Source: Planotetraspora kaengkrachanensis (GTDB taxonomy: Bacteria > Actinomycetota > Actinomycetes > Streptosporangiales > Streptosporangiaceae). Taken from it: 64,000 bases of DNA. The notes below the pieces were generated by a model. It had not been told where the DNA came from. It searched no databases and worked only from the letters and a program-made list of their open reading frames with translations. Positions 1 to 64,000 of this stretch are shown piece after piece. Location: assembly GCF_016862895.1 (NCBI RefSeq), contig NZ_BONV01000005.1, positions 248,001 through 312,000 of the forward strand. The letters run 5' to 3'. How positions within the stretch are numbered: position 1 is the first letter of the stretch; each line of letters starts with the position of its first letter. The translations under genes and the position numbers were made by a program.

Positions 1-186
1 TCTGATCAATCTGGTCACGCTCCGCGACCCGCCCCTGCAGCATCAGCACAACTTATCTATTGCTTGCACATTCCTCTCAATCGCACCCTTTCTCCCGCAT
101 CGGACACGGATTCTCGCCGCCGAACCGGGCCTGCCGACGTGCCGATAGCTTCCCTTAACTTCCCTAAACCTCCTCCGCATGGCATG

Positions 187-203
187 CTTGAAGGGAATTC
201 AAG
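187..203. promoter_or_regulatory. Inverted repeat upstream of the HTH gene
   Basis: CTTGAA (187-192) and TTCAAG (198-203) form a perfect 6-bp inverted repeat with a 5-base spacer, ending about 16 bases before the GTG start of the HTH gene. It could be an autoregulatory operator or a leader hairpin. The rest of bases 1-218 shows no convincing gene. Confidence 0.35.
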
Positions 204-218
204 GGACAAGAGGGTGTT

Positions 219-659
219 GTGGTGTCCGACCAGCTCTATTCGGTGGACCAGGTGGCCGACCTACTGGGACTCCATGTGAAGACCGTTCGCGGCTACGTAC
301 GTGACGGCCGGTTGAAGGCGGTCCGCATCGGGGGCAGGCAGTACCGGATCGCCCGCGACGACCTCGAGGCGTTCACCGGGCATCCGGTCGCCACGCCGGC
401 GCGGGAGGACGCGCGGCGGCACCGGCGGACCGAGGTGACCGGCATCGTGCAGATCGACGCCGTCGACCCGACCACGATGAACCGCCTGAGCACCCTGGTC
501 ACGGCTTCCGTCGCCCACCCCCATGACGGCGAACGCCTGCACATCGAGATCGTCTACGACGAAGAGAGGGCGAGCATGAAGATCATCCTTGTGGGCGATC
601 TGAACACCACCGCCGACCTGCTCAAAATCATCAGCGTGATCGCGGACGAGCAGCCGTGA
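219..659 (+). CDS. Excisionase/MerR-type helix-turn-helix protein
   Basis: The GTG start at 219 has AGAGGG a few bases upstream. The first ~55 residues of this 146-residue protein are a winged helix of the excisionase/MerR class: VDQVADLLGLHVKTVR, then VRDGRLKAVRIGGRQYRI and a DDLEAF helix, as in the AlpA/Xis HTH_17 domain. The C-terminal ~80 residues are a separate domain I do not recognise; its predicted strand-rich HIEIVYDEE and IILVGDL segments suggest a ligand-binding or dimerisation module. The stop overlaps the start of the hydrolase gene (GTGA), so the two are probably cotranslated. No integrase or phage gene is nearby, so a chromosomal regulator is more likely than a true excisionase. 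Confidence 0.85.
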   Translation: MVSDQLYSVDQVADLLGLHVKTVRGYVRDGRLKAVRIGGRQYRIARDDLEAFTGHPVATPAREDARRHRRTEVTGIVQIDAVDPTTMNRLSTLVTASVAHPHDGERLHIEIVYDEERASMKIILVGDLNTTADLLKIISVIADEQP

Positions 660-1543
660 GCGCCCTCTACACCTCGGCAGAGGGCGCACGCGCCGTCGAG
701 CGGCGTTACCGCGAGTACCTCGACGCCTGGCCGGTGCCCGGCGAGCAGTCGCGCGTCCCGACCCGCGAGGGCGAGACGTTCGTCATGTCCTGCGGGCCGC
801 GGGACGCCCCTCCCCTGCTTCTGCTGCACGGGTCGAAGGCGAACGCGGCGATGTGGGCGGCGGACGCCGCCGTCTGGTCCGCGCACTTCCGCGTCCACGC
901 CGTCGACATGATCGGTGAGCCGGGTCTCAGCGCGCCCTCACGGCCCGCGCTCGGGTCGGAGGCGTACGCGTCGTGGCTCGACGACGTGCTGGACGCCCTT
1001 GGCGTCGAGCGCGCGTCACTGGCCGGAGTCTCGCTCGGCGGATGGCTGGCCGTCGACTACGCGGCCCGGCGCCCCGAGCGGATCGACCGCCTGGTGCTCC
1101 TGTGCCCCGGCGGCATCGGCCGGCAGAAGTACGGCGTGCTGCTCGCGGCCGTGCCGCTCGCCCTGTTCGGGCGGCGAGGACGGCGGACCCTTATGCGGCT
1201 CGTCCTCGGCGTCCGCCCGTCCGCGGAACAGAGCACGGATCCGGAGAGCGCCCGGTCGTTCGCCGATTTCGTGATGCTCATCGACAGGCACTTCAGGCCG
1301 CGGAGGGATCGGCTCCCCGTCTTCGCCGGCGAAACGCTCCAGCGGCTGACGATGCCCGTGCTGGTGATCGTCGGCGGCAGGGACGCCCTGCTCGACTCGT
1401 ACGGCACCCGCCGGCGGATGGAGCGGAACGTGCCGCACGCGACGGTCGACCTCCTGGAGGACGCCGGGCACCTCCTGCAGGGGCAGACGTCGCGGATCCT
1501 CGGGTTCCTGCGTGACACGGAGGGAGATCGCGGTCATGCCTGA
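656..1543 (+). CDS. Alpha/beta-fold hydrolase
   Basis: This 295-residue protein has the classic hydrolase layout: oxyanion loop LLLHGS (residues ~55-60), nucleophile elbow GVSLGGW with Ser126, acid in GGRDALLD (Asp243), and His272 in DAGHLL. It resembles carboxylesterases and epoxide-hydrolase-like enzymes; the substrate cannot be told from sequence. The GTG start overlaps the TGA of the HTH gene, and the end overlaps the DUF4180 gene by 8 bases, giving a three-gene operon probably controlled by the HTH protein. No signal peptide is seen, so it is cytoplasmic. Confidence 0.9.
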   Translation: MSALYTSAEGARAVERRYREYLDAWPVPGEQSRVPTREGETFVMSCGPRDAPPLLLLHGSKANAAMWAADAAVWSAHFRVHAVDMIGEPGLSAPSRPALGSEAYASWLDDVLDALGVERASLAGVSLGGWLAVDYAARRPERIDRLVLLCPGGIGRQKYGVLLAAVPLALFGRRGRRTLMRLVLGVRPSAEQSTDPESARSFADFVMLIDRHFRPRRDRLPVFAGETLQRLTMPVLVIVGGRDALLDSYGTRRRMERNVPHATVDLLEDAGHLLQGQTSRILGFLRDTEGDRGHA

Positions 1544-1928
1544 CACGCTGCGGCACCTCGGCGGCGTCCCCGTCCTCGTGTGCGAGCCCGAGGGGCCCGT
1601 GCTGCGCGGCGAGCGTGAGGCGCTGGACCTCATCGGAGAGGCGTTCGGCGTGGGCGCGGAATGGGTCGCGGTGCCGGCGAGCCGTCTCGGTGAGGACTTC
1701 TTCCGGCTTCGCACGCGGGTCGCCGGCGACGTCATCCAGAAGTTCGTCAACTACCGGCTCGGTCTCGCCGTCCTCGGTGACGTCACCTCGCACACGAACG
1801 AGAGCCCCGCCCTGCGCGACTTCGTCTACGAGAGCAACAGAGGCGCGCAGACGTGGTTCCTCCTCGACGCCGAGAGCCTCGCCGACCGGCTGGCGCGGAC
1901 CACCGCCGCCGACGGCTCAGGAGACTGA
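1536..1928 (+). CDS. DUF4180 domain-containing protein
   Basis: I chose ATG 1536 because GGAGGGAG lies 9 bases upstream; an upstream in-frame GTG at 1512 has no such site. The 130-residue product matches DUF4180: a central FFRLRTRVAGDVIQKFVNYR stretch, then LAVLGDV and a conserved RDFVYESNRG segment near the C terminus. The biochemical function of this family is unknown; members often sit beside regulators in soil bacteria. It is the last gene of the HTH-hydrolase-DUF4180 operon and ends at a strong hairpin. Confidence 0.85.
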   Translation: MPDTLRHLGGVPVLVCEPEGPVLRGEREALDLIGEAFGVGAEWVAVPASRLGEDFFRLRTRVAGDVIQKFVNYRLGLAVLGDVTSHTNESPALRDFVYESNRGAQTWFLLDAESLADRLARTTAADGSGD

Positions 1929-1954
1929 CGGGCCCGGCAGGTCTGGACGGAGAC

Positions 1955-2016
1955 CGCGAAGCCGTCCCCCACAGTGCGTCGACTGTGGCGGGTCGAGCAC
2001 GGGGGACGGCTTCGCG
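1955..2016. terminator. Bidirectional hairpin between convergent genes
   Basis: CGCGAAGCCGTCCCCC (1955-1970) and its exact reverse complement (2001-2016) form a 16-bp stem with a 30-base loop, itself holding CACAGT/ACTGTG. It lies between the convergent DUF4180 and FMN-reductase genes, so it can stop transcripts from both sides. There is no U-tract, as is common in actinomycetes. Confidence 0.75.
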
Positions 2017-2051
2017 TCACCGCGTCACGGCGCGGCGGCTCCGGAGCGTTC

Positions 2052-2618
2052 TCAGACGGCCGACGCGCGGAGCGGCGCGAGGGCGCGGCTCCAGGCGACG
2101 AGCTGGTCGAGGAGGGTCGTGAGGCTGTCCTCGTGGTAGGCCGCCGGGGTGAAGATGTGGTAGTTCTCGAAGTCCGTCGCCAGCGACAGCGCCACCTGCG
2201 CGCGCACGTCCGCGACCTGCAACTCGGCCATGATCAGGCGAAGGTGCTCCACCGCCCGGGCACCGCCGACGGAGCCGTAGCTGACGAAGCCGGCCGCCTT
2301 GTTATTCCACTCGCCGTACAGGAAGTCGATGGCGTTCTTCAGCGCGCCTGACGTGGAGTGGTTGTACTCCGGCGTCACGAAGACATAGCCGTCGAACTCA
2401 GCGATCTTCGCAGCCCACGCATGGGTGTGCGGCTGCGAGTACTGGCCCATCGACGGGGGGACGGCCTCGTCCAGGTGGGGCAGGTTGTAGTCCTTCAGGT
2501 CGACAAGCTCGAACTCGGCGTCGCTGCGCTTGCTCGCCAGCTCGAGGACCCACTTGGCGACGGCCTCGCCGTTGCGGCCCGGCCGGGTGCTTCCGAGAAT
2601 GATCGCGATCTTGGTCAC
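2052..2618 (-). CDS. NADPH-dependent FMN reductase
   Basis: The 188-residue flavodoxin-like protein has the family hallmarks: KIAIILGSTRPGRNG for the FMN phosphate, then FVTPEYNHSTSGALKNAID and FVSYGSVGG. It reduces FMN, quinones or azo compounds with NAD(P)H in the cytosol. I chose GTG 2618 because family members start just before KIAII; the frame stays open to an ATG at 2672. It is divergent from a MarR gene, an arrangement typical of MarR-controlled quinone or electrophile stress reductases. A TTGACG/TACTGT promoter fits at 2721-2748. Confidence 0.9.
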   Translation of the reverse strand: MTKIAIILGSTRPGRNGEAVAKWVLELASKRSDAEFELVDLKDYNLPHLDEAVPPSMGQYSQPHTHAWAAKIAEFDGYVFVTPEYNHSTSGALKNAIDFLYGEWNNKAAGFVSYGSVGGARAVEHLRLIMAELQVADVRAQVALSLATDFENYHIFTPAAYHEDSLTTLLDQLVAWSRALAPLRASAV

Positions 2619-2720
2619 GGGAAACTGCACTTTCTTTGAGATCGGGACAGTGCGCCCGCCCAGGGGAAACAAAAGGGCAGCTCAGGGCGCCACGCCCAAA
2701 ATAGTTGCTGAGCGGAACAA

Positions 2721-2748
2721 ACAGTAGCACCGGTTGTTGCTTCGTCAA
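2721..2748 (-). promoter_or_regulatory. Predicted sigma-70-type promoter of the FMN reductase
   Basis: Read on the minus strand, TTGACG (2748-2743) and TACTGT (2726-2721) are separated by 16 bp. The region is AT-rich against its surroundings and lies between divergent reductase and MarR genes, where the MarR protein would be expected to act. GTTGCT/AGCAAC-like half sites recur here, but no clean palindrome stands out. Confidence 0.5.
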
Positions 2749-2790
2749 GTAAATAGGTCGTTGATTAGGCAAGGAAGTAGACTGGCCCCC

Positions 2791-3255
2791 GTGGCAGCCA
2801 CACACCTCCAGCCCCTGTCGGCCGACGAAGAGGCCGCCTGGCGGGCTCTGGCTCATGCGCTCATCGTCCTGCCGCGCGCCCTGGACGCCGAACTCGTCGC
2901 CGGTCACGGCATGAGCCTGAGCGAGTACGGCGTCCTGGTCCAGCTCTCCGAGGTGCCCCACCGGCAGCTCAGGATGAGCGAGCTGGCGTCGATGAGCAGT
3001 TTCACCCCCGCCGGCATGACGCGCATCGTCGACCGGCTCGTCGCCCAGGGCTTCGTCGAACGCCGCAAGTGCGCGGCGGACGGCAGGGGGTCGTTCGCGG
3101 TGCTCACCGATGCCGGTTTCCGCCACCTCGAGACCGCCTACCCCGCCCATCTCGCGAGCGTTCGCCGGCACGTCATGGACCACATCGACCCGGGCGATCT
3201 CGACGCGTTCATGCGCATCATGTCCAAGGTGAGCGAGTCGGCATGCCGAGGGTGA
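2791..3255 (+). CDS. MarR-family transcriptional regulator
   Basis: This 154-residue protein has the MarR winged helix: LSEYGVLVQLSEVP, then recognition region MSELASMSSFTPAGMTRIVD, and the wing RKCAADGRGSFAVLTDAG. The GTG at 2791 is preferred (AAGGAAG 13 bases upstream), although the frame is open to a TTG at 2734. MarR proteins usually repress a divergent detoxification gene and release DNA on binding a phenolic ligand or on cysteine oxidation. The divergent FMN reductase is the obvious target. Confidence 0.88.
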   Translation: MAATHLQPLSADEEAAWRALAHALIVLPRALDAELVAGHGMSLSEYGVLVQLSEVPHRQLRMSELASMSSFTPAGMTRIVDRLVAQGFVERRKCAADGRGSFAVLTDAGFRHLETAYPAHLASVRRHVMDHIDPGDLDAFMRIMSKVSESACRG

Positions 3256-3285
3256 GCGAGCCGGCCGCGGCCTGACCCGGCCCCG

Positions 3286-3726
3286 TCACATCCCGTCGTC
3301 GACGCCCTGGCCCGCCGGTTCGCCCGTGCCCGCTTTCATCAGAGCGCACCGGTCGAACGCCAGGCAGCCGCAGCTCGCGCACCCTCCGAACACCTCGCGG
3401 GCGCGCCGCAACCTCGAGAGCCTGTCGTCGAGATGCGTGCTCCAGCAGCGCGCGGCCCTGATCCAGAACTCCCTGGTCGGGGCGGCGCCTTCGGGCAGGA
3501 TCCCGAGGACCTCCCCGATCATCGCGACGGGCACGCCCGCGTTCCTCGAAGCCCGGATGAACGCGACCTTGCCCACCGCGGCATGGCCGTACCTGCGCTG
3601 GTTCCCGGGAGTGCGGCGGCTGCGGAGCAGCCCCTGCCGCTCGTAGAACCGCAGCGCCGTGGCCGGCACACCGCTGCGCTCGGCCAGCTCGCCGATCGTC
3701 AGCTCGTCGGCCTCTCTCGGTGACAC
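3286..3726 (-). CDS. soxR: SoxR-type redox-sensing MerR regulator
   Basis: The MerR winged helix (LTIGELAERSGVPATALRFY) is followed by a dimerisation helix and the [2Fe-2S] ligand set C-x2-C-x-C-x5-C at Cys116, 119, 121 and 127, which matches the cluster spacing of E. coli SoxR. At 146 residues it has the usual SoxR length. In actinomycetes SoxR responds mainly to redox-active metabolites rather than superoxide and activates a small set of oxidoreductases and transporters. The GTG start lies only a few bases after a TAGGGT -10-like element, so the mRNA may be leaderless. The divergent NmrA-like gene is the likely target. Confidence 0.92.
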   Translation of the reverse strand: MSPREADELTIGELAERSGVPATALRFYERQGLLRSRRTPGNQRRYGHAAVGKVAFIRASRNAGVPVAMIGEVLGILPEGAAPTREFWIRAARCWSTHLDDRLSRLRRAREVFGGCASCGCLAFDRCALMKAGTGEPAGQGVDDGM

Positions 3727-3742
3727 GCGATCACCCTAGCTT

Positions 3743-3764
3743 GACTTACACCATTGTTTAAGTC
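3743..3764. promoter_or_regulatory. Candidate SoxR operator
   Basis: GACTTA (3743-3748) and TAAGTC (3759-3764) form a perfect inverted repeat with a 10-bp spacer, overlapping a TTGACT -35-like hexamer facing the NmrA gene. It lies between divergent soxR and its presumed target. MerR-family proteins bind such dyads inside promoter spacers. Confidence 0.6.
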
Positions 3765-3846
3765 CGAGCCTTTCCCCTGAGGCGCCCGCGCGGGTTCCTC
3801 GCGCCGGTCATGCGGGCCGGCGGTCTGCGACATCGAGGGGATGTTC

Positions 3847-4713
3847 ATGTCTGGTTCTCTGGTGATCGGCGCGACCGGCAACGTCGGGCGGCACGTCGTC
3901 TCCCATCTGCTGGACGGCGGGGCCGACGTGCGGGCCCTGGCCCGCAGGCCGGCGGCCGGCCTGCTGCCCGAGGGTGTGCACGTCGTGCAGGGCGACCTCA
4001 CCGACGCGGGCACGCTCGACGCGGCGCTGGACGGAGTGACGAAGGTCTTCCTGCTCTGGCCCTTCCTGTCCGCCGACGCGGCGCCCGCGGTCGTGGACGC
4101 GCTCGCCGGGCACGCCCGCCAGGTCGTCTACCTGTCCGCGATGTCGGTCCGCGATGATCTGAAGCCGGAGGAGAACGGGTTCTGGGGCGAGGTCGAGCAC
4201 CTCATCGAGCGCTCGGCGCTCGACTGGACCTTCCTGCGGGTCGGCGGCCTCGCGGCCAACACACTCGGATGGGCGGACCAGATCCGCACGGAAGGCGTCG
4301 TGCGATGGCCGTACGGCGCGGCTGCCCGGTCCCTCATCCACGAGCGGGACGTCGCGGCCGTGGCGGCGCGGGCCCTCCTCGAGGACGGGCACACGGGCGC
4401 GAAGTACGTCCTCACCGGGCCGGAGGCGGTCACTCAGGCGGACCAGGCGCGCCTGATCGGCGAGGCGATCGGCCGGCCCGTGCGCTGGGAAGAGCTGCCT
4501 CCGGAGTCGGCACGGGAGCAGTTGCTCGCCTCGTGGGGCGATCCCGCCTTCGTCGACGGCGCGCTGGGTTACTGGGCCACGCTCGCCGACCGGCCGGAGC
4601 CGGTGACGCACACGGTGGAACAGGTCACGGGCGTACCCGCGCGCACGTTCGGCGAATGGGCGCGGGAGCACGCCGGTGTCTTCTCCCCCGCGGCTCGGAG
4701 CTCACGCGCATAG
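3847..4713 (+). CDS. NmrA/SDR-like NAD(P)-binding oxidoreductase
   Basis: The N-terminal Rossmann motif VIGATGNVGRHV identifies an atypical short-chain dehydrogenase of the NmrA/NAD(P)H-binding class, 288 residues. ATG 3847 is preferred over ATG 3841 because GAGGGG ends 6 bases before it. Related proteins (QOR2-like) act as quinone reductases or redox-sensing dehydrogenases. A SoxR-dependent epimerase/dehydratase-like gene is known in the Streptomyces SoxR regulon, so the divergent pairing here supports a role in dealing with redox-active compounds. The substrate is not predictable. Confidence 0.88.
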   Translation: MSGSLVIGATGNVGRHVVSHLLDGGADVRALARRPAAGLLPEGVHVVQGDLTDAGTLDAALDGVTKVFLLWPFLSADAAPAVVDALAGHARQVVYLSAMSVRDDLKPEENGFWGEVEHLIERSALDWTFLRVGGLAANTLGWADQIRTEGVVRWPYGAAARSLIHERDVAAVAARALLEDGHTGAKYVLTGPEAVTQADQARLIGEAIGRPVRWEELPPESAREQLLASWGDPAFVDGALGYWATLADRPEPVTHTVEQVTGVPARTFGEWAREHAGVFSPAARSSRA

Positions 4714-4744
4714 GCCGATCTCCGGGTGGCCTTCTGCGCGTGTC

Positions 4745-5860
4745 TCAGGCGTCGGCGTCGGCCGGACGCACCGAGGCCGACCAGCGCTGCTCGATCCGGC
4801 CGAACCGCCAGACGGCCAGCGCGACGACCCAGGTGAGCACGAACAGCGCCACGATCCCGTAGCCGACGTAGTTGAGGTCGAGACCGGCGATCGCCGCCAG
4901 CGGGCCGGTCTCGATCCCGAGCTTGTCCGCGAGCAGTCCGAGCAGTTCGACGGCTCCGACGATGACCGCGACCGCCACCGACAGCGCCGTGATCGTGATG
5001 TTGTAGTAGACCTTGCGCACCGGCTTGGAGAAGGCCCAGCCGTACGCGAAGTTCATGAAGCAGCCGTCGATGGAGTCCAGCAGGCTCATCCCCGCGGCGA
5101 ACAGCACGGGCAGGGTGAGCACGGCGTACCAGGGCAGGTTGAACACCGCCGCGCCGCCCGCCAGGACCAGCAGGGACACCTCCGTGGCCGTGTCGAATCC
5201 CAGGCCGAACAGCAGTCCGATCGGATACATGTGCCAGGGCTTGCGTACCGCCTTGGTGGCGCCCGACAGGATCCGGTTCATGAAGCCGCGCTTGTTGAGC
5301 TGCTCCTCCAGCGCGGCCTCGTCGAAGGCTCCCCGGCGCATCTGACGGAAGACCTTGAGGATGCCCCACAGGACGATCATGTTGATCAGCGCGATGATCA
5401 CGAGGAAGACGCCGGACACGAGCGTTCCGATGAGCCCGGTCACGCTCTGCAGGGTGGACGACTCGCTCTCGACCTGCCCCGCGAGGGTCCGCACGCCCAG
5501 GCTGAGGAGCAGGCACAGGCCGAACACTATCGACGAGTGGCCGAGAGAGAACCAGAACCCCACGGAGAGCGGGCGCTGACCGTCGGCCATCAGCTTCCTG
5601 GTCGTGTTGTCGATGGCCGCGATGTGGTCGGCGTCGAACGCGTGCCGCATGCCCAGGGTGTACGCCGTGACGCCCAGGCCCACGGTGAAGGCGCCGGACG
5701 TCCCGAGCTGGTAGTGCCGCGGGGCGATCAGGGCGAGGAGGGAGAACCAGCCGGCGATGTGCAGGGCGATGACGAAGGCCGCCATCCCCCCGAGCCGGAT
5801 CCACTCCTCGCGCGACATCCCCGACATTCGGCGCCGTACCGCGGCCGCCGGACTTCCCAT
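4745..5860 (-). CDS. Nickel/cobalt transporter of the NiCoT family
   Basis: The protein carries the NiCoT signature RHAFDADHI (residues 72-80), LGFDTATE, and GMSLLDSIDG, with about eight membrane helices and 371 residues, as expected for HoxN/NixA-type permeases that import Ni2+ or Co2+ at high affinity. The start at ATG 5860 is supported by AAGGGGGG 6 bases upstream; the frame extends to 5914 without support. A Nur-box-like sequence lies 38-54 bases upstream, so nickel repression is likely. Nickel would serve urease, Ni-SOD or hydrogenase encoded elsewhere. Confidence 0.93.
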   Translation of the reverse strand: MGSPAAAVRRRMSGMSREEWIRLGGMAAFVIALHIAGWFSLLALIAPRHYQLGTSGAFTVGLGVTAYTLGMRHAFDADHIAAIDNTTRKLMADGQRPLSVGFWFSLGHSSIVFGLCLLLSLGVRTLAGQVESESSTLQSVTGLIGTLVSGVFLVIIALINMIVLWGILKVFRQMRRGAFDEAALEEQLNKRGFMNRILSGATKAVRKPWHMYPIGLLFGLGFDTATEVSLLVLAGGAAVFNLPWYAVLTLPVLFAAGMSLLDSIDGCFMNFAYGWAFSKPVRKVYYNITITALSVAVAVIVGAVELLGLLADKLGIETGPLAAIAGLDLNYVGYGIVALFVLTWVVALAVWRFGRIEQRWSASVRPADADA

Positions 5861-5897
5861 CCGAGCCCCCCTTAGGACATTCCGGATATTAGGGATA

Positions 5898-5914
5898 TTG
5901 CGAGCCCTTTGCAA
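5898..5914. promoter_or_regulatory. Nur box (nickel-responsive Fur-family operator)
   Basis: TTGCGA, five bases, TTGCAA matches the Streptomyces Nur box (tTGCaa-N5-ttGCAA) at all but one position and lies directly upstream of the NiCoT nickel permease gene. Nur represses nickel uptake when nickel is plentiful, so position and target agree. Confidence 0.75.
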
Positions 5915-5944
5915 TTGGGAAGTGTCGGCGAAGGGGGACTCCGA

Positions 5945-6799
5945 TCACCAGGCGCCCGCCGGGGAACCGAAGAAATCACGCAGCGGCCGGGCCACGACGA
6001 GGGGGTCGTCGTCCGGCGCCGAGTGTCCGACGCCCGGCAGGGTGATGCTCCTCGCCTGCGGCAACACGGCGGCGAGTCGCTTCAGGGCGCCGTCGAAGTA
6101 AGCGGGGCTCCGCGTTCCGCCGAGCAGCAGCACGCGCGCCGGCAGCGTCGCGTATTCCTCGACGGTGTCGGCCACTTCTGTGATGATGCGCACGTCGTAG
6201 TGTTGCGTGGGGATCAGTTCTGCGATGGGGACGTCATCCTCTGGAAGGTCCCGCTGGAGGCGCGAGCCGATCGCCATGAGGGGCACGAGCACGAACCGCG
6301 GGACACGACCGAACACCGGCTCGGCCCCCAGCCCCTTCATCGCCGTGACCAGCGCAGAGCCGATCCTGCCCGTGGCGATCTCACGGTCGTAGCGCGGCAC
6401 CCACTCCAGCGGCACCGAGCCGTCGAGGGACAACGGCGGCTCGTAGAGGGCCAGCCGGTCGATCGCGGGGGTGACGAGGGCCGCGCGCAGCGCGACGAGC
6501 GCACCCGAACTCAGGCCGAAGACCCGGGTGGCACCGGTCGCCGCGACGAGGGCCTGCAGGTCTTCGACCTCACGCACGACGCCGAAGTCGTCACCGTGAG
6601 GTCCGCTGAGCCCGCGTCCTCGCCGGTCGGGCACATGGACGGTGAACTCGGCCGAGAGCGCCCCTGCGAGTTCCATCAGGTGCTGCGCCGCCAGCATCCC
6701 GCCGTGCAGGAAGATCAGGCCGGGGCCGTGGCCGACCTGACGGTAGCCGACCGTCGTGCCGTCAGCGGAGCGAACCTGACCTGTGACGTATCCGGGCAC
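5945..6799 (-). CDS. Alpha/beta-fold hydrolase
   Basis: A ~284-residue hydrolase with oxyanion loop IFLHGGM, nucleophile elbow GLSSGA (Ser about residue 98), and catalytic His in GVGHSAPDDD near the end. GTG 6799 is preferred because GGAGG lies 8 bases upstream; ATGs at 6805 and 6814 are in the same frame. It is divergent from a TetR gene with a tandem operator between them, so it is probably induced by an unknown ligand that the TetR protein senses. Substrate unknown; DRRGRGLSGPHG resembles peroxidase/esterase-type hydrolases. Confidence 0.88.
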   Translation of the reverse strand: MPGYVTGQVRSADGTTVGYRQVGHGPGLIFLHGGMLAAQHLMELAGALSAEFTVHVPDRRGRGLSGPHGDDFGVVREVEDLQALVAATGATRVFGLSSGALVALRAALVTPAIDRLALYEPPLSLDGSVPLEWVPRYDREIATGRIGSALVTAMKGLGAEPVFGRVPRFVLVPLMAIGSRLQRDLPEDDVPIAELIPTQHYDVRIITEVADTVEEYATLPARVLLLGGTRSPAYFDGALKRLAAVLPQARSITLPGVGHSAPDDDPLVVARPLRDFFGSPAGAW

Positions 6800-6859
6800 C
6801 CGCATCGCCTCCATCTACGTGACCGATGCGGCGACCTCGTCGACCACTCATATCGCCGC

Positions 6860-6893
6860 ACGTGAACAACGTTCACGTGTACATTGTTCACGT
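6860..6893. promoter_or_regulatory. Overlapping double TetR operator
   Basis: Two 19-bp dyads overlap by four bases. The first, ACGTGAAC-AAC-GTTCACGT (6860-6878), is perfect; the second, ACGTGTAC-ATT-GTTCACGT (6875-6893), is imperfect. Their centres are 15 bp apart. They lie between the divergent hydrolase and TetR genes, ending 38 bases before the TetR start. Confidence 0.8.
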
Positions 6894-6931
6894 AGGCGGA
6901 GCCGGACTGTCAACCCGTCCAGGAGGGTCCA

Positions 6932-7513
6932 GTGGGAGAGCGGCAGGCCCAGGTCCTTCAGGCGGCGATCGAGTTGCTCGACGAGGTCGGCCTGGACGGT
7001 CTGACCATGCGGGTGCTGGCGAGCAGGCTGGGGGTCCGCGCGGGCGCGCTGTACCGGCACTACCCCAGCAAGCAGGCCCTGCTTGACGCGATGGTCGCGC
7101 ACCTCGCCACTCCACCGGCCGGCCCGCCTGCTCCCGACCGCCCCTGGGACGAGCGGCTGCGCGACGTCGCGATGGGCATGCGCGAGGTCAGGCTGGCCCA
7201 TCTCGACGGCGCGCGGCTCATGTCCACCTTCCACCATCCGGGCGGCGACGCCGTCGCCGGCTTCCACGGCCTGGTCGGCGTCCTGGTCACCGCCGGCCTC
7301 CCCGCCGACGGTGCCCTCGTCGCCGTCGACACCGTCGTGGCCTACGTCAACGGCTACACGATCGAGGAACAGGCCCGGGAAGACGTCGCCGGTGCCCGGT
7401 CCCGAGAGCAACGCGACCGCGCCTTCGGCGACGGCCTCGAACTGATCATCTCGGGCGTCCGGGGATCCCTGCGAGATCAGCCCGGACCAGCCGGATCCGG
7501 ACGCGGCGCGTGA
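6932..7513 (+). CDS. TetR-family transcriptional regulator
   Basis: Residues 5-50 form the TetR HTH: VLQAAIELLDEVGLDGLT, then RLGVRAGALYRHYPSKQALLD, the family recognition helix with the Y-x-H/Y-F/Y-x-x-K pattern. The C-terminal half (residues 75-190) resembles the TetR_C ligand domain of tetracycline-repressor-like proteins. GTG 6932 follows AGGAGG with a normal spacer. It probably represses itself and the divergent hydrolase through the double dyad upstream; the inducer is unknown. Confidence 0.92.
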   Translation: MGERQAQVLQAAIELLDEVGLDGLTMRVLASRLGVRAGALYRHYPSKQALLDAMVAHLATPPAGPPAPDRPWDERLRDVAMGMREVRLAHLDGARLMSTFHHPGGDAVAGFHGLVGVLVTAGLPADGALVAVDTVVAYVNGYTIEEQAREDVAGARSREQRDRAFGDGLELIISGVRGSLRDQPGPAGSGRGA

Positions 7514-7606
7514 CTTGTCGAGCCTGGCCGCCTGAGCGATCAGGTGGTGCCGCTCCGCTTCGCCGGTGGTCCTGGCAGCGGCTGCGCGGCAGTTCGCCGC
7601 GGCGGC

Positions 7607-8128
7607 CTACCCATGCTGATCGCCGACCGTGCGCCGTCCGGCGACTCGGCGTTCCACCATCAGGTCCTCGACGGCTCTAGGGATGGTGGTTTCGAAGTCC
7701 AGCAGCTTCGCCCAGTCCGGCTCAACGGTGATGAGGACCATCTGGTCGTACAGGGACCGCACCCCCTGCTCCCAGCCCGCGAAGTGCTCGGCCGGGACCA
7801 CCTTCCTGGACGCTTCGACGTACGAATCCGGCACCCCGTCAACCAACTCGACCCGTGCCGCGCCACGGATCAGCAGCACCCGTGGCGGCCACTCGTCCTG
7901 GGTGTCGATGGTGAGGGCCACCCTCGGATTCCGCCGCAGCGCCCGAACCTTCGCCGATTTCGGCACGGTGGCCATGACCACCTGCTCGCCGGTCCACCAA
8001 AACCCGATCGGAATCGCCCGCGGCGCACCGTCGACGCCGACGTAGGCCAGCCGCGCGGGGATCGACGACCCCAGCAACTTTCGCGATATCGGCTTGGCCA
8101 GCACCTCGGCGACGTCTCGGCGATCCAT
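7607..8128 (-). CDS. Pyridoxamine 5'-phosphate oxidase-like (split-barrel flavin-binding) protein
   Basis: The 173-residue product has the PNPOx-like split beta-barrel: ARLAYVGVDGAPRAIPIGFW, VMATVPKSAKVRALRRNPRV and ALTIDTQDEW, which line the flavin or F420 site in this superfamily. Actinomycete members often use F420 or FMN, or bind heme; the cofactor here is not determined. ATG 8128 is chosen because GAGGGAG lies 7 bases upstream; the frame continues to 8206. It stands alone, and a 50-bp tandem repeat lies upstream. Confidence 0.85.
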   Translation of the reverse strand: MDRRDVAEVLAKPISRKLLGSSIPARLAYVGVDGAPRAIPIGFWWTGEQVVMATVPKSAKVRALRRNPRVALTIDTQDEWPPRVLLIRGAARVELVDGVPDSYVEASRKVVPAEHFAGWEQGVRSLYDQMVLITVEPDWAKLLDFETTIPRAVEDLMVERRVAGRRTVGDQHG

Positions 8129-8270
8129 GTCCATCTCCCTCGTCGGTTGACACGCCCACTCGGCGCGTTCATGAGTTGGACGGAGCCGCCCGCGCGTTCT
8201 CGACATGTTCCGGTATCCGTGCGGAGGACTTCGGAGTCACCGAAGGGTGGACTGCAGGGGCGGCGCGACC

Positions 8271-8393
8271 GCATCCGGTTTCGCGCGGACGGGAGGATGC
8301 GGTCTTGCGCGGTCCGGGAGGCATCCGGTTTCGCGCGGACGGGAGGATGCGGTCTTGCGCGGCGCTTGAGGCATCCGGTTTCTGACGGGCGGG
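8271..8393. repeat. 50-bp tandem repeat, two full copies and one partial
   Basis: Copy 1 spans 8271-8320 and copy 2 spans 8321-8370. Their first 42 bases are identical and the last 8 differ; a third copy runs from 8371 for about 11 bases before diverging. Each copy carries GCATCC and GGATGC as a small inverted repeat. It lies between the flavoprotein gene (stop at 8397) and the start of the PPOX gene. Confidence 0.9.
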
Positions 8394-8396
8394 ACC

Positions 8397-9449
8397 TTAG
8401 AAGCCGTGCCGGCGGTCGCCCAGCACGATCGCGCTGACCTCGCGTTCCATCGCCGCGGAGAAGGGCGACCTGCGGGTGGCCACGGCCCGGCGCGTGTCCT
8501 CGGCGACCAGGTCGGCGTTGATCGCCGCGGCGGCCCGCACGCCCGCGGCGGCGGCGCCGACGACCTGCTCCATCAGGTTGGCCACGTTGCCCGCCACCCA
8601 CACCCCGGGCACGTCGGTCGCCCCTGAGGGATCGGCGGCGATGTAACTGCCGATCACATGACCGCCTGCCTCCTGGTCGGTCGGCTTGAGCCCCAGCCCG
8701 CCGAGGATCTCGGCTCTGGCGGTGAAACGCGGGGTCGTCGCCAGGGCGCTGCGGGGGACCACCCTGCCGTCCGCCAGCCGTACGCCGGCGAGCCTGCCGT
8801 CCGCGGCTTCCAGCCCGGTCACCGGTCCGTCCACCACCGCGATGCCGCGGGCGGCCAGTTGCTCCCGTTCGTCCTCGGTCGGGGTGGGCGCCGTGTGCAG
8901 GAAGAGGGTCACGTCCTCGCTCCACTGCCGCCACAACAGCGCCTGGTGCACCGCCAGCGGACCGGTGCCGAGGACGCCGATCGGCTGGTCGCGCACCTCC
9001 CAGCCGTGGCAGTACGGGCAGTGGAGCACGTCGCGTCCCCACAGCTCCGCGAGCCCCGGCACGTCGGGCAGCTCGTCGACCAGGCCGGTGGTCACCAGCA
9101 GCCGGTCCGCCGCCACCCTGGATCCGTCTTCGAGCGTGAGGAGGAAGCCTCCGGCGTCCCGGCGTTCAGCCGTCGCCACGCGGCCCGTCACGATCTCACC
9201 GCCGTAGCCGATCACCTCGGCGCGGCCGGACGCGAGCAGTTGCGCGGGCGGCATCCCGTCGCGCGACAGGTAGCCGTGCACCTGGGCGGCGGGCGCGTTG
9301 CGCGGCCGCCCGTCGTCGATCACCAGCACCGAGCGACGTGCCCGCGCCAGGGTCAGGGCCCCGCTGAGGCCGGCTGCTCCCCCGCCGACGACCACGACGT
9401 CATGGCGCCGTGGCGTACCGGTGCGGGGGGCGTTTTCTTCTGGGGTCAT
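8397..9449 (-). CDS. Thioredoxin-reductase-like NAD(P)/FAD oxidoreductase
   Basis: The 350-residue flavoprotein opens with an FAD Rossmann motif, VVVGGGAAGLSG (residues ~19-30), has a redox-active CPYC pair at Cys144/Cys147 followed by HGWE, and a second nucleotide-binding stretch GVLGTGPLA. The N-terminal GGGAAG loop and CxxC position resemble bacterial thioredoxin reductase, but the C-terminal FAD motif is altered (GVWVAGNVAN), as in actinobacterial TrxR-like enzymes that may not use thioredoxin. GGAGGT sits 9 bases before the ATG. No thioredoxin gene is adjacent. Confidence 0.88.
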   Translation of the reverse strand: MTPEENAPRTGTPRRHDVVVVGGGAAGLSGALTLARARRSVLVIDDGRPRNAPAAQVHGYLSRDGMPPAQLLASGRAEVIGYGGEIVTGRVATAERRDAGGFLLTLEDGSRVAADRLLVTTGLVDELPDVPGLAELWGRDVLHCPYCHGWEVRDQPIGVLGTGPLAVHQALLWRQWSEDVTLFLHTAPTPTEDEREQLAARGIAVVDGPVTGLEAADGRLAGVRLADGRVVPRSALATTPRFTARAEILGGLGLKPTDQEAGGHVIGSYIAADPSGATDVPGVWVAGNVANLMEQVVGAAAAGVRAAAAINADLVAEDTRRAVATRRSPFSAAMEREVSAIVLGDRRHGF

Positions 9450-9540
9450 GAGTGGTACCTCCGTTCGTCAGCCGAAATGCTCGGCCCTCACGAACCCCCC
9501 TGACAAAATTTGTTGCCACCTCAGCAACTCCCCCCTTGGC

Positions 9541-9961
9541 GTGATCATGCACGGATTCGGAGAAGGGCTCGGCGACCTGCGCGTATCCGTCCCGTGATCA
9601 TGCACGGACTCGCGCCACCCCTCGCCGACCTCCCCCTCCCCTTGGCGTGATCATGCTCGGATTCGGAGAAGGGCCTGCCGACGTGCGCGTATCCGTCCCG
9701 TGATCATGCATGGACTCGCGCCACCCCTCGCCGACCTGCGCTCTTCGAGTTCATGATCATGCAGGCACTCGTCGCCGATACCCGCCCATCGATCACCGGC
9801 CTGCGACAGGCCCCTCGTACGGCGAACAGGCCGCCTGGCGAGCGTGCATGATCACCAGAGGCGTCTTCCCAGGCCCGGGCATCATTCAACGAACTTGCGC
9901 ATGATCACGAACCGGGAATGCCCAGGCCGGCAGGGCCTCCACCGAATCCGTGCATGATCAC
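9541..9961. repeat. Array of eight 53-bp repeat units, five forward and three inverted
   Basis: The core TGATCATGCA (one or two mismatches in some copies) begins at 9542, 9595, 9648, 9701 and 9754, exactly 53 bp apart. Its reverse complement lies at 9845-9854, 9898-9907 and 9951-9960, again 53 bp apart. The forward and inverted groups meet tail to tail near 9804, so the whole stretch is tiled by 53-bp units. Most units share CGGATTCG or CGGACTCG after the core, and a CCTG block around unit position 36. Units 1+2 and 3+4 are near copies, giving a 106-bp higher-order duplication. No gene is seen here. Confidence 0.92.
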
Positions 9962-9971
9962 GCGCAAGGGA

Positions 9972-10045
9972 TGGTGCCATGGTGGTGTCATGATGGCGCC
10001 ATTGAGGGCTATCAATGACGCCATCGGTGTGTCATCATGACGTCA
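9972..10045. promoter_or_regulatory. Phased TGRYGYCA operator array
   Basis: Six octamers close to TGRYGYCA begin at 9972, 9983, 9994, 10016, 10027 (GTGTGTCA) and 10038. The steps are 11 bp, with one 22-bp gap. A 14-bp inverted repeat with one mismatch (9992-10005 and 10012-10025) is embedded. The last copy overlaps the ATG of the ribbon-helix-helix gene. This arrangement is typical of operators bound side by side by RHH dimers, so autoregulation is likely. Confidence 0.7.
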
Positions 10046-10578
10046 TGGACCTCACGCCCTACGTCGACAACCTCCGGCACGAGCTCGCGGTCGCCGCGGC
10101 GGCGGGCGGCGACGACGCCCGCGCCCTGGCCGAGCGGCTCACCGCACCTCTGGAGTCCGCCGTCCGGCTCACGCTGCTCGGCGCCCTGACCGCCGCCATG
10201 GACCAGGTGACCCGTGATCTGGCGCCGGGCTCGGTCGACGTACGGCTGCGCGGTCTCGACCCCGAGTTCGTGGTGACGCAGCCGCCGTCGCAGGAGCCGC
10301 ACATGAGATCCGGAGAGTACGACGGCGCGCCTGTCAGTGCGCGGCCCATCGTCCCTCCCGCTCCCGCGGACGGCGACGACGGCACGGCCGCCCGGATCAA
10401 CTTCCGCCTCCCCGCTCATCTCAAGGCCCGCGTCGAAGACGCCGCAGGACAGGAAGGGCTCTCGGTCAACGCCTGGCTGGTGCGGGCCGTCGCCACCGCG
10501 CTGGAGCCCGGTGAGGGCGCTCCTCCGGCCGGGCGGAACCGCAGAGGTCACCAGAGCTACACAGGCTGGGTCCGCTGA
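10045..10578 (+). CDS. HicB-like ribbon-helix-helix protein
   Basis: The C-terminal third has a ribbon-helix-helix fold of the HicB/CopG type: RINFRLPAHLKARVEDAAGQ then GLSVNAWLVRAVATAL. The N-terminal ~90 residues are an alpha-helical region (LTPYVDNLRHELAVAA, DDARALAERLTAPLESAVR) that probably mediates oligomerisation. No HicA toxin gene is adjacent, so a plain regulator is more likely than an antitoxin. The ATG at 10045 lacks a ribosome-binding site and lies inside the repeated operator, suggesting a leaderless transcript. The DUF4097 gene follows 74 bases downstream, then an ABC exporter. Confidence 0.82.
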   Translation: MDLTPYVDNLRHELAVAAAAGGDDARALAERLTAPLESAVRLTLLGALTAAMDQVTRDLAPGSVDVRLRGLDPEFVVTQPPSQEPHMRSGEYDGAPVSARPIVPPAPADGDDGTAARINFRLPAHLKARVEDAAGQEGLSVNAWLVRAVATALEPGEGAPPAGRNRRGHQSYTGWVR

Positions 10579-10652
10579 CCGGTACCCGCCACTAGTCATC
10601 CACCCGCTCCACCAGCGGGAACGCACACCACAGTCATGAGGACGGCACCGCC

Positions 10653-11489
10653 ATGCCCATTTTCGACACCCCCGAACCGATCTCCGTCATCCTCGAGTTC
10701 GATATCGGATCCGCCCGGATCGTGGCCGGCGACCGCACCGACACGGTCGTCGAGGTGCTGCCGACCGACGGCGCCAACGACGACGACGTGCGGGCCGCGC
10801 AGCAGACCAAGGTCACCTGCTCGGGAGGCACCCTGCTGGTCAAGGGGCCGAGGAAGCGCTCACTGTTCGGCATGAGCGGCTCGCTCGACATCAGTGTCGA
10901 GGTGCCCGCGGGCTCGGACGTGCGGGGCACCGCCGCTTTGGCCGACTTCGTCTGCGACGGTCGTCTCGGCGATTGCAGGATCAAGACCGCGGTCGGCGAC
11001 ATCCAGGTCGACCAGGCGAAGACCGCACACCTGAAGACCGACCACGGAGAGGTCCGCGTCGACCGCGTGGCGGGCGACGCCGAGATCGCCGGGGTGGGCA
11101 GGATCGACGTCGGCGGCATCGGCGGCAGAGCGACGCTCAAGAACTCCAACGGCGAGACCACGGTCGGCGAGGTCGCGGGCGAGTTGGAGGCCACCTCGTC
11201 CAACGGCCGGGTCAACGTCGGCGTCGCGCGCGCCGGAGTCGAGGTCAGGGCCGCCAGCGGGGGCATCCGGGTCGGCGAGGTGGCACGCGGCCGGGTCATG
11301 CTGCAGACCGCGCTCGGCGACGTCGAGGTCGGCATCCGTGAGTCCACCGCCGCCTGGCTCGACGTGAACACCCGCATCGGCCGGGTGCGCAACTCTCTCG
11401 GCCCCTCCGAAGGGCCCGAGGCGTCCGACGAGACCGTCGAGATCCGCGCCCGCACGGGGCTCGGCGACATCGTGATCCGCCGCTCCTGA
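10653..11489 (+). CDS. DUF4097 family beta-strand repeat protein
   Basis: This 278-residue protein consists of repeated short strands with G-[DEN]-[IV] patterns (GDIQVDQAKT, GEVRVDRVAG, NGETTVGEVAG, NGRVNVGVARAG, GDVEVGI), the hallmark of the DUF4097 right-handed beta-helix family. No signal peptide or membrane segment is seen, so it is probably cytoplasmic. In other bacteria such domains occur with SHOCT and envelope-stress proteins. It lies between the RHH gene and the ABC exporter and is probably cotranscribed with them. Its molecular role is unknown. Confidence 0.88.
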   Translation: MPIFDTPEPISVILEFDIGSARIVAGDRTDTVVEVLPTDGANDDDVRAAQQTKVTCSGGTLLVKGPRKRSLFGMSGSLDISVEVPAGSDVRGTAALADFVCDGRLGDCRIKTAVGDIQVDQAKTAHLKTDHGEVRVDRVAGDAEIAGVGRIDVGGIGGRATLKNSNGETTVGEVAGELEATSSNGRVNVGVARAGVEVRAASGGIRVGEVARGRVMLQTALGDVEVGIRESTAAWLDVNTRIGRVRNSLGPSEGPEASDETVEIRARTGLGDIVIRRS

Positions 11490-11588
11490 TCGCACCCACC
11501 GCAGAGCGCTCCCGACCCGAACGTCACCGAACCCCACCGGCGCAGCAGCACGCTCTGACCCGCCCACGCAGAAAGGCACGCGATCTCC

Positions 11589-12575
11589 ATGACTCCATCC
11601 ACGGCGACCGCCGTCGCATCGGCGATCACCACCACCGGGTTGTCCAAGTCCTTCGGTGACAAGGTGGTGCTCGCCGGCATCGACCTGCGCATCCCCGAAG
11701 GCTCGATCTTCGCCCTGCTCGGGCCCAACGGCGCGGGCAAGACGACCACCGTGCAGATCCTGTCCACCCTCATCTCCGCCGACGCGGGCACGGCGTACGT
11801 CGCGGGGCACGACCTGACCCGCGAGCCCGGGGCCGTGCGCGCCGCGATCGGCGTGACCGGCCAGTTCTCGGCGGTGGACGGCCTGCTCACCGCCCAGGAG
11901 AACATGATCCTCATGGCGGACCTCAACCATCTGAACCGCGCCGAAGGCCGCCGTCGCGCCGCCGGCCTGCTGGACCGCTTCGAACTGACGGAGGCGGCCG
12001 CCAAGCCCGTGTCCACCCTCTCCGGCGGCATGCGGCGCAAGCTCGACCTCGCGATGACGCTGATGGGCGATCCGCGCATCATCTTCCTCGACGAGCCGAC
12101 CACCGGGCTCGACCCGCGCAGCCGGCGAACCATGTGGCAGATCATCCGGGGGCTCGCCGCCGACGGTGTCACGATCTTCCTGACGACGCAGTACCTGGAC
12201 GAGGCCGACCAATTGGCCGACCGCATCGCCGTCCTCGACCACGGAAAGCTGGTAGCGGAAGGCACGCCGGAAGAGCTGAAGCGCCGCATCCCCGGCGGCC
12301 ACATCCGCCTCCAGTTCGCCGACGCCGACGCACTCGAATCAGCCGCCGCCCTGTTCGGCTCCGTGACCCGCGACGACGAGGCGCTCACCTTGAACGTCCC
12401 CGGCGACGGCGGCGTCCCCGCCCTGCGCTCCGTCCTCGACACCCTCGACCGCGCGTCGATCAAGGCGGAGGCGCTCACGGTGCACACGCCCGATCTCGAC
12501 GACGTGTTCCTCACCCTGACCGGCAGGTCCCGTTCCGGCGACGACGCCGGCTCCCCGAAGGAGAGCACCCGATGA
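11589..12575 (+). CDS. ABC transporter ATP-binding protein (DrrA type)
   Basis: Walker A GPNGAGKT (residues 45-52), signature LSGGM (144-148) and Walker B IIFLDE (164-169), followed by TTGLDPRSR, define the ATPase. The 328-residue length with a C-terminal extension (residues ~230-320) is that of DrrA-like subunits for drug, lipid or polyketide export. It overlaps the permease gene by ATGA and is cotranscribed. The substrate cannot be read from sequence. The linkage with an RHH regulator and DUF4097 protein suggests export in an envelope-stress or antibiotic response. Confidence 0.95.
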   Translation: MTPSTATAVASAITTTGLSKSFGDKVVLAGIDLRIPEGSIFALLGPNGAGKTTTVQILSTLISADAGTAYVAGHDLTREPGAVRAAIGVTGQFSAVDGLLTAQENMILMADLNHLNRAEGRRRAAGLLDRFELTEAAAKPVSTLSGGMRRKLDLAMTLMGDPRIIFLDEPTTGLDPRSRRTMWQIIRGLAADGVTIFLTTQYLDEADQLADRIAVLDHGKLVAEGTPEELKRRIPGGHIRLQFADADALESAAALFGSVTRDDEALTLNVPGDGGVPALRSVLDTLDRASIKAEALTVHTPDLDDVFLTLTGRSRSGDDAGSPKESTR

Positions 12576-13363
12576 CCAGCCTGTCCTACGCCGTCGGCGA
12601 CTCCATGACGATGTTGCGGCGCAACCTGAAGCACGCCCAGCGCTACCCGGGGCTCACGTTGTCGGTCGCCGCGACGCCCGTCGTGATCCTTCTTCTGTTC
12701 AACTACGTCTTCGGCGGTGCCCTGACCGCCGGAATCAGCGGCATGTCCGCCGGAGGCGGGAAGTACATCGACTACATCACCCCCGGGATGATCCTGTTGA
12801 CCGCGACCGCCGGCGCCCTGGTCACCGCGGTCAGCGTCTGCGTCGACATGACCGAGGGCATCGTCAACCGGTTCCGCACAATGGCGATCTCCCGGGCGTC
12901 CTTCCTGACCGGGCATGTGGTCGGCAGTGTGATCCAGACGATGGCCAGCATCGTGCTCGTCATCGGCGTCGCGCTGCTCATGGGGTTCAGGCCCACCGCC
13001 ACCTTCCTCGAGTGGGTCGCCGCCGTCGGCGTCCTCACGCTGCTCACCGTGGCGCTCACCTGGCTGGCGGCGGGAATCGGGCTGGTGGCCAAGAGTCCCG
13101 AGTCCGCCAGCAACATCCCCCTTCCGCTGCAGTTCCTCCCCTTCATCGGCAGCGCCATCGTCCCCACGGAGTCCATGCCCACCGGGATGCGCTGGTTCGC
13201 GGAGTACCAGCCCTTCACGCCGATCATCGAGACGCTGCGGGGCCTGCTGCTCGGCACCCCGGTCGGCGACAGCGCGATCATCGCCCTGGCCTGGTGCGCC
13301 GGGCTCAGCCTGGTCGGCTATGTGTGGGCGCGGACCACGTTCAACCGCGACGCCAACCGCTGA
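12572..13363 (+). CDS. ABC transporter permease (DrrB/ABC-2 type)
   Basis: The 263-residue protein has six predicted membrane helices (ILLLFNYVFGG, MILLTATAGALVTAV, VLVIGVALLMG, VLTLLTVALTWLAAG and others) and the ABC-2 region FRTMAISRASFLTGHVVG that contacts the ATPase. ATG 12572 overlaps the TGA of the ATPase gene, so translation is coupled. Together they form a complete ABC-2 exporter. The motif QPFTPIIETLRGLLLG near the C terminus is typical of DrrB proteins. Confidence 0.94.
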   Translation: MTSLSYAVGDSMTMLRRNLKHAQRYPGLTLSVAATPVVILLLFNYVFGGALTAGISGMSAGGGKYIDYITPGMILLTATAGALVTAVSVCVDMTEGIVNRFRTMAISRASFLTGHVVGSVIQTMASIVLVIGVALLMGFRPTATFLEWVAAVGVLTLLTVALTWLAAGIGLVAKSPESASNIPLPLQFLPFIGSAIVPTESMPTGMRWFAEYQPFTPIIETLRGLLLGTPVGDSAIIALAWCAGLSLVGYVWARTTFNRDANR

Positions 13364-13403
13364 AACACCCGAGATCCGAAATCTTCGCCGGCTACGGCTT
13401 GCC

Positions 13404-13432
13404 CGATAGTCAATCTATCGGTATATATCGAT
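13404..13432. promoter_or_regulatory. AT-rich dyads in front of the membrane protein gene
   Basis: CGATAG-TCAAT-CTATCG (13404-13420) is a perfect dyad and runs into GTATATATCGAT (13421-13432). The AT-rich GTATATATC core resembles operators of PadR-family regulators, but no padR gene is adjacent. The GTG start of the next gene is 29 bases further on. Confidence 0.45.
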
Positions 13433-13461
13433 CACATGATCCGATTGACACGGGAGCTCAC

Positions 13462-14406
13462 GTGACCACGCTCGAGCGGCGTTACAGGAAGCTGATGGCG
13501 TGGTATCCGAAGGAGCACCGCACCCGGCACGAGGCGGAGATGATCACGGTCCTGCTCGCGGGGGCGACCCCCGGGCAGGAGCGGCCGACCCTCCGCGAGA
13601 TGTCCGACCTGATGCGGGGAGGCCTGTCGATCAGGCTGGGCCGTGCGGCCGCGGCCGTCTCGCCGAGCTCGCGCCGGCACTGGCATGACGCCGTCGGCGT
13701 CGCGGCGCTCGTCGCACCGGCCGCGCTCTTCCTCGCCACCCTGATCCGGCCCGCGGGATACGCCTGGCGGCACAGTTTCGACGCCGCACTGCAAACGCTC
13801 CCGTACGCGCTGCCGTACGGCCTGATCGTGTTGCTGGTCTGCCTCAGGCGCAGAACGGCCGCCGTGGCCTGCGCCTGGGCCTGGACCTTGTTCACCGGGT
13901 TGATGGCGCTCAAGCAGCACGCGGACATGTTCGCCGAGTACGGCACGTCCTGGACGGCCGCCGACGTCGGGATGGGCGTGCTGCGCGCCGGGATGTGCGC
14001 CGCCATGCTGACCTTCGCGCCCTCGCCAGGACCGCCGCCCCTGAGTGACCGCTCGCCCGGGCCGGCCTCCCTGTACGGCCGGCGGCTGCTGGGCTGGTCG
14101 GTCGCCGTGTTCGCCACCACTGTCGCCGGCCTGCAGATCTCGAGCGGCTCAGGGAGTCCCCTCCCCGTTCTCGTGCCGGTTCTGGTCGTCACCACGGCCG
14201 CTGTGAAGACGCTGCGCTCGCCCGTCGGACGTCGCGCGATCGTCACCCTGCTGCCACTCCTGTGCGCGTGCTTTCCGCCGCCGTGGCTCGGGGATCCGGC
14301 CCGGCTGACGACGCTGACCGTGCTCTCGGCCGCGGTGCTGACCGTCGCCGCATGGCTGGCGAGGACCGAAGGCAGGGACCAGCTCAGGCCCGCGGACTTG
14401 CAGTGA
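13462..14406 (+). CDS. Membrane protein with a PadR-partner-type N terminus
   Basis: The 314-residue product begins with the soluble stretch TTLERRYRKLMAWYPKEHR, which is common in actinobacterial membrane proteins encoded just downstream of PadR regulators. About eight hydrophobic helices follow (ALVAPAALFLATLI, LPYGLIVLLVCL, LPVLVPVLVVTTAAV, LTVLSAAVLTVAAWLA). The function is unknown. GTG 13462 has GGGAG 5 bases upstream; an open frame continues back into the permease gene but is not coding there. The expected padR partner is missing. Confidence 0.8.
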   Translation: MTTLERRYRKLMAWYPKEHRTRHEAEMITVLLAGATPGQERPTLREMSDLMRGGLSIRLGRAAAAVSPSSRRHWHDAVGVAALVAPAALFLATLIRPAGYAWRHSFDAALQTLPYALPYGLIVLLVCLRRRTAAVACAWAWTLFTGLMALKQHADMFAEYGTSWTAADVGMGVLRAGMCAAMLTFAPSPGPPPLSDRSPGPASLYGRRLLGWSVAVFATTVAGLQISSGSGSPLPVLVPVLVVTTAAVKTLRSPVGRRAIVTLLPLLCACFPPPWLGDPARLTTLTVLSAAVLTVAAWLARTEGRDQLRPADLQ

Positions 14407-14429
14407 CCACTGTGGGCGCTTGAGCGGAA

Positions 14430-14459
14430 GGAGGGGCCACTCGTCCGAGTGGCCCCTCC
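14430..14459. terminator. Strong hairpin after the membrane protein gene
   Basis: GGAGGGGCCACTCG (14430-14443) pairs perfectly with 14446-14459, and AGCG/CGCT extend the base. It lies 24 bases after the stop at 14406, between convergent genes. It is likely an intrinsic terminator without a U-tract. Confidence 0.75.
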
Positions 14460-14531
14460 GCTGCGCGCCGGTGCGCGGCTAGACTTTCGGGTCGGCAGTT
14501 CAACCGTGCTCTGCTGTAGCGGACGCGGCCT

Positions 14532-14557
14532 CGGGAGGGTGTTCCAGCACCCTCCCG
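14532..14557. terminator. Second hairpin facing the SHOCT operon
   Basis: CGGGAGGGTG (14532-14541) pairs with CACCCTCCCG (14548-14557) over a 6-base loop; a smaller CCGTCC/GGACGG stem follows at 14563-14578. Both lie just beyond the leftward SHOCT gene, whose stop is at 14582, so they probably terminate that operon. Confidence 0.65.
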
Positions 14558-14581
14558 GGGGTCCGTCCAACCGGACGGCGC

Positions 14582-15004
14582 CTACTCGCAGTAGACACGC
14601 ACTTTGGCATCGAGCTGGTCGACCTCCACGGTCATCTCGTCGAGGTGCTCCACGAGCGCCTCGAGGTGTTCGGGCTTGAGCTGCGTCAGGTCGAACGGCA
14701 CGCCCGCCTTGTTCAGTTCGGCGTTGGCCTTGACCAGTGCCTGCGGCGGGATCAGGGCCGCCAGCCGTACGCCGGCCCGCAGGAGCTGCAGCGGCACCCG
14801 CACGTTGACCCGTGTCGGCTCGTCGTTCTCGAGGGCGTCCACCTCCACCCGCAGGTACTTCGCCTTGCCCTTCGGCCGGGTGTCGAGGCTCGACGCCGCC
14901 GGCGGCTGGTCCCGCTCGAGCGCGGAGATGAGCTGCTCCGCCTCCTCTGGGGTGATCTTGCCCTCGGCCAGCATGTCGAGGATGTCCTTGCGCTGTTCGT
15001 TCAT
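14582..15004 (-). CDS. SHOCT-like domain protein
   Basis: Residues 3-32 (ILDMLAEGKITPEEAEQLIS) are a SHOCT-like/YvlB N-terminal helix pair. The middle and C-terminal parts are polar with short strands (YLRVEVDALE, RVNVRVPLQLL, MTVEVDQLDAKVRVYCE). Related proteins in Bacillus (YvlB) join such a helical domain to DUF4097; here the DUF4097 protein is encoded separately 3 kb away. ATG 15004 is preferred, with AGAGG 6 bases upstream. It is the last gene of the DUF2089-membrane-SHOCT operon. Confidence 0.82.
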   Translation of the reverse strand: MNEQRKDILDMLAEGKITPEEAEQLISALERDQPPAASSLDTRPKGKAKYLRVEVDALENDEPTRVNVRVPLQLLRAGVRLAALIPPQALVKANAELNKAGVPFDLTQLKPEHLEALVEHLDEMTVEVDQLDAKVRVYCE

Positions 15005-15015
15005 CGGAACCTCTC

Positions 15016-15273
15016 TCATCGGATGGTTACGAGCACAGCCGTACGGCCCTGCTCGATGTCGACCCGGGTGCCGGGCGACGCGGAGACGATGCGCCAGCCG
15101 GTGCCGAGTGCCCGCACCACACTGACGCGGTACAGGAGGCAGGCAACGGCCACCCCCACTACGGCCAGGACCGCGACCGGTGAGAACACGACCACCACGG
15201 GGAGCACCGGGACCCAGATCCGGATGGGACGACCGTCCGGGCGCTTAACCCTCACGGTCACCAGCTGCGGCAT
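15016..15273 (-). CDS. Small membrane protein of the DUF2089 operon
   Basis: This 85-residue protein has one or two membrane helices (VLPVVVVFSPVAVLAVVGVA, 20 residues, plus VACLLY) flanked by short charged segments. Its ATG shares its A with the TGA of the DUF2089 gene, and the SHOCT gene starts 12 bases beyond its stop, so the three genes are translated as a unit. No family is recognised. It may anchor the SHOCT protein at the membrane, by analogy with the YvlA-D group. Confidence 0.75.
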   Translation of the reverse strand: MPQLVTVRVKRPDGRPIRIWVPVLPVVVVFSPVAVLAVVGVAVACLLYRVSVVRALGTGWRIVSASPGTRVDIEQGRTAVLVTIR

Positions 15274-15650
15274 CACGTCCTGCCCTCCAATTCGGACAGC
15301 GCCTGCTGTGCGGTGATCTCGCCGCGGCGCAACCGATCGATGACGTCGGCCCGCGACGGCGCCGGATCGGTCTCGACGAACTCGAGCATCTGCGTGATCC
15401 GGTTCAGTCGCGATTTGATCGTCGGGTAGCTCACCCCGAAGATCCGCTCCATCTCCTTGATGGAACCGTGGCACCGCACGAACGCCGTGACGAAGACCTG
15501 GTCCTCGACGTTGAGCTGAGCCAGTTGCGGTAGTTCGAACTCGCCCTCGATCGCGACGCCGCCGCCTGCCAGGCGCACCCGCTCGACGACGAACGGCCGA
15601 CCCCGGGTCAGGTTCGTGAGCTCCTGCCAGTCCATCGCCTGATCTGTCAT
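15273..15650 (-). CDS. DUF2089 domain-containing regulator
   Basis: The 125-residue protein contains the DUF2089 core: VVERVRLAGGGVAIEGEFEL, then LNVEDQVFVTAFVRCHGSIK, and an HTH-like KEMERIFGVSYPTIKSRLNR, followed by a C-terminal RRGEITAQQALSEL helix resembling a second SHOCT-type motif. These proteins are thought to be DNA-binding regulators of their own operon. ATG 15650 follows an ACTTTAGAT-like -10 region with no clear ribosome-binding site, so it may be leaderless; ATG 15635 is an alternative. Confidence 0.85.
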   Translation of the reverse strand: MTDQAMDWQELTNLTRGRPFVVERVRLAGGGVAIEGEFELPQLAQLNVEDQVFVTAFVRCHGSIKEMERIFGVSYPTIKSRLNRITQMLEFVETDPAPSRADVIDRLRRGEITAQQALSELEGRT

Positions 15651-15756
15651 ATCTAAAGTTGTACCCGCCGAACTTTCAATTTTCAAGAAGTTGATCTTGA
15701 TTTTCTTTAAATGGCACGCCAATCGGGTTCTTGCCGGCCCGCCGACCACCCTTCCG

Positions 15757-15990
15757 GCCGTGGGCGCGGGCGATCAGGGATCGGGTGACGGGTTGGCCGG
15801 TCGCGCGCTGGTGCCAGATCGCGGCGGTCAGGGCGAGGACACGATGCCGCGGACGGCGAGGCCCGGCCGGGATGCGTCCGCCGCGGACTTCGACGTCGAG
15901 CAGGCCCTTGCGGGCGTCGATGACCGGCTCGATGGGCCGGCGAATCGCTTGAGCCGCTACTCGCCGGTGCGAGGTGGGCGGTCGCTGTAT
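15757..15990 (-). pseudogene. Decayed IS982-family transposase fragment
   Basis: Read leftwards, the frame contains SHRRVAAQAIRRPIEPVID, then GLLDVEVRGGRIPAG, HRVLALTAAIWHQRATGQ and PVTRSLIA. This is recognisably the C-terminal end of actinobacterial IS982-type transposases (IESV..TLKGQL..E.HG.RTP, LALA.AIWHN, V.RSLIAYDH). The DDE core is missing, no terminal inverted repeats are visible, and the fragment has no good start. Bases 15651-16104 hold no other gene. Confidence 0.6.
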
Positions 15991-16104
15991 GCGGAGCGCA
16001 CCAGCCGTACGCCTCGTTCGACCGCACGGCGGCACGAAGGCGCTTGCCGAAGCCGGATTCCCAGGAGGCGGCCCGAACGGCTCAGGACTTACTCGTCCGG
16101 CTCC

Positions 16105-17337
16105 TCACGCCAGATGGGTGGCGGCGATCGTGCGCGCGACGCGTTCGAGAAGCGGTCCCGCCTCGTCGATGCACCGCTTGACGTCGGGCTCGATGTCGGT
16201 CAGGGCGTAGGCCGCACCGATCCCCGCCGACCGGAGCTCGGCGTCGCCGATCGACCTGCGCCCGCAGACGGCCACGACGGGCACGCCGTGCTTGGCCGCC
16301 GCCGCCGCGACGCCCACGGGGGCCTTGCCGCGCAGCGACTGCTCGTCGATCGAGCCCTCCCCCGTGACGACCAGACGGGCACCTTCGACGTGCCGGTCGA
16401 AGTCCAGCAACTCGAGGAGGTATCCGATCCCGGGCCGGATCTCCGCCCCCAGGAAGGCGAGCGCGGCGAAGCCCACTCCCCCTGCCGCCCCGGCCCCCGG
16501 ACGGCCGGCGACCCCCATGCTCCGCACCACGCCGTCGTGCTCGATCGATCCCACGAGACCGTGCGTGTGCACCGCGACCGCGGCCAGCCTGGCCAGCCCC
16601 TGCTCCAGGACCGCCACATCCCGCGGTGCGGCCCCCTTCTGCGGGCCGTAGACGGCGGCCGCGCCGTTCGGCCCGAGCAGCGGGTTGTCCACGTCGCTCG
16701 CGACGACGAACTCGACTCCGCCGACGCCGGTTCCGCCCGCGGCCGGCTGGGCGAGCGCCGACGCGTCGATCCGGTCGAGCCGCCGCAGCGCGGCCCCGCC
16801 GAACGGCAACTCCTCCCCGTCCTGGTCGAGCAGGCGCACTCCCAGCGCCTGGACCAGGCCGGCTCCCCCGTCGGTGCAGGCGCTGCCGCCCAGCCCGAGG
16901 ACGATCCGGGTCGCGCCGTGCCGTACGGCGTGGGCGATGAGCTCCCCGGTCCCGAAACTGGTCGCGGTGAGCGGGGCGGGCGCACCGGGCAGCCTCCGCA
17001 GTCCCGAGGCCTCCGCGAGCTCGACGACCGCCACCCTGCCCGCGGGCCGCGGGGAGGCGGCGCGTTCAGCGGCCGGTTGCGCCGGCGCCGAGTCCTGCGG
17101 CTCGTCGCGCACGGCGTACGACGCCACGACCGGGTCGCCGGTCGGGCCGGTCACCTCGACCTCGACCCGGGTGAAGCCGGAGGCCACCACGGCGTCCACG
17201 GTCCCCTCGCCGCCGTCGGCCACCGGCAGGCCCACCACCGGCACCCGTCCCAGTCCCGCCGCCACATGGGCGACCACCTCGGGCGAGGTCAGCGACCCCC
17301 TGAACTTGTCCGGCGCGATGACGACGTGACCCTTCAT
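16105..17337 (-). CDS. glxK: Glycerate kinase
   Basis: The 410-residue protein matches the GarK/GlxK fold: APDKFRGSLTSPEV at the N terminus, PVADGGEGTVDA, LGLGGSACTDGGAG (nucleotide/glycerate loop), ASDVDNPLLGPNGAA and VVTGEGSIDEQSL. It phosphorylates D-glycerate, most members giving 2-phosphoglycerate, and so links the glyoxylate carboligase route to glycolysis. It is the last gene of a leftward operon with gcl and glxR. A ~30-residue insert around residues 75-105 (Ala/Pro-rich) is longer than in E. coli enzymes. AAAAGGGG precedes the ATG. Confidence 0.94.
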   Translation of the reverse strand: MKGHVVIAPDKFRGSLTSPEVVAHVAAGLGRVPVVGLPVADGGEGTVDAVVASGFTRVEVEVTGPTGDPVVASYAVRDEPQDSAPAQPAAERAASPRPAGRVAVVELAEASGLRRLPGAPAPLTATSFGTGELIAHAVRHGATRIVLGLGGSACTDGGAGLVQALGVRLLDQDGEELPFGGAALRRLDRIDASALAQPAAGGTGVGGVEFVVASDVDNPLLGPNGAAAVYGPQKGAAPRDVAVLEQGLARLAAVAVHTHGLVGSIEHDGVVRSMGVAGRPGAGAAGGVGFAALAFLGAEIRPGIGYLLELLDFDRHVEGARLVVTGEGSIDEQSLRGKAPVGVAAAAAKHGVPVVAVCGRRSIGDAELRSAGIGAAYALTDIEPDVKRCIDEAGPLLERVARTIAATHLA

Positions 17338-17470
17338 GATCCCCTTTTCGCGGCTCGGCGGCGACGACGCCGTCCATCATCCCGCCGGGATCCTGATGTG
17401 TGCGCACCGGGATCCCGGCGGGGCGACGTCCCGCGGGAGCGAGGAGGAACGCTCCCCGCGAGGACACTTT

Positions 17471-19009
17471 CTAGTGAGGCAGGCCGGTGTAGCCGGGGAA
17501 GTTGCCCGGCAGGCGTTCGCCCTCGGGCCCGAGCGTCACCGCCCGGACCAGCAGTTCCCCTCCGACGAACGCGCCGCGCCACGAGGCGCCGAGACCGCCG
17601 AACAACTCCTCTCGGTCTCCCCGCGAGCGGGGCGCGTTGATCCCCACCTTGAAGGCCCGCACCTCCGAGGCGACCCGCGTCGCCGTCTCCTCGTCGTCGC
17701 AGGAGATGGTCGCCACCAGCGCGCCGTTACTGGCGTTCATCGCGGCCAGCAGTTCGGCCTCGGTGTCGACCACCACGATGGTGTCCACCGGCCCGAACGG
17801 CTCCGCGTGGCGAAGCGGCGAGGAGCCCGGCGGGGCCAGGATCGCCACGGGCGCCAGGTACGCGGAGGTGTCCTGGCCGGGAAGGAACCGGCCGTCGGCC
17901 AGCGACCCCCGGTAGAGCGGCACGCCGCCCTTCGTGATCGCCTCGTCGACCTGGTCGGCCAGCTCCTTCACCTTGGTGTTGTTGATGAGCGGGCCGAAGT
18001 CGAGCTCCGGCAGCGCGTCGTCCGCCGACTCCACCGCGAGCGGGTGGCCGAACCGGACCGATCGGACAGCCGGGAGGTAGGCCGCCAGGAAGTCGTGGAA
18101 CAACGCGCGCTGGACGATGAAGCGCGGGTAGGCGGTGCACCGCTGCTTGCCGTAGTCGAAGGTCTTGCGGATCTGGCTCGCCAGCAGGTCCCAGTCGCTG
18201 TACTCCCAGATCCCCCAGCAGTTGAGGCCCTCCTGCTCGAGGATGTGCCGCCTGCCGAGGTCGGCCAGCGACGTCGCGACCTTGGCGCCGGCGTCGCGCC
18301 CGCCGACGAAGGACACGCATCCGAGTTCCTGACTGCGGACCAGCGCCGGGGAAAGCTCGGCGCCGCCGCCGCTCACCAGGGTGATCGGCAGTCCCTCGCC
18401 CACGGCCAGCGCGCAGGCGAGGGTGAGACACGCGAGGCCGCCGTCCGTGGGGGTCTTCGCGATCGCGGCGTTGCCGGCGAGGGTCTGCACGAGCATTGCG
18501 TGCATCAGCACGCTCAGCGGGTAGTTCCAGCTCGCGATGTTGCTGACCGGCCCGGGCAGCGGGGCGCGTCCCGCGACCATGGAGTCGGCCTCTCCGACGT
18601 ACCAGCGCACTCCTTCGATGCACCGGTCGACGTCGGCGAGGGCGAGCTTCCAGGGCTTGCCGATCTCCCATACCAGCAGCAGGGCCAGCAGTTCCCGATG
18701 TTCGGTCATCGCGTCGAGCGTGGCGGAGACCCGGGCCTTGCGGTCGGCCAGCGGCACGTGCCGCCAGCGCTGGTGCTCGTCGAGGCTCGCCCGCACCGCC
18801 CGCGAGGCGGTCGACCGGTCGAGACGCGGCGGGCCGGCGATGGTGGTGCCGTCGACGGGCGACGCCGCCGGCGACGGGCGGCCGTCACGCTGCCACATCC
18901 CGGCCCAGTGGTTGAGCACCCTGTCGTCGTGGAAGGCTTCCGGCGCCGCCGTACGGCATCGGCTGTAGGCGTCGGTCCAGGCGGTGCCGGGCTTGAGCAG
19001 GAGTGGCAT
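17471..19009 (-). CDS. Aldehyde dehydrogenase family protein
   Basis: The 512-residue protein retains ALDH catalytic features: NIASWNYPLSV (nucleotide fold), KTPTDGG Lys, a Glu in ILEQEGLN, and the nucleophile Cys in YGKQRCTAYPRF. The Glu motif differs from the usual LELGGK, placing it in an unusual ALDH subgroup. ATG 19009 has GGAGAA 5 bases upstream and lies 12 bases after the gcl stop, so it belongs to the C2-acid operon. Substrate unknown; glycolaldehyde, tartronate semialdehyde or a related C2-C3 aldehyde would suit the context. Confidence 0.88.
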   Translation of the reverse strand: MPLLLKPGTAWTDAYSRCRTAAPEAFHDDRVLNHWAGMWQRDGRPSPAASPVDGTTIAGPPRLDRSTASRAVRASLDEHQRWRHVPLADRKARVSATLDAMTEHRELLALLLVWEIGKPWKLALADVDRCIEGVRWYVGEADSMVAGRAPLPGPVSNIASWNYPLSVLMHAMLVQTLAGNAAIAKTPTDGGLACLTLACALAVGEGLPITLVSGGGAELSPALVRSQELGCVSFVGGRDAGAKVATSLADLGRRHILEQEGLNCWGIWEYSDWDLLASQIRKTFDYGKQRCTAYPRFIVQRALFHDFLAAYLPAVRSVRFGHPLAVESADDALPELDFGPLINNTKVKELADQVDEAITKGGVPLYRGSLADGRFLPGQDTSAYLAPVAILAPPGSSPLRHAEPFGPVDTIVVVDTEAELLAAMNASNGALVATISCDDEETATRVASEVRAFKVGINAPRSRGDREELFGGLGASWRGAFVGGELLVRAVTLGPEGERLPGNFPGYTGLPH

Positions 19010-19020
19010 GCGCGTTCTCC

Positions 19021-20745
19021 TCAGTCGGACCAGTCGATGGCGAGGGCGAGCTCCGGAAGCGGTTCGAACTCCTTGATCGCGTCGAGCGACTGCCCCATGG
19101 CGGCGTTGGCCTCGCGTTCGACCATCACCTCGACGAGCACGGGCAGCTGCGCGCGCTCGGCCTCGGCGGTGGCCCAGGCGAGGGCGTCGCGGATGTCGCC
19201 GGGCCGCTCGACGCGGCGCGCGGGGCAGCCGAAGGCGTCCATGACCTTCACGTGGTCGATCCCGCCTTCGCCGTAGTGCAGGTCGACCGCGTAGTTCATG
19301 TCGTACGGCAGCTCGGCCTGCCGGATCAGCCCGAGATACTCGTTGTTGATCATCACGATCACGAACGGGATGCGGTACTGCGCCGCGACCGCGACCTCCT
19401 CCATCAGGAACTGGAAGGAGTAGTCGCCGACGACGGCCACGACCTGCCGGTTCGGGTAGGCGCACTTGACGCCCATCGCGGCCGGCACCTCCCAGCCCAA
19501 CGGCCCGGCCTGCCCGCACACGAGGTAACGGCGGGGAAGGAAGGTCTTCTGGAATTGCCCCGACCAGATCTGGTAGAGGCCGATGGCGGTGACGAACGTC
19601 GTGTCCTGGCCGAAGAACTCGTTGATCTCTTTGAAGACGCGGGGCGGCTTGATCGGGACGTCCTCGAAGTCGTCGCGCCGCGGCAGCGTGGTGCGCAGCT
19701 TCTCGACCTTCTTCACCCAGCGGCCCGGCTTCTTCTGCGCCGTGTGGCGGCGGGCCTCCTCGGTGAGGGCGGCCAGCGTCGGCCGCGCGTGGCCGACCAG
19801 GCCGAGGTGGGGTTCGAAGACCTTCCCGATCTGGGTGGGCTCGATGTCGGCGTGGATGAAGGTGCGGCCCTTGCGGTAGACGTCCAGGTCACCGGTGTGC
19901 CGGTCGCCGAACCTGGCGCCGACCGCCAGGACCAGGTCGCTTTCCAGGAACGCCGCGTTCCCCCAGCGCGTCTGGGTCTGGATTCCCGCCATGCCCGCGA
20001 ACAGGGGATGGTCTTCGGGGAAGGCGCCCTTGCCCATGAGCGTGACCTGGACCGGGACCTGCAGGTGCTCGGCCAGCGCGCGCAACTCGGCCGACGCGTC
20101 TCCGATGACGACGCCGCCGCCGGCGAGGATCAGCGGCCGCTGGGCCTCCATCAGCAGGTCGATGGCCGCCCGGACGGCCTCGGCCCGCGGCTCCGGCACG
20201 TCGACGGGGAACGGGCCGTCGAGCTCGGGGTCGTAGAGGCAGGTGCCGCGCTGCACGTCGATCGGCAGGTCGATGAGGACGGGCCCCGGACGGCCGGATC
20301 GCGCGATGCGGAAGGCCTCGCGGAAGACCCAGGGCGCCTGCGCGGGCTCCTTGAGCTGCACGGCCCACTTGGTGACCGGCTTGGCGATCTCCACGATGTC
20401 GACGGCCTGGAACGACTCCTGGTGCAGCTTGCTCTTCATCGCCTGGCCGGTGATGCAGATCATCGGGATCGAGTCGGCCAGCGCGGTGTACAGCCCGGTG
20501 ATCATGTTCGTGCCGGCCGGGCCCGACGTGCCGATGCAGACGCCGACGTTGCCGGTGACCCGGGACCAGCCGTCGGCCGCGTGCGTGCCGCCCTCCTCGT
20601 GCCGGACCGTGACGTGCCGGATCGAGCTGTGCTGGAGCGCGGCGTAGAGCGGCAGGATGGCCGCTCCGGGGATGCCGAAGACGGTGTCGACGCCTTCGGA
20701 CTCCATGACGGCGACGACCGCCTCCATGCAGGGGATGCGCTTCAC
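19021..20745 (-). CDS. gcl: Glyoxylate carboligase (tartronate-semialdehyde synthase)
   Basis: The 574-residue ThDP enzyme aligns along its length with E. coli Gcl: SGPAGTNMITGLYTALADSI, SFQAVDIVEIAKPVTKWAV, DIEPTQIGKVFEP, NCGQAGPLGW-like CGQAGPLGWEVPAAMGV, and LGLIRQAELPYDM. It condenses two glyoxylates to tartronate semialdehyde and CO2. The ThDP motif is GDYSFQFLMEE to INNEYLG. Residue 50 is Glu (RHEEGG), where E. coli Gcl has Val51; see findings. It is flanked by glxR and ALDH genes in the same operon. ATG 20745 follows AGGCCAGG. Confidence 0.95.
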   Translation of the reverse strand: MKRIPCMEAVVAVMESEGVDTVFGIPGAAILPLYAALQHSSIRHVTVRHEEGGTHAADGWSRVTGNVGVCIGTSGPAGTNMITGLYTALADSIPMICITGQAMKSKLHQESFQAVDIVEIAKPVTKWAVQLKEPAQAPWVFREAFRIARSGRPGPVLIDLPIDVQRGTCLYDPELDGPFPVDVPEPRAEAVRAAIDLLMEAQRPLILAGGGVVIGDASAELRALAEHLQVPVQVTLMGKGAFPEDHPLFAGMAGIQTQTRWGNAAFLESDLVLAVGARFGDRHTGDLDVYRKGRTFIHADIEPTQIGKVFEPHLGLVGHARPTLAALTEEARRHTAQKKPGRWVKKVEKLRTTLPRRDDFEDVPIKPPRVFKEINEFFGQDTTFVTAIGLYQIWSGQFQKTFLPRRYLVCGQAGPLGWEVPAAMGVKCAYPNRQVVAVVGDYSFQFLMEEVAVAAQYRIPFVIVMINNEYLGLIRQAELPYDMNYAVDLHYGEGGIDHVKVMDAFGCPARRVERPGDIRDALAWATAEAERAQLPVLVEVMVEREANAAMGQSLDAIKEFEPLPELALAIDWSD

Positions 20746-20809
20746 CTGGCCTCCTCCGAGAGCGTGCGCGAGGTCGTGGGGCGCGTGTCGGTTGTCACGC
20801 TGCGCTCGT

Positions 20810-21679
20810 TCACGAGTTGATCCTTTCGATCACCTTGAGCAGTGCGGAATGGTCGAGCGACCCGTGACCCTGGGCCTTCGCCGCGGCGACGAGCTGGGCG
20901 ACCATGCCGGTGAGCGGCAGGGACACCCCCGCCTCGCGCGCGGCGGCGACCGCGATGCCCATGTCCTTGTGGTGGAGGTCGATGCGGAAGCCGGGAGCGA
21001 ACTCCCGCTTGATCATGCTCTGGCGCTTGAGGTCGAGGATCCGGGAGCCGGCCAGGCCTCCGGCGAGCACGTCCATGCCGGGGCCGGGGTCCACCCCTGA
21101 GGCCTCGAGCAGCACGATCGCCTCGGCCACCAGGCCGTAGATGCCGCCGACCACGAGCTGGTTGGCCGCCTTGACCGTCTGCCCGGCGCCGTGGGGTCCG
21201 ACGTGGACGATGGTCGTGCCGAGGTGGCCGAGGATCTCCCTGGCCGCCTGGAAGTCCTCGGCCCGGCCGCCCACCATGATCGACAATGTGCCGTCGACGG
21301 CGCCGCGCTCACCACCGCTGACGGGCGCGTCGAGCACGCCGACGCCCCTGTCGGCGGCCTCCCGCGCGACCCGGCGGGAGGTCTCCGGCCTGATCGTGCT
21401 CGCGTCGATGTAGAGCAGCCCGGGCTTGGCATGCGCGAGCAGGCCGTCCTCGCCGAAGGCGACCTCCTCCACCTGGGGGGAGTCGGGCAACATCGTGATC
21501 GCGACGTGGGCGCCCGCGACCGCCTCTGCGACGTTCGCGGCCGTCTGCCCGCCGATCGCGGCGAGCGCGGCCAGCCGTTCCTCGCTGACGTCGTACCCGA
21601 CGACCGTGTAACCGGCTCGCACCAGGTGGGCCGCCATCGGGCTGCCCATGATCCCGAGCCCGATGAATGCGATGTTCAT
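20810..21679 (-). CDS. glxR: 2-hydroxy-3-oxopropionate (tartronate semialdehyde) reductase
   Basis: A 289-residue beta-hydroxyacid dehydrogenase: nucleotide motif IAFIGLGIMGSPMAAHLVRA, substrate loop DAPVSGGERGAVDGTLSIMV, catalytic Lys in GQTVKAANQLVV and C-terminal HHKDMGIAVAAA. It reduces tartronate semialdehyde to glycerate with NAD(P)H. ATG 21679 is chosen because GGAGG lies 5 bases upstream; it overlaps the hyi stop as ATGA. Its position between hyi and gcl fixes the pathway assignment within the larger hydroxyisobutyrate-dehydrogenase family. Confidence 0.93.
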   Translation of the reverse strand: MNIAFIGLGIMGSPMAAHLVRAGYTVVGYDVSEERLAALAAIGGQTAANVAEAVAGAHVAITMLPDSPQVEEVAFGEDGLLAHAKPGLLYIDASTIRPETSRRVAREAADRGVGVLDAPVSGGERGAVDGTLSIMVGGRAEDFQAAREILGHLGTTIVHVGPHGAGQTVKAANQLVVGGIYGLVAEAIVLLEASGVDPGPGMDVLAGGLAGSRILDLKRQSMIKREFAPGFRIDLHHKDMGIAVAAAREAGVSLPLTGMVAQLVAAAKAQGHGSLDHSALLKVIERINS

Positions 21680-22461
21680 CCGTTCCTCCATGCGAAGCTC
21701 TCGGCGCTCGCGCCGACGGGCCGGTACTCCAGGCCGACGTGGCCGCGGTATCCCACGGCCCCCAGCCGCTCGAAGATCTGCTTGTACGGCATGGCGCCGG
21801 TGCCCGGCTGACCCCGCCCGGGGTCGTCGGCGATCTGCACGTGGCCGAACCGTGCGGAGTGCGTGTCGATGAGGGCGATCACGTCCTCGCCCATGCGGTG
21901 CAGGTGGTACAGGTCGGCCAGGAAGGCGACGTTGGTTGCGCCCACCTCGTCGATCACCTCGAACGCGCCGGCGGACGACTCGATCGGATAGTGCGGGTTC
22001 TCGTGCGTGTTGATGGCCTCGACGACCACCGTGGCGCCGACCTCCGCCGCGGCCTGCGCCGCCAGCGAGAGGTTGGACAGGGCCAGGTCGCGGTGCGCCC
22101 GGTCGGGCTCGCCCGGTATGCGGTTGCCGTAGAGCGCGTTGAGGACGCGGCAGCCCAGCGCGCCGGCCAGGCCGACCGCGACGTCGATGTTCGCGCGGAA
22201 CCGCGCCGACCCGTCCGGCCGCGACAGCAGGCCCCGGTCTCCCGCGGCCATGTCGCCGGCGTCGAAGTTCAGCCCGACCAGCCGCACCCCGGCGTCCTCG
22301 ATCGCGCGCCGCAGCCGGTCGAGTTCACGCTCCCCGGGATCCGGGCGGTCGAAGGGCCACCACAGCTCCACCGCGTCGAACCCCGCCTTGGCCGCGGCGG
22401 CCGGACGTTCCAGGAGCGGCAGCTCGGTGAAGAGGATGGAGAGGTTGACGTCGAACTTCAC
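21676..22461 (-). CDS. hyi: Hydroxypyruvate isomerase
   Basis: The 261-residue TIM-barrel protein matches Hyi: VNLSILFTELPLLERPAAAA, FDAVELWWPF, LNFDAGDMAAGDRGLLS, VEAINTHENPHYP, FLADLYHLHRMGEDV and GHVQIADDPGRGQPG. Metal and acid residues (Glu in VVEAIN, Asp in LADLYH, His in GHVQIAD, Glu in GLEYRP) are present. It interconverts hydroxypyruvate and tartronate semialdehyde, letting both feed GlxR. It is translationally coupled to glxR and downstream of the SucCD-like genes in one leftward operon. Confidence 0.93.
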   Translation of the reverse strand: MKFDVNLSILFTELPLLERPAAAAKAGFDAVELWWPFDRPDPGERELDRLRRAIEDAGVRLVGLNFDAGDMAAGDRGLLSRPDGSARFRANIDVAVGLAGALGCRVLNALYGNRIPGEPDRAHRDLALSNLSLAAQAAAEVGATVVVEAINTHENPHYPIESSAGAFEVIDEVGATNVAFLADLYHLHRMGEDVIALIDTHSARFGHVQIADDPGRGQPGTGAMPYKQIFERLGAVGYRGHVGLEYRPVGASAESFAWRNG

Positions 22462-22550
22462 GATGCCTCCAGGAACGTCACGATGCCGGTCGATCGCGAT
22501 CGGGGGGTCCGACCCTCGGCGCGGCCGGCCGATCAGGGACAGGACGCGCC

Positions 22551-23435
22551 TCAGCGGGTCCGGATGGTGTCTCGCATGAGGCGGGCGGTCTCGCTGGGGG
22601 TCTTACCGACGCGGACGCCGACCTTCTCCAGGGCTTCCTTCTTGGCCTGGGCCGTACCGGCCGAGCCGGACACGATCGCGCCCGCGTGGCCCATGGTCTT
22701 GCCCTCCGGAGCGGTGAACCCCGCCACGTAGGCCACGACCGGCTTGGTCACGTGCTGCTCGATGTAGGCCGCCGCCCGCTCCTCGGCGTCGCCGCCGATC
22801 TCACCGATCATCACGATCGCGTCGGTACCCGGGTCGTCCTGGAACGCCTGCAACGCGTCGATGTGCGTCGTCCCGATGACCGGGTCGCCACCGATGCCCA
22901 CCGCCGTCGAGAAGCCGATGTCCCGCAGCTCGTACATGAGCTGGTACGTCAGCGTCCCCGACTTGGACACCAGGCCTATACGACCGGCGGAGGTGATGTC
23001 GGCAGGGATGATGCCCGCGCTGGACTGGCCGGGGCTGATCAGGCCCGGGCAGTTCGGCCCGATGATCCTGGTCCGCCCCGACGCCTGAGCGCGTGCCCAG
23101 AAGCGCAGCGTGTCGTGGACGGGAACGCCCTCGGTGATCACCACGCACAGCTGGATCCCGGCGTCGATCGCCTCCTCGACGGCGCCCCTGGCGAACTTCG
23201 GCGGCACGAAGACGACCGACACGTCGGCGCCGGTCTCGGCCATCGCCTCGGCGACCGTGCCGAAGACGGGCACCCAGCGCTGCCCGAAGTCGGCCGACTG
23301 ACCGCCCTTGCCGGGGGTCACCCCGGCCACGACGTCGGTCCCCGCGGCGAGCATGCGGGCGGTGTGGCGGGTGCCCTCCGCGCCGGTCATGCCCTGGATG
23401 AGCACTTTGCTGTCCTTGGTCAAGAAGATCGCCAT
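22551..23435 (-). CDS. sucD: Succinyl-CoA synthetase alpha-like CoA ligase subunit
   Basis: The 294-residue protein has the CoA-binding Rossmann fold ([20 protein letters not shown]), [26 protein letters not shown] and the phosphohistidine loop [11 protein letters not shown] with His250. This is a complete SucD-type subunit. A second sucCD copy inside a glyoxylate/oxalate operon is unlikely to be the TCA-cycle enzyme; relatives include malate thiokinase (MtkB). Candidate substrates are a C2-C4 dicarboxylate such as oxalate, malate or tartronate. It is paired with the beta subunit upstream, 76 bases apart. Confidence 0.9.
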
Positions 23436-23511
23436 CGCTGCTCCTCTCCGCGGCGCACCCGGGTCGTACGGGGGCCGCTGCCGGCGTTTCCTTCGGCGCT
23501 CCCGACGGAGC

Positions 23512-24669
23512 TCACGCGGCGGCCAGCTCCGCGACGAGCTCGGCGGCGCCGTCCATGGTGGTGACCACGCGGACCATCGGATGAGCCGCGTCGCTGAGGA
23601 TCTTTCGCCCGGCTTCGGCGTTGTTGCCGTCGAGGCGCACGACGATCGGGCACCGCGCCTCTCCGAGGACCTCCAGCGCCTTGACGATGCCGTTGGCGAC
23701 GGCGTCGCAGGCCGTGATCCCGCCGAAGACGTTGACCAGCACGGCCCGCACGTCGGGGTCGGACAGGATGATCTCCAGTCCGTCGGCCATCACCTGGGCC
23801 GAGGCCCCGCCCCCGATGTCGAGGAAGTTGGCCGGCCGTACGCCGTCGAACCGCTCGCCCGCATAGGCGACGACGTCGAGCGTGCTCATGACCAGCCCGG
23901 CTCCGTTGCCGATGACCCCGACCTGGCCCGCGAGCTTCACGTAGTTGAGGTGCTTGGCGCGGGCTCTGGCCTCGAGCCCGCCGTCGTCGGAGCCGTCGGC
24001 GAGGGCCGCGTGGTCGTGGCGGAACGCGGCGTTGCCGTCGAGGGTGATCTTCCCGTCGAGGGCGAGGACCGTTCCGTCCGAGGTGCAGGCGAGCGGGTTG
24101 ACCTCGACCAGCACGGCGTCCTCCTCGACCAGGACCTCCCACAGGCGGACGAGCGTGGCGGCCACCGCGTCAAGGACGTCCTCGGGCAGACCGGCGCGGG
24201 CGGCCAGCAGGCGGGCGGTCTCGAGGTCGACGCCGATCGTGGCGTCGATCGGGATCCTGGCCAGCGCCTCGGGCTTGGTCGCCGCTACCTCCTCGATGTC
24301 CATCCCGCCCTCGCTGGACACCATGGCCAGCAGTGTGCGGTTGGCCCGGTCGACGAGGTAGGCCGCGTAGTACTCCTCGAAGCCGCCGGTGGCCTTCTCG
24401 ACGAGCACGCGGTGAGCGGTGTGTCCCTTGATGTCCATTCCAAGGATCCGCCGGGCCTCGTCCTCAGCGGCCGAGGGGCCTGGCGCGAGCCGCACTCCGC
24501 CGGCCTTTCCTCGCCCGCCCGTCTTCACCTGGGCCTTGATCACCACCGGGGCCCTCATCTCGGCCGCGATCGCGCGCGCCTCCTGGGGGGTGGCCGCGAC
24601 CTGGCCGGGGGGAACCGTGATCCCGTGCCGGGCGAACAACTCCTTGGCCTGGTACTCGTACAGGTCCAT
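23512..24669 (-). CDS. sucC: Succinyl-CoA synthetase beta-like CoA ligase subunit
   Basis: The 385-residue ATP-grasp subunit begins [16 protein letters not shown], has [18 protein letters not shown] for ATP binding, [20 protein letters not shown] with metal ligands, and the C-terminal ligase domain [13 protein letters not shown] and [17 protein letters not shown]. It is the first gene of the leftward C2-acid operon; the operator sequence ACTGTATACCGTATG lies 28 bases upstream of its start. With the alpha subunit it would make an NDP-forming acyl-CoA ligase. Substrate specificity cannot be read from sequence. Confidence 0.9.
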
Positions 24670-24696
24670 GGGGGGTCTCCTTTAGAGGGCTCGTAG

Positions 24697-24711
24697 ACTG
24701 TATACCGTATG
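24697..24711. promoter_or_regulatory. GntR operator site A (upstream of sucC)
   Basis: ACTGTATACCGTATG is the best copy of a motif shared by the promoters of this locus. Its core is TATACCGTATG, one base from the CATAC-N-GTATG dyad. It lies 28 bases upstream of the sucC start. Confidence 0.7.
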
Positions 24712-24758
24712 GAATCGCGTCGGTCTAGGGTCTCGACAGGCGTCGACTTCCGGGATAT

Positions 24759-24773
24759 TCCATACAGTATGGA
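24759..24773. promoter_or_regulatory. GntR operator site B (upstream of the OFA transporter)
   Basis: TCCATAC-A-GTATGGA is a perfect 15-bp palindrome. It includes the ATG (24769) proposed for the transporter, so a bound regulator would block transcription and a leaderless start directly. Confidence 0.75.
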
Positions 24774-26070
24774 GAAACCACAGGTCGTCCGAGACTGGCA
24801 GGGACGCGCCTATCTCGTCGGCGCATCGCCACGCGATCTCATCAATCGATCGAGGTCATGGATGCTCTGGCTGCCCTGGGCCGCCATGATCGCGATCGCG
24901 CCCCTCCAGTACGGCTACGCGGCCGCCGTGCCGGGCCTGCTCGGTCCCGGGGGCCGTTCCGTCACCGGAGTGCTCGCCCCCCTCGCCGCCTGGATCGTCT
25001 GCCAGGCCGTCGTCGCCTTCCCCACGGCGTACCTGGTGCGCGACGGCCGGCTCGGGGCGCGCGCGGCGCTCGGCGCCGGCGCGGCGCTGAGCGGCACGGC
25101 CCTGTTCACCCTCGCCCTCGCCGACGGGACGGCGACGATCGTCGCCGGATACGCGCTGCTCGGCGGAGCGGGCGCCGGGCTGGTCTACGGCGTGTGCACC
25201 GAGGTCGTCGCCCGGTGGTTCCCGGAGCGCCCGGGCACCCACGTCGCGTTCGCCACCGGCGCGTTCGCCTACGGCGCCGCGCCCCTCGCCGTGGTCGCCG
25301 GCGCGGGCCCCGCGCATCTCGACGTCGCGTTCGCGGTCTCCGGCGTCGTGGCGGTCGCCGTGATCGGCTTCGCCGCCCGGTTCGTACGGCTGCCGCCGCC
25401 GCGCTGGTGGCCGTCCCACGTCGACCCGCGCGACCACGCGCTCGACAGCCTGGTGCTGCGCAGGACTCCCCCGGCGCTGCGGGAGTTCTCGACGGGCCAG
25501 GCGCTGCGGACGGGCGCGCTGTCCAGCCTGGTGGCGATCCTCGTCCTGGCCGGTGCGGTCTCCATCTTCGACGTCGTCGTGGTGGCCACGCTCGAGGCGC
25601 CGGGATCGTGGATCGCGCTGACCCTTCTGATCGCCCTCAACGGGGCCGGCCGGGCCTGCGCGATGCTCGCCTCCGAGCGGTTCGGCCGCAGGCGCGTGCT
25701 CAGCGCCGTGCTCGCGCTGCTGGCCGCGGGACAGCCGCTGTTCGCCGCGGGGACGTCACCGGGCTCCACCGGCCTGATCTTCGTGGGGGCGGTCCTCGCC
25801 GGGCTCGGCGGCGGCGCCTTCTACCCGCTCATCGCGAGCCTGGTGCGCGAGTTCTTCGGGCACGAGCGGACGGCGGAGATCCACGGGGTGGTCTACAGCA
25901 CCAAGGCCGTGGCGGGCGTCCTCGGCGTCGGGCTCGCCTACGTGGCGCTCACGTCCGGGAGCCAGGCGACGGTCTTCGTGGGAATGGCGATGGCGGCCGT
26001 GCTGTCACTGGTGGTGAGCCATCGGCTGCGGCGGCCGGGATGCCCGGCGACGTTGCCGGCGGGCATGTGA
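24769..26070 (+). CDS. OFA-family (oxalate/formate) MFS transporter
   Basis: The ~433-residue protein has 12 predicted helices and the N-terminal signature of actinobacterial OFA-type transporters: DWQGRAYLVG, then RSWMLWLPWAAMIAIAPLQY with the conserved QYGY. The family includes the oxalate/formate antiporter OxlT; with frc and an oxc-like gene nearby, oxalate or formate is the probable substrate. ATG 24769 lies inside operator B without a ribosome-binding site, so translation may be leaderless; the frame is open back to 24709. It is divergent from the sucC operon. Confidence 0.82.
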   Translation: MEKPQVVRDWQGRAYLVGASPRDLINRSRSWMLWLPWAAMIAIAPLQYGYAAAVPGLLGPGGRSVTGVLAPLAAWIVCQAVVAFPTAYLVRDGRLGARAALGAGAALSGTALFTLALADGTATIVAGYALLGGAGAGLVYGVCTEVVARWFPERPGTHVAFATGAFAYGAAPLAVVAGAGPAHLDVAFAVSGVVAVAVIGFAARFVRLPPPRWWPSHVDPRDHALDSLVLRRTPPALREFSTGQALRTGALSSLVAILVLAGAVSIFDVVVVATLEAPGSWIALTLLIALNGAGRACAMLASERFGRRRVLSAVLALLAAGQPLFAAGTSPGSTGLIFVGAVLAGLGGGAFYPLIASLVREFFGHERTAEIHGVVYSTKAVAGVLGVGLAYVALTSGSQATVFVGMAMAAVLSLVVSHRLRRPGCPATLPAGM

Positions 26071-26100
26071 TTGGCTTCACAGACGGTTGGCAAGCGTTCA

Positions 26101-26115
26101 ACTGTATGCTGTAGG
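26101..26115. promoter_or_regulatory. GntR operator site E (autoregulation)
   Basis: ACTGTATGCTGTAGG matches the locus motif ACTGTATACCGTATG at 12 of 15 positions and lies 76 bases upstream of the GntR start. It is weaker than the other sites, as is common for autoregulatory operators. Confidence 0.5.
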
Positions 26116-26191
26116 CGGTCTACGAGAAACAGCGACGGGATATTCGCGGCATTCGGCCGCCGCCTGTCGCGTCATTCTGGAGTGGATGGAC

Positions 26192-26929
26192 ATGTTGCGG
26201 ACGGAATTGGCGAGCCAGGGAGCCGCTCCCAAGATCGCGCGGCCCGTACCGCTGCGGGAGAGCGTATTCGAGGCGCTCCTCGAACTGATCCTCACGGGCC
26301 ATCTCAAGCCCGGGCAGCACCTGGCGGAAAGCGAGCTCGCCGGCCTGCTCGGCGTCTCACGACAGCCGATCCGGGAGGCGCTGCAGCTGCTCAGCGGTGA
26401 GGGCTGGGTCGACCTGCACCCCGGGCACGGCGCCTTCGTCCACGCGCCGACGGTGGAGGAGGCGGACCAGCTCCTCGCCGTGCGCACGCTGCTGGAGACC
26501 GAGTCGGCCAAGCTCGCGGCCCGTCACTCGACGCCCGACGGCGTGCAGCGGCTGCGTGCGCTGTGCGCCCGTGGGCTGGCCGCCGTGGAGGCCGACGACG
26601 TCGACGCGTCGGTCGCGATCAACTCCGAGCTGCACGCGGCGATCACCGAGCTGTCCGGCAACAAGGTGCTGGCCGAGCTCGCCTCCCAGGTCTCGCGGCG
26701 GGTCCGGTGGTACCACACACCGGTCGCGCGCAAGCGGGGCCGCGACTCCTGGCGCGAGCACACCGAACTGGTCGACGCCATCGCCGCAGCCGACGAGGAC
26801 CGCGCGGCCGAGATCATGCGCAAGCACACCGAGCACACGCGCAGCTCCTACCTGGAGCAGCGCGAGGCGGAGCCGATCGAGGCGGCGCCGGAGCCCACGA
26901 GGCGCCGCCGGCCGCGTTCCCCCAAGTGA
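26192..26929 (+). CDS. FadR-subfamily GntR transcriptional regulator
   Basis: A winged helix (VFEALLELILTGHLKPGQHL, then ESELAGLLGVSRQPIREALQ) is joined to an all-helical FCD ligand domain with metal-binding candidates (NSELHAAI, and HTELVDAI with EHTR). The 245-residue length fits FCD/FadR regulators, many of which sense 2-keto or dicarboxylic acids. ATG 26192 is preferred (GGAG 9 bases upstream); ATG 26186 is also possible. It is the only regulator in the C2-acid locus and probably binds the CATAC-N-GTATG sites there. Confidence 0.9.
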   Translation: MLRTELASQGAAPKIARPVPLRESVFEALLELILTGHLKPGQHLAESELAGLLGVSRQPIREALQLLSGEGWVDLHPGHGAFVHAPTVEEADQLLAVRTLLETESAKLAARHSTPDGVQRLRALCARGLAAVEADDVDASVAINSELHAAITELSGNKVLAELASQVSRRVRWYHTPVARKRGRDSWREHTELVDAIAAADEDRAAEIMRKHTEHTRSSYLEQREAEPIEAAPEPTRRRRPRSPK

Positions 26930-26964
26930 AAGACCACAGAAAGTCCCGCTGAAAGCGGATTTAC

Positions 26965-26997
26965 CGCCTGGCACGTTTCCCAGAAACGTGCCAGGCG
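26965..26997. terminator. Hairpin terminator after the GntR gene
   Basis: CGCCTGGCACGTTTC (26965-26979) pairs perfectly with 26983-26997 across a CCA loop. It starts 36 bases after the GntR stop, and no U-tract follows. Bases 26998-27325 hold no gene I can support. Confidence 0.8.
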
Positions 26998-27325
26998 AAT
27001 CATTTGACCCACGGGGTGGGCGGACCGGCGCAATAGAGCCGATTTCACGTCGAGATCAACCGGATGGCCGTCGTTCGCGTGCCCGTGAAAATTGGCATAC
27101 CAGATCCGGCGGGATCCCCGGGCGTCGCCGTGAAGTTTCAGAATTGACATGGAATTCACGAGCACTCCGTTTGGTTGAAACACCTCGGGTAGATGATTGT
27201 CAATGGAACGGAAACAGCACCTCGCGGAGCCGGCCGTTCTGAGTCGACCGAGGTCAGAGCCGTGAGCCTGAAGACCGGACGGCATCCGGGGCATCAGGCC
27301 GAATCCATGAAGGAAAGGCAGAAAA
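26998..27325. other. Intergenic region without a recognised gene
   Basis: This 328-base stretch is less GC-rich than its neighbours (GAATTGACATGGAATTC, TTTGGTTGAAACACC). It contains a possible TTGACA -35 hexamer at about 27145 and GATGATTGTCAATGG further down, so it probably holds the promoter and leader of the small gene at 27326. No conserved coding frame is seen. Confidence 0.4.
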
Positions 27326-27508
27326 ATGAAGAAGACGCTTCTGCGCAGATTCCGCGCATTGCTCGAGGAGCCCGTGGGGCATCCCGCGGACGGCCGGATG
27401 ATCGGCGCCGGACTGGCGGCGGCGATGCGCAGGCAGGGCTCCGCCGACGACGTCGAGCGCTACCTCGAGGCCTGGGCCGGCGACCGCAGGATCGACGCCT
27501 CCCGATGA
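27326..27508 (+). CDS. Small hypothetical protein (60 residues)
   Basis: An ATG at 27326 is preceded by AAGGAAAGG about 9 bases upstream. The product is basic at the N terminus (MKKTLLRRFRALLEE) and ends acidic (DDVERYLEAWAGDRR), with the look of a soluble alpha-helical protein. A strong bidirectional hairpin immediately follows the stop, which supports it as a real transcript. No family is recognised. It lies between the GntR regulator and the convergent TerC gene. Confidence 0.55.
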   Translation: MKKTLLRRFRALLEEPVGHPADGRMIGAGLAAAMRRQGSADDVERYLEAWAGDRRIDASR

Positions 27509-27550
27509 CCATGGGCGGGAGTCTCCCCCGAGGAGAGCTCCCGCCCATGG
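27509..27550. terminator. Bidirectional hairpin before terC
   Basis: CCATGGGCGGGAG (27509-27521) pairs perfectly with 27538-27550, and TCTCC/GGAGA extend the stem inward. It lies between the convergent small gene and terC, so it can serve both. Confidence 0.75.
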
Positions 27551-27564
27551 GCGCGGGCCGGGCG

Positions 27565-28551
27565 TCAGGAGTCCACGGACACCTGATCCCGTTCCAACTC
27601 GACCTCCTTGCGGCGGTCGCTTCGCGACTTCAGCAGGCTGGCGACCGTGGTGATGGCCAGCGTGCCGATGATGACGCCGAGGGAGGCCACGATGGGCACC
27701 TCGGGCGCCCACGAGACGCCGTCGTGGTGGAGGGCCTCCATCACGAGCTTGACGCCGATGAAGGCGAGGACCACCGCCAGGCCCTTGTTGAGATAGACCA
27801 GTCGCTCCAGCAGGCCTCCCACGAGGAAGAAGAGCTGGCGCAGGCCCATCAGGGCGAAGACGTTGGCCGTGAACACGATGTAGGGCTCCTTCGTCAGGCC
27901 GAAGATGGCCGGGATGGAGTCCAGGGCGAACAGGAGATCGGACGTCCCGATCGCCACCATCACGATCAGCATCGGCGTGACGAGCCTGCGCCCGTCGATC
28001 CGCGTCGTCATCGCGGCGCCGTGGTAGGCGTCGGTGGACGGCACGAGCCGCTTGACCGTGCGGAGGGCGAGGTTCTCCGAGAAGTCGGCCTCCTCTTCCT
28101 TCTCCGTGATGAGCTTGTAGGCGGTGTACGCGAGGAAGGCTCCGAAGATGTAGAAGAGCCAGTCGAACCGCGTGATCGCCTCCGCCCCCACCGCGATGAA
28201 GGCGCCCCTCATGACGAGTGCCAGCACGATTCCCGTCATGAGCACCTTCTGCCGGTACCGCTGGGGCACGGAGAAGCGGCTCATGATGATCAGGAACACG
28301 AACAGGTTGTCGACGCTGAGGGAGTATTCGGTGATCCAGCCGGCGAAGAACTCCCCGCCGTGTGTCGGGCCGGCGAGGAACACCATGCCCAGGCCGAAGA
28401 TCACCGCGAGCAGGACGTAGAACGACACCCACCACACACATTCACGGAACGACGGCTGCCGCGGGTTGCGTGAGATGAGGTAGAAGTCGACGGCGAACAC
28501 GGACAGGAAGCCGCCGACCGTGACCAGCCATACCCACACAGGCAGGTTCAT
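27565..28551 (-). CDS. terC: TerC family integral membrane protein
   Basis: The 328-residue protein has about nine helices and TerC hallmarks: TEYSLSVDNLFVFLIIM (acidic residue in a helix), KVLMTGIVLALVMRGAFI, and SDLLFALDSIPAIFGLTKEP with a second buried acidic residue. TerC/Alx proteins export Mn2+ or act on metal loading of secreted proteins; the old tellurite name is historical. It overlaps the upstream membrane-protein gene as ATGA, which in turn overlaps the Nramp-like gene, so all three form one operon. Confidence 0.92.
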   Translation of the reverse strand: MNLPVWVWLVTVGGFLSVFAVDFYLISRNPRQPSFRECVWWVSFYVLLAVIFGLGMVFLAGPTHGGEFFAGWITEYSLSVDNLFVFLIIMSRFSVPQRYRQKVLMTGIVLALVMRGAFIAVGAEAITRFDWLFYIFGAFLAYTAYKLITEKEEEADFSENLALRTVKRLVPSTDAYHGAAMTTRIDGRRLVTPMLIVMVAIGTSDLLFALDSIPAIFGLTKEPYIVFTANVFALMGLRQLFFLVGGLLERLVYLNKGLAVVLAFIGVKLVMEALHHDGVSWAPEVPIVASLGVIIGTLAITTVASLLKSRSDRRKEVELERDQVSVDS

Positions 28552-29087
28552 CGTGCTCCTTTCTCACGGCGCCTGAACGCCCGCCTCTGCTCCCGCGCCC
28601 GCCAGAGGGCCTCCGCGTGCGCCACATACCGGCCGAGCAGTTCGTTCGCGACCGGATTGCCGTCCGCGACGCGCATGAACCACTGCGGAGCCAGGCGCTC
28701 GTGCAGCCACACGAAGCCGATCGCGAAGCCGAGGCTGACGACGGCCTGGAAGGCCAGGAAGGCCGGCAGATCGTCGGACAACATGACCTGGCCGAAGACG
28801 ACCTGGCTCGTGACCGCCTCCTGGACGAGCCGGCCCAGCGGGAAGCCGACCAGCCAGTAGACGCCTGCGGGCGCGAACACTCCCGGCTGGAACAGGTTCC
28901 GGCCGAGCAGCATGCCGTACCCCGCCCCGAGCAGGCCGAGAGGAATGGCCAGTGACAGCGCGGAGACCAGCGCCCAGGTCGCGGAGTGCCCCGCGACCAG
29001 GGTCAGCCCGCCGGCCATGGCGCCCCCGAGGAGCCCGATGACCAGTCCGGGCAGGGCGACCTCTGCTTGCAATCGGGCGCGATTCAT
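28548..29087 (-). CDS. Hypothetical membrane protein between Nramp-like and terC
   Basis: This 179-residue protein has four or five hydrophobic helices (LVIGLLGGAMAGGLTLVAG, TWALVSALSLAIPLGLLGAG, FLAFQAVVSLGFAIGFVWL) and a basic cytoplasmic tail (LWRAREQRRAFRRREKGAR). It shares one base with the Nramp-like stop (TGATG) and overlaps terC as ATGA, so the three are translated together. No family is recognised. An accessory subunit of the Nramp-like transporter is a reasonable guess. Confidence 0.75.
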   Translation of the reverse strand: MNRARLQAEVALPGLVIGLLGGAMAGGLTLVAGHSATWALVSALSLAIPLGLLGAGYGMLLGRNLFQPGVFAPAGVYWLVGFPLGRLVQEAVTSQVVFGQVMLSDDLPAFLAFQAVVSLGFAIGFVWLHERLAPQWFMRVADGNPVANELLGRYVAHAEALWRAREQRRAFRRREKGAR

Positions 29088-30592
29088 CAGTCGAGCACCA
29101 CGCCGTACTTGAAGAGGCTGTAGAACAGCATCCCGAGGTAGAACACCGCGCCGAACCCGATGATCAGGTTCGTGTACAGCTTGGGCCGGATCGGCTTGGG
29201 CAACATCCGGTTGTTCACCAGCAGGAGGGTGACGCAGTAGGCGCCCATCGCGAACGTCGACAGGAACGCGAGCGTGTCGAGGATCGCTCCGGGGCCGTCC
29301 GCGGGTCCCCACAACAGGATGCAGATGCCGAAGATGATCACGCCCCACAGGAAGGCGGCGTAGAGCTTGGAGATGCCGAACTTCTTGGCGCCGGGCACGA
29401 AGTGGTAGCTCATGTCCGCCTGCCCTCGGGAGAAGGAGTCGAACAGGCCCAGCGTGGCGTTGAGGCCGATCAGCGCGATGAAGCCGAGGAAGACGGCGCC
29501 GAGCACCGAACTGCCGGCGGAGGCGAAGGAGTCGGACATCGCGTTGAGCGACGCCTCCCTGTCACCGGCGAGGATCAGTTCCTTGACATTCGAGTTCTGC
29601 CGTGACGCCGCCTGGGCGAGCACGGTGAACGAGACCGTCACCAGCATCGTGATGCCCCAGAAGAGCAGGAAGGCGTCGAAGGTGACCCAGCGCCGCCAGC
29701 CCTTCCACTTGCGCATCTCCTCGGGGTTGTCGGTGTCGAACATGAAGCCACGCGAGGGCATGGCCTCCTCTTCACCGGCGTGCCGCAACCCGCGGATCTT
29801 CGGGATGTGCGCGCCCATGCCGGCCCCGGAGTCGCGCAGGTGCAGGGTGTACCACATCTGCTGCATTCCGGAGGGGCCGGCGAAGGCGATGGAGCCGACG
29901 ATGACGGGGAACCACGTCGGCGACAGCGCCTCGTCCGGAAGGTAGCCGAAGGCGAACATGCCGGTGATGGTGCTCGACAGGTCCGACCAGCTGCCCACCA
30001 TGGCCGCGATGATCGCGGTGCCGATTACCAGGACGCCGATGAGGATCGACAACACGTTCTCGAGCAGGTTGTAGATCACCTTGGCCAGGCTGAACACGAT
30101 GCCGACCAGGACCAGGCCCACGCAGGCCGTTACCACCCAGGGTATTCCGGTGATCTTCTCGAAGGCCGCGGCGCCCGCTGACAGGTGCCCCGGCCAGATG
30201 TACACGAGGATCGCCACCGCGAAGAAGAACCACATGAGCGGCTTGAAGACGCGCGCGGCGCCGAAGAAGATGCTCTCCCCCGTCGCCATCGCGTATCGGG
30301 CCATCTCCAGCATGACGACGGCCTGGAGGGTGACGCCGATGAGGAAGAGCCAGCGGATCTCCGGCCCGAAGAGCAGAACCAGCCGGGGCCACATGTAGGA
30401 CTCGCCCATGCCCACGCCCAGCGCGACCAGGAAGACGGTCGGGCCGAGGATGTGCACCGAGGGAGGCGCGTCGGGTAATGACCGGATGGGCATCGGCTCC
30501 AGCCGGCCCGCTTTCCATACTCGTTCGTCCTGCACCGGCGAGACGCCGGCCTGGCCGGGTCCTGGGGTAGCCGGTGTTTTGGATGTCTCCAC
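29087..30592 (-). CDS. Nramp-like transporter lacking canonical metal-binding motifs
   Basis: The 501-residue protein has 11-12 helices and Nramp/APC-fold architecture. The metal-binding DPGN of helix 1 is replaced by GVGMGE (residues 59-64), and the MPH region of helix 6 by AGPSGMQQ (238-245). It therefore belongs to the Nramp-related outgroup rather than to Mn2+/Fe2+ importers. It is transcribed in the same direction as oxc-frc-acyl-CoA ligase, 75 bases downstream of the ligase gene, and overlaps a membrane protein gene that leads to terC. The substrate is unknown; oxalate, a metal-oxalate complex or Mg2+/Mn2+ are possibilities. Confidence 0.8.
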   Translation of the reverse strand: METSKTPATPGPGQAGVSPVQDERVWKAGRLEPMPIRSLPDAPPSVHILGPTVFLVALGVGMGESYMWPRLVLLFGPEIRWLFLIGVTLQAVVMLEMARYAMATGESIFFGAARVFKPLMWFFFAVAILVYIWPGHLSAGAAAFEKITGIPWVVTACVGLVLVGIVFSLAKVIYNLLENVLSILIGVLVIGTAIIAAMVGSWSDLSSTITGMFAFGYLPDEALSPTWFPVIVGSIAFAGPSGMQQMWYTLHLRDSGAGMGAHIPKIRGLRHAGEEEAMPSRGFMFDTDNPEEMRKWKGWRRWVTFDAFLLFWGITMLVTVSFTVLAQAASRQNSNVKELILAGDREASLNAMSDSFASAGSSVLGAVFLGFIALIGLNATLGLFDSFSRGQADMSYHFVPGAKKFGISKLYAAFLWGVIIFGICILLWGPADGPGAILDTLAFLSTFAMGAYCVTLLLVNNRMLPKPIRPKLYTNLIIGFGAVFYLGMLFYSLFKYGVVLD

Positions 30593-30667
30593 CTAAATCC
30601 TCCTGGGGAGTTGATCACTTCTAAGGCAGCCTCGAACGCCCCCTCACTCGCCCCGAAAGCGGCCGGC

Positions 30668-32815
30668 TCAGCCGCTCAGCAGACCCGCGGCCCTGGCCCA
30701 GCGATACTTCGCGCCGAGCACGGCCACCGGCTTCTCGGTCGTGTATGGATAAGCCACCACGCCGTGGTCGAACAGGTACTCGCATGCCTCCTCTACTTCC
30801 GTGTCGCCCGCGAGCGACGCGACCACCGGCTTCGTGTTGCCCTTCGCCCGCTCGTCCGCCACCACGCGGGCGATGAGCTCGGCGAAGACCATTGGGGGGG
30901 TCACGATGGTGTGCCAGTAGCCGAGGACCAGTGCGTGGATTCGCGGATCCGACAGGCCGAGCCTGACGGTGTTCTCGTAGGTGCTCGGTGGCTCACCTCC
31001 GGTGATGTCGATCGGGTTGCCCGCCGCCCCGAAGGGGGGGATGTAGGCGCGGAAGGCCTCGTCGAGATCCGGGGGGATCTCCATGAGCGTGAGGCCGTTG
31101 TCCACGCAGGCGTCGGAGAGCAGCACGCCCGAGCCGCCGGCTCCGGTGATGATGACGACGTTCTCGCCCTGGGGGGTGGGCATCAGCGGCAGCGAGCGGG
31201 CGTACTCGAGCATGTCGTTCAGCCCGGCCGCCCGGACGACGCCGGCCTGACGGAGGATGTCGTCGTAGACCTTGTCGTCGCCGGCGAGCGCGCCGGTGTG
31301 CGAACCTGCCGCCCTGGCGCCCATGGCGGTGCGCCCGGCCTTCAGCACGATCACCGGCTTGTTCTTCACCACCCGCTGGACGGCGTCGACGAAGCCGCGC
31401 CCGTCCTTCAGGTCCTCCAGGTGCATGGCGACGCAGCGGGTGTTGTCGTCCTGCTCGAAGAAGGTGAGCAGGTCGTCTTCGTCGACGTCCGCCTTGTTGC
31501 CGACGCCGACGATCGCGGACACGCCCATCTTGGTGGTGCGGCTGAAGCCGAGGATGGCCATGCCGATGCCGCCGCTCTGCGAGGTCAGCGCGACGCTGCC
31601 CTTCACGTCGTACGGCGTGCAGAACGTCGCGCAGAGGTTCTCCGGCGTGTAGTAGTAGCCGTAGATGTTGGGCCCGAGCATGCGGACGCCGTGCCTGCGG
31701 GCGATCTCGACGATCTCCTGCTGGCCTTCGACGTTGCCGGTTTCGGCGAAGCCCGACGGGATCATGACGGCCCCGGCGACGCCCTTGCGGCCGACCTCTT
31801 CCAGGGCTCCGGCGACGAACTTCGCCGGGATGGCGAACACGGCGACGTCGACCTCGCCCGGCACGTCGGAGATGCTGGCGTAGGCGGGCAGGCCGAGGAT
31901 CTCCGGCGCCTTCGGGTTGATCGGGTAGATGTGGCCCTGGTAACCCCCGTTGATGAGGTTCCGCATGACCGAGTTGCCGATCTTGCCGGTCTCCCCCGAC
32001 GCGCCGATCACGGCCACGGACCGGGGCTTGAAGATCCGCTTCATGGAGGCGAGGATCTGCTCGCGCGGCAGCCGTACGGGCTCGACGACGGGACCCTCGG
32101 CGAGCAGGATGCGCACGTCGGCGGCGATGGCGCCCTCGGCGGTCGCGAAGACGGGGTTGAGGTCCACCTCGGTGATCTCGGGGAAGTCGCTGACGAGGGC
32201 GCCGACCCGCTCGATCATCGCCGCGAGCGCGGCGCGGTCGGCGGGAGCGGCTCCGCGGGCGCCCTTCAGGACCTCGGCCGCCTTGATGTCGTCGAGCATC
32301 CCGGTCGCCTCGTCGCCGGACAGCGGCGCGAGCCGGAACGTGACGTCCTTGATGACCTCGACGAGCACGCCGCCGAGGCCGAAGGCGACGACCTTGCCGA
32401 ACGTCTGGTCGGTGACCGCGCCGATGATCACCTCGTGACCGCCGCCGACCATCTGCTGGACCTGCACGCCGTCGATCGCCGCGTCGGCGTTGTAGGCGTG
32501 GGCCGCGGCCATGATCTGCGCGTAGCCGTCGCGGACCGCCTCGGGCGTGGCGAGCCCGACGAGCACGCCGCCGGCCTCGGTCTTGTGCAGGATGTCCGGC
32601 GAGACGATCTTGAGTACCACGGGGAGGCCGATCTCCGCCGCGAGCGCCGCCGCCTGGTCGGCGGAGGTCGCGAGGCCCTCGCCGGGGGTGGCGATGCCGT
32701 ACGCGTCGCAGATCCGCTTGCCCTCCGGCGCGGTCAGGCCGGTACGGCCCTCGGCCCGCGCCTTGTCCAGAACCTCGCGCACCGCCTGGGGATCGGGGGT
32801 GACGTTGTTCGGCAT
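30668..32815 (-). CDS. ADP-forming acyl-CoA ligase (acetate-CoA ligase family)
   Basis: The 715-residue fusion has an ATP-grasp domain first (residues ~1-235; LPVVLKIVSPDILHKTEAGG, EVDLNPVF), then CoA-binding (SVAVIGASGETGKIGNSVM), a succinyl-CoA-ligase-like domain (SQSGGIGMAI) and a second ligase domain (GSHTGALAGDDKVYD, phospho-His loop). This domain order is the reverse of the E. coli Pka type. It shares one base with the frc stop (TGATG), so it is cotranslated with frc. An oxalate- or formate-activating role would fit, supplying CoA thioesters that prime Frc, but acetate cannot be excluded. Confidence 0.85.
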   Translation of the reverse strand: MPNNVTPDPQAVREVLDKARAEGRTGLTAPEGKRICDAYGIATPGEGLATSADQAAALAAEIGLPVVLKIVSPDILHKTEAGGVLVGLATPEAVRDGYAQIMAAAHAYNADAAIDGVQVQQMVGGGHEVIIGAVTDQTFGKVVAFGLGGVLVEVIKDVTFRLAPLSGDEATGMLDDIKAAEVLKGARGAAPADRAALAAMIERVGALVSDFPEITEVDLNPVFATAEGAIAADVRILLAEGPVVEPVRLPREQILASMKRIFKPRSVAVIGASGETGKIGNSVMRNLINGGYQGHIYPINPKAPEILGLPAYASISDVPGEVDVAVFAIPAKFVAGALEEVGRKGVAGAVMIPSGFAETGNVEGQQEIVEIARRHGVRMLGPNIYGYYYTPENLCATFCTPYDVKGSVALTSQSGGIGMAILGFSRTTKMGVSAIVGVGNKADVDEDDLLTFFEQDDNTRCVAMHLEDLKDGRGFVDAVQRVVKNKPVIVLKAGRTAMGARAAGSHTGALAGDDKVYDDILRQAGVVRAAGLNDMLEYARSLPLMPTPQGENVVIITGAGGSGVLLSDACVDNGLTLMEIPPDLDEAFRAYIPPFGAAGNPIDITGGEPPSTYENTVRLGLSDPRIHALVLGYWHTIVTPPMVFAELIARVVADERAKGNTKPVVASLAGDTEVEEACEYLFDHGVVAYPYTTEKPVAVLGAKYRWARAAGLLSG

Positions 32816-34041
32816 CAGATGACTCCGTTCGACTTCAGCTCGGCGAGCTCCTCGGCGGTGACGCCGACGGTCGCGTAGATCTCCTGGTTGTGCTCGCCGA
32901 GAAGCGGCGGGGTGGTCACGGTGACCGGGGAGTCCGACAGGTTCAGGGGGCTGCCGACAGTCGCGAAGGTGCCGCGCTCGGGGTGGGCGACGTCGACGAT
33001 GATGCCCTCGGCCCTCAGCGAGTCGTCCTCGATGAGCTCCTTGGTGGACAGGATCGGGCCGCAGGGGATGTTCTCGGCGTTCAGCGCGTCGAGCACCGTC
33101 CACTTGCCGTGCAGGCTCGTCCACTCCTCGATCAGCTGGAACATCTTGTCCAGCTTGGGCAGCCGGGCGGCGGGGGTGGCCCACTCGGGGTCGTCGGCCA
33201 GTTCGGGGCGCCCGATGATCCGGGCGAGGGGGGCCCAGCCGGGAGGCTGGACGATCACGTAGATGTAGTCGTTCGGCCCGCCGGGGGCGCACTTGACCGC
33301 CCAGCCGGGCTGGCCGCCTCCCGAGGCGTTGCCCGAGCGGGGGACGTCGTCGCCGAAGGTCTTGTTGGGGTATTCGGCGAGCCCTCCGTGCGCCAGGCGC
33401 TGCTGGTCGCGCAGCTTGACCCGGCACAGGTTCAGCACCGCGTGCTGCATCGCGACCTGGACCCGCTGGCCGCGGCCGGTCTGGGTCCGCTGGTAGAGGG
33501 CGGCCAGGATGCCGGCCACCGTGTGGATCCCGGTGCCCGAGTCACCGATCTGGGCGCCCGTCGCGAGCGGCGGGCCGTCCTCGAAGCCGGTCGTGCTCAT
33601 GGAGCCGCCCATCGCCTGGGCGACCACCTCGTAGGCCTTGAAGTCGGCGTACCGTCCGGGGCCGAAGCCCTTGATGGAGGCGTAGATCAGCCGCGGGTTG
33701 AGCTCCTGGAGCCGCTCCCAGGTGAAGCCCATGCGGTCGACGGCTCCCGGGCCGAAGTTCTCCACGAGGATGTCCGCGTCCCGGACGAGCTCCGTGAAGA
33801 TCTCTTTTCCCCGATCGCTCTTCATGTTGAGCGTGATGCTCTTCTTGTTGCAGTTGAGCATGGTGAAGTAGAGGCTGTCCACGTTGGCGACGTCCCGCAG
33901 CTGCTGACGGGTGATGTCGCCGTTGGGGGACTCGAGCTTGATCACGTCCGCGCCGAGCCAGGCGAGGAGCTGGGTGCAGGAGGGGCCGGACTGGACGTGG
34001 GTCATGTCGAGGACGCGGACGCCCTCGAGTGCGCTGCTCAT
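32815..34041 (-). CDS. frc: Formyl-CoA:oxalate CoA-transferase
   Basis: The 408-residue class III CoA-transferase follows Oxalobacter Frc closely: [52 protein letters not shown], nucleophile Asp167 in [10 protein letters not shown], and the glycine loop [11 protein letters not shown] that closes over the active site. The long shared blocks make Frc much more likely than a general CaiB/BaiF enzyme. It moves CoA from formyl-CoA to oxalate, giving oxalyl-CoA and formate. The downstream acyl-CoA ligase overlaps its stop, and the oxc-like gene lies 10 bases upstream. Confidence 0.93.
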
Positions 34042-34051
34042 CGAGGCTCCC

Positions 34052-35737
34052 CTACTTGTACATGGTCTGGTTCATGGTCCCGGGGGCGTAGACGTCCGGG
34101 TCGACCCATACGTTGATGAGCGCGGGCTTGCCCGACTCGCGGGCCCGCTCGAGTGCCGGGCGGATGTCGGCCGGGTCGCGGACCTCCTCGCCGTAGCCGC
34201 CGAGCATCCGGGCGAACTCGTCGTACCTGACGTCGCCGAGGGTGTTGCCGACGCGGCCGCGGTCGTCGCCGTACTTGGCGGCCTGGCCGTAGCGGATCTG
34301 GTTCATCGAGGAGTTGTTGCCGATGACCCCGATGAACGGCAGGTCGAAGCGGACCATCGTCTCGAAGTCCCACCCGGTGAGGCTGAAGGCGCCGTCGCCG
34401 AACAGGCACAGCACCTCCTTGTCCCGCTGGGCGTACTTCGCGGCCATCGCGAAGGCGACGCCGACGCCGAGGGTGCCGAGCGGGCCCGGGTCCATCCAGT
34501 GGCCCGGCGACTTGGGCTGGACGACCTGGCCGGAGAAGGTGACGATGTCGCCGCCGTCGCCGATGTAGATCGTGTCCTCGGTGAGGAACTCGTTGATCTC
34601 GTGGACAAGGCGGTAGGGGTCGATCGGCTGCGAGCCGGACAGCTGCCGGGGCAGCCGCTTCTCGAACGCCTTGGTCTCGACCTCGCGCAGCTCCTCGAGC
34701 CACTTCTTCCTGCGGGCGCTGCCGTTGTCCTCGCGGCCGGTGGCCGCGGCCGCGGCGGCCGACAACACGAGGCCGGCGTCGCCGACGATGCCGAGGTCGA
34801 TGTCGCGGTTCTTGCCGACGGTGCGGTAGTCGAGGTCGATCTGGACGACCGTCGCGGTCGGCGACAGGCGCTTGCCGTACCCCATGCGGAAGTCGAACGG
34901 CGTGCCGACGATGATGATGAGGTCGGCCTCGGTGAAGGCGTAGCGCCGCGACAGCTGGAAGTGGTGCGGGTCGCCGGGCGGCAGCGTGCCGCGGCCCGAG
35001 CCGTTCATGTACGCGGGGACGTTGAGCGCGCGGACGAAGTCGACGGCGTCGCTCGTCGCGCGGCAGGTCCACACCTGGCTGCCCAGGAGGATGGCCGGCT
35101 TCTCCGAGTGCACGATCAGGTCGGCGAGGCGCTCGATGGCCGCCGGGTCGCCCAGCTGGCGCGTGGAGGCGCGGTAGCGGCCGGCCTCCGGGATGCGCGC
35201 CTTCTCCAGCGGCACCTTGGCGTCGAGCACGTCGCGCGGGATCTCCAGGAACGACGGCCCGGGTGCGCCGTTGTAGCACTCCCTGAAGGCCATCGACACG
35301 ATGTCGGCCACCCGCTCCGTCGACGGCACCGTCGCGGCGAACTTGGTGATCGGCGTCATCATGTCCACATGCGGGAGGTCCTGCAGCGAGCCCATCTTGT
35401 GCTGGCTGAGCGCCCCCTGGCCGCCGATGAGCAACATCGGGCTCTCGGCTCTGAAGGCGTTGGCCACGCCGGTCACGGCATCGGTGGTGCCGGGGCCCGC
35501 GGTCACGACGGCGCAGCCGGGTTTGCCGGTGATCCGCGCGTAGCCGTCGGCGGCGTGCGCGGCGACCTGCTCGTGCCGGACGTCGACGACCTCGATGCCC
35601 TCGTCAATGCAACCGTCGTAGATGTCGATGATGTGGCCGCCGCACAGCGTGAAGATCACATCGATCCCCTCCGCCTTGAGCGCCTTGGCCACCAGGTGAC
35701 CGCCGGAGATCGTTCCCGATTCGGCATCCGCTGTCAT
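34052..35737 (-). CDS. ThDP-dependent oxalyl-CoA decarboxylase/2-hydroxyacyl-CoA lyase-like enzyme
   Basis: The 561-residue protein has the three ThDP-enzyme domains: Glu56 in RHEQ (activates the cofactor), PYR-domain [15 protein letters not shown], and the PP motif GDGAFSL to GNNSS. Position next to frc argues for oxalyl-CoA decarboxylase. However, the Tyr120-Glu121 pair of O. formigenes Oxc is absent (that region reads [10 protein letters not shown]), so the enzyme may be a divergent Oxc or a 2-hydroxyacyl-CoA lyase. ATG 35737 has AGAGGA 9 bases upstream. The promoter region contains operator C. Confidence 0.8.
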
Positions 35738-35779
35738 CTGTGTCGTCCTCTCGCTGTCGCGAATTCGTCCTAACTCCAT

Positions 35780-35794
35780 ACTGCATACCGTATG
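35780..35794. promoter_or_regulatory. GntR operator site C (upstream of the oxc-like gene)
   Basis: ACTGCATACCGTATG matches the locus motif at 14 of 15 positions and contains the perfect dyad CATAC-C-GTATG (35784-35794). Overlapping CATACTGCATA precedes it at 35777. It lies 43 bases upstream of the oxc-like start. Confidence 0.7.
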
Positions 35795-35857
35795 TTGAAG
35801 GTGTACTCCGGTGGCCGGGCGATGTCCAGACCCTTTCGGCCCGGGACCGGAGGACTT

Positions 35858-37099
35858 TCAGCCGGGCAGAGTGAGCAACTCGACCTGACCGCCCTCCCAC
35901 CTGGGCGGAACCACGGCCAGCGCGTCCGCGAGCGCCGCGCCCCACAACGAGCCCGGGCGGTCGTGCCCCACGGGGACCGCCCCCCGGGCCGAGCGGCGGA
36001 CCGCCACCAGGCGGGTGTCCGACGGGTGGGACGGCGCCTCCCCGGCCAGCGCGGTGCGCTCGCCGCGCGCCTCGGGCAGCCCGAGCAGGCCGCGGATCGC
36101 CGGGACCAGCAGGGTGAGCGCGGCCGACAGGGCGGCATAGGGGTTCCCCGGCAGTCCCACGACGAGCCCGCCTCCGGGAAGGCGCGCGAGCAGCTGCGGG
36201 TGGCCGGGCCGCACGGCGACGCCGTCCACGAGGACGTCGGCGCCGAGCCGTTCGAGCACGGGGCGCAGATGGTCGGCCCGGCCCTTCGAGGAGGCCCCGC
36301 AGACGGCCGTCACGTGCGCGGATCCGCCGTGCGCCGACAGGGCGGCGGTCAGCGCGGCCTCGCCGTCCGGCAGCCAGAGCGGCTCCCCCGCCCTCCCGCC
36401 CGCCCAGCCGATCAGACCGGGCAGGAAGGGCCCCACGGCGTCGCGGACCATCCCCTCGGCGGGCAGGCCCGAGCTCGTCACCTCGTCCCCCGTCACCAGG
36501 ACGGAGACGAGGGGACGCGGGCGCACCCGCAGCGTGTCGTGCCCGAGCCCGGCGGCAAGGCCCAGGACGAGCGGCGTGACGGGCGTTCCCGCAGCCAGCA
36601 CGGCGGTGCCCTCCACGCACTCCTCGCCCCTGCGGCGGATGTGCTTTCCTCGTGGGGAGGCCCCCGACACCTCGGTCACCACCGGGCCGTACCGCACCCG
36701 AGCGGCCTCGTAGGGCAGCACGGACTCCGCACCCGCGGGAACGGGGGCGCCCGTCGCGATCTCGACGGCCGTGCCGGGCGACAGGACCCCCTCATGCCGG
36801 GAGCGGCCGGCCAGCACCCGGCCGATCACCCGCCAGGGCGCGGGGCCGGCCACCGCGTAGCCGTCCATCGCGGCCACGTCGTCGCGGGGCAGGTCGACCA
36901 GGGCCCGCAGCGGCTCCGCCAGGCGGCATCCGGCGCTCTGCTCGAGGGGCAGGTCGGAGGGAGGAAGCTGCCGCACGGCCTGGGCCGCTATCCGCCGCGC
37001 GGTGTCCCACGGAACCGCGCCCCCGGGCCGGTCCCGTCTCGGCGGACCGGCCAGGACCGTGCTCGTTTTCCTGGACAGGACCCTGTCGGCGACGGTCAT
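35858..37099 (-). CDS. moeA: Molybdopterin molybdotransferase (MoeA-like)
   Basis: The 413-residue protein has the MoeA motifs AAMDGYAVAG, IATGAPVPAGAESVLPYE, a GDE-type loop (SVLVTGDEVTSSG), CGASSKGRADHL, and GLPGNPYAALSA. MoeA inserts molybdate into adenylylated molybdopterin. A copy here beside fdhD suggests supply of cofactor for a formate dehydrogenase that oxidises formate from oxalate. It is divergent from the PanE-like gene with operator D between them, and convergent in no sense with the oxc operon (same direction, upstream of it by 121 bases). Confidence 0.9.
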   Translation of the reverse strand: MTVADRVLSRKTSTVLAGPPRRDRPGGAVPWDTARRIAAQAVRQLPPSDLPLEQSAGCRLAEPLRALVDLPRDDVAAMDGYAVAGPAPWRVIGRVLAGRSRHEGVLSPGTAVEIATGAPVPAGAESVLPYEAARVRYGPVVTEVSGASPRGKHIRRRGEECVEGTAVLAAGTPVTPLVLGLAAGLGHDTLRVRPRPLVSVLVTGDEVTSSGLPAEGMVRDAVGPFLPGLIGWAGGRAGEPLWLPDGEAALTAALSAHGGSAHVTAVCGASSKGRADHLRPVLERLGADVLVDGVAVRPGHPQLLARLPGGGLVVGLPGNPYAALSAALTLLVPAIRGLLGLPEARGERTALAGEAPSHPSDTRLVAVRRSARGAVPVGHDRPGSLWGAALADALAVVPPRWEGGQVELLTLPG

Positions 37100-37125
37100 C
37101 AGCGGCTCCTTGACCTCAATTTTGC

Positions 37126-37143
37126 CATACTGTATACCGAATG
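37126..37143. promoter_or_regulatory. GntR operator site D (moeA/PanE-like divergent promoter)
   Basis: CATACTGTATACCGAATG contains CATAC-T-GTATA and TATACCGAATG, overlapping as at site C. It matches the locus motif ACTGTATACCGTATG at 14 of 15 positions (37129-37143). It lies 27 bases from the moeA start and ends 27 bases before the GTG of the PanE-like gene. Confidence 0.7.
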
Positions 37144-37170
37144 CACAGTCGACGCGAGAACGGAGCTACT

Positions 37171-38172
37171 GTGAAAGTCGCTGTTCTTGGCGCCGGCGCC
37201 ATCGGTGCGTATGTGGGGGCCGCCCTGCATACCGCCGGCGTCGAGGTGCATCTCATCGCCCGCGGGCCCCACCTTGTGGCCATGCGGAAGTCCGGCGTCC
37301 GAGTGTTGAGCCCCAGAGGGGACTTCACCGCCCACCCGCACACGACCGACGATCCGAGCGAGGTCGGCCCGGTCGACTTCGTGTTCCTCGGACTGAAGGC
37401 CAACTCCTACGCCTCCGCCGCCGACATGGTCCGCCCGCTGCTCCACGAGAACACGGGCGTGGTCGCAGCACAGAACGGCATCCCCTGGTGGTACTTCCAC
37501 CGCCTTCCCGGCCCCTACGAGGGCTACCGCATCGAGAGCGTGGACCCGGGCGGCAGCGTCACGGCCGCGCTCCCTCTTGAACGGGCCATCGGGTGCGTCG
37601 TCTACGCGGCCACCGAGATCGAGGAACCGGGCGTGATCCGCCACCTCGAGGGCACCCGCTTCTCCATCGGCGAACCCAGCGGGGAGCTGTCTCCCCGGTG
37701 CCTGGCGCTCAGCGAGGCCATGATCGCCGGTGGGCTCAAGTGCCCCGTCGAGGCCGACCTGCGCCGCGACATCTGGGTGAAGCTCATGGGCAACATCGCC
37801 TTCAATCCGATCAGCGCCCTGACCAGGGCCACCATGGCCGGGATCTGCAGACACCAGGGGACGCGCGAACTCGTCGTCGCGATGATGCGCGAGACCGTCG
37901 ACGTGGCCAGGCGGGTCGGCTGCGATCCGCACATCTCGATCGAGCGCCGCCTCGCCGGCGCGGAGAAGGCGGGAGAGCACAAGACCTCCACGCTCCAGGA
38001 CCTGGAGAAGGGGAAGCCGCTCGAACTGGACGTGATCCTCGCGGCCGTCGTGGAACTGGCCGATCTCACCGGCGCCTCGGTCCCCACCCTGCGCGCCATC
38101 CACTCGGTGACCGACCTGCTGGACGAGCAGGTGCGGCAGCAGAGCCTCCTGCCGGTCGCCGGAGTCCGGTAG
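37171..38172 (+). CDS. PanE-like reductase, candidate oxalyl-CoA reductase
   Basis: The 333-residue protein has the ketopantoate-reductase fold: GAGAIGAYVGAALH (nucleotide loop), Asn99 in AAQNGIPWWYFHRL, and Lys201 in DIWVKLMGNIAFNP. GTG 37171 has GGAG 5 bases upstream. In Methylobacterium extorquens a PanE2-type protein encoded with frc/oxc reduces oxalyl-CoA to glyoxylate. The present gene sits in the same kind of locus, has operator D, and would link oxalyl-CoA to Gcl. A true ketopantoate reductase (panE) is the alternative, but no pantothenate gene is near. Confidence 0.8.
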   Translation: MKVAVLGAGAIGAYVGAALHTAGVEVHLIARGPHLVAMRKSGVRVLSPRGDFTAHPHTTDDPSEVGPVDFVFLGLKANSYASAADMVRPLLHENTGVVAAQNGIPWWYFHRLPGPYEGYRIESVDPGGSVTAALPLERAIGCVVYAATEIEEPGVIRHLEGTRFSIGEPSGELSPRCLALSEAMIAGGLKCPVEADLRRDIWVKLMGNIAFNPISALTRATMAGICRHQGTRELVVAMMRETVDVARRVGCDPHISIERRLAGAEKAGEHKTSTLQDLEKGKPLELDVILAAVVELADLTGASVPTLRAIHSVTDLLDEQVRQQSLLPVAGVR

Positions 38173-38222
38173 CCGCCGACGTCCGACAGACCGCACACAC
38201 GCACTCGGGAAAGGACGGCACA

Positions 38223-38318
38223 TGACGACCAGGCGTGCCGGAGGCGACGGGAGGCCGATCCCTCACCCGCCCCATTCCGGGCTCCGGCACGCCTGGAACG
38301 CGTCGGCCGATGGGTAGG
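38223..38318 (+). CDS. Putative 31-residue leader ORF coupled to fdhD
   Basis: An ATG at 38223 follows AAAGGA with good spacing. The frame reads [20 protein letters not shown] and ends at TAG 38316-38318, overlapping the first codons of fdhD (ATG 38310). FdhD itself has a poor ribosome-binding site, so translation may be coupled. The peptide is Pro/Gly/Arg-rich and has no family. It may be a regulatory leader or simply a chance ORF. Confidence 0.4.
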
Positions 38319-39143
38319 GTCACCGTCCAGCGCCGCGTCCTGCGGCTGCGCGACTCGGCCGCCACGAGCAGGGTCGACGCGCTGGCGGCCGAGGAACCGC
38401 TGGAGATCCGCCTGAACGGGCGTCCGCTCACCGTCACGATGCGGACGCCCGGCGACGACTTCGACCTCGCCGCGGGTTTCCTGGTGAGCGAGGGCGTCAT
38501 CGGCTCGGCGCGGGACGTCGACACCATCCGCTACTGCGCGGGGGCGACGGCCGACGGTGAGAACACCTACAACGTCCTGGACGTACGGCTCGCGCCGGGC
38601 GTCACACCCCCGGCGGTCTCCCTGGAGCGCAACTTCTACACCACCTCCTCCTGCGGGGTGTGCGGGAAGGCCTCCCTGGAGGCGGTCGCCACCGTGGCCC
38701 GCTGGGAGGTCGCCGGCGATCCCGTGCGGCTGAAGCCCGAACTGGTCGCGGCCCTGCCCGACCGGCTCAGGTCCGCCCAGCGGGTGTTCGACCGGACCGG
38801 CGGCCTGCACGCGGCGGGCCTGTTCACGTCATCCGGCGAGATGTTGTGCGTGCGCGAGGACGTCGGGCGGCACAACGCCGTCGACAAACTGCTGGGCTGG
38901 GCCCTGCGCGGCGACCGGCTCCCCCTGACGTCCACGGTGCTGATGGTCTCCGGGCGCGCGTCGTTCGAGCTGGTGCAGAAGGCCGTGATGGGCGGCATCG
39001 CGGTGCTCGCCGCCGTGTCCGCCCCGTCGTCGCTGGCCGCCGAGCTGGCGGCGGAGCGTGGGCTGACGCTGCTCGGCTTCGTCCGCGGCACCTCCATGAA
39101 CGTCTACACGGGCGAGGAAAGGATCATTCGCGAGGCAGTCTGA
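38310..39143 (+). CDS. fdhD: Formate dehydrogenase accessory sulfurtransferase FdhD
   Basis: The 277-residue length equals E. coli FdhD. The catalytic Cys-x-x-Cys loop SSCGVCGK (Cys115, Cys118) and the motifs [58 protein letters not shown] and [13 protein letters not shown] are all present. FdhD delivers sulfur to the molybdenum or tungsten bis-MGD cofactor, which formate dehydrogenase requires. No formate dehydrogenase lies in the window. It follows the PanE-like gene in the same direction and completes the formate branch of the oxalate locus. Confidence 0.95.
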
Positions 39144-39148
39144 AATCT

Positions 39149-39172
39149 GAATATGCCTTGCCAAGCATATTC
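39149..39172. promoter_or_regulatory. ArsR operator candidate
   Basis: GAATATGC-N8-GCATATTC is a perfect dyad with 8-bp arms, in an AT-rich stretch between fdhD and the ArsR-type gene. It begins 5 bases after the fdhD stop and ends 21 bases before the ArsR start. Confidence 0.65.
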
Positions 39173-39193
39173 CGCTTGTGGCATGTTAAGGGA

Positions 39194-39508
39194 GTGTCCG
39201 ACGCGATCTGGTCCGTGCTGATCGATCCCAACCGCCGCGCGATGCTCGACCTGCTGCGCGAGCGTCCGCGCACCGTGGGCGAACTGGTCGACGAGCTCGA
39301 CCTCACCCAGCCCACCACCTCCAAGCACCTTCGGGTGTTGCGCGACTCGGGGTTCGTGCGCGTCCACAAGGACGCGCAGCGTCGTGTCTACGCGATCGAC
39401 CCCGCGCCGCTCGCCGCGCTCGACGCGTGGCTCGCGCCGTACCGGCTGTTGTGGAACGACCGGCTCGACGCCCTCGGACACCACCTCGACACCACGAAGG
39501 AGCCCTGA
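39194..39508 (+). CDS. ArsR-family HTH regulator
   Basis: The 104-residue winged helix reads SDAIWSVLIDPNRRAMLDLL, RTVGELVDELDLTQPTTSKH and DSGFVRVHKDAQRRVYAID. It has no metal-binding cysteines, so it is a non-metal ArsR of the kind that partners SRPBCC/AHSA1 proteins. GTG 39194 touches an AAGGGA sequence directly, so the start is uncertain; TTG 39176 is in frame. Its stop shares a base with the start of the AHSA1 gene (TGATG). It probably binds the dyad upstream and autoregulates the pair. Confidence 0.85.
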   Translation: MSDAIWSVLIDPNRRAMLDLLRERPRTVGELVDELDLTQPTTSKHLRVLRDSGFVRVHKDAQRRVYAIDPAPLAALDAWLAPYRLLWNDRLDALGHHLDTTKEP

Positions 39509-40032
39509 TGGACCGCGGAACGTTCATCCAGCACGAAGGCCGGCCCGCCGTGCGCTTCGAGCGCACCTACGCGCATCCGGCCGAGCGGGTATGGGAAGCC
39601 GTCGCGACGCCCGAGGGACTGTCCCACTGGTTCCCCTCCACCGTCGAACTGGAGCCCCACACGGGTGGAAAGATCACCTTCTCCGGCGACCCGAACCTTG
39701 AGCCGATGACCGGTACGGTCCTCACGTTCGACCCGCCCCGGCGCCTGGCCTTCTCCTGGGGCGGCGACGAACTCCTGTTCGACGTCGAGCCGATCGACGC
39801 CGAGCACTGCCGGCTGACCCTGGTCAACGTGCTCGAGGCGCGCGACACCGCGGCACGCAACGCGGCCGGATGGACCGTCTGCCTCGCCGAACTCGGCAGG
39901 CACCTGTCCGGCGCGACCACGGACGGTCCGCACAGCGCGTCGGCCGAACCCTGGCAGCCCGTCTACGACGCGTACGTGGCGTCGGGCATGCCGTACGGCG
40001 CGCCCATCCCGGGGGCCTCCTCCCACGCCTGA
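39508..40032 (+). CDS. SRPBCC/AHSA1 domain protein
   Basis: A 174-residue START-like beta-grasp protein: VRFERTYAHPAERVWEAVAT, PEGLSHWFPSTVELEPHTGG, RRLAFSWGGDELLFDVEP and a C-terminal AAGWTVCLAELGRHLSG helix. AHSA1 proteins bind small hydrophobic ligands or co-chaperone partners; the partner here is unknown. It is translated from the same transcript as the ArsR gene. The pair is widespread in actinomycetes, where the ArsR protein is thought to control the AHSA1 protein in response to a small ligand. Confidence 0.9.
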   Translation: MDRGTFIQHEGRPAVRFERTYAHPAERVWEAVATPEGLSHWFPSTVELEPHTGGKITFSGDPNLEPMTGTVLTFDPPRRLAFSWGGDELLFDVEPIDAEHCRLTLVNVLEARDTAARNAAGWTVCLAELGRHLSGATTDGPHSASAEPWQPVYDAYVASGMPYGAPIPGASSHA

Positions 40033-40087
40033 CCCGGCCAGAGCGGGCCCGGTTCAGGCGGCCGAACGCAGACCGGCGCGGGTCAGG
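40028..40087. terminator. Possible hairpin at a convergent gene junction
   Basis: CCTGACCCG (40028-40036) and CGGGTCAGG (40079-40087) are perfect inverted arms 42 bases apart. They carry the stop codons of the convergent AHSA1 and S9 peptidase genes. Smaller GC-rich stems lie between them. Confidence 0.4.
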
Positions 40088-42077
40088 CCTCCAGGCGCAG
40101 AGCCGGGACGCCGGACGGATCGAAGCCGAAGACCTGCCCGTACAACGACAGCTCCGCCTCCAGGCAGGTCACCATGGTGTCCGCACGCCGGAAGCCGTGG
40201 CCCTCGCCGGGAAAGCTCAGATGGGCGTGCGGAACGCCGTGAGCGGAGATCCGTTCGAGGAGGCGCTCACTCTGCGCGGGCGGGCAGACCACGTCGTCGG
40301 TCCCCTGCATCAGCAGGAAGGGCACCGAGATCCGATCCGGATGGGCGCCCGGCGACCGGTCGCGGTACCGGCCGGGAACCTCGGTGTAGGGGCCGATGAG
40401 GAACTCCAGGTAGTGGGATTCGAAGTCGTGCGTCTGCCCGGTGGCGACGCCCTCCAGATCCAGGAGCGGGTACAGGAGAGCGGCGCAGGCGTAGACGTCG
40501 CTCGCGACCAGGGACGAGGCGGCGGTGAAACCACCCGCGCTGCCTCCCCTGATCGCCAGCCGCCCGGGAGCCGCGACGCCCTCGTCGACGAGCGCACGGG
40601 CGACCGCCGCGCAGTCCTCGACGTCCACCACTCCCCACTGCTCCCGCAGCCGCTCGCGGTAGGCGCGGCCGTAACCCGGTGAGCCGCCGTAGTCCACGTC
40701 GGCCACGCCGATGCCGCGGGAGGTGAAATACGCGATCTCCAGGTTGAGCGCCAGCGGAGAACGAAGCGTGGGGCCGCCGTGCGCCCACACCACGTACGGC
40801 GGCGGCTCGCCCTCCGGGCCGGCGAACCCGGGGTTGCGCGGAGCATGGAGCCGGGCATGGATCTCCCGCCCGCCGGGGCCCACCACGACCCGGGTCACCG
40901 GCTCAGGGAGGAATCCGGCCTCGACGACGGCCTGGTGCTCCCGGCCGACCACCCGGGTGCGAAGGGTGACGGTGTCGACCGCGACGATCTCGTACGACGT
41001 GGAGGGACCGGCGGCCACGCCCACCACCTCTGCGCCGGAGAGGGCGAGGTGCGGCAGCCACTCCCCTCGCTCGCCCGGCACGTCGACGAGTTCGCCGGTC
41101 GCCGGGTCGAGCAGGGCCGGCCGCTGGGCGCCGAGGCCGTGGAGCACCCAGATCCGCCCGTCCGGCAGCGGGACGAACCAGCGGAGGCCGAGACGCTGGA
41201 CGCCGGCGAACTCCTCCGCCGCCGCGTGCAGCGCCACCGTCTCGCCCGTCTCCGGGTCGACGCGGTAGAGGTTCCACCACCCCGTGCCCTCGCACGCCGC
41301 CAGCAGGCCGCCGTCCGCCGCCCATTCGGCCTGGGCGACCGGGTCGCCCGGTCCGCCGGTCAGCGTGCGGACCTCCCGCATCACGCCGTCCGCGCCGACC
41401 TCGGCGATCTTGAGTTCGGCGGCGTCCCACGGCATGTGCGGATGGTCCCAGGCCAGCCACACGGCCCGCGAGCCGTCGGGCGAGATCCGGGGGCCGGAGA
41501 CGAAACGGTGCCTGTCGTCGGACAACTCGCGGACGGCCGCCCGATTCCCGGCCGCCGAGCCGTCCAGGGGAACGGCCGCGATCAGCCTGCGCAGGTCGCC
41601 CGGGCCCTCTCCGGTGAACTCCTCCAGCACGCAGCGGACCTCGCCGCGGCCGAGGTCGATCTCGGGCTCGGCCCAGCGCAGCCCGCCGCCCACCGGGGAG
41701 ACCGGCGTCAGCGGCCGCGGCTCGGCGCCGGGGACGTCGGGCTCGTAGGCGTACAGTCGCTGGTCCGCGAAGTCGGCGAACACCACGAGCACGCCGCCGC
41801 CGGTCGCCGCCGCCGTCCATGGGCGGCCGCCGTACTCGATGACCCGGCTCCGGACGTTCCACGGCGCGGGCAACGGGGAGTGCGGGTCGCCGTCCGCCTT
41901 CCGCCGCATCAGGGCCATCCGCCCGCCCTCCTCGGGACGGGGCTCCACCCACCACACCTCCGTACCGACCGTGCCGACGTACAGGGGCGCCCCGATCTGC
42001 CCGGCGCTCATCCCCCTCGTGGCCGTCTCCGCGGTGATCGGCGAGGGCCACGCGCCGTACGGCGCGACGGTGGTCAC
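40083..42077 (-). CDS. S9-family (prolyl oligopeptidase-like) peptidase
   Basis: The 664-residue protein has an N-terminal beta-propeller (repeats such as FVSGPRISPDGSRAVWLAWD and TGWWNLYRVDPETGE) and a C-terminal hydrolase with Ser513 in RGGSAGGF, Asp in GTDDVVCPP, and His in PGEGHGFRR. S9 enzymes cleave short peptides, often after proline or removing dipeptides. GTG 42077 is preferred, with AAGGCGG upstream; no signal peptide is seen, so it is cytoplasmic. It stands alone, divergent from an SDR gene. Confidence 0.9.
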   Translation of the reverse strand: MTTVAPYGAWPSPITAETATRGMSAGQIGAPLYVGTVGTEVWWVEPRPEEGGRMALMRRKADGDPHSPLPAPWNVRSRVIEYGGRPWTAAATGGGVLVVFADFADQRLYAYEPDVPGAEPRPLTPVSPVGGGLRWAEPEIDLGRGEVRCVLEEFTGEGPGDLRRLIAAVPLDGSAAGNRAAVRELSDDRHRFVSGPRISPDGSRAVWLAWDHPHMPWDAAELKIAEVGADGVMREVRTLTGGPGDPVAQAEWAADGGLLAACEGTGWWNLYRVDPETGETVALHAAAEEFAGVQRLGLRWFVPLPDGRIWVLHGLGAQRPALLDPATGELVDVPGERGEWLPHLALSGAEVVGVAAGPSTSYEIVAVDTVTLRTRVVGREHQAVVEAGFLPEPVTRVVVGPGGREIHARLHAPRNPGFAGPEGEPPPYVVWAHGGPTLRSPLALNLEIAYFTSRGIGVADVDYGGSPGYGRAYRERLREQWGVVDVEDCAAVARALVDEGVAAPGRLAIRGGSAGGFTAASSLVASDVYACAALLYPLLDLEGVATGQTHDFESHYLEFLIGPYTEVPGRYRDRSPGAHPDRISVPFLLMQGTDDVVCPPAQSERLLERISAHGVPHAHLSFPGEGHGFRRADTMVTCLEAELSLYGQVFGFDPSGVPALRLEA

Positions 42078-42258
42078 GACGCCGCCTTGCAGCGGCGCGA
42101 AGGGACGTCGCGGGGCAGTCCCCAAGTCATGGGCATCAACCGGTCATTCACCTCGCAAACCATACGAGCAAGACAAATCTTCTGTTTGCCCGGCGGGGTG
42201 GCCCACGCTCATATGGGGGCGTTCTGACCGGGTATGCCCCTGCGTGGGGGTGGGAGCG

Positions 42259-43725
42259 ATGACGCGGTGCCTGGTCACGGGGGCGACCGGTTACATCGGC
42301 GGCAGGCTCGTGCCGCAACTGCTCGAGGCCGGGTACGAGGTCCGGTGCATGGCCAGGGCCGCCGGCAGGCTGCGGGATCATGCCTGGCGCGACCGGGTGG
42401 AGGTCCGCGAGGCGGACGCGATGATCCCCCAGCAGACGCGGGCCGCGCTCGACGGGGTCGACGTCGCCTACTACCTCATCCACACGATGGGGTCGGGACG
42501 CGACTTCGCCAGAAGGGACCGGCAGGCGGCCGAGGTGTTCGCCGCCGCGGCCCGGGGCGCGGGCGTGCGCCGGATCGTCTACCTCGGCGGGCACACCACG
42601 TCCAGGAGGCCGTCGCCGCACATGCGCTCGCGCGGCGAGGTCGAGCGGATCCTGCTCTCCTCTGACGTTCCGACCGTCGCGCTCCGCGCCGCCATGATCA
42701 TCGGCTCCGGGTCGGTGTCGTTCGAGATGTTGCGCCACCTCACCGAGCGACTGCCGGTCATGACCACGCCCCGCTGGGTGCGCACGCTGACGCAGCCGAT
42801 CGCGATCAGGGACGTGCTGCGCTACCTGGTGGGCGTCGCGGAACTGCCCGCCCAGGTGAGCCGGGCCTTCGACATCGGCGGCCCGGACGTCCTGTCCTAC
42901 GCCGACATGATGCGGGGATACGCCGAGGTCGCGGGCCTGCCTCCCCGGGTGATCATCCCGGTTCCCGTGCTCACCCCGCGGTTGTCGAGCTACTGGGTCG
43001 GGCTGGTCACTCCGGTGCCCGCCGGAGTCGCCCGGCCTCTCGTGGAGTCCCTCCGCAACGAGGCGATCTGCCATGAGCACGACATCACCCGGTACGTCCC
43101 CGACCTCCCCGAAGGGCTCATCGATTTCCGCCAGGCCGTGCATCTCGCACTGCGCCGGATCAAGGAGGCCGACGTCGCCACCCGCTGGTCGTCGGCCTCG
43201 ACTCCGGGCGCACCGAGCGACCCGCTGCCGACCGACCCCGACTGGGCGGGCGGCAGCCTCTACGTCGATGAGCGCAGCAAGGTCGTCGACGCGTCCCGCG
43301 CCGCGCTGTGGCAGGTCATCGAGGGTGTCGGCGGCGACAACGGGTGGTACTCCCTGCCCGTCGCCTGGCGGATCCGCGGGCTGCTCGACCGCCTCCTGGG
43401 CGGGGTCGGCCTGCGCCGGGGACGGCGCGACGCCCGGAGACTGCGGGTCGGGGACGCCGTCGACTTCTGGCGGGTCGAGGAGATCGTGCCAGGCGCCCTG
43501 CTGCGACTGCGCGCCGAGATGCGGCTGCCCGGCCTGGCGTGGCTGGAGCTCGCCTGCCACGAGGAGGACGGCCGGACGGTCTACTGCCAGCGGGCGATCT
43601 TCCACCCGCACGGCCTGCTCGGCCACCTGTACTGGCGCGGCATCTCGCCCCTGCACGGGCTGATCTTCGGCCGCATGCCGGGCAACGTGGCCAGGGCCGC
43701 GGCCCGGCAGGGCCACGCCGCCTGA
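42259..43725 (+). CDS. SDR-DUF2867 fusion protein
   Basis: The 488-residue protein starts with an atypical short-chain dehydrogenase (LVTGATGYIGGRLVPQLLEA; YLIHTMGSG; IYLGG-like IVYLGGHTTS) and ends with a DUF2867 domain from about residue 320 (DERSKVVDASRAALWQVIEG, LRVGDAVDFWRVEEIVPGAL, LPGLAWLELACHEED). The combination is common in actinomycetes and cyanobacteria; the first half may bind NAD(P) and a ubiquinone-like ligand. GGGAG precedes ATG 42259. No operon partner is apparent. Confidence 0.9.
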   Translation: MTRCLVTGATGYIGGRLVPQLLEAGYEVRCMARAAGRLRDHAWRDRVEVREADAMIPQQTRAALDGVDVAYYLIHTMGSGRDFARRDRQAAEVFAAAARGAGVRRIVYLGGHTTSRRPSPHMRSRGEVERILLSSDVPTVALRAAMIIGSGSVSFEMLRHLTERLPVMTTPRWVRTLTQPIAIRDVLRYLVGVAELPAQVSRAFDIGGPDVLSYADMMRGYAEVAGLPPRVIIPVPVLTPRLSSYWVGLVTPVPAGVARPLVESLRNEAICHEHDITRYVPDLPEGLIDFRQAVHLALRRIKEADVATRWSSASTPGAPSDPLPTDPDWAGGSLYVDERSKVVDASRAALWQVIEGVGGDNGWYSLPVAWRIRGLLDRLLGGVGLRRGRRDARRLRVGDAVDFWRVEEIVPGALLRLRAEMRLPGLAWLELACHEEDGRTVYCQRAIFHPHGLLGHLYWRGISPLHGLIFGRMPGNVARAAARQGHAA

Positions 43726-44016
43726 CGGCCGGACCGTCCTGACCGCGACGCCTCCCGCGGAGGCCCTCGCGACTGGCGCTCCCGCAGGGCGGAGCTTGCC
43801 GCTCTGCCCGCGGACCCGGAGGCGGCCGGGAAACCGCCGCTCATGACGCTGCCGTGGCGCCCTCGACGGCAGCGAACCGTTATCTCCGGGTTCGTGCCCC
43901 GGCCCTGCTCGCGGCGGGACGAGCCATCGAAGATCGAGTCACGAAAAATCGTGCATTGCATCGTTCCATGTGATCCAATCGCGGCACGATCGATCAGCGG
44001 GCGAACGGAGGCCGTC

Positions 44017-46536
44017 ATGGCCGTGTCCGAGATGGAGCCGGCGGCGGGACCAGTGCCAGGACCAGTGGCAAAACCGGGGCAGGGCCTCGGGGCGGGCCTC
44101 GTGCCACCGGAGCCCCCCTCCGACGGCGTGACCGAGATCCGGCTCCACGGTGTGGGAGGCACCTCGCCCCAGAGCATGGTCGGCGATCTCCCGCTCCAAC
44201 AGGTCGGCGGCGACGCGATCGCCGGGTTCTACCGCAGGCCCGACGCGGAGGGCCGCCACATCGAGGCCTACTCCTGGGGCGGGCTGACCTCTCGGAGCGG
44301 CACCCGGGTGTTGTGGTTGCTGTTGCTGCCGTTCCTGCTGGCCAACCTCGCCGGTTGGATGTTCCCTCCCCAGATGTTGCGCCGTCCGCGCGTCTTCGCG
44401 GTCTACCGGGCCGCGATCCGCTGGGCGGCGCTGGCCGTGACCCTGAACGCCGTGTTGTTCCTCACCTGGATCCCGATCGACTACCTCGGATACCAGTGCG
44501 GCGGTCGCGCGGAATGCGTCAAATCATGGCCGCTCTACGGGTTCGGGCTCCAGTTCGGCTTCGTCCAGGACCATCCAGGACGGCGCATCCTGATCGCGGC
44601 GGCCGTGCCGTTGCTGGCGATCGCGATCATGCTCGTGCTGTCTCGCCGAACGCTGGGACGGTACGAGTCGGTGCGTCCTCCCGCCCGCGGTCCCCTTCCC
44701 TCGGCCGATCCCGCACGCAGCGCGGCGGCGCTGACCGCCGGGCTCGCGCATCCCGATTTCTGGAACGGCAGGCGTGCTACCTCCCGCCTGGGCATGGCGC
44801 ACCTGGCGGCGGCGGTCGCCATGCTGGCCGCGCTGATCGCTCACACCGTGCGCTCCACGGTGAATGTGGAGCAGCGGCCTCTCGCGTCCGCCGCCCTTGT
44901 GCTGAGCGGCCTCGTCCTCGCCGGCGTGGTCGTGGCACTCGTCGCGGAGACGGAGAAGAGATGGCCGGAGAAACTCGCCGTCGCGATGCTCGCGGTCGCC
45001 GTCGCGGCCCTGGCGCTGTCGGCGGTCTTCGCGTGGACGCAGCCGGCCGTGGCCTTCACCGAGGGCGAGTTGCCCGGCATGGGGCAGGCCGTGAACCTCA
45101 CGAACATGGCGGTCGCGGGGACTCTCGCACTGGTGCTGGTCACGGTGCTCGCCGGCACGGCCGTGACGCCGGCCGGGTGGCTGCTGACAGCCGCCACGCT
45201 CGGGGCGGTCGTGCTCGCGCTCTGGGTCACCGACGTGGCGGAGTACCCCGGCGTCCGGGTCGCAGCCGTGCTGGTGCTCATCGTCGGGCTCGCCCTCGCC
45301 GGACAGGCGGCCCGCCGCGGCTACGACAGATTCCGCTGGGCGGCGCCGTTCGTCGTGATGGCCCTCGCGGCGGGCGTGCTCAACGTCTTCATGCTCGGCT
45401 CACTCATCCGGGTCGCGGACACCGTGGGCGCGATCCACTATTCGGAGACCGACTACCTCGTCCCGCCCCAGGAGCCCGTCGTCGCCGTGTTCCAGGTCAT
45501 CCGGCCGTTCGCGCCGTACCTGGCCCTCCTGCCGGGAGCGATCGCCGTGGTGTTCCTGCTCTGGCAGGGCGTGCTGATCTGGCGCGCCGCGAGCGGTCCG
45601 GCCACGGAGCAGACCCGGCAGGCCTATCTCGTGCGGGAACAGGCCGCCGCCCCGACGCCCGGCAGCCCCGCGGCGTGGGTCGCCTCCACCGTCTCCGACC
45701 CCGCCGTAGGGAATCCGGCCGTCCACGACTGGCTGCGGGTGCGGTCCTGGGCGCAGACGGTGGCCGCCTGGCGGCGGCTCGCCCAGGCTCCGCTGGACCT
45801 GGACCTGCTGCTCACCGGCATCGTCGTCGCGGGAGTGTTCCTGGTCGGCTCGATGCAGTTGGACGACGGCGCGACCGGCGGGGCGCCCCCCTGGTTGATC
45901 GGCCTCGGCACGACGCTCGCCGCCGCGCTCCCCCTGTTCCTCATCGTGCTGCTGCGTTCCGGCTGGAACGACCTCACCAAGCGCAAGGCGATCGGCGTCC
46001 TGTGGGACGTCGGCACGTTCTGGCCCCGCTCCTACCATCCGTTCGCCCCGCCGTCGTACGCCGAGCGGGCGGTGCCCGAACTCCAGCGCCGCATCTGGTG
46101 GCTGCGCGACAACGGCGGCAAGGTGCTGCTCACCGCGCACAGCCAGGGCTCCGTGCTGGCCGTCGCCGCACTCGCCCAGCCGGACCGCCGCAGCCCGGAC
46201 GACCAGGTGTCGCTCGTGACGTTCGGGTCCCCGGTCTACAAGCTGTACAACTGGGGCTTCCCCGCCTACTTCAACCAGGACATGCTGAACCACCTGCGAG
46301 TGGAGCGCTGGGAGAACCTGTACTACCTCACCGACTACATCGGCGGCCCCCTCGGCGCCGCCACCTGCCACGACGTCGAGACACCCGACCCGCCCACCAG
46401 CACGTTCCGGTACGGCGAGCCGGTCCCCCGCGTCGGCAGCCACACCGGCTACTGGGACGACCCCGCCCTGTGGAAGGCCGTGGGCCAGGCGGCGGCGCTG
46501 CTCGCGGCCCGACGGCCAGAGCCGCCGCGGGAATGA
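44017..46536 (+). CDS. Large membrane protein with split alpha/beta-hydrolase motifs
   Basis: The 839-residue protein has HGVGGTSP near residue 47 (oxyanion-loop type) and, 660 residues later, the nucleophile elbow LTAHSQGS with Ser709. Between them lie about ten hydrophobic helices. The C-terminal part (RRIWWLRDNGGKVLL, VSLVTFGSPVYKLYN) resembles lipase/DUF-type hydrolases. It is therefore a possible membrane-embedded esterase with a transmembrane block inserted in the hydrolase fold. ATG 44017 has ACGGAG 6 bases upstream. The gene is monocistronic; substrate unknown. Bases 43726-44016 contain no other gene. Confidence 0.8.
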   Translation: MAVSEMEPAAGPVPGPVAKPGQGLGAGLVPPEPPSDGVTEIRLHGVGGTSPQSMVGDLPLQQVGGDAIAGFYRRPDAEGRHIEAYSWGGLTSRSGTRVLWLLLLPFLLANLAGWMFPPQMLRRPRVFAVYRAAIRWAALAVTLNAVLFLTWIPIDYLGYQCGGRAECVKSWPLYGFGLQFGFVQDHPGRRILIAAAVPLLAIAIMLVLSRRTLGRYESVRPPARGPLPSADPARSAAALTAGLAHPDFWNGRRATSRLGMAHLAAAVAMLAALIAHTVRSTVNVEQRPLASAALVLSGLVLAGVVVALVAETEKRWPEKLAVAMLAVAVAALALSAVFAWTQPAVAFTEGELPGMGQAVNLTNMAVAGTLALVLVTVLAGTAVTPAGWLLTAATLGAVVLALWVTDVAEYPGVRVAAVLVLIVGLALAGQAARRGYDRFRWAAPFVVMALAAGVLNVFMLGSLIRVADTVGAIHYSETDYLVPPQEPVVAVFQVIRPFAPYLALLPGAIAVVFLLWQGVLIWRAASGPATEQTRQAYLVREQAAAPTPGSPAAWVASTVSDPAVGNPAVHDWLRVRSWAQTVAAWRRLAQAPLDLDLLLTGIVVAGVFLVGSMQLDDGATGGAPPWLIGLGTTLAAALPLFLIVLLRSGWNDLTKRKAIGVLWDVGTFWPRSYHPFAPPSYAERAVPELQRRIWWLRDNGGKVLLTAHSQGSVLAVAALAQPDRRSPDDQVSLVTFGSPVYKLYNWGFPAYFNQDMLNHLRVERWENLYYLTDYIGGPLGAATCHDVETPDPPTSTFRYGEPVPRVGSHTGYWDDPALWKAVGQAAALLAARRPEPPRE

Positions 46537-46548
46537 GCCCCGGCCGCG

Positions 46549-46582
46549 GTCTCAGTCAGTGCCGGGTCTCAGTCAGTGCCGG
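46549..46582. repeat. Short tandem direct repeat
   Basis: GTCTCAGTCAGTGCCGG occurs twice in tandem (46549-46565 and 46566-46582), and a third GTCTCAGcC fragment adjoins. It lies between the large membrane protein and the leftward WYL gene and has no obvious function. Confidence 0.7.
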
Positions 46583-46584
46583 TC

Positions 46585-47544
46585 TCAGCCGGCGGCGCGG
46601 TCGTAGCGGGCGGCCAGTTCGCGCAGGTGCGCCGCCAACTCCGGCGGGTCGTCGACGGTGAAGTCGAGCCCGAGCAGCCCGAGATGGACGGCGATGGTGC
46701 CGAGCGTGTCCGCCCCCGTCCGCAGGACGCTCGTGGTCTCGTCGACGACCTCGACGGTCCCGACCGCGGGCGTGATCCGCTCGGCGACGGCCTGCGCGGG
46801 CGCGTGAACGATCACCCTGGCGTTGTGACGCCAGCCCGCCGCTGACACCCGGCGCGAGACGTAGGCGGCGACGTCATCCTCGGGCAGTTCGCGGGGCGCG
46901 AACCTCGGGCCGTTCGGCGTGCGCGGTTCGATGCGGTCGACCCGGAACGTCCGCCAGTCGCCGCGGTCGGCGTCCCAGGCCACCAGGTACCACCGCCGTC
47001 CCCAGTTGACCAGCCGGTACGGCTCCGCCGTACGGAGGCCGACCGTCCCCGCGTGGTCGCGGTAGTCGAACCGAAGCAGTTCGCGGTCGCGGCAGGCGGC
47101 CGCCAGCGTCGTCAGCACCTCGGGGTCGACCGACGGTGCCCCGCCGTCGCGCGGCACCGGGACGGTGTAGGTGTGCAGGGCGTTGACCCGGCGGCGCAGC
47201 CGGGAGGGCAGCACCTGCTCGAGCTTGGCCAGTGCGCGCAGGGACGTCTCCTCCAGGCCCGCGATCGCCCCGCCGGCCGCGGTGCGCAGCCCCACCGCGA
47301 CGGCCACCGCCTCCTCGTCGTCGAGCAGGAGCGGCGGGAGGGCCGACCCGGCGCCCAGCCGGTAACCGCCCACCGGCCCGCGAGCGGCGTTGACGGGATA
47401 GCCGAGGGACCGCAGCCGCTCCACGTCGTTGCGGACGGTGCGCGTGCTCACGCCCAGCCGTTCGGCGAGATCGGTCCCCGTCCAGTCGCGCGGCGTCTGC
47501 AGCAGTGACAGCAGGCGGAGAAGCCGCGCCGAGGTCTCCAACAT
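46585..47544 (-). CDS. WYL-domain HTH regulator (YafY type)
   Basis: The 319-residue protein has an HTH_11 winged helix at the start (LLRLLSLLQTPRDWTGTDLA, RLGVSTRTVRNDVERLRSLG) and a WYL domain (residues ~145-235; LRFDYRDHAG, PYRLVNWGRRWYLVAWDADR) with a C-terminal WCX domain. WYL proteins bind single-stranded nucleic acid or other ligands and commonly control DNA-damage or defence genes. It is divergent from an AlkZ-like gene, with a dyad operator between them, suggesting a DNA-damage-linked pair. Confidence 0.9.
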   Translation of the reverse strand: MLETSARLLRLLSLLQTPRDWTGTDLAERLGVSTRTVRNDVERLRSLGYPVNAARGPVGGYRLGAGSALPPLLLDDEEAVAVAVGLRTAAGGAIAGLEETSLRALAKLEQVLPSRLRRRVNALHTYTVPVPRDGGAPSVDPEVLTTLAAACRDRELLRFDYRDHAGTVGLRTAEPYRLVNWGRRWYLVAWDADRGDWRTFRVDRIEPRTPNGPRFAPRELPEDDVAAYVSRRVSAAGWRHNARVIVHAPAQAVAERITPAVGTVEVVDETTSVLRTGADTLGTIAVHLGLLGLDFTVDDPPELAAHLRELAARYDRAAG

Positions 47545-47563
47545 GAGACCAGTCTGCCGACTA

Positions 47564-47586
47564 ATTAGGAATGAGGTGTTCCTAAT
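47564..47586. promoter_or_regulatory. WYL-regulator operator candidate
   Basis: ATTAGGAA-TGAGGTG-TTCCTAAT is a perfect dyad with 8-bp arms and a 7-bp spacer, in the 62-base gap between the divergent WYL and AlkZ-like genes. It is AT-rich against the surroundings. Confidence 0.75.
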
Positions 47587-47606
47587 GGACGTCTAACGTT
47601 CGGGGC

Positions 47607-48734
47607 ATGGAGAACGGCAACGACATCCGCCCCGGGACCGGCCCCGTCCTGAGCCGCCGCGCGATCAACCGCGCCACTCTCGAGCGGCAACTCCTGCTGC
47701 GCCGCCACGACATGACGGCACACGAGGCGATCGAGCACCTCGTGGGCCTGCAGGCGCAGACCCCGCACACCTGGTACGTCGGCCTGTGGGGCCGGTTGGC
47801 CGGCTTCGATCCCCGTGAAGCCGCCGACCTGCTGACGAGCCGCGGGGCCGTCCGCATGGCACTCATGCGGTCGACGATCCATCTGGTGACGGCGCAGGAC
47901 GCCCTCGCGCTGCGTGCGCTGATCCAGCCGGTGATCGAGCGCGGCACGAGATCCGTCTTCGGCAAGGGCGTCGCGGGGATCGACCCGGACGAGCTCGCCC
48001 GCGCGGGCAGGGCGGCGGTCGAGGAGAGGCCGCTGACCTTCAGCGAGCTCGGCAGGGTCCTCGGCGAGCGGTGGCCGGGCCGCGACCAGGCGTCGCTCGC
48101 CCAGACCACGAGGGCCGCGTTGCCGCTGGTCCAGGTGCCGCCCCGCGGAGTCTGGGGCGCGAGCGGCCTGGCCAGGCACACCACGGCCGAGGCCTGGCTG
48201 GGCCGGCCGCTTCGCGCGGACTACCCGGTGGAGGAGATGGTCCTGCGCTATCTCGCGGCGTTCGGCCCCGCCACCGTGCGGGACGTGCAGACGTGGTCGG
48301 GCCTGACCCGGCTCACCGAGATACTCGAACGCCTGCGGCCCCGCCTGCTGTCCTTCCGTGACGAGGACGGCGCCGAGCTGTTCGACCTGCCGGACGCTCC
48401 TCGGCCGGATCCCGGCACCCCCGCGCCGCCCCGGTTGCTGTACGACTTCGACAATCTCCTGCTCTCGCACGCCGACAGGTCGCGGGTGGTGACCGACGCC
48501 TACCGCCGGCAGGACTTCGACGACCACGGGCCCGTCCCCCGCCTCATCCTCCTCGACGGATTCACCGCGGGGACGTGGACCTTCGCCGCGGAGCGCGGGA
48601 AGGCGACGCTGGTGATCCGCCTCTTCGCGAAGACGTCCGGCGAGGACGCCGACGCGCTGGCCGCCGAGGGTGCGGCGCTCGCGGAATTCCTGGCCCCCGA
48701 GGCGGAGGTCCGCGACGTCCGGTTCGCCTCGTGA
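47607..48734 (+). CDS. AlkZ/HTH_42-family DNA glycosylase-like protein
   Basis: The 375-residue protein belongs to the winged-helix HTH_42/AlkZ family. The Gln-x-Gln motif of AlkZ glycosylases is present as Gln49-Ala-Gln51 in HLVGLQAQTPHTWY, and RSTIHLVTAQDALALR and LLYDFDNLLLSHADR are family blocks. AlkZ-type enzymes excise interstrand crosslinks or bulky alkylated bases. The divergent WYL regulator supports a DNA-repair or self-resistance role. Substrate preference cannot be inferred. Confidence 0.88.
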   Translation: MENGNDIRPGTGPVLSRRAINRATLERQLLLRRHDMTAHEAIEHLVGLQAQTPHTWYVGLWGRLAGFDPREAADLLTSRGAVRMALMRSTIHLVTAQDALALRALIQPVIERGTRSVFGKGVAGIDPDELARAGRAAVEERPLTFSELGRVLGERWPGRDQASLAQTTRAALPLVQVPPRGVWGASGLARHTTAEAWLGRPLRADYPVEEMVLRYLAAFGPATVRDVQTWSGLTRLTEILERLRPRLLSFRDEDGAELFDLPDAPRPDPGTPAPPRLLYDFDNLLLSHADRSRVVTDAYRRQDFDDHGPVPRLILLDGFTAGTWTFAAERGKATLVIRLFAKTSGEDADALAAEGAALAEFLAPEAEVRDVRFAS

Positions 48735-48777
48735 ACCGGGGTCGCGGCCGGCACGGACCTGGACCCCCTGCGCGGGC

Positions 48778-49683
48778 TCAGCCGAGGGCGACCGTCACCG
48801 GGAGGAACAGCCGGTCCCGGTCGCCGGGAAGGTCGTCGCCGTGGATCATGACGGTCGTGGTGAAGGCCCGGGTCAGGCCGTGGTCCTCGGCCCAGCCGGT
48901 CAGCGCGGGCCGCCGGTGCTCCACGTCGAGCCGCAGCGGCCCCTCGGCCTCCGCGGCCAGGTCGGACAGCAGTCCCGAAGCCGTCTCCCCGTCACGCGCG
49001 ATCAGTGGGCCGAGCACGGTGACGCCCTCGTTGCGCCAGGCCCCGCCGTACGCCGTGACGCCGGAGGGTCCCTCCACGACTCGCATCGACGCACAGAAGG
49101 CGGGCAACCGGGAGACCAGTTCGGTGCGCGGCGCCCCCCACGCCTCCGCGTCCAGGGCGAGCACCGCGGGAAGGTCGGCCGCGGTCATCGGACGCGACAC
49201 AGGCCGGGCCGGATCCGACGGCCGGGCCCGGAACGACCCGGTGTACGCGCTGGAGTGACCGATCGCGCGGAAGCCGAGGCGTTCGTAGAGCGGACGCCCG
49301 TACTCGGTGGCCGTCAGCCAAAGGCACGACGTGCCGCTCCGCTTCATCGCGTGCGTCATCAGCCGCCTGCCGAGACCCCGGCGCTCGTGCCTGCGCGCGA
49401 CGAGCATCATGCCGATGGCCGCGACCCCCGTGCCGTACCGGGTGGACGCCACCGTCGCGGCCAGCCCGCCCGCTGGGTCGTCGATTCCGTAGACCTCGCC
49501 GACGTCGAAAAGCAGACGCCATTTGCGCTCTTCACGCGACCAGTCGCGGTCCTCGGCCAGCAGCATGCAGTCGGGCAGGTCGTCGAAGCCGAGCCTCCGG
49601 ACGGGCAGGTCGGGCGAAGAAGGCCTGACCTCGTTCTGGTCGATCGGCGAGTCGGTTTCTGGCACAAATGGGACATTAGCCAC
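48778..49683 (-). CDS. GNAT-family acetyltransferase (two-domain)
   Basis: The 301-residue protein has an N-terminal GNAT domain with the acetyl-CoA loop RRHERRGLGRRLMTHAM and the C-terminal strand LYERLGFRAIG. A second, degenerate acetyltransferase-like half (residues ~160-300) follows, as in many Eis-like or antibiotic-acetylating proteins. Substrate unknown. It is convergent with the AlkZ-like gene and has no close operon partner. ATG 49683 is used; the long N-terminal extension before RRLGFDDLPD is uncertain. Confidence 0.85.
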   Translation of the reverse strand: MANVPFVPETDSPIDQNEVRPSSPDLPVRRLGFDDLPDCMLLAEDRDWSREERKWRLLFDVGEVYGIDDPAGGLAATVASTRYGTGVAAIGMMLVARRHERRGLGRRLMTHAMKRSGTSCLWLTATEYGRPLYERLGFRAIGHSSAYTGSFRARPSDPARPVSRPMTAADLPAVLALDAEAWGAPRTELVSRLPAFCASMRVVEGPSGVTAYGGAWRNEGVTVLGPLIARDGETASGLLSDLAAEAEGPLRLDVEHRRPALTGWAEDHGLTRAFTTTVMIHGDDLPGDRDRLFLPVTVALG

Positions 49684-49707
49684 TCGCCGTACGGCGCGTC
49701 GATCGAT

Positions 49708-50400
49708 TTAACCGGCCACGTCCGGCTCGTCGAGGAGACCGGCGTCGTGGACGAGCAGCGCGATCTGCACCCGGTTGTTGAGGCCGAGCTTGGTGAGGAT
49801 GCTCGACACGTGCGTCTTCACCGTGGGGACGCCGAGATAGAGGACGGCGGCTATCTGGGCGTTCGACCTGCCCTCTCCGACTGCGACGGCCACCTCGCGT
49901 TCGCGGTCGTTGAGGAGCGCGAGGCGCCGCCCGGCGTCGGCGCGGCGCCGGTCCTGGCCGGAGTGGGCGACCCGGGCCATGAGGCGCCGGGTGACCGCCG
50001 GGGAGAGCACGGGATGGCCCTTGGCGACCTGCCGCACCGCCGCCACGATCTCGTCGGGCGGGGTGTCCTTGAGGAGGAACCCGGCGGCGCCGACGCGCAG
50101 GGCGCGCAGCACGTGCTCGTCGGCGTCGAAGGTGGTCAGGACGATGACCTCGGGTGCGTCCGGGCGGGCGCGCAGGGCCTCGGTGGCGGAAAGCCCGTCC
50201 ATCGCGGGCATCCGGATGTCCATCAGCACCACGTCGGGGTCGTGCAGGTCGACGAGCGACAGGGCCTGCGCGCCGTCGCCGGCTTCGGCGACCACGCGGA
50301 TGTCGGGCGCGCCGCCGAGCATCATCGTCAGGCCGGCACGCACCAGGGGATCGTCGTCGACGATGAGCACGCCCACGGGGAGGGAGGCCGAGGTGGTCAT
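49708..50400 (-). CDS. LuxR-type response regulator
   Basis: The receiver domain has acidic pocket Asp15-Asp17, phosphorylation site Asp61 in VLMDIRMP, and a Lys in LLKDTP; the C-terminal HTH reads LNDREREVAVAVGEGRSNAQ and YLGVPTVKTHVSSILTKLGL. It is a NarL-family response regulator of 230 residues. ATG 50400 overlaps the TGA of the kinase gene (ATGA), so kinase and regulator are coupled. The target genes are unknown; none is recognisably controlled in the window. Confidence 0.93.
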   Translation of the reverse strand: MTTSASLPVGVLIVDDDPLVRAGLTMMLGGAPDIRVVAEAGDGAQALSLVDLHDPDVVLMDIRMPAMDGLSATEALRARPDAPEVIVLTTFDADEHVLRALRVGAAGFLLKDTPPDEIVAAVRQVAKGHPVLSPAVTRRLMARVAHSGQDRRRADAGRRLALLNDREREVAVAVGEGRSNAQIAAVLYLGVPTVKTHVSSILTKLGLNNRVQIALLVHDAGLLDEPDVAG

Positions 50401-51563
50401 GTCGGCCAGGGTAACCATGCCGCCAGACGCCAGCCGCCTTCCCCGGTCGGGCCGTGCTCCAGCCGCCCGCCCGCGAGCGCGACCCGCTCGGCCAGGCCGA
50501 GAAGTCCCTGGCCGCCGGGGGCGTCCGTCGCGGTGGATCCGGCAGGCCGGGGAACGGGTTCGGCGTCCGGAGCGGTGTTGCCCACCTCGACGGTCAGCCC
50601 CTGGCCGGGCGCCCCCGCCGCACGCAACCGCACACCGGCTCCCGTCGCGTGCTTCCTGGCGTTGGTCAGGCCTTCCTGGACGACGCGGTAGGCCGTTCTG
50701 CCCATGCCGTCGGGAACCTGGCCGCCGATCTCCTGCCGCAGATCGACCCGCATCCCCGCCTCGACCGACTCGGCGACGAGCTGGTGGATGTCCGCGAAGG
50801 TGGGTTGCGGCAGCTCGCCCACCGGCGCGCGAAGCACGCCGATGACCTCGCGCAGGTCCTGCAGCGCCTGGTGAGCACTCTCTCTGATCACCTTGGCGGC
50901 ACGGGCGACGTCCTCGGGCGGGGCGTCGGGGCGGTACTCCAGCGCACCGGCGTGGACGCTGAGCAGCGACAGCCGGTGGCCGAGCACGTCGTGCATCTCC
51001 CTGGCGATGGCCTCACGCGTGCGCAACTGGGCCTGCTCCGCGCGCAGATGCGCCTCGGTCTCCGCGCGGGCCGCCCGGTCGCGCAGCGAAACGACCAGTT
51101 CCCGCCGGTGGTGGATGAACAGGCCCCAGCCGACGATGGCGCCCTGGATGGCGAGCCCCAGGAGAAAGAGCAGGAGACCGGGCATCGCCGGCTCGGGACG
51201 CAGCTCGACGTAGACGACCCCGGAGACGAGGCTCAGCCCGAAGACGATCCCCGTGGTCCGGGGCGGCCGATGGACCGCGACGGTGAACAGGGCGACCAGC
51301 ATCGCGCCCGAGACCAGCTCCGAGAACGCCGCCAGGGCGATCAGCACCACGCAGAGCTCGACCGGCCGGCTGCGCCTCAGCCACAGTGCGGCGCAGCCCA
51401 GCGTGGCGACGATCTGGTCGAGGCCGAAGACCCATGCCGGCTCCGGCAGCGGCGCCTGAACGCGCTCCGATGCCGTGAGCAGCCCGAAGGCGACCGCGAA
51501 CAGGAACAAGCAGGTGTCCACGATCCAGTCCCGGGTGCTGCGCCGGGTCGCCACGACGTCCAT
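50397..51563 (-). CDS. Sensor histidine kinase (NarL/DesK type)
   Basis: The 388-residue protein has four or five N-terminal membrane helices, then a HisKA_3 dimerisation domain with phospho-His191 in REMHDVLGHRL, and an ATPase domain with N-box VQEGLTNARKH and G-box GGQGLLGLAERV. It has no periplasmic sensor domain of note, so it may sense membrane state or a membrane-soluble ligand, as DesK-like kinases do. It is upstream of and translationally coupled to the response regulator. Confidence 0.92.
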   Translation of the reverse strand: MDVVATRRSTRDWIVDTCLFLFAVAFGLLTASERVQAPLPEPAWVFGLDQIVATLGCAALWLRRSRPVELCVVLIALAAFSELVSGAMLVALFTVAVHRPPRTTGIVFGLSLVSGVVYVELRPEPAMPGLLLFLLGLAIQGAIVGWGLFIHHRRELVVSLRDRAARAETEAHLRAEQAQLRTREAIAREMHDVLGHRLSLLSVHAGALEYRPDAPPEDVARAAKVIRESAHQALQDLREVIGVLRAPVGELPQPTFADIHQLVAESVEAGMRVDLRQEIGGQVPDGMGRTAYRVVQEGLTNARKHATGAGVRLRAAGAPGQGLTVEVGNTAPDAEPVPRPAGSTATDAPGGQGLLGLAERVALAGGRLEHGPTGEGGWRLAAWLPWPT

Positions 51564-51740
51564 CGTTTCGAGGCTACCGACCGGGCGGCGTCCGGCCAGG
51601 TGCCCGCGAGGCGACGATACCGAAGTCCGGACGAACGCTACTTTGGTCGGTCACGGCCCGCCGGGCGGATACGCGCGGCGGGCCGCGGAGAGCCTCTTGG
51701 CCGTTCCGCGGGCCGGCGCGGGCTCCCTAGCGTTCCGATC

Positions 51741-51971
51741 ATGCGCTCGACGATTCAGTTCATCGGGATCTTCCTGACCTTGCAGGGGGTCAGCGGAGCC
51801 ATCGACCACCTGCTGGTCCAGCCGTTCTTCGGGATCGTGCTGAACTTCTTCAACCGCCTCGTCATCCCCCGCGTCGACGTCCTCGCAGAGAACGCGTTGT
51901 TCGCCAACCTGTCGCTGGCGCTCCTGGGCGTGGTCGTGGTCATCGCGGCCGAGCCGGCCAAGCGCTCATGA
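51741..51971 (+). CDS. Small hypothetical membrane protein (76 residues)
   Basis: The product has two hydrophobic segments (TIQFIGIFLTLQGVSGAIDH and ANLSLALLGVVVVIAAE) joined by a basic loop. No family is recognised. The ribosome-binding site is poor (GATC before ATG), and a TAGCGT element lies 10 bases upstream, so it could be leaderless. Its end overlaps the convergent MarR gene by 6 bases. The second strand segment is consistent with a true membrane protein rather than a chance frame. Confidence 0.6.
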   Translation: MRSTIQFIGIFLTLQGVSGAIDHLLVQPFFGIVLNFFNRLVIPRVDVLAENALFANLSLALLGVVVVIAAEPAKRS

Positions 51972-52475
51972 CAGCGCTTCGGCACCGGTACCGGTCAGGT
52001 TCTCCAGCATGCGCTGGAGCATGCCCGTGAGCTCCCGCACCTCCGTCTCTGTGAATCCCGCCAGCAGCCGCCCGGTGACGCGGCCGAACACGGGGGCCAG
52101 GCGGGGGACGATCGCCCGCCCCTCGTCGGTCACCTCGATGACGATGGAGCGCCGGTCGCCGGGATGCCTGCGCCGCCGTACCAGGCCCTTGTCCTCGAGG
52201 CGGTCCAGCAGTCTGGTCATGCCCGCCGTGTCGGTCCCGAGCTGGGGCGCGAGCTGGTTGGGGCTCGCCTCCTGCCGCGCGGCGTGCAGGAGGAGCGCGG
52301 CCTGCTGGGACGTGACGTCGAACGGCGCCAGCCGGCTCTCCACGGCGGTGCGCAGCTCGCGGCCGACCTGGTTGAGCAGCGAGCCGCCTCCCAGGACGAG
52401 CGCGATCGGCACGGCGCGGTTCTGGTCCTGGTCCTGGTCCTGGTACGGCCGGCTTCCGGCTGATGGGGATTCCAT
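51966..52475 (-). CDS. MarR-family transcriptional regulator
   Basis: The 169-residue protein has the MarR winged helix: LLHAARQEASPNQLAPQLGT, DTAGMTRLLDRLEDKGLVRR, and wing RRHPGDRRSIVIEVTDEG. A short DQDQDQN run near the N terminus is unusual and probably disordered. It is divergent from an FAD-dependent monooxygenase, and the intergenic region has inverted repeats. It probably represses the monooxygenase until a phenolic or antibiotic ligand binds. Confidence 0.9.
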   Translation of the reverse strand: MESPSAGSRPYQDQDQDQNRAVPIALVLGGGSLLNQVGRELRTAVESRLAPFDVTSQQAALLLHAARQEASPNQLAPQLGTDTAGMTRLLDRLEDKGLVRRRRHPGDRRSIVIEVTDEGRAIVPRLAPVFGRVTGRLLAGFTETEVRELTGMLQRMLENLTGTGAEALS

Positions 52476-52483
52476 CGCGTCAT

Positions 52484-52520
52484 GATAGCTGTCATGACTG
52501 TTGCTGTCGCGACAGCTATC
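52484..52520. promoter_or_regulatory. MarR operator candidate
   Basis: GATAGCTGTC (52484-52493) and its exact reverse complement (52511-52520) form 10-bp arms around 17 bases. Within them are GTCATGAC and TGTCGCGACA, both palindromes. The cluster lies in the 84-base gap between the divergent MarR and monooxygenase genes. Confidence 0.65.
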
Positions 52521-52559
52521 GGGCTACGGTGGGGCCGTTACCCCCGAAAGGACCCCCAT

Positions 52560-53807
52560 ATGAACGAAGACAACTCCGACGGCCCGCACGTGCTCGTGAT
52601 CGGCGGCGGCGTCGGCGGGCTCTGCCTCGCTCAGGGCCTGCGCAAGTCCGGCGTCCGCGTCGACGTCTACGAGCGCGACCGGTCCGCCCACTTTCGCGGC
52701 CAGGGCTGGCGCATCTCGCTCAAGAAGGAGGGCACGTCCGCACTCAGGAGCTGCCTGCCGGAGCACCTGTTCGAGCTCTGCGTCGCGACGGCCATCCTGC
52801 CGGCCACACGGATGGCGTTCCTTGACCACCTGCTGAACCCCAAGTTCGAAAAGCCCGTCCCGCCGCTCCCCCACGACGTCTTCTTCGGCGTCAACCGGCT
52901 GACGCTGCGCGAGATCCTGCTGTCCGGCCTCGACGACGCCCGCCACTTCGGCAAGACCTTCGTCCGGTACGACCACGCCGAGGACGGGCGGGTGCGGGCC
53001 CACTTCGCCGACGGGACCGTCGCGACCGCTGACCTGCTCGTCGGCGCCGACGGGACCAACTCGGCCGTCCGCCGCCAGTTGCTGCCCGCCGCCGAGGTCG
53101 ACGACCTCGGGAACTTCGTCTACGGCCGGACGCCGATCACACCCGGCATGCTCGACCGGCTCCCCGGCGTCCTCGTCGACAGCTTCAACCGGCTCATCGC
53201 GCCCGGCGGCGCGGCCATGTCCGTGGTCACCTGCAGGACCAGGGAGCCCGTGCCCGAGGCCGTCGCGAGGCTGGCGCCCGGCGCACGGCTGACGGACATG
53301 CCCGGCTACCTCGCCTGGATGGTCTCCAGCGACGAGCGGACCGGATGGCCGGCCGGGCCGTCGCTCACCCCCGAGGGGTTCCGGCGGTCCGACGGGGAGA
53401 CCCTGCACCGGCTGGCGCGCGAGACGATCGCGGACTTCCACCCGCTGGCCCGGCGGATCGTCGACGAGGCCGACGTACCCGCCACCTTCCCGGTCGGCCT
53501 GCGCAGCGCGCGGCCCGTCTCCCCGTGGCCGACGGCGGACGTCACGCTCCTCGGCGACGCGGTGCACACCATGTCGCCCGGGCGCGGCGAAGGGGCCAAC
53601 ACGACACTGCGCCACGCCGAACTCCTGCGGCAGGCCCTGGTGGGCGTCGCATCAGGGGGCGTTCCCCTGATCGAGGCCGTGGGCCGCTACGAGACGGAGA
53701 TGCTCCGCCACGGCTTCCAGATGGTCTCCGCCTCACTGAGCAACCCCCTCATGCCGCGCCCGTCCGTCACGAGCCCCCCTCGGCCAGGCCCGCGCGGCGC
53801 CGGATGA
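52560..53807 (+). CDS. FAD-dependent monooxygenase
   Basis: The 415-residue protein has the N-terminal FAD motif VIGGGVGGLCLAQGLRKSGV, the DG motif LLVGADGTNSAVRR, and the C-terminal GDAVHTMSPGRGEGANTTLR. This is the group-A hydroxylase fold of TetX, PgaE and salicylate hydroxylases. ATG 52560 has GAAAGGA upstream. With a divergent MarR gene it probably modifies an aromatic compound or antibiotic. The end overlaps the convergent 6PGDH-fold gene by 41 bases. Confidence 0.9.
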   Translation: MNEDNSDGPHVLVIGGGVGGLCLAQGLRKSGVRVDVYERDRSAHFRGQGWRISLKKEGTSALRSCLPEHLFELCVATAILPATRMAFLDHLLNPKFEKPVPPLPHDVFFGVNRLTLREILLSGLDDARHFGKTFVRYDHAEDGRVRAHFADGTVATADLLVGADGTNSAVRRQLLPAAEVDDLGNFVYGRTPITPGMLDRLPGVLVDSFNRLIAPGGAAMSVVTCRTREPVPEAVARLAPGARLTDMPGYLAWMVSSDERTGWPAGPSLTPEGFRRSDGETLHRLARETIADFHPLARRIVDEADVPATFPVGLRSARPVSPWPTADVTLLGDAVHTMSPGRGEGANTTLRHAELLRQALVGVASGGVPLIEAVGRYETEMLRHGFQMVSASLSNPLMPRPSVTSPPRPGPRGAG

Positions 53808-54660
53808 CCTCGGCGACGGCCGCCCAGTCGAGGTCGGCGTCGCCGTGCGCGATCGCGTCCACGAAGGAGTCGCGCAGCACGCTTCCGAACGGAAGCGGCA
53901 CATTGGCTCCGGCCCCGGCGGTCAGCGCGAGCGAGACGTCCTTGAGCCCGAGCGCGAGACGGAACCCCGCGGGCTCGTAACGCCGCTCGGCGACCATGGA
54001 CCCGTAACCGGAATAGATCACGCCGGGGAAGATCGTGTTCGTCATCAGGTCGACGAGCTCGGTGGACCTGATCCCCCTCGACTCGGCGAGGGCGCAGGCC
54101 TCGGCGACGGACTCGATCGCGCAGGCGATGAGGAAGTTGCCCGCGATCTTGACCAGGTTGGCCTGGTGAGGCGTGTCGCCCATGCGCCACGTGCGCTGCC
54201 CCATGGCCGCGAACAGCGGCTCCACATGGTCGATCAGTGCGCCGTCGCCCGCCGCGACGATGTTGAGCTTCCCGGCGGCCGCCACTTCTGACCGGCCCAT
54301 CACCGGAGCGGAGAGGTAGCCGAGGCCGTGCTCGGCGTGGAGGGCGGCGGCGCGGTCGGCCAGCTCGACCGAGACCGTCGCCATGTTGACGTGGACGGTC
54401 GCCGTCGCGCCTCCGAGAAGGCGCGGATTCAGCAGGACCGACTCGACGGCCGCGTCGTCGGACAGGATGGAGATCACGACGTCGTTGGTGAAGACGGCCT
54501 CGAGACCGTCCGCCCGGGACGCGCCCATCGCGACGAGCTCGGCGACGGGCTCAGGCGACCGGTTCCACACCTGTACGGCATGGCCCGCGCGAACCAGGTT
54601 GGCCGCCATCCCCCGTCCCATGGCGCCGAGCCCCACGAAACCGACGTTCATCGCTGTCAT
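53767..54660 (-). CDS. 3-hydroxyisobutyrate dehydrogenase-like NAD(P)-binding protein
   Basis: The 297-residue protein has the nucleotide motif NVGFVGLGAMGRGMAANLVR, substrate loop SAPVMGRSEVAAAGKLNIVA, and the catalytic-Lys region HQANLVKIAGNFLIA, with a C-terminal GLKDVSLALTAGAGANVPLP helix. It is a beta-hydroxyacid dehydrogenase or imine-reductase-like enzyme; the SxxGGxx motif is altered, so the substrate may be an imine or a different hydroxyacid. ATG 54660 has GAGGGGG 9 bases upstream. It overlaps the monooxygenase gene tail to tail. Confidence 0.85.
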   Translation of the reverse strand: MTAMNVGFVGLGAMGRGMAANLVRAGHAVQVWNRSPEPVAELVAMGASRADGLEAVFTNDVVISILSDDAAVESVLLNPRLLGGATATVHVNMATVSVELADRAAALHAEHGLGYLSAPVMGRSEVAAAGKLNIVAAGDGALIDHVEPLFAAMGQRTWRMGDTPHQANLVKIAGNFLIACAIESVAEACALAESRGIRSTELVDLMTNTIFPGVIYSGYGSMVAERRYEPAGFRLALGLKDVSLALTAGAGANVPLPFGSVLRDSFVDAIAHGDADLDWAAVAEVIRRRAGLAEGGS

Positions 54661-54811
54661 CGCTGGATCCCCCTCGATCGTGCACTCGAGAGCCGGTCGA
54701 GGCGCGCACGCCCCGGCTCGGCAGGCCCTGGCGCTCGTCGTACCCCGCGCCCGCCCGGCCTGCACGTTAGCACCGGACTGGCGACGCGTTGGAACCGGCT
54801 ATGGTGGTTCC

Positions 54812-55396
54812 GTGGAGAGCGAGGGCGGACGCCGGGACGACGGCTTCAGATTCGGCAACGGGCGGTTGTGCTTCACGTTCACCGCGACGCTCGGCGACCG
54901 GGGCGCGCCCGTCCCCCGTGAACGGCTCGCCGTCCCCGGCGACCTCGCGCGCTGGTGCGTGCGGGCCGGGCTGCTCGCCGAGGCTTCCCCGGTCGGACCC
55001 GCCACGCTCGCCGGGGCGCGCCGCCTGCGCGAGGCGATCGACCGCGCGGCCGAGCAGGTGCGCACCGGAGGGTTCCCCGATCCGCGGGACGCGGCGATCC
55101 TCAACGACTGGGCCGCGCGCCCGGCCCTCGCCCCCCGGCTCGACGAGGTCGGGCGGCTCCGCTGGCGCCAGGAGGGTGCCCAGGTGCGGCACGTGCTCGC
55201 CCTCGTCGCCCGCGACGCGGTGGACGTCCTCACCGGGCCGGCGAGGTCACGGCTTCGCCGCTGCGCCGACCCGGACTGCGCGGGCCTGTTCGTCGACGTC
55301 TCCCGGCCAGGAAACCGCCGCTGGTGCTCCATGAACACCTGCGGCAACAGGGCCAAGAAGGCGGCCTTCCGGCAGCGCAATCCGCGGTCCGGCTGA
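54812..55396 (+). CDS. CGNR zinc-finger protein (ABATE family)
   Basis: The 194-residue protein has an ABATE-type N-terminal domain (FGNGRLCFTFTATLGDRG, then LAVPGDLARWCVRAGLLAE) and a C-terminal zinc finger: CADPDCAGLFVDVSRPGN, RRWCSMNTCGNRAKKAAFR. The finger uses four cysteines and ends with the family's CGNR signature. These proteins are thought to bind DNA through the finger and a ligand through the ABATE domain. GTG 54812 is the only likely start. No operon partner is evident. Confidence 0.9.
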   Translation: MESEGGRRDDGFRFGNGRLCFTFTATLGDRGAPVPRERLAVPGDLARWCVRAGLLAEASPVGPATLAGARRLREAIDRAAEQVRTGGFPDPRDAAILNDWAARPALAPRLDEVGRLRWRQEGAQVRHVLALVARDAVDVLTGPARSRLRRCADPDCAGLFVDVSRPGNRRWCSMNTCGNRAKKAAFRQRNPRSG

Positions 55397-55424
55397 TCTC
55401 ACGCCGCGCCGGCCATGCCGCCGC

Positions 55425-56402
55425 TCATTCGGGGGCCTGGCCGTACATGACGGACAGCTCGGCCACGGTCCTCGCGATCCGGTCGCGCACTTCGGCCGGG
55501 CCCAGCACCTCCACCGAGGACCCCAGCCGCAGCAGCTGCCACGCCGCGTGGTTGACCGACTCGATCGGCAGCGTGATGCGCGTCCACCCCTGCGCGTCGG
55601 TCACCCCGTCCGCCAGGGCCTTGTCGCTGACGTCCGCGCCCATGGTGTAGCGGAGCAGGTCCTCCATCCCCGGCGCGATCCGGATGTCCGCCTCGGCGGT
55701 GTACATCCGCGCGGCGAACTCCACGGCGAACTCCCGCCAGAAGGCCGCGAGGTCGAAGTCCGGCGCCCGCGTGAACGTCTCGTCCAGCACCTCGGCCGTG
55801 ATGATGCGGCCGACCCGGTACGTTCGGACGCTGCCCTCGCACGACGCCGCGAGATACCACGAACCGCCCTTGAGGATGAGACCGTACGGGTGCACGACCC
55901 GCTCCACCTCGGCCCGGCCCCACCGCCGGTAACGCATCCGGACGACGTGGTCGTCCCACACCGCCTCCGCGACGTCCATCAGGAACGGCACGTCGTCGGT
56001 GCTGCGATACCAGCCGGGCACGTCGAGATGGAACCGTTCACGCATCCGGGCCGCGCGCGAACGGGGCTCGGGCGGAAGCGCGGCAAGCAGCTTCAGTTCG
56101 GCCGCCGCGGCGACGTCGGCGCGGCCGAGTTCGGCGGCCGGGCCGGGGAGTCCCGCGAGGAACAGCGCCGAGGCCTCCTCGGCGGTCAGCCCGTTCAGCC
56201 GGGTGCGGTAGCCGTCGAGCAGCTGGTATCCCCCAAGCGGGCCGCGATCGGCGTACACCGGCACGCCGGCGGCCGACAGGGCCTCCACGTCGCGGTAGAC
56301 CGTGCGCACCGAGACCTCGAGCTCCACGGCGAGCTCGGGCGCGGTCATCCTGCCGCGGGTCTGGAGGAGCAGCAGGAGGGAGAGCAATCGGCTCGCGCGC
56401 AT
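55425..56402 (-). CDS. WYL-domain HTH regulator
   Basis: The 325-residue protein has an N-terminal HTH_11 (LLSLLLLLQTRGRMTAPELA, LEVSVRTVYRDVEALSAAGV), then a WYL domain (RMRYRRWGRAEVERVVHPYG, KGGSWYLAASCEGSVRTYR) and a WCX region at the end. It is distinct from the WYL protein at 46.6 kb. It is divergent from a DeoR gene; which genes it controls is unknown. The long basic Ala-rich helices are typical of actinobacterial WYL regulators. Confidence 0.9.
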   Translation of the reverse strand: MRASRLLSLLLLLQTRGRMTAPELAVELEVSVRTVYRDVEALSAAGVPVYADRGPLGGYQLLDGYRTRLNGLTAEEASALFLAGLPGPAAELGRADVAAAAELKLLAALPPEPRSRAARMRERFHLDVPGWYRSTDDVPFLMDVAEAVWDDHVVRMRYRRWGRAEVERVVHPYGLILKGGSWYLAASCEGSVRTYRVGRIITAEVLDETFTRAPDFDLAAFWREFAVEFAARMYTAEADIRIAPGMEDLLRYTMGADVSDKALADGVTDAQGWTRITLPIESVNHAAWQLLRLGSSVEVLGPAEVRDRIARTVAELSVMYGQAPE

Positions 56403-56446
56403 GCGCCCAGTCTGCCACCTTTACAATGTAGATTTATTTGCTTTCA

Positions 56447-56461
56447 AACATCGATGATGTT
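56447..56461. promoter_or_regulatory. DeoR operator candidate
   Basis: AACATC-GAT-GATGTT is a perfect dyad in an AT-rich gap between the divergent WYL and DeoR genes, ending 11 bases before the DeoR start. The flanking TTTCAAA and TTCAAAT extend the imperfect symmetry. Confidence 0.6.
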
Positions 56462-56472
56462 CAAATGAACGC

Positions 56473-57237
56473 ATGGAAAGTGCCGACCGGATCCGCGCCA
56501 TCATGAACGAGCTGCGGACGTCCGACAGCGTCTCGGTGGCCGAGCTCGCCGCCCTGCACGGCGTCTCGGAGATGACCATCCGCCGCGACCTCGACGAACT
56601 GGCGCAGCAGGGCGTGGTGCGGCGGGTCCGCGGAGGCGCGCTCAGCCTGCTCCTGCGCGGGGAGGAGCCGCCCTTCGGCGTCCGCGAGCGCGAGGCGGTC
56701 GACGCCAAGCAGCGGATCGGCGCGGAGGTGGCGAGCCTGCTCGCGGACGGCGAGGCCGTCCTGCTCGACGGCGGCACGACCGTCCTCGAGGTCGCCAGAG
56801 CGATACACGACCGCCGGCTCACGGTGCTTCCGCTCGCCCTGCAGGCGACGCAGGAGCTCGCCGGGGCTCCGCGGATCCGCCTCGTCCTTCCCGGCGGCGA
56901 GGTCCGGCACGGCGAGATGAACTTCGTCGGCCCGCTGACCGAGGCCTCCATCAGGTCGTTGCGGTTCGACACCGCGGTCATCGGCTGCTGCGGCCTGTCC
57001 GCCGAGCACGGCCTGACCGCCCACGACCTGCCGGAGGTCGCGATCAAACAGACCGCCCTCGCCTCCGCCCGCCGCGTCGTGGTCGCCTGCGACTCGGGGA
57101 AGTTCTCCCGCACGGCGTTCGGCTCGGTCTGCACGCTCGACAGGCTGGACGTCGTCGTCACCGACGAGGGCATCCCCCAGGACCAGCACGACGCCCTCAC
57201 CGCCGCCGGCGTGACCGTCCGCATCCCCCCCGCGTGA
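56473..57237 (+). CDS. DeoR/GlpR-family transcriptional regulator
   Basis: The 254-residue protein begins with the DeoR HTH (ADRIRAIMNELRTSDSVSVA, LHGVSEMTIRRDLDELAQQG) and has a sugar-phosphate-sensing DeoRC domain (DGEAVLLDGGTTVLEVARAI, VIGCCGLSAEHGLTAHDLPE, VVACDSGKFSRTAFGSV). DeoR proteins repress sugar or polyol genes and respond to phosphorylated sugars. The stop codon (TGA) is followed by a 53-bp repeat array and an MFS gene, which may be its target. Confidence 0.93.
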   Translation: MESADRIRAIMNELRTSDSVSVAELAALHGVSEMTIRRDLDELAQQGVVRRVRGGALSLLLRGEEPPFGVREREAVDAKQRIGAEVASLLADGEAVLLDGGTTVLEVARAIHDRRLTVLPLALQATQELAGAPRIRLVLPGGEVRHGEMNFVGPLTEASIRSLRFDTAVIGCCGLSAEHGLTAHDLPEVAIKQTALASARRVVVACDSGKFSRTAFGSVCTLDRLDVVVTDEGIPQDQHDALTAAGVTVRIPPA

Positions 57238-57278
57238 TCACACCCCACGCCCCCCCGCGTGACCACGCCCCCCTCCGC

Positions 57279-57437
57279 GTGATCATGCACAGGTTCGTGA
57301 AGATGCCCTCCCACCTGCGCCCTTCCACTACGTGATCATGCACGGATTCGGCCGCGTCACCGCTCACCTGGCCGAATCCGGTCCGTGATCATGCAGTCCT
57401 CACCGTTGGAGCCCTGCCTCATGGCGCCACTCGCCAC
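57279..57437. repeat. Second array of 53-bp repeat units (three copies)
   Basis: TGATCATGCA occurs at 57280, 57333 and 57386, exactly 53 bp apart. Units 57279-57331 and 57332-57384 match the array at 9.5 kb (GTGATCATGCAC, TTCG and CCTG blocks). The third unit runs into the MFS start at 57421. A truncated TGATCAC overlaps the stop of the DeoR gene at 57235. The array is in the same orientation as the first five units of the other array. Confidence 0.9.
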
Positions 57438-58686
57438 CGCCCCGCCCTCCCTGCGGCGCGCCCGCATCGCCGTCTTCGGGCTGTTCCTGCTCGCCGGAAC
57501 GGCCATCGGCACCTGGACCGCCCGCATCCCCGCCATCAAGCACGACCTCGCCCTCTCCGACGGCCGCCTGAGCCTGGCACTGCTCGGCATCGCGGCGGGC
57601 GCCATCACCGGAATGCTGGTCATCGGCCGGCTCGTCGACCGGTACGGCAGCGACCGCGTGATGATCCCGGCGGCGCTCGCCCAGGGAGCCGTCCTGGTGC
57701 TCCCGGCCCTCGCGCCCAGCCTGCCGATGCTCACGCTGGCCCTGTTCCTGTTCGGCGTCGTCAACGGCACACTCGACGTCTCGATGAACGCCAACGCCGT
57801 CACCGTCGAACGCGCGTACGGCCGGCCGATCATGTCGGCCTTCCACGCGGTGTTCAGCGTCGGCGGCTTCGCCGGGTCGGCGCTGGGCGGGGTTTTCGCG
57901 AGCGCCGACGTGAGCCCGGCCGTCACCTTCGCGGTCGCCGGAGCGCTCATCCTGGTCGTCGCGGTGTTGTCGGCCCGCTGTGCCCTGCGCGACACCCCGC
58001 ACCCCCCGGAGCCGGAAACCGCCGCGCCCGAAGCCGCTCAGGGAACCACCGGAACCGGCCCCGCCGGCCGGACCACCCCGGCTCGGCGCCGCCTGCCGCA
58101 GGGCGCGTTCTTCCTCGGCGTGCTCGCATTCTGCGGCCTCGTCGGCGAGGGGGCCTCCGCCGACTGGAGTTCGGTCTACCTCCACGACGATCTCGGCTCC
58201 TCCCCCGGCTTCGCCGCCGCCGCGTTCGCCGCCTTCTCGATCATGATGACCGCCGGGCGTTTCGCAGGCGACCGCCTCGCGGCCCGCCTGGGCCCGGTAA
58301 CCCTGGTGCGCGGCTGTGGCCTGCTCGGCGCCGCCGGTCTCGCGATCAACCTCCTGATCGGCACGCCGGTCGCCGGGGTCGTCGGATTCGCCCTGTTCGG
58401 CGCGGGGCTGTCGTGCGTCATCCCGCAGGTCTTCTCCGCCGCCGGGCACCGCGACCCCGCGCAGTCCGGACGCGCGCTCGCGGTGGTGGCGAGCCTCGGA
58501 TACACCGGTTTCCTCGCCGGCCCGGTGATCATCGGTTCCCTCGCGGAACTCGTCACCCTGCCGAAGGCCCTGTTCGTCCCCGCCCTGCTGACGCTTCTCG
58601 TCGCCCTTGCCGCCCCCGCCGTACGGCCGGCGCGAACCGGCGGAACGGACGCCGCCGACGTGCCCGCTCAGGCGAACTGGTCGTAG
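57421..58686 (+). CDS. MFS transporter
   Basis: The 421-residue protein has 12 predicted membrane helices and MFS motifs: GRLVDRYGSDRVMI (loop 2-3), TWTARIPAIKHDLALSDGRL near the start, SVGGFAGSALGG and GEGASADWSSVYL. It resembles FucP/DUF-type sugar or drug:H+ symporters; the substrate is uncertain. ATG 57421 has GGAG 9 bases upstream and lies inside the third 53-bp repeat. Its end overlaps the TauE/SafE gene by 19 bases. It may be controlled by the DeoR protein encoded just upstream. Confidence 0.88.
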   Translation: MAPLATAPPSLRRARIAVFGLFLLAGTAIGTWTARIPAIKHDLALSDGRLSLALLGIAAGAITGMLVIGRLVDRYGSDRVMIPAALAQGAVLVLPALAPSLPMLTLALFLFGVVNGTLDVSMNANAVTVERAYGRPIMSAFHAVFSVGGFAGSALGGVFASADVSPAVTFAVAGALILVVAVLSARCALRDTPHPPEPETAAPEAAQGTTGTGPAGRTTPARRRLPQGAFFLGVLAFCGLVGEGASADWSSVYLHDDLGSSPGFAAAAFAAFSIMMTAGRFAGDRLAARLGPVTLVRGCGLLGAAGLAINLLIGTPVAGVVGFALFGAGLSCVIPQVFSAAGHRDPAQSGRALAVVASLGYTGFLAGPVIIGSLAELVTLPKALFVPALLTLLVALAAPAVRPARTGGTDAADVPAQANWS

Positions 58687-59429
58687 CCGAGCTTGACGAC
58701 CAGCGCGGTCACGACGCACAGCAGAACCACGCGGACGAATCCGGCGCCGCGCCGCAACGCCATGCGGACGCCCACCTGCGCGCCGATGATGTTGCAGACG
58801 GCCATGCTCAGGCCGAGCGCCCACATCACGTGCCCCTGCACGCTGAACAGGATCAGCGCGCCGAGGTTCGTCCCCGTGTTGATCACCTTCGCGGTCGCCG
58901 AGGCGCGCACGAAGTCCATTCCCAGCAGGGAGGTGAACGCGATGAGCAGGAACGTCCCCGTCCCTGGGCCGAGGATGCCGTCGTAGAACGCGATCCCGAC
59001 CCCCGCGACCAGGACCGCGCTCACCACCCGGGCCGTCGTCCGGAGATGAGGATGCGGCAGCCTGCCGAAGGCAGGACGGAACGTCACGAACGCCGCGACC
59101 ACCAGCAGCACGGCCATGACCAGCGGCTTGAGCATCGAGGCGTCGAGAAGGGCGGCCGAGGCCGCGCCCACCCCCGCGAAAACCACCGCCAGCACGCCCG
59201 CCGGCAACGCGACCGCGCGGTCCAGCTTCGTCCCGCGCACGTACGTCACCGCGGCGGACGCCGTGCCGAAGATGGCGGCCGACTTGTTGGTGGCCAGGGC
59301 CTGTACGGGTGACAGGCCCGCGAGGATCAGCACGGGCAGCTGGAGCAGACCTCCTCCGCCCACGACGGCGTCGACCCACCCCGCGGCCAGCGCCGCCACG
59401 AGCAGCAGCACGATCGTCCCGGCGTGCAT
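58668..59429 (-). CDS. TauE/SafE-family sulfite or anion exporter
   Basis: The 253-residue protein has eight hydrophobic helices and the TSUP signatures: VVGGGGLLQLPVLILAGLSP, ATNKSAAIFGTASAAVTY, GPGTGTFLLIAFTSLLGMDF and RASATAKVINTGTNLGAL. TSUP proteins export sulfite, sulfoacetate or other small anions. ATG 59429 is preferred (GGGGGGA upstream; 59456 is in frame). It overlaps the convergent MFS gene tail to tail. Substrate is not predictable here. Confidence 0.9.
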   Translation of the reverse strand: MHAGTIVLLLVAALAAGWVDAVVGGGGLLQLPVLILAGLSPVQALATNKSAAIFGTASAAVTYVRGTKLDRAVALPAGVLAVVFAGVGAASAALLDASMLKPLVMAVLLVVAAFVTFRPAFGRLPHPHLRTTARVVSAVLVAGVGIAFYDGILGPGTGTFLLIAFTSLLGMDFVRASATAKVINTGTNLGALILFSVQGHVMWALGLSMAVCNIIGAQVGVRMALRRGAGFVRVVLLCVVTALVVKLGYDQFA

Positions 59430-59511
59430 CGCTGCGCATCCCCCCAACATCGTCATCGTTTCGCAACGTCGAGGGTAGCGGCAGGAAATATCGCCACGTC
59501 ACAGGGGTCGG

Positions 59512-60267
59512 TCAGATGTCGTCGCCACCGTCGTCGCTGCTGCGGGGCAACGGGCTCTGGCTGCCGGAACCGCCCTCCGACGGCGTCGGCGAGGGTTCCT
59601 GTGGTTCCGGCGACGTCGGGACGGGCGGCGGCGTCGGGACGAAGTTCGTCGCGGGAAGCGGCCGCGACGGCTCATGTTCCTCGTCGCCGCGGAAGACCAG
59701 CAGCCACAACATGACCATCATCAGCAGCGTCAGCGTCGCCAGCAACGCCGAGGCCAGCACCACCTGACGCCGCGTGCCGACAGGCGGCGGAGGCGGGGGC
59801 GGCGGCCCCGGGAAGGCGGGGGTGCGGTCGCCCAGCCAGTGCGGCACGAACTCGGGCCCCTGCCGCCTGCCGATCAGCGTCCCCGACACCATGACCGGGT
59901 CGAGGAACCGCTCGGCCCCCGGTCCGCCCGGCACGTACGGCACGGCCACCCATGGAGCCCGCCCGTCGTGCATGGCGACGATGGGCGGCGTGTCGGCCGG
60001 GGCCCTCCCACGGACCCGGTGCAGGAGCGTGGCGCCCCAGCCGAGCACGCCCGCGCGGGGCTGCTCGGCGTCTCTGATGGCGGTCACGAACCTGTCCCGT
60101 GCGGCGGCGTCGAGAGCCGCGCCGCTGGTGAGCACGGCGACGGACACCGCGCGGCCGTCCGGGGCCTGTCCCAGGTAGACGAGCCCGGCAGGCGCCGTGC
60201 GCAGTCTCGCCTGCAGCACAAACGGCCCCAGGTGGGGCGGGTCGCCGTACTGCAGCGGAGTGACCAT
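59512..60267 (-). CDS. Membrane protein with a kinase-like N-lobe
   Basis: Residues 5-60 (GPFVLQARLRTAPAGLVYLG, QAPDGRAVSVAVLTSGAALD) resemble the first two strands and P-loop of Ser/Thr protein kinases, but the glycine loop is lost, the catalytic VAIK Lys is absent (VSVAVL), and there is no HRD or DFG. A proline-rich linker, one membrane helix (VVLASALLATLTLLMMVMLW) and a Pro/Ser-rich outer tail follow. It is therefore a degenerate pseudokinase-like sensor or scaffold. ATG 60267 is preferred, with AGGG upstream. Confidence 0.8.
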   Translation of the reverse strand: MVTPLQYGDPPHLGPFVLQARLRTAPAGLVYLGQAPDGRAVSVAVLTSGAALDAAARDRFVTAIRDAEQPRAGVLGWGATLLHRVRGRAPADTPPIVAMHDGRAPWVAVPYVPGGPGAERFLDPVMVSGTLIGRRQGPEFVPHWLGDRTPAFPGPPPPPPPPVGTRRQVVLASALLATLTLLMMVMLWLLVFRGDEEHEPSRPLPATNFVPTPPPVPTSPEPQEPSPTPSEGGSGSQSPLPRSSDDGGDDI

Positions 60268-60634
60268 CACCCTCATGAAAACACACGCGCACGACGGGCG
60301 CGTCGATCAACGGTCCCGGCGGCGGAGGGGGGCGGCGCGCATCGAGGCGATGCGGCCCCCTGCGCACCAGGCCTCGGTGACACGGGGACGCCTCCGCGCC
60401 CAGCCCTGAACGCCGCAGTTTTGCCGACGCGCAAACGGAGCAGAAGACAAAGGTGGCCATCTCCACGAGGCGCCAAGACCGCGGGCACATCACACCGAGA
60501 TCACACGAAACCGGACGCGACCGGCGCGCGCCTGCCGTCCACCCCAGACCGCAATCCAGGCGATACGGCCATTTGCCTCATCCCAAATGGGAGAGAAATG
60601 GATTCTCCTGCCGAGTCACGATTGAATAACGTGC
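60268..60634. other. Divergent promoter region without a gene
   Basis: This 367-base region separates the kinase-like gene from moxR. It contains CCATTTG-N8-CAAATGG (60570-60591), a perfect 7-bp dyad that could be an operator, and a GAATAAC -10-like element near 60626 just before the moxR start. No coding frame with family similarity is seen. Confidence 0.5.
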
Positions 60635-61684
60635 ATGAGCGTTGCCGATGAACTCAGTGACCCGGAGCCGGGCAAGGCGATCGCGGCCCGGGCGGACGCC
60701 GGGCCGGCCGACGTCGGGCTCCTCCGCGACGCCCTCGACGAGGTACGACGTGTGATCGTCGGCCAGGACCACATGGTGGAGCGGCTGCTGGTGGCCCTGC
60801 TCGCGCGAGGACACTGCCTGCTCGAGGGCGTGCCCGGCGTGGCCAAGACCCTCGCGGCTTCCACGCTGGCCACGGTCGTGGGCGGCACGTTCGCCCGGAT
60901 CCAGTTCACCCCCGACCTCGTGCCGAGCGACATCGTCGGCACCCGCGTCTATCACCCGAGCACCGAGCGGTTCGACGTCGAGCTCGGGCCGGTCTTCGTC
61001 AACTTCCTGCTGGCCGACGAGATCAACCGCGCGCCGGCGAAGGTCCAGTCGGCGCTGCTCGAGGTCATGGCCGAACGGCAGGTCACCCTGGCGGGACGCA
61101 CCCACATCCTGCCGCGGCCGTTCATCGTGCTGGCGACGCAGAACCCCATCGAGTCCGAGGGCGTCTACCCGCTGCCCGAGGTGCAACGGGACCGGTTCCT
61201 GTTCAAGGTCAGGGTCTCGCATCCGAGCGCCCACGAGGAGCTGGAGATCCTGCAGCGGATGAGCGTCCACCCTCCGGTGGCCGGGCCCGTGCTCGACCCC
61301 GATCGGCTGCTGCGGCTGCAGGAGATGGCCGAGGAGGTGTCGGTGCACCAGCTCGTCGCCGACTACGTCGTCCGCCTGGTCATGGCCACCCGCACGCCCG
61401 CCGACTACGGCCTGCGCGAGCTGCAGGAGGTCATCGAGATCGGCGTCAGCCCCCGGGCGACCCTGGGCCTGATCGCGGCCGGGCGTGCTCTGGCCCTCCT
61501 CCGGGGACGCGACTACCTGCTGCCCGACGACGTCCGGGACGTCGCCGTCGACGTGATGTCGCACCGGCTGATGCTCACCTTCGACGCGCTGGCCGACGAC
61601 GTCGACGCAGAGGGCGTGGTGCGCCAGATCCTGATGGCCGTCCCACCGCCTCTCGTCGTGTGGAACAACCAGGGTCCCCGGTGA
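60635..61684 (+). CDS. moxR: MoxR-family AAA ATPase
   Basis: The 349-residue ATPase has Walker A GVPGVAKT (residues 65-72), Walker B LLADEI (125-130), sensor 1 LATQNPIES and a C-terminal RADILAAGRALALLRGRDYL-like region. MoxR proteins work with DUF58 and von Willebrand A proteins to assemble or activate metal- or cofactor-containing enzymes. The two partner genes follow directly. The mRNA may be leaderless, since no ribosome-binding site is seen before ATG 60635. Confidence 0.93.
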   Translation: MSVADELSDPEPGKAIAARADAGPADVGLLRDALDEVRRVIVGQDHMVERLLVALLARGHCLLEGVPGVAKTLAASTLATVVGGTFARIQFTPDLVPSDIVGTRVYHPSTERFDVELGPVFVNFLLADEINRAPAKVQSALLEVMAERQVTLAGRTHILPRPFIVLATQNPIESEGVYPLPEVQRDRFLFKVRVSHPSAHEELEILQRMSVHPPVAGPVLDPDRLLRLQEMAEEVSVHQLVADYVVRLVMATRTPADYGLRELQEVIEIGVSPRATLGLIAAGRALALLRGRDYLLPDDVRDVAVDVMSHRLMLTFDALADDVDAEGVVRQILMAVPPPLVVWNNQGPR

Positions 61685-61691
61685 TCGGCCG

Positions 61692-62615
61692 ATGAGCCCG
61701 GCCACGCCCGACCAGGCGCTGCGGCGCCTGGAGCTCACCGTGGTGCGGCGGCTCGACGGCCTGCTGCACGGCGGCCACCAGGGGCTGATCCCCGGCCCGG
61801 GAAGCGAGCTCGGCGACACCCGCGTCTACGTGCCGGGCGAGGACGACGTCCGCCGGATGGACTGGGCCGTCACCGCGCGCACCACCACCCCGCACGTGCG
61901 CGACCTCATCGCCGACCGTGAGCTGGAGACATGGGCGCTTGCGGACCTGTCGGCCAGCATGGACTTCGGCACGGCCGACGTCGCCAAGCGCGACCTGGTC
62001 ATCTCCGCCGTCGGCGCCATCGGGTTCCTGGCCAGCCGCGTCGGCGACCGGTTCGGCGCCTACATCCTGCACGGCGACGACGTTCACCGTTACCCGGCGC
62101 GGCCGGGCCGCCCGCCGCTGTACGCGCTGCTGCACTCCCTGCTGAGCGCCCCGCCGTCCGGCGGCTCGGTGGAGCTCGGCCCCGCGATCGAGATGATGGC
62201 CGCCGCGCACCGCAAGCGCGGCCTGCGCGTGATCGTCTCGGACTTCCTCGACGACCCGGACGGCTGGGAGCCCGCCCTGCGCAGGCTCGCCTCCCGCCAC
62301 CAGGTGCTCGCCGTCGAGGTCATCGACCCGCGCGAGCTCGAGCTGCCCGACGTCGGCCTGGTCACCCTCGCCGACCCGGAGACCGGGCGCAGCCGCGACA
62401 TCTACCTGTCGCGGGACATCCGGGAAAGGTACGCCGAGGCGGCGGCCGCGCAACGCGAGTCCAACCGGCTGGCCCTGCGCCGCAGCGGCGCCTCCCACCT
62501 CGTCCTGCGGACCGACCGGGACTGGGTCTTCGACATCGCGCAGTTCGTCCTGCGGCAGAGGCGGACCGCCTACCTGATGCGCCGGACGGCCTCCACCCGA
62601 GGGGCGGCAACGTGA
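61692..62615 (+). CDS. DUF58 domain-containing protein
   Basis: The 307-residue protein has the DUF58 core: [20 protein letters not shown] followed by [20 protein letters not shown] and [11 protein letters not shown], the last being a DxSxS-like metal site of a VWA-type fold. DUF58 proteins pair with MoxR ATPases and VWA proteins as a chaperone-like unit. It starts 8 bases after moxR and overlaps the VWA gene as GTGA, so all three are cotranslated. The partner enzyme is unknown. Confidence 0.92.
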
Positions 62616-63559
62616 TCTTCCTTGCTCCGGGCTGGCTCTGGCTGTTCACGTTGGTGGCCGCGCTCGCCATCGGCTACGTGCTGGTCCAGCTGACCCGCCG
62701 CCGCTACGCCGTGCGCTTCACCAACCTGGCGCTGCTCTCCCTGGTCGCCCCCGAACGCCCGGCGTGGCGCCGGCACGTGCCCGCCGCGCTGTTCCTGCTG
62801 ATGCTGATCCTGCTGGTCCTGGGGTCGGCACGGCCCGCGGACGCCGTACGGGTGCCCCGCGACCGCGCGACCATCATCATCGCGGTTGACATCTCCTTGT
62901 CGATGGAATCAGCGGACGTCCCGCCCACCCGCCTGATCGCCGCCAAGCAGGCCGCCCAGCAGTTCGTCGACGACCTGCCCGAGAGGTTCAACGTCGGCGT
63001 GGTGGCCTTCGCCAGGTCGGCGGCCGTGGTGATCTCCCCCACGACCGACCACGTGGCGGTCACCACCGCGATCTCCAACCTGACCACGCGGCCGGGCACC
63101 GCGATCGGCGAGGCCGTCTTCAACTCCCTCGACTCGATCAGGTCCTTCGACCAGCGCGCGGTCACCGACCCGCCCCCGTCAGCGATCGTGCTGCTCTCCG
63201 ACGGCGACAACACCTCCGGGAGGTCGGTCAACGAGGCCATCGAGGCGTCCGTCGGCGCCAAGGTGCCGGTCTCGACCATCGCGTACGGCACGCCGGAAGG
63301 CACGGTGAACATCGACAACCGGCCGGTCCAGGTGCCGGTCAACAAGACCACGCTGAAGTCCTTGTCGGACGGCACGGGCGGCCGTGCGTACGCCGCGGAG
63401 TCGGGCAGCGAGTTGCGCGAGGTGTACTCGCAGATCGGCACGTCCCTCGGTTACCGCGTCGTCCACGAGGAGATCACGCAGCGGTTCCTCATCGGGGCGA
63501 TCATCGCCGGGATCCTGGTCGCCGCGTCGGCGATGCTCCTGGGGTCGCGCATCCCCTGA
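62612..63559 (+). CDS. VWA domain membrane protein (BatA-like)
   Basis: The 315-residue protein has two N-terminal membrane helices ([35 protein letters not shown]), a von Willebrand A domain with the MIDAS motif DISLS (Asp93, Ser95, Ser97), and a C-terminal helix. It is the membrane partner of MoxR and the DUF58 protein. GTG 62612 overlaps the DUF58 stop (GTGA), with GAGGGG upstream. The complete unit is widespread in actinomycetes; its client is unknown. Confidence 0.92.
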
Positions 63560-63571
63560 ACATCCCCAGCA

Positions 63572-63604
63572 TTGTCCACAGACTGTCCACAGGCCTGTGG
63601 ACAG
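63572..63604. promoter_or_regulatory. Cluster of three DnaA-box-like sequences
   Basis: TTGTCCACA (63572-63580), CTGTCCACA (63583-63591) and the inverted CTGTCCACA at 63596-63604 match the actinomycete DnaA box (TTGTCCACA). The second and third form a perfect 22-bp palindrome (63583-63604). They lie between the VWA and methyltransferase genes, about 50 bases before the latter. No dnaA or dnaN gene is near, so this is not oriC. Confidence 0.7.
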
Positions 63605-63650
63605 CGGCGTCCGGCGATCACCGCTGTCAGGCGTTGGTACGTTTGTGCAC

Positions 63651-64000
63651 GTGGCACATTACTTCGAGGAAAGCCCCCAGGCGGCCAGCCGTCCCGGCGT
63701 GGTCAACCTGGTCCTCCCGGATCTGCATCTGCGGCTGGAGACCGATCGGGGCGTGTTCTCCCCCGACCGGATCGACTCCGGCACGCGGGTGCTGCTGGAG
63801 ACCGTGCCTCCGCCGCCCGCGGGCGGCGACCTGCTCGACCTCGGCTGCGGTTACGGCCCCATCGCGCTGACCATGGCCTCGAGGGCGCCCGGCGCGACGG
63901 TCTGGGCCGTCGACGTCAACCGCCGTTCCGTGGAGTTGTGCGAGCGGAACGCAAAAGGCGCCGGCCTTGACAAAGTAAGGCCGGTTCTCCCCGACGAGGT
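63651..64000 (+). CDS. Class I SAM methyltransferase (RsmC type), 5' part
   Basis: The frame from GTG 63651 runs off the window end. It reads AHYFEESPQAASRPGVV, then LETDRGVFSPDRIDSGTRVL (the RsmC/RlmG family pattern), and the SAM motif LLDLGCGYGPIALTMASRAP with the acidic VDVNRRSVELCERN after it. It is probably an rRNA guanine-N2 methyltransferase of the RsmC group or a close relative. The methyltransferase NPPF/Y catalytic motif lies beyond the window. An in-frame GTG at 63645 is an alternative start. Confidence 0.8.
   Translation, partial: MAHYFEESPQAASRPGVVNLVLPDLHLRLETDRGVFSPDRIDSGTRVLLETVPPPPAGGDLLDLGCGYGPIALTMASRAPGATVWAVDVNRRSVELCERNAKGAGLDKVRPVLPDE

Follow-up and report, generated by a model that had tools for sequence, protein, structure and literature searches.

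The window analyzed here, a 64-kb stretch (64,000 nucleotides) of the Planotetraspora kaengkrachanensis genome, contains an array of short repeats at 9541-9961, in the gap between two divergent genes that both turn their 5′ ends toward it. The left neighbor is an FAD/NAD(P) oxidoreductase (Pyr_redox_2; 8397-9449, minus strand), which scores under the NCBIfam cut-off for thioredoxin reductase; the right neighbor (10045-10578, plus strand, with an alternative earlier start possible at 10015) is a 177-aa protein that has no Pfam or NCBIfam match at E 1e-5. Each repeat is built on the core TGATCATGCA. Five cores on the plus strand (9542, 9595, 9648, 9701, and 9754) make up one sub-array (9542-9763), three on the minus strand (9951 outermost, then 9898, and 9845 innermost) make up another (9845-9960), and same-strand cores follow one another at a step of 53 bp, giving four plus-strand and two minus-strand intervals; the cores at 9648 and 9898 carry one mismatch each. 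A C-rich outer edge, CCCCCCTTGGCG (9530-9541, plus strand), stands ahead of the first core, toward the left gene.

A preliminary description of this DNA had reported five forward and three inverted cores at strict 53-bp steps, an inversion point near 9804, and duplication of units 1+2 and 3+4 as 106-bp pairs. All eight positions are recovered, two of them with one mismatch, the inversion point is confirmed, and two 100-nt stretches that lie 106 bp apart, 9532-9631 and 9638-9737, are 94% identical. The window holds 15 core matches at ≤1 mismatch, as compared with a mean of 1.52 and a maximum of 5 in dinucleotide shuffles. The observation holds except for the claim that units tile the 421 bp completely: the center, which measures 91 bp from core start to core start and leaves 81 bp between the inner cores (9764-9844), is not a multiple of 53 and contains no units.

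A second array in the window (57280-57395, plus strand) consists of three exact cores at 57280, 57333, and 57386, again with a 53-bp step, and lies between genes for a DeoR-type regulator (56473-57237, plus strand) and an MFS transporter (57421-58686, plus strand). Repeats of other kinds are also present: short tandem repeats of ~24/50 bp at 8271-8382, just past the 3′ end of the oxidoreductase gene, and 2.7 copies of a 17-bp tandem repeat, GCCGGGTCTCAGTCAGT, at 46543-46588.

Unit anatomy, polarity and placement

The core occurs in 811 copies in the P. kaengkrachanensis genome. A sample of 852 kb (contig C1, 1-540000, and contig C5, 1-312000) holds 101 exact cores, of which 99 fall into 20 arrays and 2 are single; extrapolated from this sample (811/101 × 20), the genome has perhaps ~160 arrays. 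Genome-wide enrichment at 53 bp, whose absence would have refuted the preliminary description by its own criterion, is evident: exact cores on the same strand form 56 pairs at 53 bp and 37 at 106 bp in the 852 kb, and other short distances are rare.

Aligned over 465 full units, the consensus begins with CG and the core, continues with ~CAGGTTCG at positions 11-18 and a loose stretch, and then shows C[C/T]GACCTG[C/G] at 31-39, [A/C]C.C at 44-47, and the CG that stands ahead of the next core. The loci were selected for exact arrays, and the constancy of the core in these data, as in the dialect data below, is therefore due in part to selection of loci by exact cores. A C-rich stretch precedes the first core (196 cases); since conservation ends directly past the last core (151 cases), core-(body-core)n is the better notation for an array. 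Each unit has two blocks of information, reflected in a 26.5-bp component of its information content (p < 0.001, 2000 permutations). A 10.6-bp periodicity is not significant (p = 0.41), and the argument that binding runs along one helical face was dropped for that reason. The strongest covariation within the unit is between near-neighbor positions, and the pair 11-13 mirrors the dialects. Next to one array (G000, contig C1, ~450760-450870), inspection by eye reveals a series of shorter degenerate repeats built as ATGATCAC + CCCAAGACA, perhaps a decayed array or one of a different type.

The arrays are polar. Plus-strand runs lie on the left and minus-strand runs on the right, reading from the gene edge inwards, with a single exception in 115 gaps (L140, where the units are reversed in P. 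silvatica). The opposite order, minus then plus, is absent within 700 bp in the 852 kb of the P. kaengkrachanensis genome; such neighbors are also seen in L160 and twice in 160 kb of strain A-T 1434, and are common in genus g50, where cores occur as palindromes or in mixed clusters. Where a gap is two-sided, the innermost cores of the two strands are separated by 23 bp, modulo 53, in 13/59 cases.

Relative to genes, which were called with a simple gene finder so that their starts are approximate, the family is intergenic, as had been proposed: 9 of 673 cores fall within called genes. Placement was scored for 186 of 195 runs, the outer gene being cut off in the other 9. A gene 3′ end borders 120/186 runs, at a median distance of 19 bp, and a 5′ end borders the other 66/186, at a median of 120 bp, whereas the edges of background gaps (>150 bp, sample of the same genome) comprise 191 3′ ends vs 291 5′ ends. 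Convergent gene pairs flank 45/115 array gaps vs 76/438 background gaps, co-directional pairs 55/115 vs 224/438, and divergent pairs, such as that around the window array, 15/115 vs 138/438. Among the co-directional array gaps, 19 have sense runs only, 10 antisense runs only, and 26 both. The 66 runs at 5′ ends, together with the antisense-only runs, mean that a plain terminator is not enough to account for the arrays. The 3′-end preference could in part reflect that insertions behind a stop codon are tolerated. The flanking genes share no obvious function (two sets of 39 and 88 proteins, judged by the first 25 Pfam families tallied in each), nor do cargo genes flanked by arrays have anything in common by eye. 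An RNA gene between the two arms of L113 was considered and rejected: the segment has no Rfam match and contains an ordinary open frame.

Conservation, decay and dialects

Orthologous sequence was sought in three relatives, P. mira (G125), P. silvatica (G022), and a third genome, G104, taken by elimination as P. phitsanulokensis, at ten P. kaengkrachanensis sites within 200 kb. In P. mira and P. silvatica, five sites could be anchored each, and at 5/5 an array lies in the same gap; the number of units there differs between species, as expected from the proposal of a variable-number locus. All ten sites could be anchored in G104, where cores are mutated or the array is internally deleted or missing; the window array is shrunk to a short remnant.

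Divergence separates the core from its surroundings. Over six sites, P. mira differs from P. kaengkrachanensis by 9.9% in the flanks, 2.1% in the core, and 36% at free unit positions, and P. silvatica by 10.0%, 1.7%, and 38%, respectively; the aligner may pair non-orthologous units, so that the free-position values are upper bounds and the core values are possibly flattered. Of 25 exact cores, 18 are kept in P. mira and 19 in P. silvatica. In G104 (twelve sites) the flanks are 7.5% diverged, the core 16.7%, and the free positions 27%; of 57 exact cores, 13 are still exact and 28 are aligned to gaps. Where all three relatives can be compared, at six sites, exact cores number 25 in P. kaengkrachanensis, 24 in P. 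mira, 24 in P. silvatica, and 8 in G104, a contrast that is independent of unit mispairing by the aligner. A search for genes lost in G104 that might encode a reader of the arrays gave no clear candidate among 255 P. kaengkrachanensis genes (162 + 93, ~300 kb).

Arrays have also been gained or lost: a convergent junction that bears an array in P. thailandica (L132) lacks one in P. kaengkrachanensis. Other positions persist over longer distances, e.g., both P. thailandica and strain A-T 1434 have the P. kaengkrachanensis array of C1:307979 at the corresponding junction. Comparison of flanking proteins (113 Planotetraspora records, 97 of them unique, and 33 Microbispora records, 23 unique) finds three junctions with arrays in both genera and both flanks matching, and a fourth that matches at one flank. 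These pair what we take to be a RelA/SpoT-like with a DUF349-like gene; presumably a 2Fe-2S protein with an amidohydrolase resembling 8-oxoguanine deaminase; and, as we read it, a MurT-like gene with a 1029-residue protein (all three assigned by eye). Three shared junctions among 23 in Microbispora vs 97 in Planotetraspora exceed the expected 0.50 (P for three or more = 0.0125); given so few junctions and non-random sampling, the case for conservation across genera is suggestive.

The bases next to the core are spelled differently in different lineages. Dialects were compared in 378/465 units, the remainder lacking a species label or coming from P. phitsanulokensis or Microbispora. P. kaengkrachanensis, P. 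mira, and P. silvatica share one spelling, with C at position 11 in 93-98% and G at position 13 in 63-80% of units; among the 115 units of P. thailandica, 98% carry G at position 11 and 97% carry A at position 13; in strain A-T 1434, position 18 is C in 58/58 units, as compared with G in 91-98% in the other four taxa. Two taxa of the five thus spell the core-adjacent bases differently, and do so at almost every unit sampled. A single junction can be found in three spellings: CACATTCG in P. kaengkrachanensis, GAAGTTCG in P. thailandica, and CACATTCC in A-T 1434. Because the dialect positions switch at nearly all units while others vary, a changed reader fits better than copying of whole units. 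In Microbispora the outermost unit is marked as well: the cap TGATCTTGTA is found at 37/46 outer and 0/84 inner cores, and GTTTGTCGCA follows the core in 32/46 outer and 3/84 inner units.

High core counts are confined to a minority of genomes. Among 297 genomes of the family, the five of the genus have 309 to 1106 copies and most others fewer than 30; counts are also raised in some other genera, among them G059 with 847 (this is strain A-T 1434, assigned in the genome set to a genus other than Planotetraspora), G050 with 238, G090 with 181, G089 with 149, G051 with 107, G186 with 94, and G025 with 91. A reversed-pattern control is near zero, yet it contains CTAG and is hence too low; the other genomes of the family are the fairer control. 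In public genomes, the exact 53-bp pair is present in at least 99 stretches, and among the 80 matches listed, 78 are from Planotetraspora and 2 from Microbispora. Pairs of the degenerate core GTGATCWTGYA are found in 15/200 family genomes and 6/68 genera (control, 0), and within Microbispora some species have many such pairs and others none.

Array architecture varies along with spelling. Genus g34 (G034 and G084; L319-L328) has TGATCTTGCA, often followed by a stretch ending in CTCGCA, at a 53-bp step; G051 has 41-bp arrays; genera g48, g50, and g25 have palindromic core pairs. In a survey of the class (128 genomes, 119 of them outside the family), three genomes from two other actinobacterial families are positive and combine the core with other extensions: G329 has GTGATCATGCAATCCCGCCACCC at irregular spacing, G388 mostly GTGATCATGCA[G/C]ATC[C/T]TGG, also at irregular spacing, and G327 has 22-bp units. 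In the segments inspected, their clusters (13, 6, and 3, respectively, two single cores included) run plus then minus and none is reversed, with all three of those in G327 being one-sided. Beside array cores of G329 (L302 and L305) lies, by eye, a second repeated element of that genome, a long imperfect palindrome that starts with ~CAGAATGCTGGATTCGGCAC and has a matching inverse end.

A putative reader and competing explanations

We propose that the arrays line up binding sites for a putative reader, either a single DNA-binding protein with sequence specificity or a complex of two proteins. The 53-bp unit would offer it a block A, CG-TGATCATGCA plus ~8 lineage-variable bases, and a block B, ~C[C/T]GACCTGC. 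The protein would load onto successive units at fixed spacing, the first unit facing the gene, and build a polar nucleoprotein fence that may stop or insulate transcription at the limits of transcription units, chiefly right behind stop codons and between convergent genes. Judged from the sequence comparisons, the arrays are very probably protein-binding and under selection, and the suggestion of protein-binding sites in the preliminary description gains support from purifying selection on the core and from the dialects. Granted protein binding, a boundary function has an even chance. Protein-binding arrays that work as a boundary or roadblock between transcription units are the best explanation as a whole, with a probability of roughly 0.45. 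We infer both the protein nature of the reader and the boundary role; the sequences themselves show fixed spacing, polarity, near-exclusion from genes, purifying selection on the core, dialects at dispersed sites, conservation in place, and decay in one species.

ArgR offers a first lead to the reader. In Streptomyces coelicolor, the ArgR box of SCO5864, which is among the fragments bound in band shifts, contains GTGATCATGCA (PMC5839063, Table 1). A weight matrix built from 36 of the 44 boxes in that table (the SCO5864 box and seven marked as outside the paper's model were omitted) gives the 86 exact cores of contig C1 a median of 9.9 bits, at the 99.98th percentile; when positions in 540 kb are ranked by likeness to ArgR boxes, array cores account for 47 of the top 100 and 14 of the top 20, and 0/200 column-shuffled matrices score as well, although the matrix was tried after the core had turned up in its source paper, so that some choice is built in. 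Against the ARG-box matrix, the core thus scores roughly on a par with genuine boxes, and a palindromic ARG box, TGCATGATCATGCA, would contain it. Unlike the ARG boxes tabulated for Streptomyces, one or two contiguous 20-bp boxes that are mostly listed by their distance from a start codon (PMC5839063), the arrays are rows with a 53-bp step at gene ends, with block B and the dialect positions outside the ARG box. In a P. phitsanulokensis record (L092, 568-1236), an intact ArgR gene is followed closely past its stop codon by a three-core array; loss of ArgR alone thus does not explain the decay in G104, if that genome is of this species. The first candidate for the reader is a member of the ArgR family or another protein whose DNA-binding domain is ArgR-like, a lead of low probability; an ArgR paralogue or partner is possible.

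The same evidence bears on a rival proposal, namely that the arrays are operators of a conventional transcription factor, e.g., of an ArgR regulon. The matrix score, the 11-mer in the ArgR-bound SCO5864 fragment (PMC5839063), and the 23-bp spacing of inner cores, which is near that of paired ARG boxes, speak for it. Yet the flanking genes lack an obvious common function, 120 of the 186 runs lie at gene 3′ ends rather than the promoter side, where the 66 at 5′ ends are found, and ArgR is intact in L092; we regard operator arrays as unlikely.

Extragenic repeats of the REP/BIME kind, palindromic sequences whose RNA hairpins act as terminators or mRNA stabilizers or which serve as gyrase sites, share the placement of the arrays. 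In two species, REPs are reported next to (<20 bp) the 3′ ends where ORFs converge (PMC3733652), and array runs at 3′ ends begin at a median of 19 bp past the stop. The GTAG and CGTC families are likewise dispersed, intergenic, close to gene 3′ ends, arranged in inverted clusters, and variable in copy number between strains (PMC3733652). The palindromic core pairs of g48, g50, and g25 and, by eye, terminator-like hairpins in several array centers could fit this picture too. The units themselves do not. A plausible unit hairpin can be drawn, but 7/8 of its pairs are within the null, and the one slightly above it, 14-35 (mutual information 0.041 vs 0.032 at the 99% null), does not change to standard pairs. 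RNA structure as the basis of the arrays was accordingly rejected, there being no compensatory change in the hairpin and no Rfam family around the window array: a search of 8000-11500 gave nothing near the gathering score and two sub-threshold matches (E 0.52 and 0.63). The Y1 transposase domain of RAYTs (PF01797) is absent from P. kaengkrachanensis and 3/4 other genomes of the genus, and the 7/24 genomes that have it include both array-bearing and array-free ones. A universal reader such as gyrase would leave both the decay in G104 and the dialects unexplained. Strict 53-bp direct rows, inward polarity, the lack of covarying stems, a mostly RAYT-free genus, and the dialects set the arrays apart from REP/BIME elements, and a common nature with them is improbable.

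Dialects and decay could also arise if the core were an uptake signal, with preferential uptake of DNA accumulating copies and a change or loss of the receptor altering or eroding them. Neisseria DUS and Haemophilus USS are words with a core of ~10 bp, repeated very many times and also found as inverted pairs, in which a constant part is joined to dialect positions. The arrays resemble them in their constant core with dialect positions, their many copies, the palindromic pairs of some genera, and decay in one species, and ComEC, present in 20/20 genomes whether array-bearing or array-free, does not discriminate. DUS and USS, however, are largely single copies in coding DNA, unlike intergenic rows; scattered genic singles are not what is found here (9/673 cores in called genes, 2/101 single), and strict 53-bp arrays would be unexpected from uptake drive. 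We consider an uptake signal very unlikely. HIP1 of cyanobacteria, too, is a short GATC-containing word that is over-represented in a lineage for reasons unknown, but it is scattered, not arrayed. Mycobacterial MIRUs share intergenic tandem units of similar length and variable number with the arrays, an analogy of size and place only; the arrays differ in having inverted halves and in conserving both core and spacing.

A mobile miniature element, one of the possibilities raised in the preliminary description, that still inserts beside genes would account for presence and absence between species (L132 in P. thailandica vs P. kaengkrachanensis) but is highly improbable: positions are kept across species and, at three junctions, across two genera; among sampled arrays (26 without a species label set aside) 1/1153 same-species pairs is ≥88% alike over 90 bp, and this pair is two arms of one locus; the RAYT domain is mostly absent; one array-free site examined by eye has no clean empty target or target duplication; and viral contigs contain no exact pair, while plasmid and phage matches are short and at chance level.

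Proposed role and significance

Protein-binding arrays at the boundaries of transcription units may represent a class of elements in Actinomycetes: polar, phased arrays that combine a constant core, GTGATC[A/T]TG[C/T]A, with a lineage-specific extension, are inherited vertically, are rewritten in concert as their reader changes, and decay when it is lost. The reader of such a class may be an ArgR-family protein turned to chromosome architecture. On the sequence comparisons, we rate this broader proposal as slightly less than an even bet.

Open-access literature searches found no published description of the arrays. If the proposal is true, some actinomycetes mark many gene boundaries with an ordered nucleoprotein array, and we know of no bacterial repeat family that does so. 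The arrays would raise an evolutionary question, namely how the same bases change in concert in dozens of dispersed arrays while their neighbors drift, and the relative in which they decay would provide a natural experiment for finding the reader. In actinomycete engineering, the arrays could serve as insulators.
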